This document shows, piece by piece, positions 1 to 64,000 of a stretch of 64,000 bases of DNA. A model generated the notes under the pieces. That model did not search any database and had not been told where the DNA came from. It saw only the letters and a program-made list of their open reading frames with translations. Numbering within the stretch: the first letter of the stretch is position 1; each line of letters begins with the position of its first letter. The translations under genes and the position numbers were made by a program. Source of the stretch: Thermoplasmata archaeon (GTDB taxonomy: Archaea > Thermoplasmatota > E2 > DHVEG-1); NCBI GenBank assembly GCA_020054475.1, contig JAHWGJ010000001.1, positions 58,434-122,433 of the forward strand, read 5' to 3'.

Positions 1-703
1 TTGTAATAATGACAGTTAAAGGGTCAGACCAATCACTTTCATCACCAAGGATGCCTGTTGTAATTATTGACTCATTTCTTGGTCCATCCATGGCTTTAAC
101 CTTAACCTGATAAGTGCCTGGTTCACTCCATTCATATTCAGCCCACATTCGCTTATTGTTTTCATATGGGCCAAGCCATCCAGAGCAGTTTCCATCACCC
201 CAAGAGAAATTGTAATATAATCCATCACCATTGGGATCAGATGTACGTGTGCTATACTCATAAGAATATCGGTTCCTTGCACGTGTTGGGCCAGATGGTT
301 TTTCAGGCTTATTCGGAGGATCATTCATTGACCCTTTTGTTGTAAAAGACCAAATAGGACTACTATTAGAGTTTCCATTATTATCCCATGCATTGATTCT
401 CCAATAATATGTTGTTTCAAAATCAAGCATACCCGGATTATAAGTCATACTACTATGATTATCCTCTAAAAGAGATGGATTGGATTCTAATCCAAAATAA
501 ACATCATAAGTGACTCTATCACCCTGATCAGGATCACCGCCTTCCCAGGTTAAATGAGATGTTACCGGCACATCTATTGCATCATCTGAAGGATCCGGGT
601 TTGATGGTGCATATGGCGGATTATTTAAAAAACTATATGCTGATACAACTCCTGTTAAAAAAAATAAAATACATACACATATTACAAAAATCTTCCTTTT
701 CAT
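1..703 (-). CDS. Secreted protein with Fn3/Ig-like and PKD-like segments; C-terminus runs off the window edge
   Basis: Reverse-strand reading from ATG at 703: MKRKIFVICVCILFFLTGVVSAYSFLNNPPYAPSNPDPSDDAIDVPVTSHLTWEGGDPDQGDRVTYDVYFG...YYWRINAWDNNGNSNSSPIWSFTTKG...; signal peptide; open to position 1. Missing from the ORF track because it is truncated. Confidence 0.85.
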   Translation of the reverse strand, partial: MKRKIFVICVCILFFLTGVVSAYSFLNNPPYAPSNPDPSDDAIDVPVTSHLTWEGGDPDQGDRVTYDVYFGLESNPSLLEDNHSSMTYNPGMLDFETTYYWRINAWDNNGNSNSSPIWSFTTKGSMNDPPNKPEKPSGPTRARNRYSYEYSTRTSDPNGDGLYYNFSWGDGNCSGWLGPYENNKRMWAEYEWSEPGTYQVKVKAMDGPRNESIITTGILGDESDWSDPLTVIIT

Positions 704-841
704 TATTTTTTTACCCCCAATTATTCTTTAATAGTTATAATAGATCATCCGCTTATATTAATCTATTGATTATTCTTTTTTAATCAATAAAAAAAATAAG
801 ATAGAATGATTTTATAACCATCCAAATCTTATTTAATTAAT

Positions 842-1096
842 TTATTTTCCTCCAGGACCATGTCCTGTTCCATCATGTGGGCCTTCTCCTTCACCATCAC
901 AGGTTCCATCGCCAGGTCCAGGTCCGTCACCATCACAATCACAGGTTCCATCGCCAGGTCCAGGTCCGTCACCATCACAATCACAGACTCCATCGCCTGT
1001 TCCATCACCAGGACCATTTCCCTTATGTGCACTGACTAAAACAGATGAAAAGATTAATCCCAAGACCAGGATTCCGATTATTACTATTTTTCTCAT
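842..1096 (-). CDS. Small secreted Gly/Asp/Cys-repeat protein
   Basis: Start moved to the internal ATG (MRKIVIIGILVLGLIFSSVLVSA...) preceded by AGGAGGTGA; signal peptide followed by GPGDGTCDCDGDGPGPGDGT repeats. Confidence 0.75.
   Translation of the reverse strand: MRKIVIIGILVLGLIFSSVLVSAHKGNGPGDGTGDGVCDCDGDGPGPGDGTCDCDGDGPGPGDGTCDGEGEGPHDGTGHGPGGK
900..983. repeat. Two exact tandem copies of a 42-bp unit within the Gly/Asp-rich ORF
   Basis: caggttccatcgccaggtccaggtccgtcaccatcacaatca at 900-941 and 942-983. Confidence 0.95.
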
Positions 1097-1190
1097 TTTC
1101 TTTTTCACCTCCTGATAGCCTATGAGCAACTATCAATTCTTTTTTTCAACTCATTATTCTGAGTTAACAGTTGTTAGTATTTCTGAATAT

Positions 1191-1243
1191 AAATATATTC
1201 TTGGAAATTTTTCGAATTATTGGAAAAAAATCGAATAAAAAAT
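1191..1243 (-). promoter_or_regulatory. Copy A of a duplicated 53-bp upstream element
   Basis: Ungapped match to 1569-1621 with 4 mismatches by direct reading; contains two TTGGAAA-N4-TCGAA blocks and an AT-rich TATA-like end; upstream of the gene starting at 1096. Confidence 0.6.
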
Positions 1244-1316
1244 AGAAAAAAAGGAGAGAAAATTATGAATATATTATCAAAATTTTCATTATAAACTGAT
1301 TATCTCGTCTGTTGAA

Positions 1317-1535
1317 TTACCAACCAGGTCCATCAGGAATCCCATCATGGGAATTAGGTGCAGGTCCTGGTCCTAAATTTGATCCATTTGATTCATCAAA
1401 TCCACTTCTATCAGGTTCTACATCACCAGAATACGGTGTAGATTTTCCAGAGTTTTCATCTGCTATTGAGATTCCAGTTAGTATCACTACTAATACAAGA
1501 AAACTCACCAATATTGTTATTATTTTCCCTTTCAT
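1317..1535 (-). CDS. Small secreted/membrane-anchored protein with Gly/Pro-rich C-terminus
   Basis: MKGKIITILVSFLVLVVILTGISIADENSGK...NLGPGPAPNSHDGIPDGPGW; hydrophobic N-terminus. Confidence 0.65.
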   Translation of the reverse strand: MKGKIITILVSFLVLVVILTGISIADENSGKSTPYSGDVEPDRSGFDESNGSNLGPGPAPNSHDGIPDGPGW

Positions 1536-1568
1536 TATATCACTAACCAATTTAGGAATTATAATTAT

Positions 1569-1621
1569 AAATATATTCTTGGAAATTTTTCGAAAGTTTG
1601 GAAGAAAATCGAATAAAAAAT
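1569..1621 (-). promoter_or_regulatory. Copy B of the duplicated 53-bp upstream element
   Basis: Near-identical to 1191-1243; directly upstream of the gene starting at 1535. Confidence 0.6.
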
Positions 1622-1746
1622 TGATTAAGTATGATTAATTTTAATATTTCTTATTATATATTTTCCATAAGAAATAAAGGGGATAAATCAAGTATTTTAA
1701 TTTGGTTTATCACACATTGTTTTTATGATAGTGGAAAATGTTTATT

Positions 1747-2970
1747 TCATAAATTTGATTTTTTTTCACATGATAATGTACACATCTTACAATTATTAAT
1801 ACATGGTTCAAAATGTATATCTATATCACAGAAACCATATTGCTTTATTAGAAGTAATTTTAATGCATGACAAAGATCATGAGATTCCTGAATGGGCATA
1901 TCCTTATCTACAACTAGATGCATTTTGACCTTGTCTTTTTCTCCAGATTGAATAATACTTACTTTATGGAATGATTTTATTTCTTTTTGTTTTTCCAAAA
2001 TAGTATTGATAACTTTTCTCTTTTCCAGCATATCTTCAGAATTTTTTGAGACTTTTGATGAGGGGTCTAAATGTATAATAGTGGAGTATTTGGTTTGATT
2101 TTTGATTTTTTCTTCTAAATTATCAGCTATTTTATGTGCTTCATCAAGTTGTAGACTACTATCTACTTCCACATGTAACGTTAATATTTTTTTAGCCCCA
2201 TAATCATGAAGAGATATATCATGTATTCCTTTGATATTATCAGTTTTTTCTGCTATTTCTTCAATTTTTTTAATAATTTTTTCATCAGGCGCTTTTCCAA
2301 TTAAAAAATTTGATGATGTTTTGAGTAGCCTTATACCAACATATATGATTATTATTGAGACACTTAACCCAAATATTGGATCAAGAATTGGAAAACCAAA
2401 TCGAGATCCTAAAATCCCTATTGAAACCCCAATTGATGATATCGCATCGCTGCGATGATGCCATGCATCAGCCTTTAGAACATCACTATCTATTTTTTTT
2501 GCAAGGGCATTTGAATATCTTGCCATGACTTCTTTTACAATGGCAGAAATTATAACTATTATGCTGATTAAAATGGCAAATTCTCCATGAATTAATGTTT
2601 CTCCAGTAATTATTCGTTCAATTGATTGTTGAATAAAACCTAACCCCACTATAATCAATAATATTGCAATTATCAGGGTTGAAATATATTCTGCCCTCCC
2701 ATGGCCATGCGGGTGTTCTTTATCAGGTTTTTTAGCTGCAATTCTAAATCCAAATATAACAACGCCAGAGGTGGCAGTATCTGATAGTGAATGAACCCCA
2801 TCAGCTATTAGTGCAATGCTATTGATATAAAGGCCAAGAATTAGCTTTAATAAAAAAAGTAATGTATTCCCAATTATGCTTACCGTTGCCTCTAGATATC
2901 CATATTTTGCTCTTATCTTGGGATCATCAGTTTCCCCATAATCAGGTATAAATTTAAAGGATTTCGACAT
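1747..2970 (-). CDS. Cation diffusion facilitator (CDF) family transporter with extended cytoplasmic tail
   Basis: YGYLEATVSIIGNTLLFLLKLILGLYINSIALIADGVHSLSDTATS, HPHGHGRAEYIS and DAWHHRSDAISS motifs; Cys-rich C-terminus CINNCKMCTLSC. Confidence 0.93.
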   Translation of the reverse strand: MSKSFKFIPDYGETDDPKIRAKYGYLEATVSIIGNTLLFLLKLILGLYINSIALIADGVHSLSDTATSGVVIFGFRIAAKKPDKEHPHGHGRAEYISTLIIAILLIIVGLGFIQQSIERIITGETLIHGEFAILISIIVIISAIVKEVMARYSNALAKKIDSDVLKADAWHHRSDAISSIGVSIGILGSRFGFPILDPIFGLSVSIIIIYVGIRLLKTSSNFLIGKAPDEKIIKKIEEIAEKTDNIKGIHDISLHDYGAKKILTLHVEVDSSLQLDEAHKIADNLEEKIKNQTKYSTIIHLDPSSKVSKNSEDMLEKRKVINTILEKQKEIKSFHKVSIIQSGEKDKVKMHLVVDKDMPIQESHDLCHALKLLLIKQYGFCDIDIHFEPCINNCKMCTLSCEKKSNL

Positions 2971-3057
2971 CTATAACTATGATTTGTTATTTAGATAAAG
3001 GTTTTTTGTTTTAAATGAGTATTAATTTCAGAAATAATCCAAATAAATAACAATATT

Positions 3058-3255
3058 TTATCCCTTTTTTTCTTTTAAACAGTTGATAAAAAAACCAAAA
3101 GCAACAATCGCAAATAATATGGTAGAAAACGAGTAAATACCAACACCAATCATATCATCAGGAAGCCTGCCATAATAACGGATTGTTCCATATAGCTAAA
3201 GAATAGTGCCAAGAGACATTAGTATTGCACCAATCAACCAACCTGACTTCTTCAT
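3058..3255 (-). pseudogene. Two-TM small membrane protein ORF interrupted by one in-frame TAG
   Basis: MKKSGWLIGAILMSLGTIL*LYGTIRYYGRLPDDMIGVGIYSFSTILFAIVAFGFFINCLKEKKG*; TAG is codon 20 (3196-3198 on the plus strand). Confidence 0.55.
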
Positions 3256-3435
3256 AGATTTAAATAGAATCTTTTTGTTTATTAAATTTATTTTTTTAAA
3301 ATTCAAACATTTCTAAAAAAAATCTTACCTTATACTCTCAAATTTTTCTTTAGAACAATTTATTTGACAGATATTTAATAAGTGTTTATAAAGAATTAAT
3401 AGTTTTAATATATTTTTTTAAGAAGGATAAAATGA

Positions 3436-3594
3436 ATGATACATATTAAATGCAAGAAATGCGGTTGGCGTTCACCATTCTCTTCAAAAATAGATGGTTA
3501 TACTGTTAAAAGCCAATTAAAGAAAGATGGTTTAATATGTCCAGATTGCGGTGAGATATTAATCAAAAGAAAAGGAAAAATAAAAGAGAAATAG
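3436..3594 (+). CDS. Small zinc-ribbon protein (52 aa)
   Basis: MIHIKCKKCGWRSPFSSKIDGYTVKSQLKKDGLICPDCGEILIKRKGKIKEK; CxxC...CxxC. Confidence 0.7.
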   Translation: MIHIKCKKCGWRSPFSSKIDGYTVKSQLKKDGLICPDCGEILIKRKGKIKEK

Positions 3595-3649
3595 TGTTAT
3601 AAATCAATAACTGTTTTATTAGTCAAAATAATCTTGGTGATAAAAAAAA

Positions 3650-3850
3650 ATGAAAATTGAACTTGATGAAAAAACAATTGATAATATTGTAGATTATGCA
3701 ATCAAAAACCCTTCAAAAGTTAGGAAATTAATCAAATTATTGGGGGAGGAGACATTATCTGTTTTAAAAGAAAGAAAGATGATTGATGAAGGTGCAAAAC
3801 TATACAGGGAGATAACTAGAGCGATTAATGAAACGTATAAGAAAAAATAA
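3650..3850 (+). CDS. Small charged helical hypothetical protein
   Basis: 66 aa ORF track entry; MKIELDEKTIDNIVDYAIKNPSKVRKLIKLLGEE; no family assigned. Confidence 0.5.
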   Translation: MKIELDEKTIDNIVDYAIKNPSKVRKLIKLLGEETLSVLKERKMIDEGAKLYREITRAINETYKKK

Positions 3851-4121
3851 TGTAAGAATATTAAAAAAAAACCTGCATGAAAAATAGAACTTTCTGCATA
3901 TGCATAAAAATTTCTGCAAGGTTTTTGTAAAGCTAAAAATATTTTTAATCGTGTAATTATTATTTAATGCATTAATCAAAAATTTAATATTTCTTTCTGA
4001 TTATGATGTTTTGAAGCATCATAAGAGATAAAAAAGTTGAAGGCAGAAGATTTTTAGAGATGATTATTATTTTTCCTTCTTCCCAGATACTTTTTATTAG
4101 AGAATAGATTTAATTATTGTT

Positions 4122-4355
4122 TTAGAATCTAAATCCTGTTAATGTTTTGGTGTCTATTACGCCTTCCACCGATCTAATCTTATTGGTTACTATTTTACCA
4201 AGTTTTTCAAAGTTTGCTACCTCAATTTTAGCTATTAGATCATATTCACCAAAAAGAGGTTCTAACTCAATTATTTGTGACATTTTTGATAATCTATTAT
4301 ATACTTCATGTTCCCGTGCAGGTGCAGCTTTTATTAATATGAAACCAATAGACAT
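4122..4355 (-). CDS. Stand-alone Lrp/AsnC ligand-binding (RAM) domain protein
   Basis: MSIGFILIKAAPAREHEVYNRLSKMSQIIELEPLFGEYDLIAKIEVANFEKLGKIVTNKIRSVEGVIDTKTLTG; typical of the family. Confidence 0.85.
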   Translation of the reverse strand: MSIGFILIKAAPAREHEVYNRLSKMSQIIELEPLFGEYDLIAKIEVANFEKLGKIVTNKIRSVEGVIDTKTLTGFRF

Positions 4356-4393
4356 CTAATATCTTATTCCTATGCTATTTTAAAATTTTAATT

Positions 4394-4924
4394 TTAAGAA
4401 AAGTTCCCTTTCGATAAATCATCTTTATTGTTTTTTAACTTAATTTCTTCAAAATTACCATTTTGAATATTTTTTCTAACATTACCATAATGAAAATATT
4501 TCCCATTCATGACAATATAAACTCCATGTGGTAAACTTTGAACAAAAGCCAAAGCACTCCCTAAATTAAACATCCCATCAGAACTACCAAATGCATAAGG
4601 TATTATAGCACCTGTAAGAACAATTGTTTTATTCTTAATATTTTCTCCTAAGATTTTAGCAGTATTAACCATCTTATCAGTACCATGCGTAATTAGAATT
4701 TTCTCTTCTTTAGAGTCCCGACATTCTTTTAATATAATATCAACATCGGAATAATTCATATTTAAACTATCACACATCATCAATGTTAGTATTTTAAGTT
4801 CAAGTCTTGATCTCCCTAATTTTAACGTCTCAGGTATATGAGTTTTGTTAAAAAATAATTCACCAGTAAGTTCGTTATATTCTTTATCAAATGTTCCACC
4901 AGTTATTATTATTTTAATTGACAT
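4394..4924 (-). CDS. Asparaginase N-domain-like protein (short form), paralog of 19349-19837
   Basis: ITGGTFDKEYNELTGELFF and ILITHGTDKMVNTA motifs; KTIVLTGAIIPYAFGSSDGMFNLG; no C-terminal domain. Confidence 0.75.
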   Translation of the reverse strand: MSIKIIITGGTFDKEYNELTGELFFNKTHIPETLKLGRSRLELKILTLMMCDSLNMNYSDVDIILKECRDSKEEKILITHGTDKMVNTAKILGENIKNKTIVLTGAIIPYAFGSSDGMFNLGSALAFVQSLPHGVYIVMNGKYFHYGNVRKNIQNGNFEEIKLKNNKDDLSKGNFS

Positions 4925-4928
4925 AATA

Positions 4929-5081
4929 TTATACAGATTTTACAACTTGTTTCCAGAATATATAGTCCATTGAAGCTATTTGTCTAGGTGTATATTCTTT
5001 CCCATGAATTATCAAGAAGACTTCATCAGCTTTTCCTGCTTTTTCGAATTTTTTTAACCATTTTTCTGGTGTTATTTCCAT
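4929..5081 (-). CDS. 50 aa hypothetical protein, immediately upstream of the asparaginase-like gene
   Basis: MEITPEKWLKKFEKAGKADEVFLIIHGKEYTPRQIASMDYIFWKQVVKSV; upstream GAGGTGA; stop ends 4 nt before the next start. Confidence 0.65.
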   Translation of the reverse strand: MEITPEKWLKKFEKAGKADEVFLIIHGKEYTPRQIASMDYIFWKQVVKSV

Positions 5082-5353
5082 TAAGTTTCACCTCTAGATT
5101 TTTTAATATTGGTATTATTCCATACAAAACGGAATATTAAAAACTGTTAGCGAGTTAATACTTATTAAAATTACCACTATGTACGATATAAATAGCAATA
5201 TACGGACATTATGCTAATAAAATTTAATAATTAACAATTAATGTATAATTAAAGAAAATATTAGAAGTATTAATGCAAAAATAACGACAAAGAAAGGATT
5301 AATAATAAAAAATACATACTTTCATCAGAAATTAAGTTGGAGAATAACGTTAT

Positions 5354-5815
5354 ATGAAAAATAAAAATTTAGATGAAATAGATATAAAAATATTAAGAAC
5401 ACTACAAAAAAATGTAAGGACTCCTTTTAAAGAAATTGCAAATCAATGTAATATTTCTATGGATACAATAAAAAGTAGATACAACAAAATGATGAAAAAT
5501 GAAGTAATTCGAGGTAGTACAATTGTAGTAGATCCAAAAAAAATGGGTCAAGGAAACTTAGTAATAATAGGGATTAAAATTGTACAACAATTCTCTGATT
5601 TGGTTATGAATATCATTAAAAAAATGAAAGGATTATGTGTTGTTACAAAATCAATTGGACAGTATGACATCGAAGCAATATTTTTATTAGAAGATATTGA
5701 ACAAATTGGAATAATAAAAGATAAAATTGAAGATTTTCCTCAAGTAAAAAGCGCTGATGTCGGTATTTTTGTAGATAAACCTTTGTTATGTCCAAAAAAC
5801 TTTGAATTTGAATAG
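5354..5815 (+). CDS. Lrp/AsnC family transcriptional regulator
   Basis: LDEIDIKILRTLQKNVRTPFKEIANQCNISMDTIKSRYNKM plus RAM domain. Confidence 0.9.
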   Translation: MKNKNLDEIDIKILRTLQKNVRTPFKEIANQCNISMDTIKSRYNKMMKNEVIRGSTIVVDPKKMGQGNLVIIGIKIVQQFSDLVMNIIKKMKGLCVVTKSIGQYDIEAIFLLEDIEQIGIIKDKIEDFPQVKSADVGIFVDKPLLCPKNFEFE

Positions 5816-6274
5816 ATGATAAATATGAATTTAGATAAAATTGATACTACAATATTAGAAATTTTAGAAAAAGATGCTAGGACATCATTCAGAGAAATTG
5901 CAAGAAAGCTAGATGTGTCTCCTGATACAATAAGTAAGAGGTTTCAAAAGCTAAAAGAATTAGGTATTATAGTTGATTCAACTGTCATAATTAATCCTAA
6001 AAAAATTGGTTATTCGTTCATTTCTCGTTTTGGAGTTGATGTTAAACCAGCCTATTCATCACAAGTTCTTGAAGAAATAATTAAAATTCCAAGTGTAATT
6101 GTCGCTTCAAAATTAGTAGGAAAATATGACTTAATTTCTATTATCGTAGTAAAAAATTTTCAGCATCTATGTGAACTAAGAGAAATCATCTTAGAAATGC
6201 CATATGTTGAGAAAGTAGAGGCAAGTATGTGGATTAATACTATGGAATTATGCCCATGCTATTTTCTAATCTGA
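5816..6274 (+). CDS. Lrp/AsnC family transcriptional regulator (tandem with previous)
   Basis: LDKIDTTILEILEKDARTSFREIARKLDVSPDTISKRFQKLKELGII plus RAM domain; immediately adjacent to the upstream Lrp gene. Confidence 0.9.
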   Translation: MINMNLDKIDTTILEILEKDARTSFREIARKLDVSPDTISKRFQKLKELGIIVDSTVIINPKKIGYSFISRFGVDVKPAYSSQVLEEIIKIPSVIVASKLVGKYDLISIIVVKNFQHLCELREIILEMPYVEKVEASMWINTMELCPCYFLI

Positions 6275-6366
6275 ATGATAAAATATATGAGAAAATAATA
6301 GGAAAATATTAGCTAATAAATATGTATTAAAAACACCCGGAATTTGATGTCCCTCAAGATTAAGAA

Positions 6367-6520
6367 ATGAAAATATGGCGTTATTTGGATTTTACAAAAT
6401 TTTTATCTTATCTAGATAAAAAGGCTTTATTTTTTACCAGAGCTGATAAATTAGATGATATATTCGAAGGTAAGTTTACTGATGCATGTTTGGATGATTT
6501 CTATAATCCGCCCATTTTTT
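6367..6520 (+). pseudogene. Truncated N-terminal fragment of a DUF2971-like gene
   Basis: MKIWRYLDFTKFLSYLDKKALFFTRADKLDDIFEGKFTDACLDDFYNPP; resembles a DUF2971 N-terminus and then loses it at the junction with the next module. Confidence 0.5.
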
Positions 6521-6525
6521 ATCCG

Positions 6526-6768
6526 TTATCCCTCGTAATCTGGATGGATTTTTTCTTTGAATTCATGTCTCATTATTTCTGAAAAAACAATAGCATTGCA
6601 CAATTCACAATCACCTGTTAGGTATCTATCTGCAACTGCCATTATTTCTTTTTGTGATAATCCTCTATTCATTGCATTTTGTATACAAGTTGTAATTTGT
6701 TTTCTTGCCCTTTGAAAGTTTTTTACACATTTTCCAAATTCTATTTGTAATTCATTCATATTTATCAA
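6526..6768 (-). CDS. CMD-like small protein (80 aa), paralog of 18375-18617
   Basis: 73 of 80 residues identical to the 18375-18617 product by direct reading; helical NRGLSQKEIMAVADRYLTGDCELCNAIVFSEIM. Confidence 0.65.
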   Translation of the reverse strand: MINMNELQIEFGKCVKNFQRARKQITTCIQNAMNRGLSQKEIMAVADRYLTGDCELCNAIVFSEIMRHEFKEKIHPDYEG

Positions 6769-6823
6769 TGGATGATATGTTTTTTAAACTATTATAAAAT
6801 GTCTACGAATTGCACATCTTATA

Positions 6824-6839
6824 TCATCACTCTTCATCA
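6824..6839 (+). promoter_or_regulatory. Candidate operator: TCATCA-N4-TCATCA, 10-bp period
   Basis: Same arrangement as 12061-12076 and 18673-18688. Confidence 0.5.
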
Positions 6840-6882
6840 TTTATTCGAATATTTAAAAAAGTATTTTTTTTTACTATTGGAA

Positions 6883-6947
6883 ATGATGGAGGAATTAGGT
6901 TTTTCTTTAAACAATGAATCTTAAAAAATATTGATTTAAGAGTTTCT
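6883..6947 (+). pseudogene. Decayed 5' remnant of an RHH-type gene (paralog of 18732-19262)
   Basis: ATG ATG GAG GAA TTA GGT TTT TCT TTA AAC AAT GAA TCT TAA (MMEELGFSLNNES*) versus MIERLSISLNNESSKII; TCA to TAA. Confidence 0.7.
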
Positions 6948-7035
6948 AAATAATCATCGCAACGTTTGTGACATTATTACTTGCTGATAATGATGCTAAA
7001 AGTCTATTGTTATTTCTCTTAGCTCTAGGTTGTGG

Positions 7036-7218
7036 TTATTTATTTACTTTCCGAATTTGAATATTTCCATCATCAAAAACTATCCAACGTATCTTATCAC
7101 CATTTTTTAAATCAAGAATTTCAACTACTTCAGAAGGGACAGTCACTCTTCTTCTCGATCCAATAATTGTCATCGCTGTATCTTTAATACATCTGACATC
7201 ATCTAATTCGATTTTCAT
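7036..7218 (-). CDS. AbrB/SpoVT-AbrB-type DNA-binding protein
   Basis: DTAMTIIGSRRRVTVPSEVVEILDLKNGDKIRWIVFDDGNIQIRK. Confidence 0.85.
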   Translation of the reverse strand: MKIELDDVRCIKDTAMTIIGSRRRVTVPSEVVEILDLKNGDKIRWIVFDDGNIQIRKVNK

Positions 7219-7495
7219 AAAAACACATTAAACATAATTATTAAACATGTATATATTATTTGTTTTATTAACAATATATTTTGTAATTATACAAATAGTT
7301 GGGTAATTTTTATATTGTATAAAATTATCCCTTATATTTCCCTCTTAATTCTATACCCTATAGCGTATACAGTTATAGCTACAATATTTTCTATTTTTAT
7401 TTCCAATATATATTATAATTAATGCCAAACAGTAACTCATTTCCAAAAGATATAATTCCAATTGGAACAATAGTATAATCTAGTCATAAAATATT

Positions 7496-8281
7496 TTAAC
7501 TAATATCCCCCTCCACATATGCTTTTGTTTCAGAATTTCTAGGATTATTAAATAATTCATCTGCTGAACCCTGTTCAACAACTTTACCAAAATAAAGAAA
7601 AATCACATAATCAGCAAGTCTTTTAGCTTGACGTAAAGTATGCGTCACAAGAATTACTGTGAAATTATTCTTTAATTTATCAAGAAGCCTTTCAATCTGC
7701 TGAGCAGCAATAGGATCCAAAGCAGATGTCGGTTCATCGCACAAAAAAATCTCAGGTTCAACTGATAAAGCTCTAGCAAGACATAGACGTTGCTGCTGCC
7801 CCAGAGATAGACCCGAAGCAGGATCATGAAGCCTATCCTTTACCTCTTTCCAAATTCCAGCTTCATCCAAACAATGTTTTACCCTCTCATATAATTCCTC
7901 AGATTTTATATGATTATGAATTTTTAACCCATAAGCAACATTATCATAAATCGACATAGGTAAAGGATATGGTTTTTGTGAAAGAAGCCCCATATTTTTC
8001 CTAATATCCGATACATCTTTTTTAGAAGAAAAAATATTTTCTCCATCAACAATTACTTCCCCGGAAATTTTAACATTATCTCTAATTTCTAACAACCTGT
8101 TAAAAGTTTTTAATAAAGTAGTTTTACCACAACCAGAAGGACCAATAATAGCCGTGAGTTTTTTCGCAGGGATTCTAACGTTTATATCTCTTAATACATG
8201 ATTTTTATGATAATATACATTAAGATTACTTGTTTCAATCTTCACAGATTCATTAAACATATTTATTCTCCTTTTAAACAA
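7496..8281 (-). CDS. pstB: Phosphate ABC transporter ATP-binding protein PstB
   Basis: GPSGCGKTTLLKTFNRLLEI, LSLGQQQRLCLARALSVEPEIFLCDEPTSALDP. Confidence 0.95.
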   Translation of the reverse strand: MFKRRINMFNESVKIETSNLNVYYHKNHVLRDINVRIPAKKLTAIIGPSGCGKTTLLKTFNRLLEIRDNVKISGEVIVDGENIFSSKKDVSDIRKNMGLLSQKPYPLPMSIYDNVAYGLKIHNHIKSEELYERVKHCLDEAGIWKEVKDRLHDPASGLSLGQQQRLCLARALSVEPEIFLCDEPTSALDPIAAQQIERLLDKLKNNFTVILVTHTLRQAKRLADYVIFLYFGKVVEQGSADELFNNPRNSETKAYVEGDIS

Positions 8282-9131
8282 TTACATGTTTAGTTAATTT
8301 TCTCGATAAATACCTTGATAAGATACTTATAGAAAAAACAATTAATAAAAGGATAAATGCTGCAGCATAAGCCCTTTCCCTAACCAATGGAATAGGTGAA
8401 GAATACAAATGATATATCATTGTAGGAAGTGATGCAGTTGAATCAAAAATTGATTCAGGAATATTATCTGAAAAACCAGCAGTAAACAGTATGGAAGCAG
8501 CATCACCTATCCCACGTCCAAGACCTAAGAGAACACCAGCCATAATACCAGGGGCTGCTTGTTTACGAACAACCTTCAACGCGGTCTCAAATCTTGTAGA
8601 CCCTAATGAATATGCCCCCTCTTTGAGTCCATGAGGAACCATTTTGATAGATTCATCCATGTATCTAGTAATTATTGGTAATTCGAGTAAAGTCAAAGCA
8701 ACAATCCCTGCAATTAATGATGTTCCAATACCCAACAACATCATAATCATAAGACAAAAAATGCCATAAATTATCGAGGGAATCCCCCATAAAATGTCAA
8801 GTGATAATCGAATAAAAATTGAAATTTTAGGGTGGCTGAAATCTCTCTGTAAGAATAAAGCTATACCTAATCCAATCAAATAGGCGAAAGCCGTTGCAGG
8901 TAACGCAAGAAATAGAGAACCTAGAATTGCATTTAATATTCCACCCCCTTTTCCTAGATAATATCCCCCACTTGGTGTCTGGGTAATCATTTCCAGGCTA
9001 ATTGATGAAGCACCATTAAAGACAATCAATCCAACAATAATTACCAAGCTACCAATTACAATAATAAGAGAACTAATCATTAGGAATTTGAATAGTTTTT
9101 CTTCAAGAAATCTTCTGTTCAGTAATTCCAC
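8274..9131 (-). CDS. pstA: Phosphate ABC transporter permease PstA
   Basis: ABC permease motifs, e.g. LKEGAYSLGSTRFETALKVVRKQAAPGIMAGVLLGLGRGIGDAASILFTAG. Confidence 0.93.
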   Translation of the reverse strand: MELLNRRFLEEKLFKFLMISSLIIVIGSLVIIVGLIVFNGASSISLEMITQTPSGGYYLGKGGGILNAILGSLFLALPATAFAYLIGLGIALFLQRDFSHPKISIFIRLSLDILWGIPSIIYGIFCLMIMMLLGIGTSLIAGIVALTLLELPIITRYMDESIKMVPHGLKEGAYSLGSTRFETALKVVRKQAAPGIMAGVLLGLGRGIGDAASILFTAGFSDNIPESIFDSTASLPTMIYHLYSSPIPLVRERAYAAAFILLLIVFSISILSRYLSRKLTKHVIV

Positions 9132-10072
9132 CTCCTTTTCACTTTTCGAAGGAGTATGATACCTAACAAATTAAATATCAATACAACAACGAAAAGAATC
9201 AATGCTACAAACATAAGAGCTGATTCATATAATGGTATTGACATCATTTCCCCATATGCAGAAGCGATTAATGAAGCAAGAGTTTGTCCAGGATGAAATA
9301 GAGTTGAAGGAATTTTTGGTATTCCACCAACAACCATATTGACAGCTATTGTTTCACCAAAAGCCCTTCCGAAACCCAGCAATACCGCAGTTATAACACT
9401 AGGCGCAGAAGCACGGAGAATTACCTTCCTAATAGTTTCCCATTTAGTAGCTCCTACAGATAAAGATGCTTCTTTTAACTCAATCGGAATCGAACGAAAT
9501 GATTCAACACATAATGAGATAATTATTGGAAACACCATTACTGATAACGTGATGGATGCTGTAAAAATACATAAGCCAGTACTTTCAATCCCAAACCTAG
9601 GTGCAATGAAATCTTTAACTAGCGGAACAAGAAAGAGAAAAGCACATAACCCATAAACAACAGATGGAACACCAGCCAATACATCTATAAAAGGTCTAAG
9701 GAAAGATCTAGTTTTTTTATGAGCATATTCAGAAATATAAACGGCACTTAGTAAAGATATAGGAACAGCTATAAAAAGAGAAATTCCTGTTACAAAGATA
9801 GTTCCAGTTATAATCGGAAGAAGACCAAATTCACCCTTTTCAGGATTCCATAATGAAGAAAACAATAAATCAGTTAAGGAAACATTTTCAAAGATAGGTA
9901 TTGATTTGGAAAATAAAATTAGAAATATTAACACAAACAACGTTGAAACTATTATTGTTATTATTTGCATCAGTTTTATTCCGATGAAATCCCGAATTCT
10001 TCTTTTATTCATGTCATATTTTATATCAATTAATTTATTGTTATCATAACTCTGGTCTTTCACTTGTTTCAA
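9119..10072 (-). CDS. pstC: Phosphate ABC transporter permease PstC
   Basis: LKEASLSVGATKWETIRKVILRASAPSVITAVLLGFGRAFGETIAVNMVVG. Confidence 0.93.
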   Translation of the reverse strand: MKQVKDQSYDNNKLIDIKYDMNKRRIRDFIGIKLMQIITIIVSTLFVLIFLILFSKSIPIFENVSLTDLLFSSLWNPEKGEFGLLPIITGTIFVTGISLFIAVPISLLSAVYISEYAHKKTRSFLRPFIDVLAGVPSVVYGLCAFLFLVPLVKDFIAPRFGIESTGLCIFTASITLSVMVFPIIISLCVESFRSIPIELKEASLSVGATKWETIRKVILRASAPSVITAVLLGFGRAFGETIAVNMVVGGIPKIPSTLFHPGQTLASLIASAYGEMMSIPLYESALMFVALILFVVVLIFNLLGIILLRKVKRRWNY

Positions 10073-11012
10073 GATATTCTATTTGAATGTCTATGGTTTC
10101 TTGTGGTAATTTAATATAACCACTAATTGTAACAAACTGCTGGCCATCTGTTAAAATCCAATATACAAAATCTTTAACTAATCCTGTAAAACCTTTTTTC
10201 GTTACAAGATGTAATTCTCTCGCTGGTGGTGAAGGATAAGCGTTTCTTTCTATTGCTTCTACCATACTAGTTCTATTTCCATAAAAATTCTCATAATAAT
10301 CTAAAACACCATTTTCGTCTATATCTAAAGGAACAGGGTTTATCTTAGAAAAAGGTTCTTTCGTCTCTGCATCATATATAAAGTTGATGTTATTGTATCC
10401 TATACCATAGATATCTCCCTGAATTGATGCAGCAAGATTTGGGTCTCCATTTATTGCCGAATCAGCAACACTTGTTAAATCATCTTGTGTGTAATTTCCT
10501 AAATATTTTGCCCATGTTTGTGCTGCTCCACAAGCATCAGATCTAGTATAAACTTTAATTGGTTTAGTATTATTCAAATCTCCAATAAGTTCCCCCCAAG
10601 TTTTAATATCTCTCGTTATAAAAATTTCAATAAGTTGTTGTTTTGTTAACCCTTTTGTTAGAATATCCCCTATTATTGGATTTTCAGTATTTATTGTAGC
10701 AACTACCGCATCTTTTGCAACTGAAACCCAGAATATCCCTCGTTTTATTTCTTCTAGATATATTTCTCTGGATACCATACCTATATCAACTATGCCCATT
10801 ATTGCATCTGACATTCCCTTACCAGCGCCACCTGCAGAGACATCAATTTTAATATCAGGGTTTAAGTTTTCAAATTGGTCTGCCCATATACCCATTATAG
10901 GATATAATGCAAAAGCTCCAGAAACTTTTATTGTGGTTTTTCCTTCGTTTATACATCCACATGTACTAAACACTCCAACCAACAATATAACAATGGTAAT
11001 TTTTTTCATCAT
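10044..11012 (-). CDS. pstS: Phosphate ABC transporter substrate-binding protein PstS
   Basis: Lipoprotein signal (FSTCGC); VSGAFALYPIMGIWADQFE...DIKIDVSAGGAGKGMSDAIMGIVDIGMVSREI; operon position. Confidence 0.92.
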   Translation of the reverse strand: MMKKITIVILLVGVFSTCGCINEGKTTIKVSGAFALYPIMGIWADQFENLNPDIKIDVSAGGAGKGMSDAIMGIVDIGMVSREIYLEEIKRGIFWVSVAKDAVVATINTENPIIGDILTKGLTKQQLIEIFITRDIKTWGELIGDLNNTKPIKVYTRSDACGAAQTWAKYLGNYTQDDLTSVADSAINGDPNLAASIQGDIYGIGYNNINFIYDAETKEPFSKINPVPLDIDENGVLDYYENFYGNRTSMVEAIERNAYPSPPARELHLVTKKGFTGLVKDFVYWILTDGQQFVTISGYIKLPQETIDIQIEYLETSERPEL

Positions 11013-11293
11013 TTATATTCCCCCTTTTTAAAATTATCATCAAGAATTCTGAAAAATTCCATTAATGAATTTGATAACCTTTTATCGCCGATTATGCAGT
11101 ATATAACATTCAAAAAATCTCTTCTAGTTGCACCATAACTAATAGCTATTTTTACATATGAGTCAATTGAATATTTATCTCCTAAAAGAACCACATAAGA
11201 CAATGAAATTAATGCTCTAGTTTTTATATCGTGTAAATCTTGATCCAAAAAATTTTGAATATACTTATAAATTTTTATTTGGCTATCCTGCAT
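11009..11293 (-). CDS. CMD-like small helical protein coupled to pstS
   Basis: Stop overlaps the pstS start (ATGA); AISYGATRRDFLNVIYCIIGDKRLSNSLMEFFRIL resembles FDAGATCEDICKVASFVIRDKKIFNTIVELLRAI of 11646-11957. Confidence 0.65.
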   Translation of the reverse strand: MQDSQIKIYKYIQNFLDQDLHDIKTRALISLSYVVLLGDKYSIDSYVKIAISYGATRRDFLNVIYCIIGDKRLSNSLMEFFRILDDNFKKGEYK

Positions 11294-11465
11294 TTACTCA
11301 TTATTTAATATCAAGTTTTAAATATTTAAATTTATTGGTAAAATTCATATAATAAATGGATATATGCCATTTAATAATGTAACAATATGGCAATAAACCA
11401 AAATTTATTGGTTAATTTTTATAAATTAAAATATTAAAAAAATTAATTTTTATGAATAATATTAA

Positions 11466-11582
11466 TCAATCGAAATTCATGTAGGGTGCATAAATTTTTA
11501 TCGTTTCTTTTAATTCTTCAATTAATTCCTCTTGATTTTTTATTTTAGATTTCAACCCTTTTTCTATATTTATATCTTTCAT
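11466..11582 (-). CDS. Small hypothetical protein (38 aa)
   Basis: MKDINIEKGLKSKIKNQEELIEELKETIKIYAPYMNFD with upstream GAGGGGG. Confidence 0.5.
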   Translation of the reverse strand: MKDINIEKGLKSKIKNQEELIEELKETIKIYAPYMNFD

Positions 11583-11645
11583 ATACCCCCTCATTTCTAA
11601 ATATTGATTGCAAATTTATTAATGGCTAATTCAATATATTATCAA

Positions 11646-11957
11646 TCAATCTATCTCTTTACAATCGTCTATTACTGAGATATAGGGTGTTCTCTTATTC
11701 TCTTCATATCTTATTGCTCGTAAAAGCTCTACTATTGTATTGAAAATTTTTTTATCTCGAATAACAAATGATGCTACTTTACAAATATCTTCACATGTTG
11801 CTCCCGCATCAAAAGTTTTCCTAACTTGATCAGCTATAGCATTAATCTCCCCATATCGCAAAATATTTCCCAATAATACAAGTTCTTTTCTTTTATCGTC
11901 TAATATTTCAAGATTGAATATTCCAGGCATCTTTAAACTTACAAGTACTTGATTCAT
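11646..11957 (-). CDS. CMD-like small protein, divergent partner of the 12113 RHH gene
   Basis: NAIADQVRKTFDAGATCEDICKVASFVIRDKKIFNTIVELLRAIRYEE; no CxxC pair. Confidence 0.65.
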   Translation of the reverse strand: MNQVLVSLKMPGIFNLEILDDKRKELVLLGNILRYGEINAIADQVRKTFDAGATCEDICKVASFVIRDKKIFNTIVELLRAIRYEENKRTPYISVIDDCKEID

Positions 11958-12060
11958 ATTTTGTTATATCACAAATATTTATTTTATGAAAACAAATATT
12001 AAAAGCTATTTACTATAATATATTAATATCAAATATACAAGATTATATATTATTCAAAGA

Positions 12061-12076
12061 TCATCATTTATCATCA
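12061..12076 (+). promoter_or_regulatory. Candidate operator: TCATCA-TTTA-TCATCA, 10-bp period
   Basis: Conserved in position and spacing with two paralogous modules. Confidence 0.5.
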
Positions 12077-12112
12077 TTTTATTTATAAAGGATTTAAACA
12101 TTATAATCTACT

Positions 12113-12640
12113 ATGAAAAGATTATGTGCATATTTTGATGATGAATCAACAGCTATTATTGAAAAATATGAAAAAAAATATGGTGGATCAACTGCAGCAC
12201 TTCTTAGGAGAGCTCTTCAATGCTTGAAAAATCATGAAGAAGCCCAAGAAAAAACACCCTGGGAGAATATTATAGCTTATGTAGATTTCTTAGCTTGCAT
12301 GGAACATGTAATAGTTGATATTGCACATTGGAAATCAATATTTACAGAGATTGGTGAAGGGTCTGAAAAATTTTGGGAGGAAATACGTATAATAGGTGAA
12401 GAACATACTAAGGAATATTACGACAAGGGATTAAAAAATATAAAAGAAATTTTAGAATATGTTGAAAAGACGAATTGGTATAAACTTAGTATTGATTCAG
12501 ATACTAGTTTTACTTTGATATTAGCTGTCTCTGAGTCTAGTGAATTTGTCAAGAATTTTTTTCAAGGATTTTTTAAAAATTATTCCAGAAAAGTTGAAAT
12601 TATCGAAGATTATAAAAAAATTCGAATTAGATTGATTTAA
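12113..12640 (+). CDS. Putative RHH regulator with unassigned C-terminal domain
   Basis: MKRLCAYFDDESTAIIEKYEKKYGGSTAALLRRALQCL (RHH-like); C-terminal region clearly paralogous to 18732-19262. Confidence 0.7.
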   Translation: MKRLCAYFDDESTAIIEKYEKKYGGSTAALLRRALQCLKNHEEAQEKTPWENIIAYVDFLACMEHVIVDIAHWKSIFTEIGEGSEKFWEEIRIIGEEHTKEYYDKGLKNIKEILEYVEKTNWYKLSIDSDTSFTLILAVSESSEFVKNFFQGFFKNYSRKVEIIEDYKKIRIRLI

Positions 12641-12784
12641 TTATAATTATCCTCAAATTCATCAAGCAAAATAATAACTTTCAGTTCAATTTATTTGTTA
12701 TTATGAATGCTATCAGCAAAATCAATATTTCTAGAATTTTCATATTTATATCTCACTATGTCGCAACTCAATAATATTATAAAT

Positions 12785-12850
12785 ATGGTAGAAGGAAATT
12801 AATTTAATAAGTAAAGAGATTATTTCTCTAAACTCATGTCCTTCTACCAT
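12785..12850. other. Perfect 12-bp inverted repeat with nested 5-bp hairpin; candidate structured RNA or terminator
   Basis: ATGGTAGAAGGA (12785-12796) / TCCTTCTACCAT (12839-12850); inner AGAGA/TCTCT. Confidence 0.55.
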
Positions 12851-12941
12851 TATAAGTTCCCTTTCAACCCCCAAAAAAAAATCAGTATAATCCAACATAT
12901 AAATGTGTTTAATTGTTTATATTAAATTATATTCATGTATA

Positions 12942-13031
12942 TTAATTCCTTTTTGCTACTCCACAACAAGGGCAATAATATTCATCCCCATCTTTTGTTT
13001 TCATCATTCCATATCCACAATCACAAATCAT
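12942..13031 (-). CDS. Zinc-ribbon microprotein (29 aa)
   Basis: MICDCGYGMMKTKDGDEYYCPCCGVAKRN, preceded by GGAGGGAG. Confidence 0.65.
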   Translation of the reverse strand: MICDCGYGMMKTKDGDEYYCPCCGVAKRN

Positions 13032-13449
13032 TTTTCTCCCTCCATTCTCTAAAACAATTATCATCACAGAAAATTTTTTTTTTGTAAACTGTTGCTGTTA
13101 CTAAATTTAATTTCATCCTACAATATTTACATTTCATCCTGTAATAAATTAATAAAATAAAAGATATAAACCTGATTAATACTTTGTATTAAATTATATT
13201 AAAATATATTCAATATAACAACATAGCAACAAAAAAACAAACCTGAATAAATTAACTTATAACTTAATCATTTTTTTTTGCATAAAAAAATTAGTAAAAC
13301 AAATATAAATAAAATAAAAAACAAAGATTGTATACAAATTTCAATTATAGCAAATATCTCATATAAAATTATCTTTGCTAATTCCATAGGAACTCCTTTA
13401 ATTTATTAATAAAAAAAAAATATTGATTCAATAATGAAATATATTTAGA

Positions 13450-16164
13450 TTAAATAGGTAGAATCTTCCCACTTTCCAGCAATATTTTATTATCATTAAA
13501 TACTTCATATTCAATATTATATTCTCCAGGATCTCCTCGCGTGATTTTAAAATTCTTTTCTTCACATAATTGAATCATAGGAGTATTATCGCTAAGGACA
13601 ATCCCATATATTTTTTTTATTCCTTTATCTCTTGCTATTTCAAACATGAAATCCATAAACTCAGATCCAAGTCCAAGTCTTTGCCATTTATCCCCAACAA
13701 CTATTGCAAATTCAGCTTCTTTATTTCTAATAGGATCAGCAATTATTCTTATAACCCCTAATAATCTTTTATTCCCTTTATCATTTATCTCTGCAACAAT
13801 ACCTAATTCACGATCATAATCAATATTACAATATCTGGTTCTCATTTCATGTGGAGTATCTTTTATTATTCTAAAAAAACGGTATCTCACAGTTTCTTTT
13901 GAGAAATTCTTAAACATATCAAGCCATAACATCTCATCTTCAGGCTTAATTGGTCTTAATATTACTTCAGAATCATCTTTCATTTTAACTTTTTTAATAT
14001 ATTTAGTTGGATATGAGCTTATTGTTTGATGCTGAGATGTCTTATACTCTTCATCAAGTATTATTCTAGCATCAACAGCTATAACTTCATCATTATTTAT
14101 TATCAAAGGATTTATATCGATTTCTTTAATCTCAGGGTTATCAATTATTAAATGAGAAAAATTTATCAATGTTTCTTCAACTTTTTTAATATCAACCGGT
14201 GATATTCCTCGAAATCCTTTCAATAATTTATACGCTTTTGTTTGTTCAATTATCCTTCTTGCTAATATTTGATTAAGAGGAGGCAATCCAATTGCACGAT
14301 CTTTAAATAATTCAGTATATATACCACCTAGTCCAAATAATATAATTGAGCCGAAAACAGGGTCTTTCTTTGAACCTAAAATTAACTCGTATCCCTTATT
14401 TTTAATCATCTTCTGTATTGTTACACCAATTATTTTTACTTCAGAAGTTTTCTCTTTTACTTCTTTCATCATTGTATTATAACTATTTCGAATCTCATTT
14501 TCATCTCTTATATCAAGTTTGACTCCTCCAATATCGCTTTTATGTGATATCTGTGGTGATAATATCTTCATAACCACTGGAAATCCAATTTTTTTTGCAG
14601 TTTCTACTGCTTGATCTTCTGATTTAACTACATATGGTTTTGTTGTTTTAATCCCATATTTTTCAATAATTTCTTTTGATTCATCTTCATTAAGTAAAAC
14701 TCTTTTTTCATTTAATGCATTAACAAATATTTTCCTTTGTTTTGGTTTTAATTTTACTGAATTCTTTATTTCAATGTCTACAGGTGTTTCATATAATAAT
14801 TCAAGATTTCCAGAGTAATTATATAGATACATATATGCTTCTACTGCTTCTTCTGGAGTTGGATATGTTGGAATTCCATTTCGATTAAGGATTTGCCTTG
14901 CATGATGAACATTTTCCTCACCAATAAATGAAGTTAGAATTGGTTTCCCTGATTTCTTAGAAATATCAATTATTCTTTCAGCGAGTTTAGTTGGATTAGC
15001 CATAACCTGAGGAACACATATAATTAATATCCCATCAATATTATCATCCTTAAGGCATACATCAATTACTCCACTATAGATTTCCTCATCAGAGTCCCCA
15101 ATAATATCAATTGGATTGCTCTTACTCCAGTGTTTGGGAAGAAAATCATTTAAATTTTCCATTGTCTCATTTGATAGTTTTGCAAGTCTACCTCCTTCTT
15201 CAATTATTTTATCTGTAGCAAGAACACCTGGTCCACCTGCATTAGTTATAATTGCAAGATTTGAACCAGTTGGATGGGGTTGTTTTGCTAGAATTGACGA
15301 ACAATTAAATAAATCACCTATCTCTTTTACTCTTACAATACCCGCTCTTTTAAATGCAGCATTATAAATAGCATCATCACCAGCCAATGCCCCTGTATGA
15401 GATGACGCCGCAATAGCGCCCTCCTTATATCGACCTGCTTTAATCACTATTATTGGTTTTACACGTGCAAAACTCCTAGATGCACTCATAAATTTTCTAG
15501 CATCAGTAATAGATTCAACATATAGAAGAATACTTCTCGTATGCATATCCATACCAAAATAATCAATAAGATCACCAAAATCAATATCCAACATTGAACC
15601 AACAGATATAAATGAACTGAAACCAACTTTTGACGATGCAGCCCAATCAAGAATAGAACCACATATCGCCCCACTTTGTGAAAATAATGCAATGTTTCCT
15701 TCTCCGGCCATTGAATCAGCAAAACTAGCATTAAGATTCAAATAAGGTAGAATAAACCCGACACAATTTGGCCCCAGAATTCGAAGACCATATTTATCCC
15801 TTATCTTTTTTATTTTTTCTTCTAATAATCTTCCTTCTTCACCAATCTCCTTAAACCCTGCAGATATTATAACGATTCCCTTTATTCCCTTTTCACCACA
15901 TTGTTTAATAACATCAGGGACAATTTTAGAGGGCACTGCAATTATAGAAAGATCAACAACCAATGGTAAATCATTAACTGTAGGATATGCTTGAACACCT
16001 TGAATACTCTTATTTTTAATATTTATTGGATAGACAACTCCTTCATAACCTGATCCAATAAGATTACGGAATATTCTATATCCTGCAGTTCCAATCTTAT
16101 TACTAGCACCAATCACAGCGATACTATTTGGCTTAAATATTTTATCAAGATTATTTACTCCCAT
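13450..16164 (-). CDS. ADP-forming acyl-CoA synthetase (alpha+beta fusion) with C-terminal GNAT acetyltransferase domain
   Basis: N-terminal CoA-binding IAVIGASNKIGTAGYRIFRNL, ATP-grasp VVMKILSPQISHKSDIGGVKL, C-terminal IVVGDKWQRLGLGSEFMDFMFEIARDKG. Confidence 0.92.
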   Translation of the reverse strand: MGVNNLDKIFKPNSIAVIGASNKIGTAGYRIFRNLIGSGYEGVVYPINIKNKSIQGVQAYPTVNDLPLVVDLSIIAVPSKIVPDVIKQCGEKGIKGIVIISAGFKEIGEEGRLLEEKIKKIRDKYGLRILGPNCVGFILPYLNLNASFADSMAGEGNIALFSQSGAICGSILDWAASSKVGFSSFISVGSMLDIDFGDLIDYFGMDMHTRSILLYVESITDARKFMSASRSFARVKPIIVIKAGRYKEGAIAASSHTGALAGDDAIYNAAFKRAGIVRVKEIGDLFNCSSILAKQPHPTGSNLAIITNAGGPGVLATDKIIEEGGRLAKLSNETMENLNDFLPKHWSKSNPIDIIGDSDEEIYSGVIDVCLKDDNIDGILIICVPQVMANPTKLAERIIDISKKSGKPILTSFIGEENVHHARQILNRNGIPTYPTPEEAVEAYMYLYNYSGNLELLYETPVDIEIKNSVKLKPKQRKIFVNALNEKRVLLNEDESKEIIEKYGIKTTKPYVVKSEDQAVETAKKIGFPVVMKILSPQISHKSDIGGVKLDIRDENEIRNSYNTMMKEVKEKTSEVKIIGVTIQKMIKNKGYELILGSKKDPVFGSIILFGLGGIYTELFKDRAIGLPPLNQILARRIIEQTKAYKLLKGFRGISPVDIKKVEETLINFSHLIIDNPEIKEIDINPLIINNDEVIAVDARIILDEEYKTSQHQTISSYPTKYIKKVKMKDDSEVILRPIKPEDEMLWLDMFKNFSKETVRYRFFRIIKDTPHEMRTRYCNIDYDRELGIVAEINDKGNKRLLGVIRIIADPIRNKEAEFAIVVGDKWQRLGLGSEFMDFMFEIARDKGIKKIYGIVLSDNTPMIQLCEEKNFKITRGDPGEYNIEYEVFNDNKILLESGKILPI

Positions 16165-16490
16165 ATTTTTTCCTCAGATTTATTTTTTTCTTCCTAATAA
16201 CTAACATATTACTATTATCTCCAAATATTTTATTTTAAGAGGATGAATCATTTATACAGTCATATCATAAAGATTTTATCAAATACATAATTCTCTATCA
16301 TATTGTGTTTTGCCTAATCTTCAAATCCACTCATTTTCTAAACTTCATTCTAAATCTATGAAATATCCAAGTTAAAACTGCAATTCCAAATACTGCTATT
16401 AATACTCTTAACATAGTCTCCAATAAAGAGCCAGATCTTAGAGGAAACAAGGGCACCAAGCCATTCTATCCCCTCACCCTATTACTCTCT

Positions 16491-16625
16491 TTATTCTTTC
16501 CTTGCCAAAATTGCCCCACATTTTGGACATAGGCATTCGCCTCCATGACCACGTGCAAAACCGCCTCTTCTAGCTCCGGTCATAGGTCCACGGCCTTCAG
16601 GACCTGTTCCATCACCACCTGGCAT
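16491..16625 (-). CDS. GDGTGPxGRGPMTG-type small Cys protein (44 aa)
   Basis: MPGGDGTGPEGRGPMTGARRGGFARGHGGECLCPKCGAILARKE; resembles DUF5320-type N-terminal motif. Confidence 0.75.
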   Translation of the reverse strand: MPGGDGTGPEGRGPMTGARRGGFARGHGGECLCPKCGAILARKE

Positions 16626-16641
16626 ATTTTATTTCACCTCC

Positions 16642-16953
16642 TTAATTTTCAATATTTTCATGTTTTTTAGACCATTCAAAATAATTTTTCTCTCTTCTTT
16701 TCCCTTCTTCTCTTTTCTTTGCTTTTTCTTCAATGTGTTTTTTCTTTTCTGCCATTTCTTCTCTCAAAACCTTAATCTTAAAATTTATAATATTGATTTT
16801 CTCTTCAATACGTTCCTTTTGAGAAATGAAGTAATAAACTGTAACTCTGAGTTTCTTCCATTCTATTCTAAGTTTTTCAATTTGTTTTTGTTTTTTTTCA
16901 ATATTTCTTTCAAGTTTTGTAATATTTTTCTCCATTATTTTAAATAAAATCAT
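16642..16953 (-). CDS. Small coiled-coil protein
   Basis: Heptad-rich, Lys/Glu-rich; start overlaps the upstream stop (ATGA). Confidence 0.65.
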   Translation of the reverse strand: MILFKIMEKNITKLERNIEKKQKQIEKLRIEWKKLRVTVYYFISQKERIEEKINIINFKIKVLREEMAEKKKHIEEKAKKREEGKRREKNYFEWSKKHENIEN

Positions 16954-17039
16954 ACTAATCTCTTTTTCCCTTTAAATTTACGCATTCGTTTATGTAATTC
17001 CCTAATTCTTCTATCCGTATGATTCTCATATTTATTCAT
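16950..17039 (-). CDS. Basic microprotein (29 aa)
   Basis: MNKYENHTDRRIRELHKRMRKFKGKKRLV; its TGA overlaps the ATG of the coiled-coil ORF. Confidence 0.5.
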   Translation of the reverse strand: MNKYENHTDRRIRELHKRMRKFKGKKRLV

Positions 17040-17050
17040 GTTATTTACCT

Positions 17051-18313
17051 TCATGGAAATATACCACGCAATTGGACCGCGCAAGCTATCTTTTTAATAG
17101 CTAATCTATATGCGGCTTCCCGTAATGTAATTCTTTCTTTTTTTGAGATATACCATACTTCAGCGAAACTTTTCAGCATAATTTTCTTTAAATTCTCGTT
17201 TACTTCATTAATATCCCAAAAAAACGATTGAATACTCTGAACCCATTCAAAATAGGAGACAACAACACCACCACTGTTAGCAAGAATATCTGGAATAATT
17301 TTCACTTCTTTTTCTGCAAGTATTTCATCCGCCTTCTTTGAAACAGGTCCATTAGCCCCTTCAACAATTATTTTTGCTTTGATATTATCAGCATTTTCAA
17401 TATGTATTTGATTTTCGAGAGCGGATGGGATTAACACATCAACATCTCCTTCTAGAAGTTCTTTATTTGAAATAAATTCATCATCTTTTTTTAGATTATA
17501 CTCTTTTAGAAGAGGGGGTCTTGATTCTGAGTTAATATATAATAAAATATTAGGTATATCTAAACCATTTGAATTGTATAACCCTGTTGAAACGTCACTT
17601 ATAGCACATATTTTACAACCAATATCCTCCAATAATTCAGCTGCAATTGATCCTACATTACCAAATCCTTGAATTGCAATTGATGTTTTCTTTGGGTTTA
17701 TATTTAATTTTTTAAGTATTTCAATAGTATTTATCATAACTCCTCTACCAGTAGCTTCTCTTCTTCCAAGTGACCCTCCAAGTTCTAAAGGTTTTCCAGT
17801 AACAATATCTAGTACAGTTGAACCCTTATACATTGAAACAGCATCCATAATCCACCCCATTGTTTCAGCATTAGTATTTATATCCGGTGCTGGAATATCT
17901 GCTCTAGGTCCAATAATTGGTAGAATCATTGCAGCATATCTTTTAGTTATTCTTTGAAGTTCTTTTTTTGAAAGTTTTGATGGTGAACATGTAACCCCTC
18001 CTTTTGCTCCTCCATACGGAAGATTTGAAACAGCACATTTTAAAGACATTAAAGTTGCTAATGCTTTAACCTCATCAATATTTGTATCTGGATGATATCT
18101 TATTCCCCCTTTACAAGGCCCCCTTGCACTAGAATGTTGTACTCTATAACCTGTAAAAACTTCAATTTCCCCATTATCTTTTTCAATTGGTATAGTTACA
18201 GTCAACTCACGTTCTGGTTTTCTTATCATTTTGTGAATTCCAGAATCTAGAGAAATCCTTTCTGCAGTGTCATCTATTTGTTCCAAAACACTATTGTAAA
18301 AAGATTGTATCAT
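17051..18313 (-). CDS. gdhA: Glutamate dehydrogenase
   Basis: GPCKGGIRYHPDTNIDEVKALATLMSLKCAVSNLPYGGAKGGV; IQGFGNVGSIAAELLEDIG. Confidence 0.95.
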   Translation of the reverse strand: MIQSFYNSVLEQIDDTAERISLDSGIHKMIRKPERELTVTIPIEKDNGEIEVFTGYRVQHSSARGPCKGGIRYHPDTNIDEVKALATLMSLKCAVSNLPYGGAKGGVTCSPSKLSKKELQRITKRYAAMILPIIGPRADIPAPDINTNAETMGWIMDAVSMYKGSTVLDIVTGKPLELGGSLGRREATGRGVMINTIEILKKLNINPKKTSIAIQGFGNVGSIAAELLEDIGCKICAISDVSTGLYNSNGLDIPNILLYINSESRPPLLKEYNLKKDDEFISNKELLEGDVDVLIPSALENQIHIENADNIKAKIIVEGANGPVSKKADEILAEKEVKIIPDILANSGGVVVSYFEWVQSIQSFFWDINEVNENLKKIMLKSFAEVWYISKKERITLREAAYRLAIKKIACAVQLRGIFP

Positions 18314-18374
18314 ATTATCACATTTTTGAAAAGATTATTTCTAGTTTTTTTCAAAATCATTTATAATATCTCCA

Positions 18375-18617
18375 CTATGTTTCATAATCTTCATGGATTT
18401 TTTCTTTGAACTCATGTTTCATTATCTCTGCAAATACAATAGCGTTACATAATTCACAGTCACCTGTCAAGTATCTATCTGCAACTGCCATTATTTCTTT
18501 TTGAGATAATCCTCTATTCATTGCATTTTGTATACAAGTTGTAATTTGTTTTCTTGACTGTTGAAAGTTTTTTACACATTTTCCAAATTCCTTTTGTAAT
18601 TCATTCATATTTATCAA
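18375..18617 (-). CDS. CMD-like small protein, divergent partner of the 18732 RHH gene
   Basis: Near-identical to 6526-6768 product. Confidence 0.65.
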   Translation of the reverse strand: MINMNELQKEFGKCVKNFQQSRKQITTCIQNAMNRGLSQKEIMAVADRYLTGDCELCNAIVFAEIMKHEFKEKIHEDYET

Positions 18618-18672
18618 TGGGTGATGTGTTTTTTTAACTATTAAAAAATATTTGCGAATTTTAAATCATGTA

Positions 18673-18688
18673 TCACCACATTTCACCA
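18673..18688 (+). promoter_or_regulatory. Candidate operator: TCACCA-CATT-TCACCA, 10-bp period
   Basis: Same spacing as the two other modules; 43 nt from the ATG, as in the 6883 copy. Confidence 0.5.
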
Positions 18689-18731
18689 TTTATCCCAATA
18701 TTTAAAAAGTATTTTTTTAATACTATTGGAG

Positions 18732-19262
18732 ATGATAGAGAGATTAAGTATTTCTTTAAACAATGAATCTTCAAAAATAATCCAAAAATATTTGCCAAAA
18801 TATCAAGGTTCAAAAGCTGATTTAATTCGTAGGGCATTGATTTATTTAGATAAATGTGAAGAAATTCAAGAAACTGTTGATTTTAAAACAATTGAAGCAT
18901 ATATTGATTATTTAGGTAAACTTGAACACGTTATTGTTGATATATCCCATTGGAAAGTTATTTTTAATGAGATAGGTACTGGATCAAGTAAGTTTTGGGA
19001 TGAGATATATAGAATAGGTGAAGAGCATCGTAAAGAATATTATGATAAAGGAATAAGAAATATTCGTATGGTGTTAGAACATGTTGAAAAAACAAATTGG
19101 TATAAGTTAAATGTAGATTCTGAAGATTGTTATACTTTAATTCTTACAGTTACTGAAGCAGGTAAATTTGTTAAGAATTTCTTAACAGGTTTTTTCAAAG
19201 ATTATCCCAGAAAGGTTGAAATTAGTGATGAAGGTAAAAAAATTCGGATTAGAGTAATTTAG
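18732..19262 (+). CDS. Putative RHH regulator with unassigned C-terminal domain, paralog of 12113-12640
   Basis: MIERLSISLNNESSKIIQKYLPKYQGSKADLIRRALIYL; shared HVIVDI.HWK.IF.EIG.GS.KFW.EI..IGEEH.KEYYDKG. Confidence 0.7.
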   Translation: MIERLSISLNNESSKIIQKYLPKYQGSKADLIRRALIYLDKCEEIQETVDFKTIEAYIDYLGKLEHVIVDISHWKVIFNEIGTGSSKFWDEIYRIGEEHRKEYYDKGIRNIRMVLEHVEKTNWYKLNVDSEDCYTLILTVTEAGKFVKNFLTGFFKDYPRKVEISDEGKKIRIRVI

Positions 19263-19348
19263 ATATTGTCTTGTTAACTAAAAAATTTAATTTATTATTA
19301 ATTTTCATTTTTAATTTAACACCTTTAAGAGTTTATTATTAATAATTT

Positions 19349-19837
19349 TTAATCGATTTCTTCAAAATATCCTGTCTTTTTATTCTTTTTAACATTTTCA
19401 CATTTAAAATAACGACCATTCATAGCAATATAAACACCTTGTGGAAGAAGTTGAACAAAAGCAAGAGCACTTCCTAAATTAAATAATCCATCTGAACTAC
19501 CAAATGTATAAGGAATCATTGCCCCAGTTAATACAATGGTTTTGTTTTTAATATGTTTAGAAAGTATTAATGCTGTTTCAACCATAGTATCCGTTCCATG
19601 AGTTATTAGAATTTTATCTTCTTTACACTTTTTACAATTTTGAAGAATAATATCTCGATCATCATTTTTAATACTTAGACTATCAACCATCATAATTGTT
19701 CTTATCTCAGTATCTACTTGAGAACGAGCAAGTCTTAACATTTCATTAAGGTGAGTATCTTTAAAAAATAATTCCCCTGTTATTAGATTATATGCTTTAT
19801 CAAAAGTCCCACCAGTAACAAATATTTTAATAGCCAT
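19349..19837 (-). CDS. Asparaginase N-domain-like protein (short form)
   Basis: VTGGTFDKAYNLITGELFF, ILITHGTDTMVETA, KTIVLTGAMIPYTFGSSDGLFNLG. Confidence 0.75.
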   Translation of the reverse strand: MAIKIFVTGGTFDKAYNLITGELFFKDTHLNEMLRLARSQVDTEIRTIMMVDSLSIKNDDRDIILQNCKKCKEDKILITHGTDTMVETALILSKHIKNKTIVLTGAMIPYTFGSSDGLFNLGSALAFVQLLPQGVYIAMNGRYFKCENVKKNKKTGYFEEID

Positions 19838-20008
19838 GGATTTTGGGAAATTTCTATCCTTTTATAAATATAACTCAAATTAGATTTTTATATTTAAAAA
19901 TTATGAACAAATCTTTCAAATTAATAAATATTTAAATAAAAAAATTCCTATGAATCAGCCAATATTTTAATATACAAGATTATAATCTCGAAGTTTGAGG
20001 TAATTGCT

Positions 20009-20227
20009 ATGGCTGAAAAGGGATATAATCCATTTAAAATGGCTCAACAACAGTTTGATAAAATTGCAGATATGTTGAATCTAGATAAACCAACAAGGGA
20101 ATTGTTAAGATATCCATTAAGAGAATATCATATAACTATATCTGTTAGAATGGATGATGGATCTGAACTTTCTTTGGTAAGATTTAGAACCGATGATTTA
20201 GAAAATGCAACTAGAGTTCATATTTAA
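20009..20227 (+). pseudogene. N-terminal fragment of glutamate dehydrogenase
   Basis: MAEKGYNPFKMAQQQFDKIADMLNLDKPTRELLRYPLREYHITISVRMDDG aligns to MVQKGFNAYKMAQEQFEKVADQLELDQTTRNLLSVPMREYHFLIPVKMDDG of 25529-26815; homology then ends. Confidence 0.8.
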
Positions 20228-23200
20228 GTATCTAAATTATTTTCTTTGTTTAAAGGTATTTTCTTAACACTCATATATGGTGAGGTTATATGTGTTGCCC
20301 AAGAGTCTCTTTTCTTAATGTCTTCATCTGTTATTAGATGAACATCTAAAATACTATCTGTTTTAAGACCAGTTCTTACCTTGTTTTCCTCTTCAAGTTT
20401 TTTCCCATACTTATTTAACCATCCCATAAGTTTTTCTTTCTGTTCTTCTGTGCCTTTAAAATGAACTAATAAATCAATATCACTTGCAGGACCGGCTGTC
20501 CCTTCTTTTGTACTTCCAATGAGATATAGTGATTCAACACCATATAATTCAGAGTCAAGTTTTTCAGCGATTTCCTCTACTTTTTGCATTCGCCAATTCC
20601 AATGATCTGGTGGTTTTAAATAGGCTAAAGCTTCACCAGCCTCTCCATCCATAATTACTGAAAGGGAATCTCCCCCATAAACATCTGATGTTTTTATAAC
20701 TCGTACTACGTGTTCATAGTTTTTATATTTTTTAAGAATATTAGTTAGTTGATTTTTCTGATGAAGTAGCAGACTTTCGTTAAATGTATTATCAGGTTCA
20801 TCTGGATAGAGCGGTAGATATTTTATTTCAGCTTCAACTAAATCTTGAAAGAAATGTGTTCCAAATGATAGTTCAGGCGTATACTCTCCTTTTTCTTTAG
20901 CAATTTCTATTAAAAGTGAGGTGTTATTAATATCACCATATTTGACTGGTACACCTAGTTTCACATCTCCTCGGCTTCCCCATCTGCCTGGCCCCATCAG
21001 TATAAACTTCCTTTTTGGTAGTTTGTTGTTTAATTCATTTATTATAGTGGCTATTTTTTGCATCTCTTCTCTTGTTTCTAAATTTGCATAGTTTTCAGGA
21101 TCAACAAATACGATGTATTCCACATTTTCCACCTGACCTGTGGTTACATATTTTTTAGTAGAGAATAATACTCTATCCCGTGAAACATTTTTAGGAATAG
21201 GTTTTCTTTCCATTCCTCGAGTTTGGCTTTGAGGTCTACATTGAAGTATGTATAGTTTTTTACCATCTGATGCAAACTCTACATCAACAGGGGTCCCAAT
21301 TTTTTCCTCAAGTAAAAACAAAATATGTTTCATTTTTTCTAAAAAATCACTTTTTTCAAAAAGATATGAAAATGTAATTACCATATCTGATTCTTCCGGG
21401 TTTAATAAAATACTTGGAGTATTTACAAGTCGTCCATCTTTATGGATAGAAATTATTTGATTTAGGTTGGGAAACTCATCAGCATGTTTTTTAAATAAAT
21501 CAATGGCATCAACAGTTTCTATATCTCCTATTTTTAGATTTATGACATCCATATATCTTGGCGAGTATTGAATCCTTTCATTGATTAAAACATTTACTTG
21601 TAGTTTAGGTTTTTTTGGTGAAACAAGAATCGGATAATCATTACCAGTTCTATCAACTGCTCTCGTTCCTAAACCAGGCACCAAGCGTATCATTCCATCC
21701 TCTCGCGTTATACGGGGGGCCCATTGGAATTCGTTCTTACTGAAAGCTACACCTGCAAAAACTGGCATGAAATAATGGTCTACTTTAATACCTACAACCT
21801 CTTGGACAAGTATACCCATTTCTTCACTAAAATCAAGTAATCCTCGTTCACGCCTATATTCTATTGGATCTGGACCAAAAGTTGATGCATAAACTTCAGC
21901 TATTGCATCCATCAAGGAATTCAGTCTTTCTTCTTCGGTACCAGTATTTGAAACAAAAAGACTTTTATATTTACCTGAAAAAGCAGCACCGAAACTATCT
22001 TCAAGTAGGCTTGATGATCGGACAATTATTGGTTTTCCTTCTAAATCTCTAATTATCCGTCGGAATCCTTCAAATATTTCATTAGGAAATACTGCATTTT
22101 TAAAAACTTGTTCTAAGAACGGTTGTTCTTTACGAATCTGATCAGGGTGCAAGTATTTAGTTTGATATGTTTCATCTAAATCATTGTAATGAATAAAATT
22201 AAATATTGTATCTGAGGTGATATACCAGCTCTTAGGAAAAGATATGTTTTTAAGAATTTTATTTTTTTCCATTTGTTCTTCTATGATTTTTTCCGCTAAA
22301 AAAATCCCTGAAGTTTTTCCTCCAAATTTTCCTGAACCATTGCTTGGTCCAATAGTATGTGATAATAATGAAACAAAATCCTCTGGTTCAATAAATGTTT
22401 TTGCGATATTTACATATTCAATCCGGTTTGTAAAAAAACGTCTTATTAAGGCTGTTTTTATACTGATGTTATCTTCTGTTGCCAATGTACTTTCTTCTGA
22501 ATCTTGTTTAAAGAATCTGTTTAATTCATCTGTTATTTCAATTAAAGATATTCCCTCCTTCTGAGAGGATATTATTAATGGACGAGCTTTATCCTGTTTC
22601 ATCCAATTTTGAAACAAATTAGAAATTTCCTCAGGAGGAATGTTTTCTTTTGCTATTTCAAAGATGTTTTTTTGAACTGTTTTTAATGAATCAAGATCCT
22701 GTCGAGGATTCGGCATGTTTATTCCACACCATTCACTAGATGAATCTTTATCAACAGGACACACTTTCGTTAATAAAGATGTAATTTTTTCATTCTCAAA
22801 TCTGTAAAGATAGTATGTCATTTTTCTAGTCATTCTTAGTAACGTTCTTGGATCTGTTTTTATGAGTAAATCAATTATAACCTCCCAATCCTGTTTTTTT
22901 CCTTCAGTTTTAGATTCTATTAATTCTTTTTTAATTCTACTTTTTTCAATATATTTTCCTAGAAGATCAGATATCGCATCGATTAATCTTCTTTCTTCAA
23001 TGAAAAATGGGCCTTCATCCAACTGAGGTTTTTCTTCTAAATAATATACTTCTAAAACCCCTATTTTTTTATCATCTAATATTATATTACTTATCTGACT
23101 CCATTTTGTTTCTTTAAAATTATCGTTTTTATATTCTTGATTATCTACTGTTATTCTAGCACAAGTAATATCAGGATAATGCCATGCTAGTGGTATTAGT

Positions 23201-23364
23201 TCAATTATTTTTTTTATTGCTTCATCCATTGTAAGAGTTTTATCTTTTACAATATCAGTGAGTCCGTAGAGGCAGTTTAATTCTTTCACTCTTTCTAGAA
23301 GTTCATTTACGTGATGTTTAGATACTTTGTTTCCGATGTTTTTTTCAATATATTTTTTATTCAT
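20224..23364 (-). CDS. PEP synthase-like (PEP/pyruvate-binding domain) protein with N-terminal GAF-like region and C-terminal nucleotidyltransferase domain
   Basis: GSGKFGGKTSGIFLAEKI, KPIIVRSSSLLEDSFGAAFSGKY, MGPGRWGSRGDVKLGVPVKYGDI; C-terminal LYLIGSTKEGTAGPASDIDLLVHF nucleotidyltransferase signature. Confidence 0.88.
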   Translation of the reverse strand: MNKKYIEKNIGNKVSKHHVNELLERVKELNCLYGLTDIVKDKTLTMDEAIKKIIELIPLAWHYPDITCARITVDNQEYKNDNFKETKWSQISNIILDDKKIGVLEVYYLEEKPQLDEGPFFIEERRLIDAISDLLGKYIEKSRIKKELIESKTEGKKQDWEVIIDLLIKTDPRTLLRMTRKMTYYLYRFENEKITSLLTKVCPVDKDSSSEWCGINMPNPRQDLDSLKTVQKNIFEIAKENIPPEEISNLFQNWMKQDKARPLIISSQKEGISLIEITDELNRFFKQDSEESTLATEDNISIKTALIRRFFTNRIEYVNIAKTFIEPEDFVSLLSHTIGPSNGSGKFGGKTSGIFLAEKIIEEQMEKNKILKNISFPKSWYITSDTIFNFIHYNDLDETYQTKYLHPDQIRKEQPFLEQVFKNAVFPNEIFEGFRRIIRDLEGKPIIVRSSSLLEDSFGAAFSGKYKSLFVSNTGTEEERLNSLMDAIAEVYASTFGPDPIEYRRERGLLDFSEEMGILVQEVVGIKVDHYFMPVFAGVAFSKNEFQWAPRITREDGMIRLVPGLGTRAVDRTGNDYPILVSPKKPKLQVNVLINERIQYSPRYMDVINLKIGDIETVDAIDLFKKHADEFPNLNQIISIHKDGRLVNTPSILLNPEESDMVITFSYLFEKSDFLEKMKHILFLLEEKIGTPVDVEFASDGKKLYILQCRPQSQTRGMERKPIPKNVSRDRVLFSTKKYVTTGQVENVEYIVFVDPENYANLETREEMQKIATIINELNNKLPKRKFILMGPGRWGSRGDVKLGVPVKYGDINNTSLLIEIAKEKGEYTPELSFGTHFFQDLVEAEIKYLPLYPDEPDNTFNESLLLHQKNQLTNILKKYKNYEHVVRVIKTSDVYGGDSLSVIMDGEAGEALAYLKPPDHWNWRMQKVEEIAEKLDSELYGVESLYLIGSTKEGTAGPASDIDLLVHFKGTEEQKEKLMGWLNKYGKKLEEENKVRTGLKTDSILDVHLITDEDIKKRDSWATHITSPYMSVKKIPLNKENNLDT

Positions 23365-23378
23365 TTTAAATCCTTTAT

Positions 23379-25513
23379 TTATTTTCTTGTTTTTATTTTG
23401 TTATCTGTTATTGGTTTTTCAATTATGATTGCTTTTCCACGTTTACCATCTATGCTAACTTCTAGTTCAGAGGGAGTTACTACATGCTTCACATCCTCAC
23501 AGCCTCTTCTAATATATTAAGAGATTCAAGCCAGTTCCAATCAACATTTCCCTCATCTTGTTTAGTAATTAAATAACCTACTTGTGAAGACATCATATCA
23601 TGGAAAAAATGAGAACCTTGAGATGGATCTATCGGCCTTTCTTTATATGGAGTTTCTACAATTACTTTTACTCCCGCTATATCGCTCCAAATAATAGGTA
23701 TTCCAAGCCAAGGATCCGCTGAGCCCCATCGTCCTGGACCAATCAACATATATGGTTTACCTTCTTCCATCATTTTAGTATTCATTTTCCTTATTTGACT
23801 AACTGCTCTAGTGGAATTTGACATTTGAAAAGATTCTGATTTAATATATATAATATCTTTAACACCACTGATTATACCATTACCTAATGCATTTTCACTG
23901 TAGAAAAGAACTTTATTAACGTCGATATTTTCAATATTAACATCATGATATTTATCTGGTGGAATCATACTACGTATCTGTAATATTGTTAGTTCTGCCG
24001 GCTGTGATTCATCTTCGTTGAAGTTAACAGCAAATTCTACTTCCACAGGATAACCAAGAGCGATTTCACCAACACGAAGTAGTAGTTTTAACGCTTTAGC
24101 AAGAGGTATTTCATCATAATTAATAATTGAGCTAAAATCTATAACTATAGCACCCCCCTCAAATAAACCTGGATTAAGACGGTCCTCTCTAAAAAAATAT
24201 GTAGATACGATTTTATCTAGAACACCATGTTTTTTCGCAATATCAACGTCTAGTTTTTCTAAAGTGGTTTCTTCATTTTTGTTAACAATATTATAAATAG
24301 ATTTTAGTTTTAACGCATAATAATTTTTTTGTGAATATTTTATAAAATCCTTTGGTGTACCAGATAATGGAGCTTTTGGTTTCTCAGGGCAGAAACAATA
24401 ACTACTACCACCATCTACTATAGCTTTTCCTAAACCAAGAGCTAAATATACTATCCCCTCTTCAGGTTTACAAGGACCTGATGGATAATAATTATAAGAT
24501 TTTGCTACTCCTGAAATTGTTGGATAAAAATAATCATCATGTTTGTTACCAACAACCTCTTGAAGTAAAACCGCCATTTTTTCATCACTAACATCTTTTG
24601 GTGTTGATTTAATGTAAGTCCTTGCTTTCTCGAAATAAGTTGAAGCATATACATATTTTATTGAATTGCAGACCTCTTGGAATCTGAGTTCTGTTTCCCA
24701 AGATTCATTAGGAAGCAGCAAGGATGCATAAATACCTGCAAATGGTTGTAAAAGTGAATCTTCAAGAAGACTTGATGATCTAACTATTAAAGGGCGCCTA
24801 GTTTTTCTGATAAACGAACGAAGATCATCAATAATGGTTGCAGGTAAACTAGCAGCCATAAATTTTGAAGCAATTCTTTCATCAGATAGATGAAAAAGAT
24901 CTGATTTTGACAGATTATTGTGTTCAATAAAGGAATCAAAAACATCAGTTGCTAAAACTATACTCCGCGGAAATGTAATTCTTAAACCAGTGAACATGTC
25001 ATCAGTTATATATTTTGATAAAATTTTAGCTAAAAATGCTATACCTCTTGCCTTCCCGCCAAAAGAACCATTACCTATATGACTTAATTTTAGGTGAAAC
25101 TCATCATCTGATCTTTCATAATTTGTCACATAACCCTGATTGATAGAATACCTATAATCTTCCATGATATCTATAATTTTTTTCCTTAGTTTTTCTCCAT
25201 CATCAAATTCTTGTTCAATTAATAAACATTTATTAGCTAGGTCAATTTTTCCTATAAATTTTAACCATTTAGAAAACTCATTTCTTTTTGCATACTCTAA
25301 AATAATATTTTTATCTATAGATAAAAAGATATATTCAAAATCTTCTAGTGTTTGTACTTTTGCTAATTCTTTACCTTTTCCATCTTTTATTATAATTCTA
25401 GATTTGAAGGTTCTTATATTATTAACCTTAGAAGAATCTTGATGATTTAAATTGATACCTGTAATCTCTTCAATTGTTGATTTAATTTTTTTTTCTTTAT
25501 TATTGATAATCAT
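23379..25513 (-). CDS. PEP synthase-like (PEP/pyruvate-binding domain) protein; ORF track ends at 23489, apparent frameshifted C-terminus continues to 23379
   Basis: GNGSFGGKARGIAFLAKIL, RPLIVRSSSLLEDSLLQPFAGIY, MLIGPGRWGSADPWLGIPIIWSDI; other frame reads CEDVKHVVTPSELEVSIDGKRGKAIIIEKPITDNKIKTRK*. Confidence 0.8.
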
Positions 25514-25528
25514 AAATCCAATTTAAAA

Positions 25529-26815
25529 CTATATCCAACCTCTTAGCTTACATGCATCAACAACTCTTGAAATTGCGATCATATATGCAGCGTCTCTTAA
25601 TCGCACTTTTTTTCTATTTGAAAGTTCCCAGACTTTATGAAAAGCATCTGTCATTTTTTCATCAAGTTTACCAAGGACTTCTTCTTTATTCCAATAATAA
25701 TTTTGGTTACTTTGAACTTGTTCAAAATAACTACAGACTACACCGCCAGCATTAGCTAAAAAATCTGGTATTACTGTAACATCCTTTTTTTCAAGTAAAT
25801 CATCAGCTTCAGGGGTAATAGGGCCATTAGCGCCACATATTATTAATTTAACCTTTGGTTTAATATCTTTTACATTTTCCTTTGTAATTGAATTTTCCAA
25901 AGCATTAGGCATAAGTATATCAACCTCATGTTTAAGCCAATCCTTGCCAGGACGACATTCATAACCAATATCTTCAGCTTTTTTCTTATTAATGGTCCCA
26001 AAGCGATCTGTTATTTTAATAAGTTCTTCTAAATCAATTCCATTTTCTTTGTAATAACTATATGCACGGCTATCTTTTTGATCCCAACAAGACACAGAAA
26101 CAACTTTTCCACCATACTCTATAAACAGTTCCGCAGAATAACGGGCAACCTTACCAAATCCTTCGATGGAAGCAGTCGCTTTACTAATATCGATCTCCAT
26201 TTCCTTTAATACTTCTCTAAGGATATATACTAATCCGAAACCTGTTGCTTCTGGACGTCCTAATGACCCACCAAGTTCAACAGGTTTCCCTGTGATAACT
26301 CCAGGGTATTGTCCTCCAAAAATTGTTTGATATTCGTCCATCATCCAAAGCATATGCTGACTATTTGTCATAACATCAGGGGCTGGGACATCACGTGTAG
26401 GTCCAATGTCCCTTGCTATTTGTCTTATCCATCCTCTACATAAATTTTCCTGTTCTCTTTCTGAAAGATTATGTGGGTCACATATAACTCCTCCTTTTCC
26501 CCCACCTAGAGGTATATCCACAACTGCGCATTTCCAGGTCATCCACATAGAAAGAGCCCGTACAGTGTCAGCTGTCTCCTGAGGGTGAAACCGAATTCCA
26601 CCTTTACAAGGTCCTTTTGCATCATTGTGTTGAATTCTAAAACCTTTGAATATCTTTATATTTCCATCATCCATCTTTACAGGTATTAGGAAATGATATT
26701 CCCGCATTGGAACACTAAGTAAGTTTCGTGTTGTTTGATCGAGTTCCAATTGGTCGGCAACCTTTTCAAATTGTTCCTGAGCCATCTTGTATGCATTAAA
26801 TCCTTTTTGAACCAT
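25529..26815 (-). CDS. gdhA: Glutamate dehydrogenase
   Basis: GPCKGGIRFHPQETADTVRALSMWMTWKCAVVDIPLGGGKGGVICDP. Confidence 0.95.
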   Translation of the reverse strand: MVQKGFNAYKMAQEQFEKVADQLELDQTTRNLLSVPMREYHFLIPVKMDDGNIKIFKGFRIQHNDAKGPCKGGIRFHPQETADTVRALSMWMTWKCAVVDIPLGGGKGGVICDPHNLSEREQENLCRGWIRQIARDIGPTRDVPAPDVMTNSQHMLWMMDEYQTIFGGQYPGVITGKPVELGGSLGRPEATGFGLVYILREVLKEMEIDISKATASIEGFGKVARYSAELFIEYGGKVVSVSCWDQKDSRAYSYYKENGIDLEELIKITDRFGTINKKKAEDIGYECRPGKDWLKHEVDILMPNALENSITKENVKDIKPKVKLIICGANGPITPEADDLLEKKDVTVIPDFLANAGGVVCSYFEQVQSNQNYYWNKEEVLGKLDEKMTDAFHKVWELSNRKKVRLRDAAYMIAISRVVDACKLRGWI

Positions 26816-27063
26816 TATATATCACGACGTTTTGAGGTGATTGATATTTAATTTATTAATTTATTGGTTTTGAGTATAATTATAATTTGATAATGCAATT
26901 AAAATAACACTTGTAATTAATAGCACAATACTCTCATGAACTTAGCACTATTTTTAATTTCATAAAAGTTCTATTTCATTACCAAGTTATTTTCCATGAA
27001 ACTGCTTTAATCTATTTTTTATAATGCAAAGAGATACATACTCAGAAACGATAGAAAAAGTCA

Positions 27064-27735
27064 TTGCAGGAGAGAGATACGTATTTTTTACAGATCCGAT
27101 ACAAGATGAAAACTGCTGATCTAATTTTTCCTGCCATTCTAAATGATCTTCCATTATATCCTGATCAAAAAGAAAACATATTCAACGAGGAATTACTGAT
27201 TAATATTGAAAATAATCTAATGGAAATTTCACCAAAATACAAAAAATATGAAATAATAATTAAAGTACTTAAAACAAAAAATATGATGTCCGATGGAACA
27301 ATGGAAATAATAATGGATGGAGAAGCAAATGAAGCGATTGGATATTTAAAACCACCGGATCACTGGAATTGTAGGATGCAAAAGGTTAATGAAATCGCTG
27401 AAAAATTAGATCCTAAGATATATGGTATTGAAGCATTATTTCTAATAGATAGTACAAAAACAGGGGAAGCAGGGCCAGGGAGTGATATTGATTTAATAGT
27501 ACACTTCAAAGGAACCGAAGAACAAAAGGAAAAACTACTGAACTGGTTTGAAGAACAGGGTAAAAAAATTGACAACGAGAACAAAAAAAGAACAGGTATT
27601 GAAACTGGTAATCTATTAGATGTTCATATTATAACAGATACGGATATAAGTAAAAAAACCAGCTGGGCAACACATATTATTAATCCTTATTCAAGAGTGG
27701 AAAAAATTCCTTTAAAAAATGAAGAAAACAGTTAA
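27064..27735 (+). pseudogene. C-terminal fragment of a PEPS/nucleotidyltransferase gene (possibly an expressed stand-alone remnant)
   Basis: LYPDQKENIFNEELL...GEANEAIGYLKPPDHWNCRMQKVNEIAEKLDPKIYGIEALFLIDSTKTGEAGPGSDIDLIVHFKGTEEQKEKLLNW aligns to the C-terminal end of 20224-23364; hallmark GS changed to DS. Confidence 0.75.
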
Positions 27736-28571
27736 ATAATCTTTCTATAAGCTTTGTCCAAATTCTCCGTATCAAAATATATAATAGCTAATTTATCTGC
27801 TTCATCATGAGCAGCTGAAAAAGAAAAAGCATCTCCATATTTCTCTTTCCATGAACCTGTCAAACGTGAAGACTCATGAACATGACCATGTAATGTTAAA
27901 AAAGGATTCATTTTTTTAATAAAACGTTTAATTGCAATACTGCCAATATTAACATCTAATTGAACATGATCAACTTTTTTATTATCAAGATCTGCTCTAT
28001 CTAAATTTGATTTATAAGGTGGAGAATGGAATAGATAGATCGTTTTTTTCGGGTCTGATTTTTTTGATAATTTTTTTAAATCTTCTGAAATTGTTTTATA
28101 TCGTTCCTCTTTTAAATTTTCCTCTACAGTCCTTTTACCATCTTCTGGTGATAAAGATCCTGGATCCACATAACGAGAAACATCATATCTCTCCCAATCC
28201 TTCAAAATAAAAGGAGTTGGAGGGACATAGGAATAACCTACAACATGCAAATTAAAAAAACTCACTACTTTGCTATTAACATAATTTAATAAACTATCTT
28301 TTTCTGCTCGAATTAACAAATATTCATAGATTTTCGGATCATCATTACCTAATATCATAAAAATTTTTGATTTTAAACCTTTATCAATTATATATTTAAT
28401 TTTTTTAATATAATATTGTTTAAAGAATCTTTCAATATCTTCTGAAAAATAATTTGGAAAAATATCACCGCCAATAAATACTCCATCTGGCTTTTCTTTT
28501 TCAATAATTGTAAATAAATTATTGATTTTATTTTTATTACCATGAATATCAGAGACGAATAAACACTTCAT
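27732..28571 (-). CDS. Calcineurin-like metallophosphoesterase
   Basis: MKCLFVSDIHGNKNK, FIGGDIFP, LGNDDP, LFHSPPY, LTLHGHVHES. Confidence 0.93.
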   Translation of the reverse strand: MKCLFVSDIHGNKNKINNLFTIIEKEKPDGVFIGGDIFPNYFSEDIERFFKQYYIKKIKYIIDKGLKSKIFMILGNDDPKIYEYLLIRAEKDSLLNYVNSKVVSFFNLHVVGYSYVPPTPFILKDWERYDVSRYVDPGSLSPEDGKRTVEENLKEERYKTISEDLKKLSKKSDPKKTIYLFHSPPYKSNLDRADLDNKKVDHVQLDVNIGSIAIKRFIKKMNPFLTLHGHVHESSRLTGSWKEKYGDAFSFSAAHDEADKLAIIYFDTENLDKAYRKII

Positions 28572-28997
28572 TATTTAACTTAAAAATAATATGCTTTTAT
28601 ATACTATTTGTTGAAATAAATCAAAATAAATAGTTAATTTCAAAATAAAATTATTTTCAACCTTCTGACTGATATTCTAATTGGTTAAAAAATCAACAAA
28701 AAAATACATATTCAATAACAAGCTGTCTGCTAGATCTAAACTAAAAGTTAAGATCTTGGTAACTATTTTTTATATAATTTAATTTTCTTCCCTAATAAAT
28801 AGTTTAAAAGCGCTGGGGAGGGGAATTAATCTAAAAGTTATATTTAGGACTCTTTTTTGCAGAGCATTCAACACAAAAAACTTTGTTTTGAAGCCTCCTG
28901 AGAGACAAAAAAAAAGGTTTTGTAGATGGATTTTTATCAAATGTTTTCCAAGGTATTTTCCAGGTACTTTCAAAATAGGAAAAGAATCAATAGTTAA

Positions 28998-30536
28998 TTA
29001 AAAAACTCTCCTAAGCATAATACTATCAGATTTTATCATACCAGTTTGATTTACAACAAACACCGTTATTATATTTGCGTTTCCAAAACGAGAAAGATCT
29101 GCTCTATCAATCCAAGTCCATTCATAAGGTGGATCAGTTATTTCATACTTTTTTATATCGTCCAACCAAAATTCCATGCTGCATACAGTATCAGGATCGG
29201 GATGAAATACTTCAATAGTAATTTTTCCTATGCACCATGTTTCCCTATTAAAGGTTTTACATAATTTATGATCAGCTAAATAGAGAAGCCCTAATTCAGG
29301 CTTTACAATAACGGGGTCTTCAAATTTTTTACCATTAATAGCATATAAAGCACCTTCACCTTGATCTCCTCTATAACCTCCAATATAAATAGTACCATCA
29401 ACACCGATAGCAGGTGAAGATAATACCCGATAATCACTAACTTTTTCTCTCCATTTCTCTGATCCATCGGGGTTAATTGCAATGATATATCCTCGTCTCT
29501 TATCCTCACATGTTCCAACAAAAATATCCCCATCTGAAGATAATGCATAGGTTCTTGAATCAATATGATGACTTCCTGATTCATCAAGTTTAAAAATCCA
29601 TTTAATTGTACCATTCGGATAAAATGCATATAAATATTTGTAACCTATATATATCGTCCCATCAATACCTATAGATGGAGTTGACCAACCTGACCACTCT
29701 GTTGAACTCCTCCATTTCGTTGTACCATTTGAATATATAGCATATAGATACCCTGGATCACATGATAAATAGATTATCTCATCATCACCAATTGCAGGGC
29801 CAGATAAAAATGTGAAATTAGGGTCACCTATCTTTTTCTTCCAAATTAGAGTTCCATTTGGATAAAAAGAATATAATGATACATGTGAATTAAAATAGAT
29901 TGTCCCATCATCTGCAATTACAGGTGATTGTTGACAAAAGTAGTCTGCATCATAATGCCATTTTTCAGTGCCATCTGGATTTATAGCATAGAATTTTCCT
30001 TTTTCATTAAAAGTACTGTAATAGATTGTTCCATCATTACCAATAGTCGGAGAAGATTTAATTCTTGCAATTCCTTTAAAAGACCATTTTACAGTACCAT
30101 CAGGATTTATTGCATAAAGCATTCCATCATTAGTACAGACATAGATGGTTCCATCTTCTGCAATAGCTGGTGATGAATCACCTATTTCATAGTTTTTCCA
30201 ATGCCATTTTTCAGCTCCATTAGGATAAACTGCATATAAATAATTCCAACTTGTAAAATATATAGTATTATTATTATCGATAATTGGACTCGATGTAATT
30301 AAAAATTCAGCTTCAAATGTCCATTTTATCCCGCCATTGTTAGATTTGGTGGAATATTGACTCCTACCTGTATGACGGGCATCATGCCCAAACATAGGCC
30401 AAGGTGAATCCATCGGACCAATAACATTTTCATTTGACGGTTTTATCAACTCATTATCTAATCCTATAGCCATTGGATGCATTGATAAAAGTATGAAAAG
30501 AAGGATGATTCCAATGACATATGATTTATTTATCAT
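28998..30536 (-). CDS. Secreted PQQ-like beta-propeller protein with C-terminal Ig-like region
   Basis: Repeated (G)DGTIYxxxxxxxLYAINPDGTxKWxxxxxxxxxSSPxIxxDGTIY blades. Confidence 0.92.
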   Translation of the reverse strand: MINKSYVIGIILLFILLSMHPMAIGLDNELIKPSNENVIGPMDSPWPMFGHDARHTGRSQYSTKSNNGGIKWTFEAEFLITSSPIIDNNNTIYFTSWNYLYAVYPNGAEKWHWKNYEIGDSSPAIAEDGTIYVCTNDGMLYAINPDGTVKWSFKGIARIKSSPTIGNDGTIYYSTFNEKGKFYAINPDGTEKWHYDADYFCQQSPVIADDGTIYFNSHVSLYSFYPNGTLIWKKKIGDPNFTFLSGPAIGDDEIIYLSCDPGYLYAIYSNGTTKWRSSTEWSGWSTPSIGIDGTIYIGYKYLYAFYPNGTIKWIFKLDESGSHHIDSRTYALSSDGDIFVGTCEDKRRGYIIAINPDGSEKWREKVSDYRVLSSPAIGVDGTIYIGGYRGDQGEGALYAINGKKFEDPVIVKPELGLLYLADHKLCKTFNRETWCIGKITIEVFHPDPDTVCSMEFWLDDIKKYEITDPPYEWTWIDRADLSRFGNANIITVFVVNQTGMIKSDSIMLRRVF

Positions 30537-31468
30537 ATAACTACCTCGGGAATAGTTATATCATATGGTTCTTGTGCTGGATGCAAATCAAACATAATTA
30601 TGGGTATGGGATAAGGTATTGGATTAGCTGAAAAGAAAAAATAGAATACACGCCAACCTGTTATCAAAATTGGTTTTGGAGTTAGTCTTGATCTACCCCA
30701 ATAATTATCACTCCATAGCATATCATATTTAACGCTTAAATAGAAATTGTGAGCTATTATTGAATTAGAAATAAAATTATTCTTATTAAATAATATATTT
30801 TCAGTGTCAAAGAATACTGTTGCAAGTATATTTCTAGTAAATTGATTTAATGAAACTGTAGAATTTCTTGTTCTTTGAAAAAGAATTCCTATTATATTAT
30901 TTTTAATTAAGTTTTTAAGTATTAATATCCCTATTTCCTCTGTTACAATACCCATATCATTATTTTCAATGGTATTGTTAATAATTACATTATTCTGAAA
31001 TCTGCCATTAACCAATCCCATATAATTATTTGAAATTATATTATTATCAATTGAGTTGTTCTCTGAATAAATTGTTATTCCGCCATAGTTTAAAAATTCT
31101 TGAAAATTTCTAACTGTAAATCCACTAAACTTAATACCATCATATAATAAAAGTACTCCAACACGGCGGGGTTCATTTGGTTCTATGATGGTTGTCTCTT
31201 TATTTTCTCCAATTATATTAAGAGGTTTATCTATGCTTATATTTCCAGGATAATTCCCCCCATATACAAATATTGTATCTCCATCTATAGATGCATCTAT
31301 GCCGTCCTGAATATGCTTATAAGGATGCCCTTGTGTTCCATCATAAGGCGGATTGGCATCATCATCAACGTAGATGGTATTATTACCAGAAAATTCGATG
31401 CTTGTGGAGATTGGAATTAAATTAGATAATAGGATAAAAATGAATCCAAATACGATAGCTTTTTTCAT
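30533..31468 (-). CDS. Secreted right-handed beta-helix (NosD-like) protein
   Basis: YVDDDANPPYDGTQGHPYKHIQDGIDASIDGDTIFVYGGNYPGNISIDKPLNIIGENKETTII; N-rich coils. Confidence 0.9.
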   Translation of the reverse strand: MKKAIVFGFIFILLSNLIPISTSIEFSGNNTIYVDDDANPPYDGTQGHPYKHIQDGIDASIDGDTIFVYGGNYPGNISIDKPLNIIGENKETTIIEPNEPRRVGVLLLYDGIKFSGFTVRNFQEFLNYGGITIYSENNSIDNNIISNNYMGLVNGRFQNNVIINNTIENNDMGIVTEEIGILILKNLIKNNIIGILFQRTRNSTVSLNQFTRNILATVFFDTENILFNKNNFISNSIIAHNFYLSVKYDMLWSDNYWGRSRLTPKPILITGWRVFYFFFSANPIPYPIPIIMFDLHPAQEPYDITIPEVVI

Positions 31469-33414
31469 TATATATTCACCTCTGAATATGGAATATCATA
31501 TGGTTCTTTTGCTGGATGCCAATCAATTCTAAAATCTAATCTAAAATTATTTTTACCAATGATAGGATATGGAAATAGTCTTGCTCTATTCCAAAAATTA
31601 CAACCCCATATGTTATTTTCACAATCTTCAAAATAAGTTTGTATTCCATTAAGGATAAAATTATTTGACAGTATATTATTTAAGCATGATTCCTTTAGAT
31701 AGAGGCCATATTTTTTATTCCCCTTAATTTCATTATACTTCATTATATTACAATTTGAAAATTCTATAATAACACCATCTTCATTATAATTTACTACATT
31801 GTTACTTATAGTATTTGATGATGACCATATTATCATACCAATCTCGTTATCTGAAATAGTATTACGTGTTAAGGAATTATTTGATGAAAAACTATAGAGC
31901 ATCAATCCCACATATGTACTGTTCTTAATGATATTATCATAAATGGTATTATTCATTGATATAACATACAAGTGTATACCTTGACAAAAATTGTATATGG
32001 AATTACCTGAAATATTATTTTCATGTGAATAATCTAATTCAATACCACTACCATAAAATGTATTTTCATAACTATTATCATAATCAACAAGAGTATTATT
32101 GATAATTATATTGTCTTTAGATGCTTCTAAAAAAATGCCAAATTGGAAACTTGAAATATTGTTTTTTTCAATTGTGTTATTATTCGATTCTTGTAGAGAA
32201 ATTCCATCATATGAATAAATAAAATTGTTAAAAATATGTATTTTATCTGAAAAGACTAATTGGATGGCAGTATCTATATCGGATAAATGTTGATTTTGAA
32301 TACTAATATTTGAACAACATGCTAAAATTATCTGACCTGTATTTTCTACTGGAATGATTCCATTATTTTGGTTTTTATAATATCTAATTTGTTTATTATT
32401 TACAGCATTATTCTGAATGGTGTGTGTATCCCATTCATGTGGTTTGTTGCCCCCTATCGTTATACCATTGGATGTAAAATTGTTATCAATTATTGTAGTG
32501 TTATAGCTATAAGATAATCTTATACCACAGATATTATTATTTTTTATAGAATTATCTGATGAACTACTTATTATGATACCTAAACCACCATTACTTGCTA
32601 CATCGTTATAACAAAAACTATTATTTGAGGAATAAGTAACAAACATACTTGCACCTTTATTATCTGTTACTTGGTTATTGGTAACTGTACAATTTGATGA
32701 CTTTCTTATGTATATTCCAATACCTTGATTATTTGATATGTTATTAGCATTAATTGTATTTTGAGATGTAATTGGATTAAATTCATGGGGCGTTGAATCA
32801 AAAAATATACCAATATGTTCATTGTTTTCAATATTGTTTTTAGTGATTAAATTATTTGTTGAATCTTCAAATTCTATTGCATTATCATGGTTATTCGTCA
32901 AATAATTATCATAAATTTCATTAAATGAAGAAGATTTTAGAAATATTCCAATATTATTTTCAGTAATGATATTTCCATAGATCTTATTATATTTTGAATG
33001 AAGTTTAATTCCAGAATCATATGATGAATAATCTTGATCTCCACTGTTTTTTATTATAAAATTTGTTATAGTAACTGAATCTGCTATTACTTTAACAACA
33101 ACGCCTTTTTTTCCACCATTAATTACTGTGTTGTTTTTATATTCGCCAATTAATTTTATTGCTTTGTTTATATTCAGATTCTCCCGATACAATCCTTCTT
33201 TTGTAAATATTGTATCACCATCAATACTTGCATCAATTCCATCCTGTATATTGCGATAAGGATGTTTTAATGATCCATCCCATGGCCCCCAAATATTATC
33301 ATCATCAACATATATGGTTTTGATTGAAGAAGTATTATAACTGTAAGTAATAGGCATTATACTTGGAATTGATAGTATTATAAGTATAATCCAGATGATG
33401 GATTTTTTATTCAT
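31468..33414 (-). CDS. Secreted right-handed beta-helix (NosD-like) protein
   Basis: Multiple NNxIxxNxxGIxLxxSSxNxI repeats; same N- and C-terminal motifs as the adjacent gene. Confidence 0.92.
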   Translation of the reverse strand: MNKKSIIWIILIILSIPSIMPITYSYNTSSIKTIYVDDDNIWGPWDGSLKHPYRNIQDGIDASIDGDTIFTKEGLYRENLNINKAIKLIGEYKNNTVINGGKKGVVVKVIADSVTITNFIIKNSGDQDYSSYDSGIKLHSKYNKIYGNIITENNIGIFLKSSSFNEIYDNYLTNNHDNAIEFEDSTNNLITKNNIENNEHIGIFFDSTPHEFNPITSQNTINANNISNNQGIGIYIRKSSNCTVTNNQVTDNKGASMFVTYSSNNSFCYNDVASNGGLGIIISSSSDNSIKNNNICGIRLSYSYNTTIIDNNFTSNGITIGGNKPHEWDTHTIQNNAVNNKQIRYYKNQNNGIIPVENTGQIILACCSNISIQNQHLSDIDTAIQLVFSDKIHIFNNFIYSYDGISLQESNNNTIEKNNISSFQFGIFLEASKDNIIINNTLVDYDNSYENTFYGSGIELDYSHENNISGNSIYNFCQGIHLYVISMNNTIYDNIIKNSTYVGLMLYSFSSNNSLTRNTISDNEIGMIIWSSSNTISNNVVNYNEDGVIIEFSNCNIMKYNEIKGNKKYGLYLKESCLNNILSNNFILNGIQTYFEDCENNIWGCNFWNRARLFPYPIIGKNNFRLDFRIDWHPAKEPYDIPYSEVNI

Positions 33415-33537
33415 TTATACCCTCCAATATAATATTAGATGTTCTGATATAAAATCATTTGTAGCATTATTAACTTCTGATTATGATGTTAAAATTATTT
33501 TGCAAGATTTTAAATTATATTAATTATTTTCAATAGT

Positions 33538-34200
33538 ATGGTTAATTACATTTTTAAAGATAAATATGACGAGATTGTTAAAATTGGAAAGATAATATGC
33601 CTTGCTCGAACTTATAAAAAACATGCTGAGGAAATGAATTCGCATATAACAAAGGATCCTTTATTATTCTTAAAACCTTCTAGTTCAGTAATTTTTAATA
33701 ATAATTCGATTATAATTCCTTCAATATCAAAATGTTTACATCATGAGGTTGAGTTAGGCATCGTTATTGGAAAAAAATGTAGGGAAATTAACCAAAAAGA
33801 TGCTCAAGATTTTATTTTAGGATATCTTCTAGCTTTAGATATAACTGCAAGAGATATTCAGTTAGAAGCAAAAAAAAATGGATGGCCTTGGACAATAGCA
33901 AAAGGATTTGATACATTTGCTCCAATAAGTAAAATAATTTTAAAAAATAAAATAAATAATCCAAATAATCTCGATTTATCGTTAAAAATTAATGGGGAAA
34001 CGAAGCAAAAATCAAATACAAAAAACATGATTTACTCAGTTGAAAAAATTATTGAATTTATTTCTAAAATAATGACGTTAGAAAAGGGCGATCTAATCAT
34101 GACTGGCACCCCTGAAGGGGTTGGAGAAATATCTGAAGGGGATATTATTGAAGCAAAACTAGGTAATCTGAGTTCTTTGAAAATATATGTTAAAAAATAA
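33538..34200 (+). CDS. Fumarylacetoacetate hydrolase family protein
   Basis: ICLARTYKKHAEEMN, HHEVELGIVIGKKCREI, DITARDIQLEAKKNGWPWTIAKGFDTFAPIS, GDLIMTGTPEGVG. Confidence 0.93.
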   Translation: MVNYIFKDKYDEIVKIGKIICLARTYKKHAEEMNSHITKDPLLFLKPSSSVIFNNNSIIIPSISKCLHHEVELGIVIGKKCREINQKDAQDFILGYLLALDITARDIQLEAKKNGWPWTIAKGFDTFAPISKIILKNKINNPNNLDLSLKINGETKQKSNTKNMIYSVEKIIEFISKIMTLEKGDLIMTGTPEGVGEISEGDIIEAKLGNLSSLKIYVKK

Positions 34201-34291
34201 AAAAAAAATCTTTATTACCAAATTTTAGAAAAAGTTTTAAATTCTAATCTTATTGCCAGAATCACAATATTATTCTGAGGAGGCATAATTC

Positions 34292-35470
34292 ATGAAGGAA
34301 GTTGTAATAGTATCAGGAGTTAGAACAGCACAAGGGAAATTTTCCGGTGCATTAAAAGAATTTTCTGCTCCTCAACTAGGTGGAATTGCAATTAAAGAAG
34401 CTGTGAAAAACGCAGGATTAAAACCATCGGACATTGAAGAAGTTATAATGGGAAATGTTGTCCAAGCAGGACTTGGACAAAATGTAGCTAGACAAGCAGC
34501 AATAAATGCAGGCATTCCCTATGAAGCTGGTGCACTTCATGTTGATAAAGTATGTGGATCATCATTAAAAGCTGTAGTTTTAGCTGCTCAAGCAATTAAA
34601 AGTAATGATTCAGATTGTATCGTTGCAGGTGGAATGGAAAGTATGACTAATTGCCCATATATTTTAGAAAAAGCTAGATTTGGATATAGAATGTTTGATG
34701 GTAAAATCATTGATACAATGGTACATGATGGATTATGGGATGTTTATAATAATTTTCATATGGGAAATACTGGAGAAATTATTGCAGAGAGATATAATAT
34801 ATCAAGAGAGGATTGTGATATATTCGCAGAAAAAAGTCATAAAAAGGCTGCAAAAGCAACAAATAATGGAAGTTTTAAAAATGAAATAACACCAGTAGAA
34901 ATAAAAAAGAAGAAATCAGAAACTTTTATTTTTAATAAAGATGAAGGAATAAGAGGGGATAATACTGTTGAAAAATTATCGAAACTAAAACCATTTTTCA
35001 AAGAAAATGGAGTAGTTACTGCCGGAAATGCTTCTCAAATAACTGATGGATCATCTGCCGTAGTTGTAATGAGTAAAGAAAAAGCAGAAAAAAAAGGTTT
35101 AAAACCAATTGTAACTATAAAAGGTTACAATACATGCGGGGTAAAACCAGAATATGTTATGGAAGCTCCTATTCCGGGTGTAAAAAAACTCTTGAATAAA
35201 ATGGATCTAACAATTGATGACATTGACTTGGTTGAACATAACGAAGCTTTCTCATCAGCCTCAATTGCTTTGATGAATACAATTGGAATTCCTGAAAAAA
35301 TTTTTAACATTCATGGTGGCGCAGTAGCAATCGGTCATCCAGTTGGAAGCAGTGGTTCAAGAATATTAGTAACTCTAATGCATGCAATGAAAAAATATAA
35401 TAAAGTCAGAGGTTTGGCTACAATATGTCTCGGCGGGGGAAATGCTGTTTCAATGATAATTGAGAGATAA
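34292..35470 (+). CDS. Acetyl-CoA acetyltransferase (thiolase)
   Basis: VDKVCGSSLKAVVLA, GGMESMTNCPY, HNEAFSSASIALM, HGGAVAIGHPVGSSGSRILVTL, CLGGGNAVSM. Confidence 0.96.
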   Translation: MKEVVIVSGVRTAQGKFSGALKEFSAPQLGGIAIKEAVKNAGLKPSDIEEVIMGNVVQAGLGQNVARQAAINAGIPYEAGALHVDKVCGSSLKAVVLAAQAIKSNDSDCIVAGGMESMTNCPYILEKARFGYRMFDGKIIDTMVHDGLWDVYNNFHMGNTGEIIAERYNISREDCDIFAEKSHKKAAKATNNGSFKNEITPVEIKKKKSETFIFNKDEGIRGDNTVEKLSKLKPFFKENGVVTAGNASQITDGSSAVVVMSKEKAEKKGLKPIVTIKGYNTCGVKPEYVMEAPIPGVKKLLNKMDLTIDDIDLVEHNEAFSSASIALMNTIGIPEKIFNIHGGAVAIGHPVGSSGSRILVTLMHAMKKYNKVRGLATICLGGGNAVSMIIER

Positions 35471-35485
35471 AAAAGGAGGTATAAT

Positions 35486-36340
35486 ATGACTATTAAAAAA
35501 ATTGGTGTAATTGGTGCTGGTCAAATGGGTCATGGGATAGCCCTTGTAGCAGCCAAAGCAGGATATGAAGTTATTTTAAGGGATATTGATGAAGAATTTG
35601 TAAAAAAAGGTTTAACAAAAATTGAAGGTTTTCTAGATAAAAGTATTGAAAAAGGAAAAATGAAACCTGAAGAAAAAAATGGAATATTATCTAAATTAAG
35701 AGGTACAACAAAACTAAATGAATTAAAGGATATGGATTTAATAATAGAGGCGATTTTTGAGAATATTAAGATTAAAAAAGAATTATTCAAAGATCTTGAT
35801 AAAATATGTAAAAAAGATACGTTTTTTGCTTCAAATACATCCACAATTCCAATTACTGATCTTGCATCTGTTACAAATAGACCCGATAAATTCATTGGAA
35901 TGCATTTTATGAATCCCGTACCTTTGATGAAGCTTGTTGAAGTAATAAAAGGTTTAAGAACTTCAAATGAAACAGCTAATTTAATTAAAGAAATATCGGA
36001 AAAAATGGGAAAAATACCTGTGGAAGTAAATGATGGCCCTGGTTTTGTATCTAATCGTGTTTTAATACCAATGATAAATGAAGCAGTTTATTGTCTGATG
36101 GATGGAACAGGAACGGCCGAGAATATTGATAGTGTGATGAAACTTGGAATGAATCATCCTATGGGGCCTTTAGCGTTAGCTGATCTAATAGGTTTAGATG
36201 TTTGTTTAGATATAATGAATGTATTATATGAGGGTTTTAATGATTCAAAATATCGTCCTTGTCCACTGCTAAAAAAAATGGTTCAAGGAGGTTATTTGGG
36301 GAGAAAAGCTGGAAAAGGATTTTATTCCTACTCTAAATAG
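35486..36340 (+). CDS. 3-hydroxyacyl-CoA (3-hydroxybutyryl-CoA) dehydrogenase
   Basis: [61 protein letters not shown]. Confidence 0.96.
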
Positions 36341-36351
36341 GTGATTATATA

Positions 36352-37131
36352 ATGAATTATAAAAATATTATAATTGAAAGAAAAAATGGAATTGGAACAA
36401 TTACAATTAATAGACCAGGAGTATTAAACGCTTTAAATATTGAAACTATTCAGGAACTATCCAAAGGAATTGAAGAGCTTGAAAATGATAAAACAATCAA
36501 AGTTGTGGTAATTACAGGTAAAGGAAAAGCTTTCATAGCTGGAGCAGATATAAATCAAATGAAAAATATGACTCCTCTTCAATCAAAAGAATTTGCTGAG
36601 ATTGGACATAATATGTTATTTAAAATTGAAAATTCTCCTCTAATATTTATTGCAGCTATTAACGGTTATGCATTAGGCGGAGGTTGCGAAACTTTAATGG
36701 CTTGTGACATTTGTATTGCATCAAAAAACGCGATAATTGGTCAACCAGAAATTAACCTTGGCATTCATCCAGGATTTGGTGGAACTCAAAGACTCCCTAG
36801 ACTAGTTGGAAAAATGATTGCAAAAGAACTCTTACTCACAGGTAAAAATATTAATGCAGAAGAAGCAAAAAGGATTGGCTTAATAAATGATGTTGTTGAT
36901 GATGAAAAATTAATGGAAATCACATATAAAATCGCAGGTATTATATCAAATAAATCTCCAATTCAGACACAATTTATTAAATCACTTGTAAACAAAGGAT
37001 TAAATACAGATATTAATACAGCGTGTGCTTTAGAAATATCTCATTTTTCGGCAAGTTTCTCAACAATAGATCAAAAAGAAGGAATGTCTGCGTTTTTAGA
37101 AAAGAAAAAACCAGTTTTTAAGGGGAAATAA
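36352..37131 (+). CDS. Enoyl-CoA hydratase/isomerase family protein
   Basis: GIGTITINRPGVLNALN, FIAGADINQM, INGYALGGGCETLMACDICIAS, GIHPGFGGTQRLPRLVG. Confidence 0.95.
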   Translation: MNYKNIIIERKNGIGTITINRPGVLNALNIETIQELSKGIEELENDKTIKVVVITGKGKAFIAGADINQMKNMTPLQSKEFAEIGHNMLFKIENSPLIFIAAINGYALGGGCETLMACDICIASKNAIIGQPEINLGIHPGFGGTQRLPRLVGKMIAKELLLTGKNINAEEAKRIGLINDVVDDEKLMEITYKIAGIISNKSPIQTQFIKSLVNKGLNTDINTACALEISHFSASFSTIDQKEGMSAFLEKKKPVFKGK

Positions 37132-37139
37132 AAAAAAAT

Positions 37140-38081
37140 TTATTTTAGAATTTTTCCTAAAATTTTATCAGCAGCAGAATATGGATCAATTTCTTTATTA
37201 TATATCTGATCTATTAATAATTCAATTCCATCCTTAAATTTTGATTCATCGAAAATGAAATTCATTAATCTTTTTCTAATTATTTCAACTAGTTCAGCTT
37301 CATATCGTTTTTTCCTTTTTATATCAAATTCTTTACTAATTTTTAAGTATTTTTTATGTTCTTCAATCCTATTAATTACTTCTGTAATGCCATTATTCTC
37401 CTTAGCTATTGTTTTTATTACAGGGGTTCTTCTTTCTTTATTTGAACATTCAAGATCAACTAAACTTTCAACTTCGGCTACAGTTTGATCAACCCCTGAT
37501 TTATCCGCCTTATTTATTATAAAAATATCTGCAATTTCCATAACGCCAGCTTTTATTGCCTGAATAGAATCACCAAGTCCTGGAACTAGGACTACTAATG
37601 TTGTATCAGCTATTTTAATTACATCAACTTCTGCTTGCCCTACTCCAACAGTTTCAATTAGGATGATGTCCTTTCCAGAAGCATCAAGTATTTCAACAAC
37701 ATCATAAACCGCACTTGTAAGTCCACCTAGCATTCCTCTAGTACCCATACTTCTTATAAAAACTCCCTTATCCATCGTGAGTTCCATCATTCTAACTCTA
37801 TCACCAAGTAATGCCCCTCCACTAAATGGACTTGTAGGATCTATTGCTATAATACCTACTTTTTTCCCTTTTTTTCTAAATTCTCTTGTTATTTCACAAA
37901 TAAGAGTACTTTTACCGCCACCCATAACTCCAGTTATTCCAACAACGTGAGCTTTACCTGTAGAAAAGTGGATTTCTTTCATTGCTTTTGATGCTTTAAC
38001 ATCACCATTTTCTGCATATGATATTAATCGTGCAATTGATCTTGGTTCACCTTTTAAAACATTAGCCGCAATTTCATTCAT
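37140..38081 (-). CDS. meaB: Methylmalonyl-CoA mutase-associated GTPase MeaB
   Basis: [65 protein letters not shown]. Confidence 0.94.
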
Positions 38082-38473
38082 GATTTCACATTTTTATGTA
38101 TGAATTCAATTATTTCTTCTGTATGAGTTCCGGGTCCAAATACTCCAGTTATACCTTCTTTTTTTAATTTAGGTATATCTTGCTCGGGAATAATCCCTCC
38201 ACCTAAAACAATAATATCTTCTATATTTTTCTCTTTCAATAATTTTGTTACATCAGTAAATAATGTCATATGTGCTCCTGATAAAAGGCTTAATCCTATT
38301 ACATCAACGTCTTCCTGAATTGCAGTTTCTACTATCATCTCTGCAGTTTGATGTAATCCTGTATATATAACCTCCATACCAGCATTTCTTAAAGCACGAG
38401 CCACAATTTTAGCTCCTCTATCATGCCCGTCAAGACCTGGTTTTGCTATTAGAACTCGAATTTTTTTATTCAT
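38078..38473 (-). CDS. Methylmalonyl-CoA mutase, cobalamin-binding subunit
   Basis: [47 protein letters not shown]. Confidence 0.95.
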
Positions 38474-38484
38474 ATCATTTCTCC

Positions 38485-40161
38485 TCAGTAGATTGCTGGT
38501 TCTTCATATTCACCAAATATTTCTCTAAGTAACCCACATATTTCACCTAGAGTTCCATAAGATCGAACACAATTAAGTATATAAGGCATTAAATTTTCTG
38601 TTCCTTCTGCCGCCTTTTTAAGTTGATTAAGATATTTTTCAACTTTTTGATTATTTCGTTCTTTTCTTAGTTTTTTTAATCTATTGATCTGCCGATGTTC
38701 TCCTTTTTCATCCATTTTAAGTAGTGGAATAGTTAGTTCATCTTCGATAATATAATCATTAACTCCAACAATTTTTCTTTCTTTTGAATCAACTTCTTTT
38801 TGATATTTATATGCGCTTTCAGCAATCTCACGTTGAAAAAACCCTTTTTCTATTGCCGGAATTACTCCTCCAAGTTTTTCAACTTTATCAAAATATTTGT
38901 AGGTTTCTTCTTCCATTTTTTCAGTCAGCCATTCTAAATAATATGATCCACCTAATGGATCAATAGTATCAGTTACTCCACTTTCCTCTGCAATAATCTG
39001 TTGTGTTCTAAGAGCAATTCTTACAGCCTTTTCAGACGGTAATGCTAATGCTTCATCCATTGAATTAGTATGAAGTGATTGAGTTCCACCAAGAATGGCT
39101 GATAGAGCTTGTAGTGTAACCCTTACTATATTAATTTCAGGTTGTTGAGCTGTTAATGAACAACCTGCTGTTTGAGTATGAAAACGCATTAATAATGATC
39201 TATCTTTTTTTGCTCCAAGTTTTTTCATTTCTTTTGCCCATATTCTTCGAGCAGCACGATATTTAGCGATTTCCTCAAAGAAATCATTATGTGCATTAAA
39301 AAAGAAACTTAACCGAGGGGCAAAATCATCTATATCTAGTCCTCTTTTCGTCGCAGCTTTTACATATTCAATTCCATCTCCAAGAGTAAATGCAAGCTCT
39401 TGAGTTGCAGTTGAACCTGCCTCCCTTATATGATATCCACTAATACTAATGGTATTCCATCTTGGCACTTCTTTAAAACCATATTCAAAAGTATCAACAA
39501 TCAATCTCATTGAAGGTTCAGGTGGAAAAATAAAAGATTTTTGAGCAATATATTCTTTTAGAATATCATTTTGAATTGTTCCACCTATACGTCGTCTATC
39601 GATTCCTCTATTTTCAGCATTTGCAATATACATTGCCCACACTATTGCCGCTGGCCCATTGATCGTCATAGAAGTTGTTATCTCATCTACAGCTATTCCA
39701 TCAAACAATATTTCCATGTCACTAAGGGAAGATATTGCTACCCCACATTTTCCAAATTCACCCCTTGCAAGATGGTGATCAGTATCATAACCATATAATG
39801 TAGGATAATCAAAAGCAACACTAAGACCTGTTTCACCATGACTTAATAGAAATTTATATCGTTTATTAGTTTCTTCAGCGCTACCAAAACCTGCAAATTG
39901 TCGCATCGTCCATAAACGACCTCTATGCATTGTTGAATGTATACCTCTTAGGAAGGGATATTCACCGGGGAATCCAATATCTTTTAAATAATCTAAATCT
40001 TTGTTATCATAAGGACAATAAATATTATTGATTTCTATTCCCGATAAATTATCAAATGATTCCTTTCTTTCAGGATGTTTTTTAATATGTTTATTATAAT
40101 TATTTTTCACCCATTCTTCTTTTTTATTTTTTATATATTCTATTTTTTTTTTATCATACAT
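38485..40161 (-). CDS. Methylmalonyl-CoA mutase, large catalytic subunit
   Basis: [72 protein letters not shown]. Confidence 0.96.
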
Positions 40162-40176
40162 AAATAAATCCTCTAA

Positions 40177-40701
40177 TTAGAAATCAATGCCCTTTCTTGC
40201 GATTACTCCATTTTGATATGGATGTTTAATTTCAAGCATTTCTGTAACTACATCTGCAATTTTTACAAATTCTGGATTTGCATATCGACCTGTTAAAATC
40301 AGCTCCATTTTTTCAGGTTTTTCAATAATCAATTTTATAACTTTTTCCACCGGAATTAAATTGAAATCAACAGCAACGTTTAATTCATCCAATATTAACA
40401 TATCATATTTGTTGCTCAACATAACTTTTCTAGCATGTTCAAATCCTTCTCTTGCTAGATTGATATCTATTTTCTCAGGATTTTCTTTTGATACGAATTC
40501 ATCTCTACCATATTGGATGAATTCAAAATTTGGTATTTTTTCTAATGTATCCAGTTCACTGTATCTTCTCCCTTTCATGAATTGGATCATTAATATTTTA
40601 TTATTAGCCCCCGCGGCTCTAATGCCTAGTCCTATCGCTGCTGTTGTTTTTCCTTTTCCAGCGCCTGTATATATATGTATTCTTCCTTTTTCAAATGCCA
40701 T
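40177..40701 (-). CDS. cobO: Cob(I)yrinic acid a,c-diamide adenosyltransferase
   Basis: HIYTGAGKGKTTAAIGLGIRAAGANNKILMIQFMKG; LILDELNVAVDF; LILTGRYA. Confidence 0.94.
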   Translation of the reverse strand: MAFEKGRIHIYTGAGKGKTTAAIGLGIRAAGANNKILMIQFMKGRRYSELDTLEKIPNFEFIQYGRDEFVSKENPEKIDINLAREGFEHARKVMLSNKYDMLILDELNVAVDFNLIPVEKVIKLIIEKPEKMELILTGRYANPEFVKIADVVTEMLEIKHPYQNGVIARKGIDF

Positions 40702-40817
40702 ATCAAGTTTTGTGAATAATTAAGTTAATTATATTATTTTCTTCTCTTTAAAAATTGATTAATTGATAAATAGATTTATAATTTGATCTTATGATATAAA
40801 AATATTAACGGGAGGGA

Positions 40818-40876
40818 AGAAAGGGAAGCAGCTTAAAAATCGTTACAGAACCATAAATAGGGCTGCGTCCCTTTCT
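40818..40876. ncRNA. Candidate structured RNA hairpin in the cobO upstream region
   Basis: 15 potential pairs with one mismatch: 40818-40832 with 40862-40876, 29-nt loop; distinctly less AT-rich than flanks. Confidence 0.35.
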
Positions 40877-40998
40877 AAATCTACGCTATATGATATATAT
40901 ACTTTTCATTATTTAAATATTATTATGATATAGTATAATAATAGGTAAATAATAGGTAAATATAAAAAAATATTTAAATAAATTAAACATTCTATATT

Positions 40999-41217
40999 TT
41001 GGGGGTTGAAAAGAGGGTAGATAAAACAACAAAAATAACTCTTTTAGGAATTATTTTAGGAGCTTTTATTTTTATAGGATTTTACCTCTCAGCTTTATAC
41101 GATTTTAAGATAATAGGAATACCGCCTTTAGAAGAATTCATTGCCATGTTAGGAGTTTTAATTTTTATCATTAGTGGATTTTTTTATTTCTCATTAAAAA
41201 CAATAGGTATAAATTGA
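40999..41217 (+). CDS. Small two-TM membrane protein
   Basis: TTG start; two hydrophobic segments. Confidence 0.5.
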   Translation: MGVEKRVDKTTKITLLGIILGAFIFIGFYLSALYDFKIIGIPPLEEFIAMLGVLIFIISGFFYFSLKTIGIN

Positions 41218-41322
41218 TTGTTTACATTAAATAGATGATTTTTTAGTGTGAATTAAATATTTTTTTTAGTTATTTTTATTATATATGATTTTATTATTAT
41301 ATTTTTAGTAAGTGGTGAGAAC

Positions 41323-41754
41323 ATGATTAAAAAAATTTTAGTTTGTATATTGGTTTTATCATTGATTAATATTTTTTCTGGATGTCTGGATGAGGATAAA
41401 GATGATAATGACCAAGATCAGAATATAAATGATATTGATATTAGTTGTTCAGTATATATTCTTGGAAATAATATTATATTGAAAAATAAAGGCGGTGATA
41501 CAATTAAATTTGATAGTATAAAGGCTAGTATTAATATTGGAAATGATGCATTTAATATAAGTTCAAAAGATTTTGAATTATTATTTCATAATGAAGATGA
41601 ATATTGGAGTATTGGAGAATTATTTGCAATTCATAATGATAATTTATCAATAACAGGTGTTTTAATTGATTTGTATATAGTTGATTTAAAATCTGATTAT
41701 GTTATAATTTATGCTTCGAATAAATATGGTGAATTTAAAATAGTTGATGAATAA
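41323..41754 (+). CDS. Putative lipoprotein
   Basis: MIKKILVCILVLSLINIFSGCLDEDKDD: signal peptide with lipobox-like Cys. Confidence 0.7.
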   Translation: MIKKILVCILVLSLINIFSGCLDEDKDDNDQDQNINDIDISCSVYILGNNIILKNKGGDTIKFDSIKASINIGNDAFNISSKDFELLFHNEDEYWSIGELFAIHNDNLSITGVLIDLYIVDLKSDYVIIYASNKYGEFKIVDE

Positions 41755-41870
41755 AAACAATAAATCAAAAAAAAATGATGATAACTTAACTCCTAACCCT
41801 ATATTTTTTAATATTATCATAATTAATATTGACCGTAACCTTTATTTTTAGTAATTTCATTCCCAGCGTT

Positions 41871-43010
41871 ATGAAATTAGAATTAACTGACCAACAAAAA
41901 ATGATACAAAAAATGGTAAGAGAATTCGCAGATAAAGAAGTAGCACCTATAGCATCAGAACTTGATGAAAAAGGAGAGTATCCAACAAAAACACTAGAAA
42001 AAATGGCAAAATTAGGATTGCTTGGAATAATAATTCCAAACAAATATGGAGGAGCTGGACTTGATACAATTAGTTACTCCATTGTTGTTGAAGAAATTTC
42101 GAGAAAATGTGCTTCAACTGGCGTAATAACTTCTGTACATAATTCTTTAACAGCTTGGCCAATAATGAAATATGGGAACGAAGATCAAAAGAAAAAATAT
42201 TTACCCATTCTTGCAAAAGGGGAAAAAATTGGAGCTTTTGCAGCTACAGAACCAAACGCGGGATCAGATTTAGGAGCTTTAAGAACAACTGCTGAATTAA
42301 AGGAAGATAGATATATAATAAATGGTGATAAAACCTTTATCACTAGTGGCCCTGAAGCTGGAATTATAATAGTATTTGCAGTAACTGATAAAAAATTAGG
42401 GACAAAAGGAATAAGTGCGTTTATTATCGAAAGCGATATGAAAGGCTATAAAGTAGGTAGTATTTTTGAAAAACTTGGTATTAATGCATCAAAAACATCT
42501 GAATTAATATTTGAAAATATGGAAGTTCCTAAAGAGAATTTACTTGGAAAAGAGGGAGAAGGATTCAAGATCGCACTAGCTACGCTAGATGGAGGTAGAA
42601 TTGGAATAGCATCTCAAGCAGTTGGTATTGCACAAGCCGCTCTTGATGAAAGCATTGAATATTCAAAACAGAGGCAACAATTTGGACGTCCAATTTCAAA
42701 ATTTCAAGCAATACAATGGATGATTGCAGATATGGCAACAAAAATTGAAGCCTCAAGATATCTAGTCTATAATGCATCCTATAAAAAAGATATCGGAGAA
42801 CGAATAAGTAAAGAAGCCGCTATGGCAAAACTTTTTGCTTCAGAAACAGCCATGGATGCTGTTATAAAAGCAGTACAAATTCATGGAGGCTATGGTTATA
42901 CAAAAGAATATACTGTTGAAAGATTATTTAGAGATGCAAAAATAACAGAGATATATGAAGGTACTTCTGAAGTTCAAAAAATGGTAATTGCAGGTAGTCT
43001 TCTAAAATAA
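41871..43010 (+). CDS. Acyl-CoA dehydrogenase
   Basis: Start moved to ATG giving MKLELTDQQKMIQKMVREFADKEVAPIA; FAATEPNAGSDLGALRTTA; YTKEYTVERLFRDAKITEIYEGTSEVQKMVIA. Confidence 0.96.
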   Translation: MKLELTDQQKMIQKMVREFADKEVAPIASELDEKGEYPTKTLEKMAKLGLLGIIIPNKYGGAGLDTISYSIVVEEISRKCASTGVITSVHNSLTAWPIMKYGNEDQKKKYLPILAKGEKIGAFAATEPNAGSDLGALRTTAELKEDRYIINGDKTFITSGPEAGIIIVFAVTDKKLGTKGISAFIIESDMKGYKVGSIFEKLGINASKTSELIFENMEVPKENLLGKEGEGFKIALATLDGGRIGIASQAVGIAQAALDESIEYSKQRQQFGRPISKFQAIQWMIADMATKIEASRYLVYNASYKKDIGERISKEAAMAKLFASETAMDAVIKAVQIHGGYGYTKEYTVERLFRDAKITEIYEGTSEVQKMVIAGSLLK

Positions 43011-43030
43011 TAATTTGAAGGTGCTTATCG

Positions 43031-44665
43031 ATGGGGGAGTTTAACTATAATGAAGAATTCAACAACTGGAAATGGAAAATACCAGAAAATTATAACATAG
43101 GATATGATGTTGTTGATAAACATATCAACAGTGAAAATAAAGATAAAATCGCATTAATATGGGAAAATGAAAACGGATTATCAAAAAAATTTTCTTTTTT
43201 TGATTTTAAAAAACTTTCCAACAAATTTGGAAATATATTAAAAGATCTTGATTTCAAAAAGGGAGATCGATTTATTATAAGACTTCCTAACATTCCAGAA
43301 TTCCAAATCTCATTTATTGGTGGAGTTAAAATTGGAGTCGTACCAATACCATCAAGTGTTATGTTCCGGGATCATGAAATTAAATATAGAATAAATGATA
43401 GTAATTCAAAAGCAATAATTACTTCATCAAACTATGTAAAAGAAGTCAATAAAATTAAAGATAAATGTCCAACATTAAAACATATAATAATTATCGATAA
43501 ACCATCAAAAAATGAACTTGATTACAATATACTTATGAAAAATTCTCCAGAATCACTTGAAATTGAAAATACCAAAAAAACGGATATTGCTTTTATTTGT
43601 TATACATCTGGAACAACAGGAAATCCTAAAGGAGTAGTACATCGACATCAATGGGTTCCCGGGAATGATCCAAGTATATTATACTGGCAAAACATAAAAG
43701 AAAATGATATTATTGCCCATACTGGTAATCTTAGCTGGATTTTTCCTCTGGGAAATGGATTTCTATATCCTTGGAGGTGGGGCATAACCACTTTGATATA
43801 TGATGGTAGATTTAAAACTGAAAACTGGTTTGAACTTTTGGAAAAATACAAAATTACAAATCTTGCTTCAACACCAACAGTTTATAGATTATTTGTTTCA
43901 TGTAAGGATATTGAAAAAAAATTTAAATTAACGTCATTAAGACATTGCATATCTGCTGGTGAGCCATTAAATCCTGAGGTAATTAAAAAATGGAGGGAAA
44001 TGTTTAATCTAAAAATTTATGATGGTATTGGTATGACGGAGATAATGGTTTATTTATCAAATATACCCGGGATGAAAATCAAACCTGGATCTTGTGGAAA
44101 GCCTCAACCAGGCCATATATGTGCAATATTAGACAATAAAGGAAATCCTCTGCCAATTAATGAACCTGGCATTTTAGCCATAAGAAAAAATGATCCGGGT
44201 TTATTCACAGATTATTGGAATAAAAAAGATATAACAAAAAATAGTTTTAAAAATGATTGGTTTTTAACTGGTGATATTTTATACAAGGATGATGAAGGGT
44301 ATTATTGGTTTAGTGGAAGAGATGATGATTTAATAATGGCTAGCGGCTATAGAATATCACCATTTGAAGTAGAATCTTCTCTTATATCTCATCCTGAAGT
44401 TCTAGAAGCGGCAGTTGTGGCGAGTCCTGATGATTTGAGAGGTGTTATTGTAAAAGCCTATGTTATATTAAAAGAAGATGATAAAGCTTCGGATGATTTA
44501 ATTAAAGAGATCCAAGATTATACAAAACGAATTTCAGCACCTTATAAATACCCCCGGGAGATTGAATTTGTTGAAGAACTCCCTAAAACTCAGAGTGGTA
44601 AAATAATGAGAAAAAAATTAAGAGAATTAGAAATAAAAAAGAAAGGAATAATAAGGAGTGTTTGA
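43031..44665 (+). CDS. AMP-forming acyl-CoA synthetase
   Basis: CYTSGTTGNPKGVVHRH; WFLTGDILYKDDEGYYWFSGRDDDLIMASGYRISPFEVES; PKTQSGKIMRKKLR. Confidence 0.94.
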   Translation: MGEFNYNEEFNNWKWKIPENYNIGYDVVDKHINSENKDKIALIWENENGLSKKFSFFDFKKLSNKFGNILKDLDFKKGDRFIIRLPNIPEFQISFIGGVKIGVVPIPSSVMFRDHEIKYRINDSNSKAIITSSNYVKEVNKIKDKCPTLKHIIIIDKPSKNELDYNILMKNSPESLEIENTKKTDIAFICYTSGTTGNPKGVVHRHQWVPGNDPSILYWQNIKENDIIAHTGNLSWIFPLGNGFLYPWRWGITTLIYDGRFKTENWFELLEKYKITNLASTPTVYRLFVSCKDIEKKFKLTSLRHCISAGEPLNPEVIKKWREMFNLKIYDGIGMTEIMVYLSNIPGMKIKPGSCGKPQPGHICAILDNKGNPLPINEPGILAIRKNDPGLFTDYWNKKDITKNSFKNDWFLTGDILYKDDEGYYWFSGRDDDLIMASGYRISPFEVESSLISHPEVLEAAVVASPDDLRGVIVKAYVILKEDDKASDDLIKEIQDYTKRISAPYKYPREIEFVEELPKTQSGKIMRKKLRELEIKKKGIIRSV

Positions 44666-44670
44666 TTTTA

Positions 44671-45432
44671 ATGAATATAATAGTATGTGCAAAAGATGTA
44701 GTTGATGCATCTGAAATGAAAATTGACTCAAATACTAATAAACCTATATTGGAAGGAATATCAAAAAAAATAAGTGATATAGATAAAAACGCTATTGAGG
44801 AAGCAATAAAAATTAAAGAGAAACATGGTGGAAAGATAACTGCAATAACTGTTGGTACGCCAGATTCAAAAGAAAGAATAAAGGAACTTCTTGCAATGGG
44901 TGCAGATGAAGGTGTATTGATTCCTTATCCTGAAAAATATGATTATCATATTGTTTCCAAATTATTAGCTGAAGCAATAAAAAAAATTAATGAATATGAT
45001 ATAATAATATGTGGTGAAGCTTCAACCGATTTTTTTTCAGGTCAAATAGGGCCAAAAATTGCGGGATTATTAAATATTTCTCAAATCACCTATGCGTTTA
45101 ATTTAAATGTTGAAAAAGATAAAATAATTGGTGAAAGAAACATGGGTGAAAATTCAGTAACAACTGAATCATCTTATCCCGTTCTTGTAACAGTTACAAA
45201 AGAAATAAATGAACCAAGATTGCCAAGTCTTATGGAAATTCTTGGTGCAGCAAATAAACCTATCCATGAATGGAATGCTGATTCATTATTAAATGACACT
45301 AATACAAAGATTGAAACAATAGATATCAAAGGTATTTCAATGGAAAGAAAAAATATTGTTTTTAAAGATAATATTGATGATTCGGTAACAAAATTAGTTG
45401 ATAGTCTTTCAAAAGATGGAGTTTTGGGGTGA
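44671..45432 (+). CDS. etfB: Electron transfer flavoprotein beta subunit
   Basis: MNIIVCAKDVVDASEMKID; DKNAIEEAIKIKEKHGGKITAITVG; ASTDFFSGQIGPKIAGLL; start after AAGGAG. Confidence 0.94.
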   Translation: MNIIVCAKDVVDASEMKIDSNTNKPILEGISKKISDIDKNAIEEAIKIKEKHGGKITAITVGTPDSKERIKELLAMGADEGVLIPYPEKYDYHIVSKLLAEAIKKINEYDIIICGEASTDFFSGQIGPKIAGLLNISQITYAFNLNVEKDKIIGERNMGENSVTTESSYPVLVTVTKEINEPRLPSLMEILGAANKPIHEWNADSLLNDTNTKIETIDIKGISMERKNIVFKDNIDDSVTKLVDSLSKDGVLG

Positions 45433-45437
45433 TATAT

Positions 45438-46394
45438 ATGGTTCTTGTATTTTCTGATAATAGAAATTTAAATATTGAGCTACTATCAAAAGGAAGTGAA
45501 TTAGCTAAAGAACTTGGAGAAAAATTAACAACCATAATAATTGGAAAAAGTGATGAAGAATTAGCTAATGAATACATCGCATTTGGAGCTGAAGAGGTTT
45601 ATATTGCTGAAAATGAAATAGAATTTTTTAAATCAGAAGAATTCTCAGATATAATCGAAAAAATAATCAATGAAACTAATAATAATTATATTTTAATTGG
45701 TTCAAATAAAAATGGGAAAGAATTAGCATCAAGATTAGCAGGGAAAATTGATGCAGGATGTATCATTGATTGTTCAAATATATATTTTAAAGATAAAAAG
45801 ATTACAGCTGAAAGAACAGTTTATAGTGGAAATGCTATTTCCATAGAACAATTTAATTCATTACCTGCTATTTTAACAGTTTCATCAAAAGTTTTTGATC
45901 CTCTAAAAAAAGATGAAAAAAATAAAGGAAATATTGTAAAAAAGAAATATGATATTGAAAAATCATCTTCAAAAATTATAAATGTAAAGGAAATGCAATC
46001 AGAAAGTGTAAATGTTGAAGATGCTGAAATAATTGTTTCTTGTGGGCGAGGATTTAAAAATAAGGAAGATATCAAATATGCAAATGAATTAGCTGACACT
46101 CTTAAAGGTAAAACCATAGGATGTAGCCGCCCTATTGCAGCTGATCTTAAATGGCTTTCAGAAGATCATTGGATTGGTCTATCAGGTCATAAAGTAAAAC
46201 CTAAATTATATATTGCTGCTGGCATATCAGGTCAAATACAACACATTGCTGGAATGCGTGATTCTGGAATTATTGTTGCAATTAATAAAGATCCTGAAGC
46301 TTTAATTTTCAAATCAGCAGACTATGGAATTGTTGGAGATCTCTATGAAGTTCTACCAAAGCTTGCTACTGCATTAAAAAATAAAATTAGTTAA
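45438..46394 (+). CDS. etfA: Electron transfer flavoprotein alpha subunit
   Basis: IIVSCGRGFKNKEDIKYANELADTLKGKTIGCSRPIAADLKWL; YIAAGISGQIQHIAGMRDSGIIVAINKDPEALIFKSADYGIVGD. Confidence 0.94.
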   Translation: MVLVFSDNRNLNIELLSKGSELAKELGEKLTTIIIGKSDEELANEYIAFGAEEVYIAENEIEFFKSEEFSDIIEKIINETNNNYILIGSNKNGKELASRLAGKIDAGCIIDCSNIYFKDKKITAERTVYSGNAISIEQFNSLPAILTVSSKVFDPLKKDEKNKGNIVKKKYDIEKSSSKIINVKEMQSESVNVEDAEIIVSCGRGFKNKEDIKYANELADTLKGKTIGCSRPIAADLKWLSEDHWIGLSGHKVKPKLYIAAGISGQIQHIAGMRDSGIIVAINKDPEALIFKSADYGIVGDLYEVLPKLATALKNKIS

Positions 46395-46442
46395 AAAAGA
46401 CTTTTTTTATTTTTTTTAAAAAAATGTTAAGTTTGTGAAAAA

Positions 46443-46967
46443 ATGAATAGAGATGAGGATAAAGAAATTATTAATAATATTCCCAAAGAAAAGATTCCTG
46501 ATTTAATTTTCATGCATCTAAGGAATTTATGGTCTGTTGATGGATTATATTTCCTGGAAATTGAAGAAAAGTATGGAACAGAAATCGCTACTGAAATTGA
46601 TAAAAATGTTTGGAAAGTTATGGGCAAAATTGAAGCTCGAAGATTAAAAAAATTATTTGGTATTAAAGATAATGATCTTTCTAGTTTGCTAAAATGTTTA
46701 AGATTATCTGGATGGGCTCTAGATTTGGAGGATAAAGAAATCATTAAAAAAAATGATAGAGTTATTATTCAAAATTCAGTATGTCGTGTTCAAAATACTA
46801 GACTTCAAAAAGGTTTATCAGAGTTTCCCTGTAAAAAAGTGAGATGGGGCTTTTTAAAATCTTTTGCTAAAGAAATTAATCCTAATATTGAAGTTATTTG
46901 TAAATTATGTCCGCCTGATAAGCATAATGATACTATTTGGTGTAAATGGGAATTCTTATTACGATAA
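46443..46967 (+). CDS. DUF6125-like protein
   Basis: LWSVDGLYFLEIEEKYGTEIATEIDKNVWKVMGKIEARRLKKLFGI...NPNIEVICKLCPPDKHNDTIWCKWEF; family named from memory. Confidence 0.6.
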   Translation: MNRDEDKEIINNIPKEKIPDLIFMHLRNLWSVDGLYFLEIEEKYGTEIATEIDKNVWKVMGKIEARRLKKLFGIKDNDLSSLLKCLRLSGWALDLEDKEIIKKNDRVIIQNSVCRVQNTRLQKGLSEFPCKKVRWGFLKSFAKEINPNIEVICKLCPPDKHNDTIWCKWEFLLR

Positions 46968-47148
46968 ATTTTTTTTTTTAATTATTCATACCAAACAATA
47001 TATTAAATATTATACAAAAAAGATTAGAAATGTAAATTCGGATATATCGGTAAAAAATATCATATACTTTCTATGTTTCAATTGTTTTCCATCATCCCCC
47101 ATCCGTTAAAAGTATTTTTCTGCCATCAATAAAATTTAATTCATCTAT

Positions 47149-47434
47149 CTATTTTTCAATTTTTTAATAGAGTTATCAATCGATCGTATTCTGTTAAAGG
47201 ATCTATAAATAAGATAAATTCCAATTATTATCAATACAGAACAAGTTAGTAATAAAGGTGCAATTAGAGGGAGGGAGTCCATAGCATTATAAAATCTAGA
47301 TGTTGCAATTAAAATTGAACAGATAAAGACAATGTAAAGATTGCGATAGCAGTTCTTAAGACATCTAATGATGTTCTTTTTTCAGCTAGTAATAAATTTA
47401 TTGAATCCTGAATTACTATTTTAGTATTATTCAT
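47149..47434 (-). pseudogene. DUF202-like small membrane protein, frameshifted
   Basis: MNNTKIVIQDSINLLLAEKRTSLDVLRTAIAIFTLSLSV then, in another frame, SILIATSRFYNAMDSLPLIAPLLLTCSVLIIIGIYLIYRSFNRIRSIDNSIKKLKNR*. Confidence 0.6.
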
Positions 47435-47639
47435 TTAATTTTTAATATAATCTATTAATATTAATATTTTTGATTTCTTTCGATTTTTTCATTTTTTTTT
47501 AAATAATTATTACTAATTAATTTTCATATTTATAATTTCAATCTAATTAATTTTATTTTAAAATTAAATAAAATTTTACAATGCCCGTAACAATTAGATA
47601 TAGAATCTTATAAAAAAGATAAACTAATCTTTCCTCATA

Positions 47640-48143
47640 CTAATTTAATTCTAAATTTTTCTTCTTTTCTTCAAAGTCTTTTTTTGAAATTCCGCCTTTA
47701 GCGTATTCTATTCTTAAAATTTCTAATGCTTTATCCTTTTTATTCTCATTTTTATTTGAATGGCTCCCCTTAATTCTATTAATCTCAATTTGAGCTTCTT
47801 TTTCGTAAATACTATTTGGATATTTTTCTTTAATTTCATCATAAATTTTTAAAGCATCATTAATTTCTAAATCTAAATGATATTTTTGTGCTAATTCAAA
47901 CAATTTTCTTGCAGGATTTTCTTCATATTCAATATTTAATTCACTGCGATTATTTTTTTCTTTAAAACCTACTAATACAGTTAATGTAAAAACAATAAAA
48001 AAAGCTGTTATAAAAATAGACCATATCATCAGATCATATGAATTGTTGATAAAATAAAAAAATCTATTACTAGCCATTATAATTAAAATTGGTAAGGCAA
48101 TAAACCATAAACATATGATAATTATTTTTTTCCCTAATCCCAC
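47640..48143 (-). CDS. Membrane protein with C-terminal SHOCT-like motif
   Basis: Two N-terminal TM segments; C-terminal KALEILRIEYAKGGISKKDFEEKKKNLEL. Confidence 0.65.
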   Translation of the reverse strand: MGLGKKIIIICLWFIALPILIIMASNRFFYFINNSYDLMIWSIFITAFFIVFTLTVLVGFKEKNNRSELNIEYEENPARKLFELAQKYHLDLEINDALKIYDEIKEKYPNSIYEKEAQIEINRIKGSHSNKNENKKDKALEILRIEYAKGGISKKDFEEKKKNLELN

Positions 48144-48677
48144 AATTATTTCTCCATTAAATTATTAGATAGTAATCGTTCCTTATCTTAAATATATAAC
48201 CATAATAATATTGTTTATTAATAATATTGGAATAACAAATTTTTAATATGTTTTAATATTGAAAATATATCTAATTCATATTATTTTTTTCTACTTTAAT
48301 TTATAATGAAATAGGTAAGAATTAACATCAGTAAAATAATATTAAAAAATTATTTTTCATAATTTTTCTACATTTCTTACAATATTTGTAGTAGCCGCCT
48401 TCTTTATTTTCTACTTTATAAAAAAGAAAATTTGTTTTTATTTACACCACAACGTCTACAAAGTCTTGATAATTCCATAAAAAGAGATATTTAATTAGAA
48501 TTTATTGATTCTAAATAATAGATTATTAAAAGCACTGTAATGAATTAACATTTTTTAAGCAAAATAAATTAAATCATTTTACTGATAATTAAGGTTGGAG
48601 ATAGGGTTGGGATATATTTATACGCCTCCATAGTTTTAATTATTTTTACTTCCATTTTTCCAATTATTATATTTTTT

Positions 48678-48860
48678 ATGATGTGTATGCATATATACTT
48701 GCACAAAAATATTTTAATAGTGATATTAAATGTGCCAATAAATAAAGGGGAGTTTAAATTGACAAGATATATGTGTATGAATTGTTATAAAACAATATGG
48801 TTAAATAGAGGTTCATGTCCTTTCTGCGATTCTGAGAAAATCCATTTTTGTTCAAGATAA
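48678..48860 (+). CDS. Small zinc-ribbon protein; true start possibly internal TTG (MTRYMCMNCYKTIW...)
   Basis: MCMNCYKTIWLNRGSCPFCDSEKIHFCSR. Confidence 0.6.
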   Translation: MMCMHIYLHKNILIVILNVPINKGEFKLTRYMCMNCYKTIWLNRGSCPFCDSEKIHFCSR

Positions 48861-48911
48861 ATTTTTTTTTTATTATAAAAATTTTATAGTGGAAATATCT
48901 TTAATTTATTA

Positions 48912-49028
48912 TTATCCACTTATAATTTTTCTACTTTGACAATAAGGACATATCCTAAATTCAGAATCATTTTCAATATCCGGTTCTCCAAATCTTTGAC
49001 CACAATTAATACAAGTCCATAGAGACAT
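48912..49028 (-). CDS. Rubredoxin-type zinc-ribbon microprotein (38 aa)
   Basis: MSLWTCINCGQRFGEPDIENDSEFRICPYCQSRKIISG. Confidence 0.7.
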   Translation of the reverse strand: MSLWTCINCGQRFGEPDIENDSEFRICPYCQSRKIISG

Positions 49029-49438
49029 ATTAAACATATAAAATATTTTTTTGATATATAAAATCTTATGATCAATTTTAAAAAAAATAATTTTATTTGA
49101 TATTTTTCTTTTTTAAATAATAAAAAATAGGTTGTGGATTTATTCTATTATTAATAATCAATTATGTTATCATTTTTTATTTTATTCTCATAGCATTTGT
49201 CAGTCTTTTTATTAGATTATTACTTGATTTATTTAAATATCTATTAATATATTAATATATGCAAATTACGTCATATGACGATTTATATATCGTTAAGTAT
49301 TTATAATTGATAATAGAGAATTAGATGTAATGATAGGTGGATTCAAATTATTATATGTTACCAAAAATTATTTTTACCTCCGTTTTTGATAATATGAATT
49401 CGCCTCCTTCCTCCAAAATTTATTAGTTAATTTTAAAA

Positions 49439-51619
49439 TTATTTTAAATAATTTTTTCCTTTATCAGATAAATATAATAATTTTGAACGGCCTTTACCCT
49501 TATAGTATATTAAATCATTATTTTTCATTATTTCCAAACGTTTATTTAATGTTGATTTTGATATATTAAATTGTTTTTCCAATTTGAATATTAAAATTGA
49601 ATTATTTTCATTATTTTTATTGATATAATTTAACATCATATACATGTCTTCATCAATTTTAATATCGTTTACTATCTTTTCAGGTATTTTATTATATTCT
49701 TGTTCAATTTGTATTATTTGATTTGAGGCTAGTAATGATGAATTAATTCTAATTAATAAAATTGAATTCGAATTAATAATGTAATCATTTATCTCATATA
49801 ATGCTTGAATAACATTTTCAAAAGAATGAATACTAATTAAATAATCGATTCTATCAATAAGGATTATTGATTTTTTATTTTTCCTTAAATAATTTTCTAT
49901 CTGATTTATAAATTCATTAATTCCAGAAATGTTTTTTATTTTTTCCTCTTTTAATGATGATAATTTAATAATATCAATTTTTTCTTTATTTGGTGTTTTA
50001 TCAATTATATAATTTATATCTCTAGAAATAATTAATCCTTTTTGGATTTCATCAAAGGTTTTATCAAATATTTTTATAGCTTTATCTATTTTATTATCAA
50101 ATAAAAAATAGGATTTACCAGATAATAATGGTTCTAAGGTGTCTTTTCTATATGTAATATCCCAACAGACAAAAAGAACATCTGTGATTATATTTGATTC
50201 ATTCTTAATTATTGTTGATGACACCCCTAATAATATTTTATTGCCTAGTTTTGTATTAATAATCATTTCTTTTAAAAAAGATTTTTTTCCATTAATTAGG
50301 TTTGTAATATGACTATCAATTTCGCTTTTATTTTCAAATAGGTTAAGATCTTTTATTGATTTTTTAAAAATATTTTTTTTTGTATATCCTGTTTTTTTCT
50401 GAGCTGATTTATTCCATATAACTATTTTTTTCTCTGAATTAATTGTAAAAATTATTTCATATGCGCCATCTAAAATATTATTCAAATAGTTTGTATTTAA
50501 TTTTAGTTCTTTTTCTGTATTTCTTAGTTTTGTATTATCAATCGCTATACATAGTGCTGCTATTGTTTTGTTATCTTTTATTATTGGAGCTGTAATAGAC
50601 TGAAAAAAACGATTTTCTCCATCAGGTGTAATAATTGAGGTATCATATTTCTTTGATATATTTTTATCAAAAACTTCTTTCAACTGATCTTTCATGTTAT
50701 TAATTGAATCTTTTTGTATAAACTCATCAAATTTCTTGCCTATAATATTTTCATAATTTTGGCCCGGATATGTTCGATTTAAATAAATTATTTTACCAGA
50801 TTTATCAATAATAAGTATCCTATCTGATTCAGGTAAATTATCTACTAAAGAATTCCATCTTTCTTCAGATTCTTTTAAAGATTCTTCGGTTTTTTTCCTT
50901 TGAGAGATATCAATAATATTAATCATAATAACATTTTTTCCATTTAAAAAAATGGTTTTTGAATTTGTTTCTATCCATTTAATTATTCCAGATTTGGATA
51001 TTAATTTAAATTTATGTTGATTAATAACATTCGTATCTCCAAGGATTTTTTTTTTCAATTTTTTCATAACAAAAGTTCTATCCTCAGGATGAATGATTTT
51101 TGATATGAATTTTACACCGCCTTCTATAATCTCTTTTTTTGAAAAACCTGTAATTAATTCCACCGTATTGTTTACATATGTAACTTTATCACCTTCGATA
51201 ATTCCGATTCCCATCAAAGATTGATTCAAAATAGATTCTAATTTTTGTTCATATGATTTTTCTACATTTATGTCTTTGATATATATTGCAAATTTGACTA
51301 TATTTCCTTCTTTATTCATAATTGGTTTTATTTCTGTTGACCACCATCTATTTTGATCATGATCTATAAATTTGTAAGGTTTTTTTGTTTCTAATACTAT
51401 TTTTATTGCTTCTTTTCTATTTTTAATGACTTTTTTTCCAATGACATCAAATCCAGATTTTCCGATCAATTCATTTTTATTTTTTATATTAAAAATCTTT
51501 GCAAATTTTGAATTAATTGTTAATATTTTTCCATCAATATCCGATATTACCATTGGATCATCATGGTAATCAAGTAGTAATTCCATATCTTTAGATAAAA
51601 CCCTCATTTTTTCTATCAT
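49439..51619 (-). CDS. Multi-PAS sensor with DUF835 domain and C-terminal winged HTH
   Basis: Repeated PAS signatures; LLSGKSYFLFDNKIDKAIKIFDKTFDEIQKGLIISRDI...SIILIDRIDYLIS (DUF835-like); FNISKSTLNKRLEIMKNNDLIYYKGKGRSKLLYLSDKGK (wHTH). Confidence 0.85.
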   Translation of the reverse strand: MIEKMRVLSKDMELLLDYHDDPMVISDIDGKILTINSKFAKIFNIKNKNELIGKSGFDVIGKKVIKNRKEAIKIVLETKKPYKFIDHDQNRWWSTEIKPIMNKEGNIVKFAIYIKDINVEKSYEQKLESILNQSLMGIGIIEGDKVTYVNNTVELITGFSKKEIIEGGVKFISKIIHPEDRTFVMKKLKKKILGDTNVINQHKFKLISKSGIIKWIETNSKTIFLNGKNVIMINIIDISQRKKTEESLKESEERWNSLVDNLPESDRILIIDKSGKIIYLNRTYPGQNYENIIGKKFDEFIQKDSINNMKDQLKEVFDKNISKKYDTSIITPDGENRFFQSITAPIIKDNKTIAALCIAIDNTKLRNTEKELKLNTNYLNNILDGAYEIIFTINSEKKIVIWNKSAQKKTGYTKKNIFKKSIKDLNLFENKSEIDSHITNLINGKKSFLKEMIINTKLGNKILLGVSSTIIKNESNIITDVLFVCWDITYRKDTLEPLLSGKSYFLFDNKIDKAIKIFDKTFDEIQKGLIISRDINYIIDKTPNKEKIDIIKLSSLKEEKIKNISGINEFINQIENYLRKNKKSIILIDRIDYLISIHSFENVIQALYEINDYIINSNSILLIRINSSLLASNQIIQIEQEYNKIPEKIVNDIKIDEDMYMMLNYINKNNENNSILIFKLEKQFNISKSTLNKRLEIMKNNDLIYYKGKGRSKLLYLSDKGKNYLK

Positions 51620-51811
51620 TTTTTACCTCAAAAATTGAAATTTAATATATTATATATCAATTAATAAACTACTATAATAATAATACAGTAATTAATTTTT
51701 TCAAATTCATTTTAATAAGCAAAGATTTGATAATAATACCAAAAAAATTTTATATCTATAAATAACTTATAGCAATACATAATAATTTTATTTTTCATAA
51801 GGGAGGATAAA

Positions 51812-53641
51812 ATGTCAGTTTCCAAAATTAACGAAGGTAATTTTTCTAACGAAATATATAAAGTAATAGCTGAAAATTCTCCAGATATTCTCCTCCAAAC
51901 AACTAAAACGGGGAAAATAATATTCATGAGTCGAAATGTTGAATCAGTATATGGTTATAAGCTTGATGAAATTATTGGACGACATTTCAGAAATTTTGTA
52001 CCACGGAAGGAATTGCCAAGATATTTATTTAAAATGAAGGAAATGGCATCTGGTAAAACTATAAGAGGTTTTAGAACATTTGCTAAACACAAAGATGGTC
52101 ATTTAATTCCTATAGAACTTTCTGGAAAAACTATTACTTATAATAATAAATCATATTTTAATGCAATTATGAGAGATGTATCTGAAAAAATTGAAGCAGA
52201 ACAAGCTCTTCTAGAAAGTGAATTACAAAGAAAATTCATTCTTGATACTATACCTGATTTATTATTTGTAATTAATGATAAAGGATTTTTTACAAGCTAT
52301 CATGGTAATGTTAATAATTTATATCAACCCCCCGACCTTTTTATAAATAAAAAGGTTGTTGATGTCCTTCCTAAATCTTTAGGTATAACCACAATGGAAT
52401 ATGTTGAAAAAGCTCTGAATACAAAAAAAATTCAGATTTTTCAATATAATCTAAAAATAAAAAATATAAAAAAATGGTATGAAGCTAGAATGCTGGCAAT
52501 TAGTAAAAAGGATGTAATTAGTATAATTCGAGATATAACATCCTTAAAAGAACAACAAGATGAATTGATAAAAAATAAGGAATACTTACAAACATTATTT
52601 GATAGTGCAACTGAGATTATTTTTACAATAGATACAAGTAAGAATATTATTATATGGAATAATTCTGCAAAGAAAATATCTGGTTATCATGATAAAGAAA
52701 TTATTAATAAGAATTTTATTAAAATTAATTTAATATATAATTCTAGTGAATTTCAATCATATTTATTTGATATATTTAAAAATAGAAAAATTAAATCTTT
52801 TGAAATTATTATTAATACAAAATTTAAAACTAAAAGAATATGGAAAGCTTCGCCATCAATTATTTATGGTGAATCAAAAGAATTATCAGAAATATTATTT
52901 ATTTGTAAAGATATTACTTTTAAAAAGAATTTACCATCAAAAGTTATTTTTGGCAGAAGTTATATTTTTCTTGATAGAAATAATAATAGGTCCTTTAATA
53001 TCTTTAAAAATGAATTAAATAAAAAATGTAATGGTATTGTAATATCTAGGGAAATTTTGGATAAAATTGATTCATTTTCAAATAAATTTAATATTGAATT
53101 TATTCAATTATCTTCACAAAACCAAATTAAAAATCATATCAATGATCTCCCTTCATTATTTTCTCTATTGGATAAAAAAATAAAAATTAAATCAATAATT
53201 TTTCTTGATCGTTTAGATTATTTTTATAATAAATATCCTTATAATGAGATTGTATCAACTTTATATAAAATAAATGATATTGTAACTCAAAGAAACGCCC
53301 TATTAATTATTCATTTAAATCCAGATTTACTTACAGATGATAAAATTGCTATATTAAAGGAGGAATTTTATGAATATACTTCTAAAGATATTAATGACAT
53401 GATTATTGATAAAGATTTATTTGAGATACTACAATTTATTGGTTCAAGGAATGAAAAAAATGTTTTAGTCAATTATAAAGAGATTGGAATAAAATTCTCG
53501 ATTTCAAAAATTACTGTTTCAAGGAAAATTGATAAATTAATTGGTTTAAATTTGATTCATTCATTTAGAAGTGGTAGAACAAAAATTCTTGATTTAACAG
53601 ATGAAGGTAAAAATTTATTAATAAACGCAAAAGAATTTTAA
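51812..53641 (+). CDS. Multi-PAS sensor with DUF835 domain and C-terminal winged HTH (divergent paralog)
   Basis: PAS motifs; VIFGRSYIFLDRNNNRSFNIFKNELNKKCNGIVISREI; FSISKITVSRKIDKLIGLNLIHSFRSGRTKILDLTDEGK. Confidence 0.85.
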   Translation: MSVSKINEGNFSNEIYKVIAENSPDILLQTTKTGKIIFMSRNVESVYGYKLDEIIGRHFRNFVPRKELPRYLFKMKEMASGKTIRGFRTFAKHKDGHLIPIELSGKTITYNNKSYFNAIMRDVSEKIEAEQALLESELQRKFILDTIPDLLFVINDKGFFTSYHGNVNNLYQPPDLFINKKVVDVLPKSLGITTMEYVEKALNTKKIQIFQYNLKIKNIKKWYEARMLAISKKDVISIIRDITSLKEQQDELIKNKEYLQTLFDSATEIIFTIDTSKNIIIWNNSAKKISGYHDKEIINKNFIKINLIYNSSEFQSYLFDIFKNRKIKSFEIIINTKFKTKRIWKASPSIIYGESKELSEILFICKDITFKKNLPSKVIFGRSYIFLDRNNNRSFNIFKNELNKKCNGIVISREILDKIDSFSNKFNIEFIQLSSQNQIKNHINDLPSLFSLLDKKIKIKSIIFLDRLDYFYNKYPYNEIVSTLYKINDIVTQRNALLIIHLNPDLLTDDKIAILKEEFYEYTSKDINDMIIDKDLFEILQFIGSRNEKNVLVNYKEIGIKFSISKITVSRKIDKLIGLNLIHSFRSGRTKILDLTDEGKNLLINAKEF

Positions 53642-53663
53642 ATTATATTTAAATAGGGTTTCG

Positions 53664-54395
53664 ATGCAACAAGATATTGTATTAATTCTATTCATTTCTG
53701 TTCTTGGACCAATTATCGGGTCCTTTATTGGTGTTATAAAAAAACCTTCTGAAAGATTTATGTATAATATGTTAGCTTTTGCAGGAGGTGTAATGCTTTC
53801 AATATCCTTTTTAGAATTAATCCCTTCTAGTATAAAAATATCATCGATTTTTATTTGCGTAATAGGAATTATTATTGGAACAATAATTATGTTTTTTCTT
53901 GATAAATTAATCCCCCATATACACCCTGAATTAAGTTGTCAGGAACATGGACGTAATTTGAAAAGAACCTCGATTTTTTTAATTCTTGGAATATTTTTAC
54001 ATAATATACCGGAGGGGATGGCTATTGTTCTTGGATCTGAATCTGCTGCTCAAGCAAGTCTTGTTATTGCAATTGCTATTTCTATTCATAATATTCCCGA
54101 GGGTATTTGTACATCTGCGCCATATTATAATGAAACTAAGCTTAGATTGAAATCTTTTTTACTATCTTCAACAACGGCAATACCAATCTTGGTAGGATTT
54201 TCAATAGCCTTTATTTTAAGAAATTTTATTTCTACAAATATGATTGGATTAATAGTTGGCGCTACTGCAGGTTTTATGATTTATATAACCGCTGATGAAA
54301 TAATACCGACCTCCTGCGGTGAGAATACCTCCCATAATACAATAATTTCTCTTATTATTGGCATCTTATTTGTAATAATACTAGGTTTTCTATAG
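53664..54395 (+). CDS. ZIP family metal transporter
   Basis: FLHNIPEGMAIVLGSESAAQASLVIAIAISIHNIPEGICTSAPYY. Confidence 0.92.
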   Translation: MQQDIVLILFISVLGPIIGSFIGVIKKPSERFMYNMLAFAGGVMLSISFLELIPSSIKISSIFICVIGIIIGTIIMFFLDKLIPHIHPELSCQEHGRNLKRTSIFLILGIFLHNIPEGMAIVLGSESAAQASLVIAIAISIHNIPEGICTSAPYYNETKLRLKSFLLSSTTAIPILVGFSIAFILRNFISTNMIGLIVGATAGFMIYITADEIIPTSCGENTSHNTIISLIIGILFVIILGFL

Positions 54396-54422
54396 AATGA
54401 AATATTTTTTACATTAATGAAA

Positions 54423-54884
54423 TTATTTATTATAACCAATTTTTTTAAAATATTTTTGATGATATTCTTCAGCTGGATAAAATTTCAAACAAGATTTTAT
54501 TTCTGTTACAATTTTTTTTTTATAAAAATTTGAATCCTCAAGATGTTTTTTTGATTCTTCTGCATCTATTTTTTGTTCAACATTATGATAGAAAATAATT
54601 GATTTATATTGTGATCCTATATCAAAACCTTGTCTATTTATTTGGGTAGGATCATGTATTTTCCAAAATACTTTGAGTAATTCCCTATAAGATACTATTT
54701 TTGAATCAAATTCAATTTGTACTACTTCAACATGGCCAGTTTTTCCAGAGCATACTTGTTCATAGGTTGGGTTAATTATATTTCCACCCATAAAACCAAC
54801 AATAGTCCTAGTTACTCCCTCTATTCTATCAAATGATGATTGAACGCCCCAAAAACAACCAGCTCCGAATGTGGTAATTTCCAT
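54423..54884 (-). CDS. msrA: Peptide methionine sulfoxide reductase MsrA
   Basis: TTFGAGCFWGVQSSFDRIEGV; VGFMGG; YEQVCSGKTGHVEVVQIEFD; YHQKYF. Confidence 0.95.
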   Translation of the reverse strand: MEITTFGAGCFWGVQSSFDRIEGVTRTIVGFMGGNIINPTYEQVCSGKTGHVEVVQIEFDSKIVSYRELLKVFWKIHDPTQINRQGFDIGSQYKSIIFYHNVEQKIDAEESKKHLEDSNFYKKKIVTEIKSCLKFYPAEEYHQKYFKKIGYNK

Positions 54885-54969
54885 AATTAATTCCTTAATT
54901 TTTTAAAAGTAATTTTTGGATAAATAGTTAAAATAAATATGGCATATATTATAAATATAATCATAATAA

Positions 54970-55341
54970 CTATGCAGGGATTATTTGATTTATTCTTTTT
55001 ATTAGATCTTCTGCATCAAATGGTTTTTGAATATAATCTTCTCCAAAGAATTTTCCAGCTTTCTCAGCAGTTTCATCTGTTCGAGCGGTTAAAAATACAA
55101 CTGGTATATTTCTCCAATCATCGTTTTCTTTTATTTTATCATATAATTCCCATCCTGTCATTTTTGGCATCATGATATCAAGAAGGATGAGATCTGGTTT
55201 TTCATTATTTTTTAAATATTGAAGACAATTATTTCCATTATTTAATGTTATAACTTCATATTCTTTGTCTGCATATTCTAATGTTTTTTTTATAGTAAAA
55301 AGTTGATCTTCCTCATCATCTACTACCATAATTTTTCTCAT
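54970..55341 (-). CDS. Response regulator receiver protein (single domain)
   Basis: KIMVVDDEEDQLFTIKKTLE; PDLILLDIMMPKMTGWELYDKIK; VVFLTAR; KPFDAEDLI. Confidence 0.94.
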   Translation of the reverse strand: MRKIMVVDDEEDQLFTIKKTLEYADKEYEVITLNNGNNCLQYLKNNEKPDLILLDIMMPKMTGWELYDKIKENDDWRNIPVVFLTARTDETAEKAGKFFGEDYIQKPFDAEDLIKRINQIIPA

Positions 55342-55416
55342 TTATTTTTTCAACTCCAGCTTATTACTGTAATATGAGTTATATTATTTATTTTTTTGAT
55401 TATTTTAATTCGTTAT

Positions 55417-58400
55417 TTATTTTTGAATTTTATAAGGTAGTGTAAAATAAAAAGTTGAACCTTTTCCTAAACCTTCACTTTCAGCCCAGATTTTACCACC
55501 ATGTTTTTCAACTATTTTCTTAGAAATTGTAAGGCCAAGACCGCTGCTATCAAAATCATGTCGAGAATCGTCTGCTTTATAGAATTCATCAAACATGTTT
55601 TGTATTTGATTTTCTGACATTCCAATACCATTATCTTTTATTGATATTGTAATAAAATATTCATTATGTATTGAATTTATAATTATTATTCCTGATTCTT
55701 TTGAATATTTAACTGAATTATCTATTAAATTATTTATTAATTCTTCAAATCTAAGATTATCGATGTTTGTGATTATATCTTTATCGATATTGTTTTTTAG
55801 TTCTATATTATGGTTTTTTAATAATATTTCATTATTTTTTATTACTGAATTTATTATATCAAACAAATTTAATTCCTCAAAATTAAATTCTGTTTTAGGG
55901 GAATTTAAACGAGCTAGTTGTATTGTTTTTATTACTAAGTTTTTCATATAATCAACATTTCTGTTTATTACCTGAAGAATTTCTTTTAATTTTGGATCTC
56001 TTTCTTCTTTTTCAACTATTGGCAATAAATTTACTAATGGCCCTAGGGGATTTTTTAAATCATGGCCAAGTTGATTAATAAATTCATCTTTTTGTTTTAA
56101 CAGATTCTGTATTTGTTTTGTCCTATTTTTTACCTTATTTTCAAGTTGTTCATTTAATTCTTTTAGTTCATTATGTGCTTTTTCTAATTTTCTCTCATCT
56201 CTTTTTTGTTCAGTTATATCTCTTGAAACATTTGCTAGATATAATGGTTTATTTGTTTCAGGATCTTCAATAACAAATGTAAATGCATATACAAATGTTT
56301 CAGTACCTGTTTCGATATTTTTATACCTTAATTCCCCTTGCCAAAATCCTTTATTTAATATTGATGGTATTACTTGTTTTTTTACAATGAATTGTAAATC
56401 ATTTGGTATAACATCATATATTCTGTGTGTTTTAACTTGATTGGAGTGTATTCCAAGCATTTTTTCACCTGCTTGATTTAAGAAAATCATTTGTCCATCA
56501 ATAGTTGCAAGATTTACAAGTTCTCCACTATGTCTTACAACTGATGCTAATTTCTGTAATTCTTCTTCAGCTTTTTTTCTTTCAGCAATATCTCTCGCAA
56601 TTCCTAATACTACAGGTTTTCTATTAATTTTAATAATTGATTTATGGATTTCTAATGGGATTTTCTCCTGATTTTTCCCAATAATTGTAGTTTCAAATAA
56701 AATATCTTCCCCTTTCATTAAATTAATAATATTATTATCTAGCTCTTTATGTAAATTTTCTTCTAATAAATCTTTCATATTCATTTTTAAAAGTTCTTCT
56801 TTTTGATAACCTAATAAATTACAGAATTTATCATTTACTTCGATAAAATTCGAAGGTTTATTATCCTTTAAATCATGCATAAAAAGTAAATCAACATTAT
56901 TGTAGAATAACTCACGATATTTCTCCTCAGATTCTTTTAATGTTATCTCCGCTTTTTTCCTATCGGTTATATCTCGTATAATAGCTTGAAGGAATTTATC
57001 ACCTTCTAATTCAATATATGCAAGTGTTACTTCAGCATCAAATATTTTTCCATCTTTTGTTTTATGTTTCCATTCAAATGTATTATTGTCTATTTCTTTA
57101 ATGGCGTTATTAATTTTTTCAATAGCATAATCTTTTGATTTTATACCTTCTGTTTGATATTCTGGCGAAAAATCTAATGGTGTTTTTCCGATGATGTCTT
57201 CTTTTTTACAATTAAATATTTTTAAAGCTTGAGGGTTACAATCAATAAATTTTGTATTTTCATCAAGTTTTGCAATAAATATTCCATCATCAGAATTTTC
57301 GAAAAGAGTTCTATATCTAATTTCACTAGATTTCAATGCTTTTTCTGCTTTAACTCTCTGTGAAATATCTCTAAAAACTACGATATCAGCGGATTTTCCA
57401 AAATATTCGATTTTTTGTGCATTAACTTCAAAAGGCAATCTATCTCCATTTTTTCTAAGAATCTCAATAACATATGGTTTTATTTCAAATCCAGCCATCC
57501 TTTTTGTGAGATTTGTTAAAAGTTTTATTTTACTTTTCTTTGTAACAATTTTTGTTTTTAAAAAATTCTTACCAATTAACTCATCACGAGTATAATCCGT
57601 ATATTTTGTCACACTTTGATTCATATCAAGAAATTTTCCTTTTGAATCAACGATAACAACAGGATCTGCAATCGAATTATATAAATTTTGTAAATTTATT
57701 TTAGATTGTGTTATTGATTGCTCAAAATTTTTTGAATCTGTAATATCTTTAACTGCCCCATAAATATGATCTATTTGATTATTATTAAAAACTGATTTTG
57801 CATAATCTCTCATCCATTTTATTTTTCCAGATTTGTTTATTATTCGATATTCTATCGTTTTTGAATGTCCATCTAATAAAATTTTTATTTGATCCTTATA
57901 AATTTTTTTATCATCTCTATATACTAAAAATTCCCATCCGCCTTTTTTTTTAATTTCGTTTATTGAATATCCAGATATTTTTTCAATAGCATCTGTTACC
58001 CATTCAAATGATAGTTTTTTGTCATTATCAATTTTTATACTATATGTAAAATCTGATGCTAATTCTGATACGATTTTATATTTTTTTTCATTTTCAATAA
58101 TTTTATTCTCAAAATTTTTCCTATCAGTTATGTTTCTTGATATTGCCAGAATTCCAATTTTTTTATTATTTTCATTTAATAATAATTCAACCTTAACTTC
58201 AGCTAAAAAAGTTGTTCCATCTTTCCTTTGATATTCAATTTCCATTAAACCAGGATTATTTCCGCTCAAAATTGAACTGAATATCTTAAAATATTTTGGT
58301 ATTAGATATGGTTTAAAAGCTCCAATTTTTGAAAAATGTTTTCCAATTATCTCATTTTTATTAGAATATCCAATTAATTTAGCACCAGATTGATTACTAT

Positions 58401-58638
58401 ATTTGATTATTCCAAGATTATTGACATAAACTATACCATCGGGTGAAGTTTCTATAATATTTTTAAATAATTCAGAATTTAAAGATTTATCTAAATTTTT
58501 TTCAAAATTATTTTCAATTGTAAGAATTTCAGAATCGTTAGTTTTATTAAGAAATTTCTTAAATTTACCTAATTTTTCTTCTTTTCTTAAAGTTTTAATT
58601 ATATCTGGCTCTTCAGATCTACATCCCATCCTTATCAA
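55417..58638 (-). CDS. Multi-PAS sensor histidine kinase
   Basis: Repeated PAS/PAC motifs; FINQLGHDLKNPLGPLVNLLPI (H box); ISIKDNGIGMSENQIQNMFDEFYKADDSRHDFDSSGLGLTISKKIVEKHGGKIWAESEGLGKGSTFYF. Confidence 0.94.
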   Translation of the reverse strand: MIRMGCRSEEPDIIKTLRKEEKLGKFKKFLNKTNDSEILTIENNFEKNLDKSLNSELFKNIIETSPDGIVYVNNLGIIKYSNQSGAKLIGYSNKNEIIGKHFSKIGAFKPYLIPKYFKIFSSILSGNNPGLMEIEYQRKDGTTFLAEVKVELLLNENNKKIGILAISRNITDRKNFENKIIENEKKYKIVSELASDFTYSIKIDNDKKLSFEWVTDAIEKISGYSINEIKKKGGWEFLVYRDDKKIYKDQIKILLDGHSKTIEYRIINKSGKIKWMRDYAKSVFNNNQIDHIYGAVKDITDSKNFEQSITQSKINLQNLYNSIADPVVIVDSKGKFLDMNQSVTKYTDYTRDELIGKNFLKTKIVTKKSKIKLLTNLTKRMAGFEIKPYVIEILRKNGDRLPFEVNAQKIEYFGKSADIVVFRDISQRVKAEKALKSSEIRYRTLFENSDDGIFIAKLDENTKFIDCNPQALKIFNCKKEDIIGKTPLDFSPEYQTEGIKSKDYAIEKINNAIKEIDNNTFEWKHKTKDGKIFDAEVTLAYIELEGDKFLQAIIRDITDRKKAEITLKESEEKYRELFYNNVDLLFMHDLKDNKPSNFIEVNDKFCNLLGYQKEELLKMNMKDLLEENLHKELDNNIINLMKGEDILFETTIIGKNQEKIPLEIHKSIIKINRKPVVLGIARDIAERKKAEEELQKLASVVRHSGELVNLATIDGQMIFLNQAGEKMLGIHSNQVKTHRIYDVIPNDLQFIVKKQVIPSILNKGFWQGELRYKNIETGTETFVYAFTFVIEDPETNKPLYLANVSRDITEQKRDERKLEKAHNELKELNEQLENKVKNRTKQIQNLLKQKDEFINQLGHDLKNPLGPLVNLLPIVEKEERDPKLKEILQVINRNVDYMKNLVIKTIQLARLNSPKTEFNFEELNLFDIINSVIKNNEILLKNHNIELKNNIDKDIITNIDNLRFEELINNLIDNSVKYSKESGIIIINSIHNEYFITISIKDNGIGMSENQIQNMFDEFYKADDSRHDFDSSGLGLTISKKIVEKHGGKIWAESEGLGKGSTFYFTLPYKIQK

Positions 58639-58778
58639 AGAAAAAAAGAATACTTATATTTATAAATGTTTTTATTTAATAATATACTTTATAAAATGAT
58701 AAGATTAATTATTGCTTATCTTTAAAATAAAAAATCATATATAATTAAACTGAAAATTAAAACTATTTTGTAATTTTT

Positions 58779-59169
58779 CTAATTAATAAATTCTATATAT
58801 TTTATGTTAATAATTATAATAAAAATAAATAGTGAAGGATAACATAGAGGAATATCATATAATCTTGGACATATATGAGTGATTATTATTTCATTATAAG
58901 AAAACCAAATTCCTAGGAATAGACCTAAAAAAGTACCTATAAAAAAAAAATTAGATTATTCCTTGAAAATTGAATTGTTTCTGAAATAGTAATTAATGAA
59001 AATGATAAAAAAACAAGATAACATGCTGGTATAAAAAATATTTTTGGACAATAATCTACTGTTAAATAATCTAATAATATCAGATATGACGAAAAAATTA
59101 AACCTATTATTGAAAAAATTAGAATATAGTTTCTAAAAATTTTAATTGTTTGATCCCCCCCTTATCCAA
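58779..59169 (-). pseudogene. Membrane protein with duplicated CPxxxxIPxCY motif, broken at homopolymer tracts
   Basis: Frame 1 ...IFRNYILIFSIIGLIFSSYLILLDYLTVDYCPKIFFIPACYLVFLSFSLITISETIQFSRNNLIFFL*; next frame ...FIGTFLGLFLGIWFSYNEIIITHICPRLYDIPLCYPSLFIFIIIINIKYIEFIN*; junction at a 10-nt A/T run (58941-58950). Confidence 0.5.
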
Positions 59170-59182
59170 TTTCCATAAATTA

Positions 59183-59305
59183 TTATATTTTTTCATTTTT
59201 TTCTAATTTTTTACTCCCGCAATATGGGCAATGTATTTCCTCTGTTTTTGTATCCTTCATTGGAGCTCCAAATACAAAATCGCAATCATTACATTTCCAT
59301 AACAT
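59183..59305 (-). CDS. Rubredoxin-type zinc-ribbon microprotein (40 aa)
   Basis: MLWKCNDCDFVFGAPMKDTKTEEIHCPYCGSKKLEKNEKI. Confidence 0.7.
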   Translation of the reverse strand: MLWKCNDCDFVFGAPMKDTKTEEIHCPYCGSKKLEKNEKI

Positions 59306-59371
59306 TTGGAATCACATTTAATCTAATCACATTTTTCTATTAAAATATATATCCTCTTATATCTTTGATTT

Positions 59372-59539
59372 TTATCTTTTCCTCAAAAGCATTGCTATGA
59401 TAATCATGATTAATCCAATTATTGAAACAATCATTGGAATATTCTCAGATCCAAGTATGAAATCTACGCCAGTTGCGATAATCATCATAAAACCAAATAC
59501 AGCGAATAATAGTGGATAAAATGATCTCTTTTCTTCCAT
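59372..59539 (-). CDS. Small two-TM membrane protein (55 aa)
   Basis: MEEKRSFYPLLFAVFGFMMIIATGVDFILGSENIPMIVSIIGLIMIIIAMLLRKR. Confidence 0.65.
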   Translation of the reverse strand: MEEKRSFYPLLFAVFGFMMIIATGVDFILGSENIPMIVSIIGLIMIIIAMLLRKR

Positions 59540-59629
59540 AATAAATCACGTTCTTTAAATTTTAATTATTTAATCCAAATAGTTGTTTTCAACTATAAAA
59601 TATTAATCTTTAATTTAAGTTTAATACTT

Positions 59630-59749
59630 CTAAATATCTTTTAATACATTTTTCCAATCTTGAACTTCATTACATTTTAGACATAATCCGTTATTATTTT
59701 TATAATCAAAATCACTAATTTTATCTCCACAGTACTTACATTTTGGCAA
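59630..59749 (-). CDS. Zinc-ribbon microprotein (39 aa, TTG start)
   Basis: MPKCKYCGDKISDFDYKNNNGLCLKCNEVQDWKNVLKDI. Confidence 0.5.
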   Translation of the reverse strand: MPKCKYCGDKISDFDYKNNNGLCLKCNEVQDWKNVLKDI

Positions 59750-59852
59750 GAAATATTCACTGGTTTTGTAATTAATTCATGGTTTATCAAATTTATCTTA
59801 TATTTTTGCTATCAATTTTATATAGTAGTTTATATTATCTGTCTTGAATAAT

Positions 59853-59978
59853 ATGGATCAAAATTGCGATTACTGCGGATTTCCTCTTATTACTGAGGAA
59901 GAAAAAATAAATGGATTACATTTATATTGTTTAAGATGTTTTGAAGGAAACGATATTGAAAAATTCGAAAATACGTGA
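59853..59978 (+). CDS. Zinc-ribbon microprotein (41 aa)
   Basis: MDQNCDYCGFPLITEEEKINGLHLYCLRCFEGNDIEKFENT. Confidence 0.65.
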   Translation: MDQNCDYCGFPLITEEEKINGLHLYCLRCFEGNDIEKFENT

Positions 59979-60041
59979 AATTGGGCGGTATTTTTTATAA
60001 CAAGATAAATTTTTTTGTTTATAATTGAGGTTATTTATCAA

Positions 60042-60887
60042 CTATTTTAAAATATTCATCTCATTTGGATTTTTTATCCATAGATCTCTCTGTGGGAATG
60101 GAATGCTTATTCCCTCTTTATCATATGCTTCTTTAATATTTTTTGTCAAATCCCATTTTGTATTCCAATAATCATCAGTATTAACCCACGGTCTAATAAG
60201 AAGATCTACACTTGAATCTCCAAGATCTGAAACACCAATATATGGTACTGGTTCTTTCAATACTTTTTTATGTTTTGTTACAACCCCCATTGCTACTTTC
60301 ATCGCCTTTCCAATATCATCATTGTAGCTAATTCCTATTTTCATATCAATCATCCTTGTGCTGAATGTAGTATAGTTTACAATCGGTTCCCCCCATACCT
60401 TTGAATTGGGGATAATTATTCGTTTATTATCTAATGTTATAAGTGAAGTAATACTAGCTCCAACATTATTTATTCTTCCACTATGCCCTGAGACTTCAAC
60501 AAAATCATTTTTCTTAAAAGGTTTTGTAATTGCTATCATGAAGCCTGCTGCAAGATTTCCCAAGGTTTCTTGGAATGCAAAACCAAATATAAAACCCGCA
60601 ACAACTGATAAACTAATAACTGCAGCTCCAACGTCAACACCTATAAAACCAACTGCTATTGAAATCGCAAAAATTATTAATAGTATTCTTACAACTCTAC
60701 TAGTAAATTCAACTAAAATTTTTGATAAATTTGCTTTTTTCATTGCTTTTGAAATGTATTTACTAACAAGTATTGCAACTAAATAACCAACAAATATTAC
60801 AATTATCGCTAAAAATATATCTGCTAAAGATATATTTAAAAAAGGTAAATTTCTTGTTAATAAATCAATTATTTCTTCATAAGCCAT
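60042..60887 (-). CDS. MscS family mechanosensitive channel
   Basis: AVISLSVVAGFIFGFAFQETLGNLAAGFMIAITKPFKKNDFVEVSGHSGRINNVGASITSLITLDNKRIIIPNSKVWGEPIVNYT. Confidence 0.95.
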   Translation of the reverse strand: MAYEEIIDLLTRNLPFLNISLADIFLAIIVIFVGYLVAILVSKYISKAMKKANLSKILVEFTSRVVRILLIIFAISIAVGFIGVDVGAAVISLSVVAGFIFGFAFQETLGNLAAGFMIAITKPFKKNDFVEVSGHSGRINNVGASITSLITLDNKRIIIPNSKVWGEPIVNYTTFSTRMIDMKIGISYNDDIGKAMKVAMGVVTKHKKVLKEPVPYIGVSDLGDSSVDLLIRPWVNTDDYWNTKWDLTKNIKEAYDKEGISIPFPQRDLWIKNPNEMNILK

Positions 60888-61201
60888 GATCTTTCCCTAC
60901 AAGCAATTATAATTATAGTTATTAATGCGAATTTAATAAGTTTTATTGTTTTTGTTACTTTATTTATTTCAATATTTTTGACAGTATCCACTCAGATGTA
61001 TTTTATGAATAATTTTCTTTATTATCTTAATAGTTGATCAATATTAGAAAATTATAATACTTATATTAGTTTTTATTTATCATATATGTTATAATAATTG
61101 TATTCTAATAAATTCGAGTAAATATATTTTATTAAAAAAACCATCTGAGAGAAAGTTTTATTATAATTATAAATATATCATAATATATAAAAATAATTGA
61201 A

Positions 61202-62728
61202 TTGATGAAAATGTTTAAAAAAACAAAGTTGATAGTAAATTCAATATTTATCTTATTATTAATCTTTTCAATAATTTCTTCATCAAATGCATTAGAATTT
61301 GAAATATATAACAAAGAGGGAAATAACAATATTTTTCAAAATCCTATATTTAAAAATGCAATTGAAAATAAGACCAAATACAAAATAACTTATCCCCTCT
61401 CAACAACCCCTGCATTAGTAGAAAAAGAAGGAAAATTTATAATAAATTTTGAAGCTGAAGAATTTGAAGAAATATATGTAACAATTTCAACAGCCTATGA
61501 ACCTGTAATAGATGAGATTTTATTAGAAAATATAACATATTTAAATGAAACTCCGAACTGGAAAATTGAAGTTAATATCCCTTTATCTATAACTGAAGAA
61601 TTATATAATATTACATTGTTATTCATAAATGAAGGACAATCCTACAAAGCCATCCAACCAAGATCATTAAAAATATTTGATGAATTTAAAGATGATTTTT
61701 CTTTTATTCATATAACAGATATTCATTATGGAGACCCTAGAGGTCTAGTGGAAAGTATTAAGGAAACTATTGGCTTTAAATCTATAAAAAGATGTATAAA
61801 AGAAATTAATCTTCTTCAGCCTGATTTTGTTTTAATTTCAGGTGATATTGTTTTTGGACAACTTTATCCATTTGAATATAAAATTGAATACAAAAAATGT
61901 TATGATTTATTACAATCTTTTGATGTCCCAACTTTTTTAGTACCAGGTAACCATGACGGATATAATCGTATACTAGAGGATGGTTTTGATTTTTGGCAAG
62001 AGTATTTTGGCCCTTTATATTATTCATTTGATTATGGAGAATATCATTTTACAGCGGTTAATTCATATGATATGTCAAAACTTTATAGATTGACTTTTCT
62101 TTTCATACCGTTGAACTGGGGGGGATCTATTACAAACGAACAACTTAATTGGGTGGAAAATGATTTAGCTAACTCACATTCAAAATTGAATTTTATGTTT
62201 CTCCACCATAATCCCCTATGGGATACAATATCTGATTCATTAATTGGTATGGGTTATAAAAATAGAAAGAATTTATTATCTATAATACATGAAAATGGTG
62301 TGGATATGGTTCTTGCGGGACACAATCATTTAGATACTGTAAATATTGAAAATGATGTAGTTTTTATAACCACTACAACGCCTGAAAGTGAAATAAGTAC
62401 TGATGATGGATATTGGGGGTATAGATTTGTGAAGATCATTAATGGAGAAATATTTTCTTATAACTATAAAGAACCCAAATATTCAATCCCTTCATACCAT
62501 ATTGATTATAATATAAATTTTTACGATGATTTTGCTGAAGCTATTGTAAATAATAGTTTAGATATTAATATAGAAGCAAATGTTAAATTTTTAATGCCTA
62601 TCGGCACGTATAGTGTAGAAAATGGTGAAATAATTATGCAAAGAATCAATGAGGATTATAACGAAATTTATGTTAAATCTAATATTCAACCTCAAACAAC
62701 TAAAACAATTACTCTTTTTAAATTATAA
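61202..62728 (+). CDS. Secreted calcineurin-like metallophosphoesterase with N-terminal beta domain
   Basis: Signal peptide; FIHITDIHYGDPRG, LISGDIVFGQLYP, LVPGNHDGYNR, FLHHNPLWD, MVLAGHNHLD. Confidence 0.9.
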   Translation: MMKMFKKTKLIVNSIFILLLIFSIISSSNALEFEIYNKEGNNNIFQNPIFKNAIENKTKYKITYPLSTTPALVEKEGKFIINFEAEEFEEIYVTISTAYEPVIDEILLENITYLNETPNWKIEVNIPLSITEELYNITLLFINEGQSYKAIQPRSLKIFDEFKDDFSFIHITDIHYGDPRGLVESIKETIGFKSIKRCIKEINLLQPDFVLISGDIVFGQLYPFEYKIEYKKCYDLLQSFDVPTFLVPGNHDGYNRILEDGFDFWQEYFGPLYYSFDYGEYHFTAVNSYDMSKLYRLTFLFIPLNWGGSITNEQLNWVENDLANSHSKLNFMFLHHNPLWDTISDSLIGMGYKNRKNLLSIIHENGVDMVLAGHNHLDTVNIENDVVFITTTTPESEISTDDGYWGYRFVKIINGEIFSYNYKEPKYSIPSYHIDYNINFYDDFAEAIVNNSLDINIEANVKFLMPIGTYSVENGEIIMQRINEDYNEIYVKSNIQPQTTKTITLFKL

Positions 62729-62850
62729 AATTATATTATACCAAAAAGGATTATTAGAAATAATTGGAAATTATTAAATATGGTTTTTTCTATATAAATT
62801 ACAGCACTCTAATATATTATTATTAGATTATTAATGGGATGTGATGCAAA

Positions 62851-63687
62851 ATGGTGAATTTAGGGATGGGTTTTAAATTAGATGCTAAAGAAAATTCTAA
62901 AAGAGAATCTTCGGCTATAGATGATGTAATAAATACCAATGAAACAAAAAGCAGTTTTTCAGGTCTTAATAGAGTTTCTAGTGGGATTCAGGGTTTAGAT
63001 GAATTTATGAATGGCGGATATCCAAAAGGAAATATTGTTTTAATATCAGGGACTCCCGGTACAGGTAAAACTATAATCTGTTTCCAATTCATTGAATCTG
63101 GTTTAAAAAAAGGCGATAATTGTCTATATCTTACATCAGATCAACCAGTTAAAAATCTTTTATATGAGGCAAAACAACTACAATTTGATTTTCAATCAGA
63201 AATAGATAATGGAAAATTAAAAATTGTTTATTTAGATCTTGACAAACAAAATCTTCATAAAGATATTGAAGAAATTGTAAAATCTGGAAAATATGATAGA
63301 ATTGTTATGGATTCTCTTTCTCCAGTCACAGAGATGCCAATGTGGATGGTAAATAATGGTAAAGAAGTAATACCTTCATCAAATTCTATGACAACCACAA
63401 CAATTCCACTTGATTCAATTCAAGCTACTAGATTACATCTTAGACATTTAATGAAAATCATTAAAGAAGAAAATAGTACAACAATGGTTACAACTGAAAT
63501 ACCTGAAGGATCCCGGGATTTATCTAGAGATTCTATATCAGAATTTTTAGTAGATGGAATACTTGTTTTAGGTCTTGATACAACAATGGGTAGAAGAAAA
63601 TTGACTATTCGAAAAATGAGAGGGACAAAACACGCTTTAAAACCAATGGACGTAGAAATAACAGATCAGGGATTTAAATTACGATGA
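62851..63687 (+). CDS. KaiC-like RecA-superfamily ATPase
   Basis: SGIQGLDEFMNGGYPKGNIVLISGTPGTGKTIICFQFIESGLKKGDNCLYLTSDQP; RIVMDSLSPVTEM. Confidence 0.9.
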   Translation: MVNLGMGFKLDAKENSKRESSAIDDVINTNETKSSFSGLNRVSSGIQGLDEFMNGGYPKGNIVLISGTPGTGKTIICFQFIESGLKKGDNCLYLTSDQPVKNLLYEAKQLQFDFQSEIDNGKLKIVYLDLDKQNLHKDIEEIVKSGKYDRIVMDSLSPVTEMPMWMVNNGKEVIPSSNSMTTTTIPLDSIQATRLHLRHLMKIIKEENSTTMVTTEIPEGSRDLSRDSISEFLVDGILVLGLDTTMGRRKLTIRKMRGTKHALKPMDVEITDQGFKLR

Positions 63688-63731
63688 TCTATTTCTAAAA
63701 AGATCGGTATATTTTTTATTGAGGAAAAAAA

Positions 63732-64000
63732 ATGTATGAAATTCCAGAAATTGTAAAAGAACTAAGAGAACTGGAAATAAATAATATAACTCCAAATATT
63801 GTTAATGAATTAAGAGAACTTGAGAAAACCGGTAAACTATATTCAACACAATGTCAAATAACAAATACAACGAAAAATTATGTTGATACAACTTTTATAA
63901 AAACAGAAAAACAGCCCCCCTCAAAAAAAAATACAATAATACAAAATGATTTAAAAAGAATAATTCAAGGAAGCAAAATGCTGTTCGATCTCTCACCGGA
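63732..64000 (+). CDS. Partial ORF downstream of KaiC-like ATPase (runs off window)
   Basis: MYEIPEIVKELRELEINNITPNIVNELRELEKTGKLYSTQ... open to the edge. Confidence 0.6.
   Translation, partial: MYEIPEIVKELRELEINNITPNIVNELRELEKTGKLYSTQCQITNTTKNYVDTTFIKTEKQPPSKKNTIIQNDLKRIIQGSKMLFDLSP

Follow-up and report, generated by a model that had tools for sequence, protein, structure and literature searches.

A tandem 10-bp direct repeat as a candidate operator of RHH genes in Thermoplasmatota

In a 64,000-nucleotide stretch of the genome of a Thermoplasmata archaeon (the window), two genes for RHH regulators are preceded by a short tandem direct repeat, lying in intergenic regions shared with divergent small genes. 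An earlier note read this repeat as a conserved operator. The question is whether it is a genuine element and, if so, which protein would bind it.

Results

Copies of the repeat and their chance expectation

The pattern TCAYCA-N4-TCAYCA (TCAYCANNNNTCAYCA) has three exact matches in the window, all on the plus strand and all in divergent intergenic regions. They are the three sequences that had been noted, and there are no others:

6824 to 6839, plus strand: orphan site TCATCA-CTCT-TCATCA, a paralogous copy left after RHH loss
12061 to 12076, plus strand: tandem direct repeat TCATCA-TTTA-TCATCA, 36 nt before an RHH ATG, conserved in the orthologous locus G004/L013
18673 to 18688, plus strand: tandem direct repeat TCACCA-CATT-TCACCA, 43 nt before an RHH ATG and just upstream of AATATTTAAAAA

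The chance level in the window is 0.06 matches (mean of 100 dinucleotide shuffles), and none of the 100 shuffles reached three. The period is exactly 10 bp, as had been claimed, and it is the entire decamer that repeats, being TCATCATTTA followed by TCATCATTTT at 12061, with a two-decamer consensus of TCAYCAYNTW TCAYCATTTW.

The whole assembly (1.68 Mb) holds five exact matches, these being the three in the window, one on contig C10 and one on contig C11 (L002), whereas the reversed pattern, used as a control, has none. Since the shuffle rate predicts about 1.6 exact matches genome-wide, the raw count is unremarkable, and it is the position and conservation of the sites that are striking. In this genome scan, the check suggested in the earlier note, four of the five matches are in these divergent regions and the C11 match is inside an open reading frame; the RHH paralogue on contig C26 has no site. 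Allowing one mismatch adds 45 sites; those inspected are mostly coding, and none of them is an operator-like site beside another RHH gene. A wider regulon was considered and rejected, both genome scans having given almost solely coding matches.

The RHH proteins and their divergent partners

Two complete divergent gene pairs carry the repeat:

11646 to 11957, minus strand: CMD-like (carboxymuconolactone-decarboxylase-like) small protein, 103 aa, several homologues of which match Pfam CMD
12113 to 12640, plus strand: RHH regulator, 175 aa, group I, with an N-terminal RHH and a C-terminal alpha/beta sensor-like domain
18375 to 18608, minus strand: divergent 77-aa protein, distantly CMD-like, with its ATG start at 18608
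18732 to 19262, plus strand: RHH regulator, 176 aa, group II

The two RHH proteins are 60% identical. Pfam RHH_1 (PF01402) is matched by seven of the 13 family members (best 4e-7); the sole Pfam match of the window protein P0002 is DUF6290, below the cut-off (E 7.7e-4), and the weak PDB sequence matches include CopG proteins. The monomer model has helices at residues 11-24 and 28-44, with the strand unassigned, and a mean pLDDT of 82, rising above 90 over most of residues 90-176. The C-terminal 110 residues of both proteins form an uncharacterised alpha/beta domain with invariant H66, D70, W89, H99 and N122-W123 (P0002 numbering). Weak Foldseek matches of the model include H-NOX and Bet3/TPC6 (TM about 0.33-0.39, E 4e-3 to 1e-2, ranked below designed proteins). 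Given that the TM values are this low and that Pfam profiles gave no V4R match in the RHH family, the likeness to a V4R/Bet3/H-NOX ligand-binding fold is to be taken as a lead.

Among homologues of P0005 there are Pfam CMD matches (best 1.1e-5), and the two divergent partner families align with each other with an hhalign probability of 90; on these profile comparisons both partner families are small helical proteins of CMD-like type. It is worth adding that four other loci (L072, L073, L074 and L078) encode proteins of about 140-190 aa with two tandem P0003-like domains, some of them beside TauE-like transporters or malic enzyme. The motif might have been a property of the CMD-like gene rather than of the RHH gene, but this was rejected: the site is absent at the CMD-like homologues without an RHH neighbour that were searched (L084, L085 and L091).

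A duplicated region and the number of independent sites

The regions 6533-6930 and 18382-18779 and a region of contig C10 are paralogous copies with 88-90% DNA identity (BLAST), the homology stopping about 16 codons into the RHH gene. The first copy contains:

6526 to 6759, minus strand: intact paralogue of the divergent 77-aa protein, dN/dS 0.13 against 18375-18608 (NG86)
6883 to 6930, plus strand: RHH gene remnant of about 16 codons with stops, where homology to the 18732 gene ends

The remnant at 6883 reads MMEELGFSLNNES*KILI* and that on C10 MAERVSISLNN*SSKI, where the intact gene at 18732 starts MIERLSISLNNESSKIIQKY. The site at 6824 is therefore a duplicate of that at 18673, and the counting of 6824, 12061 and 18673 as three independent sites was rejected; on the homology of the copies, the independent promoters with a site are two, those of the 12113 and 18732 genes. 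The earlier statement that the repeat stands upstream of each RHH gene is true at 12061 and 18673, but 6824 precedes only the stop-riddled remnant. Likewise, the equal gap of 43 nt reported for two copies exists at 6824 and 18673, but because it was inherited from one duplicated region; the gap at 12061 is 36 nt. Among the group II duplicates the motif is conserved to no greater degree than the sequence around it, which counts against an operator. The 77-aa gene beside the orphan site is, as judged from its divergence from the 18375-18608 copy (dN 0.055, dS 0.41, NG86), under purifying selection.

The segmental duplication (window 6486-6930 and 18382-18779; C10 21050-21440, L001) comprises the divergent promoter and the 77-aa gene, with the RHH gene truncated after about 16 codons. 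In the C10 copy part of the interior of the small gene is deleted, and an adjacent fragment (6292-6484) lies in inverted orientation. The cation diffusion facilitator gene at 1747-2970 of the window also has a duplicate on C10 (L001 1908-3016), near the RHH-derived fragment, and such a gene adjoins an RHH homologue in another genus (L016). Elsewhere in the window, two 68-bp direct repeats with 76% identity lie at 12876-12943 and 13143-13210, in an AT-rich, gene-poor stretch.

Conservation in another genus

The orthologue of the 12113 gene in another genus of the same family (G004/L013) is syntenic and likewise divergent from a CMD-like gene. Its promoter contains TCATCATTTTTCATCA, with the identical 36-nt gap to the ATG, and in register this is a perfect tandem decamer, TCATCATTTT TCATCATTTT. 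The repeat lies within a conserved footprint:

12051 to 12088, plus strand: 38-bp block TATTCAAAGATCATCATTTATCATCATTTTATTTATAA, identical at 35/38 positions in the orthologous promoter

Outside this block the orthologous intergenic regions are identical at only 58/113 aligned positions, and in 200 shuffles no 38-mer matched at more than 27 positions. Of all the evidence for a function of the element, we give most weight to this footprint, obtained from comparison of the two promoters. It also bears on the simplest alternative, that a direct repeat arose by chance in AT-rich intergenic DNA and segmental duplication gave it the look of a recurrent element. Two of the three copies in the window, like that on C10, are indeed duplicates, and about 1.6 exact matches are expected genome-wide, but at the shuffle rate the probability that the two RHH intergenic regions contain an exact match is only about 3e-4, and the site is kept at equal distance in the orthologue of another genus. 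Chance is thus a very improbable explanation.

Among 45 genomes of the family, 24 of the 29 occurrences inspected outside the window genome lie inside open reading frames; the other five are at start codons, in doubtful coding regions or beside unrelated genes, and none of these five adjoins an RHH gene. Searches at class and phylum level gave no further group I or II orthologues; the small number of carriers, two independent promoters and one intact orthologue, counts against an operator. A further locus (G008, L018), in which the RHH and CMD-like genes are both broken, was not counted: it has TCATCA, TCACCA and TCATCA at +0, +7 and +20, with no 10-bp pair.

Association with a subclade of RHH genes

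The third RHH paralogue of the same genome (C26:4772-5293) belongs to group III. The pattern TCAYCA-N4-TCAYCA is absent from its promoter and from those of its group III relatives. These genes are divergent from an RHH-NuoE-like fusion or placed elsewhere, and their promoters have in common only the AT-rich promoter block of the divergent gene and their own TATA region. In the RHH tree, group III forms a clade with strong support (100/99). The RHHs that carry the motif are placed outside this clade, which agrees with a single origin but has weak support (58/28). The missing site at the third RHH counts against an operator; RHH operators of this kind in general need not precede every paralogue.

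At seven group III loci (L008, L012, L014, L015, L025, L026 and L028) there is a different, conserved repeat with an 8-bp period near the start codon of the RHH-NuoE-like fusion (TGTTTAACGGTTTAACA, also TGTTAAACAGTTAAACA), which is possibly the operator of that other RHH.

A cis-element tied to the RHH gene, as the earlier note proposed, is therefore well supported, by the footprint in another genus, by its absence where there is no RHH neighbour and by its absence from the other RHH clade. The repeat is a real, conserved cis-element, correctly noticed but overcounted, the three copies amounting to two independent promoters.

Promoter architecture

The repeat at 12061 is just upstream of the TATA-like sequence TTTATAAA (about 12082-12089). 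Such boxes lie, on inspection of the sequence, about 27-29 nt from the RHH ATG, as expected in leaderless archaeal promoters, and the RHH promoters look leaderless. The repeat falls between the RHH promoter and that of the divergent CMD-like gene. The distance from the end of the repeat to the TATA-like box is about 5 nt at 12061 and about 10 nt at 18673, a difference that counts against an operator. A block like ATTAAAARNTATTTRCGAA is common to most RHH divergent regions across different partners (e.g. window about 18640-18660, and L013), and was not seen at L030/L031; it probably represents the divergent gene's core promoter, though it is wide enough to hold a shared site.

Another explanation is that the repeat belongs to an extended core promoter, or to a DNA-shape element consisting of T-rich tracts phased at 10 bp, with no specific operator. 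The element abuts BRE/TATA in all copies, the footprint of the 12061 region continues into TTTATAA, and the flanks too are T-rich in the 10-bp register. However, the orthologue keeps the C residues of TCAYCA in both half-sites, and the T/C change that sets 18673 apart from its paralogues occurs in each half-site at the same position. The other RHH promoters have TATA-like boxes of their own but not the element. On this evidence we consider a purely structural or core-promoter role improbable.

Discussion

If the element is an operator, the nearest candidate to bind it is the adjacent RHH protein. MetJ, Arc, CopG and NikR are RHH regulators that bind cooperatively to repeated subsites, NikR having in addition a C-terminal sensor. 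Their subsites are palindromic or pseudo-palindromic and have spacings other than that seen here, and no NikR C-terminal domain is recognisable in the RHH proteins described here. Closer parallels exist. F55, an archaeal viral RHH from Sulfolobus spindle-shaped virus 1 (SSV1), binds tandem ATAGATAG repeats next to BRE/TSS, its own promoter included, and archaeal viral RHH regulators that bind beside BRE/TSS and oligomerise toward it repress transcription (PMC5569661). F55 differs in being viral, of 6.3 kDa and without a sensor domain, in its repeat sequence, and in that its binding is experimental, whereas here we infer it. The RHH protein omega of pSM19035 binds non-palindromic WATCACW direct repeats that overlap promoters, that of its own gene included (PMC9499535); these parS heptads of omega/ParB have a 7-bp period, number 7-10 and serve plasmid partition, as against two clear repeats with a 10-bp period here. 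What characterises such operators, subsites that recur at a constant interval in the promoter of the regulator itself, is found at 12061, at 18673 and in the G004 orthologue, and conservation is above background (the 35/38 against 58/113 between genera).

These precedents of F55 and omega, together with the one-turn spacing and the position, make an autoregulatory operator shared with the divergent gene the best explanation. We propose, with a probability of roughly 0.6, that the tandem 10-bp repeat upstream of BRE/TATA is bound by the adjacent RHH protein and serves autoregulation and control of the divergent CMD-like gene. Because there is one decamer per helical turn, the half-sites are on one face of the DNA, which fits two RHH dimers binding cooperatively. 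Bound dimers would block TBP/TFB recruitment or polymerase, giving negative autoregulation and at once controlling the divergent gene. By analogy with the precedents repression is likelier than activation, although a position upstream of BRE/TATA would also permit activation. The C-terminal domain, with its weak resemblance to the H-NOX/Bet3(V4R) ligand-binding fold, may act as the sensor, and the orphan sites at 6824 and on C10 are perhaps still controlled in trans by a surviving RHH paralogue.

The main competitor keeps the element as a genuine operator or upstream activating site but assigns it to a different transcription factor (e.g. of the Lrp/AsnC or winged-helix type) that controls the RHH and CMD-like genes. 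RHH dimers have two-fold symmetry and as a rule recognise pseudo-palindromic subsites, so that the asymmetric TCAYCA counts against an RHH reader and better suits tandem HTH monomers; a site upstream of BRE/TATA is in the typical activator position in archaea; and two ORFs at 5354-6274 are, as judged by eye, AsnC/Lrp-like. Moreover, the predicted DNA-contacting strand residues are R-C-Y/N in group I and R-S-S in group II, both with the motif, yet group III proteins have R-S-S as in group II and no motif. The strand residues thus do not track the motif, which implies either recognition through other RHH residues or a site read by another factor. Against another factor, there are almost no other intergenic sites genome-wide even with one mismatch, and hence no sign of a wider regulon, and presence of the motif follows the RHH subclade and the RHH neighbour. 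We consider a different reader unlikely, and RHH autoregulation remains the leading, ordinary, though unproven, explanation.

A more far-reaching version, for which we would argue only tentatively, is that these proteins are a lineage-specific archaeal one-component sensor family, combining RHH with a V4R/H-NOX-like domain and using a non-palindromic 10-bp tandem operator, in which duplication of operator and target, with loss of the regulator, has left orphan targets controlled in trans by the remaining paralogue.

To our knowledge, very few transcription factor-site pairs are established for uncultured Thermoplasmatota. The repeat provides a concrete and testable candidate operator for an uncharacterised RHH family of this group, and the duplicated region shows in miniature a natural case of a regulatory circuit losing its regulator after duplication. 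If the proposal is right, the result would be useful and unsurprising: an ordinary control element in a little-studied group.
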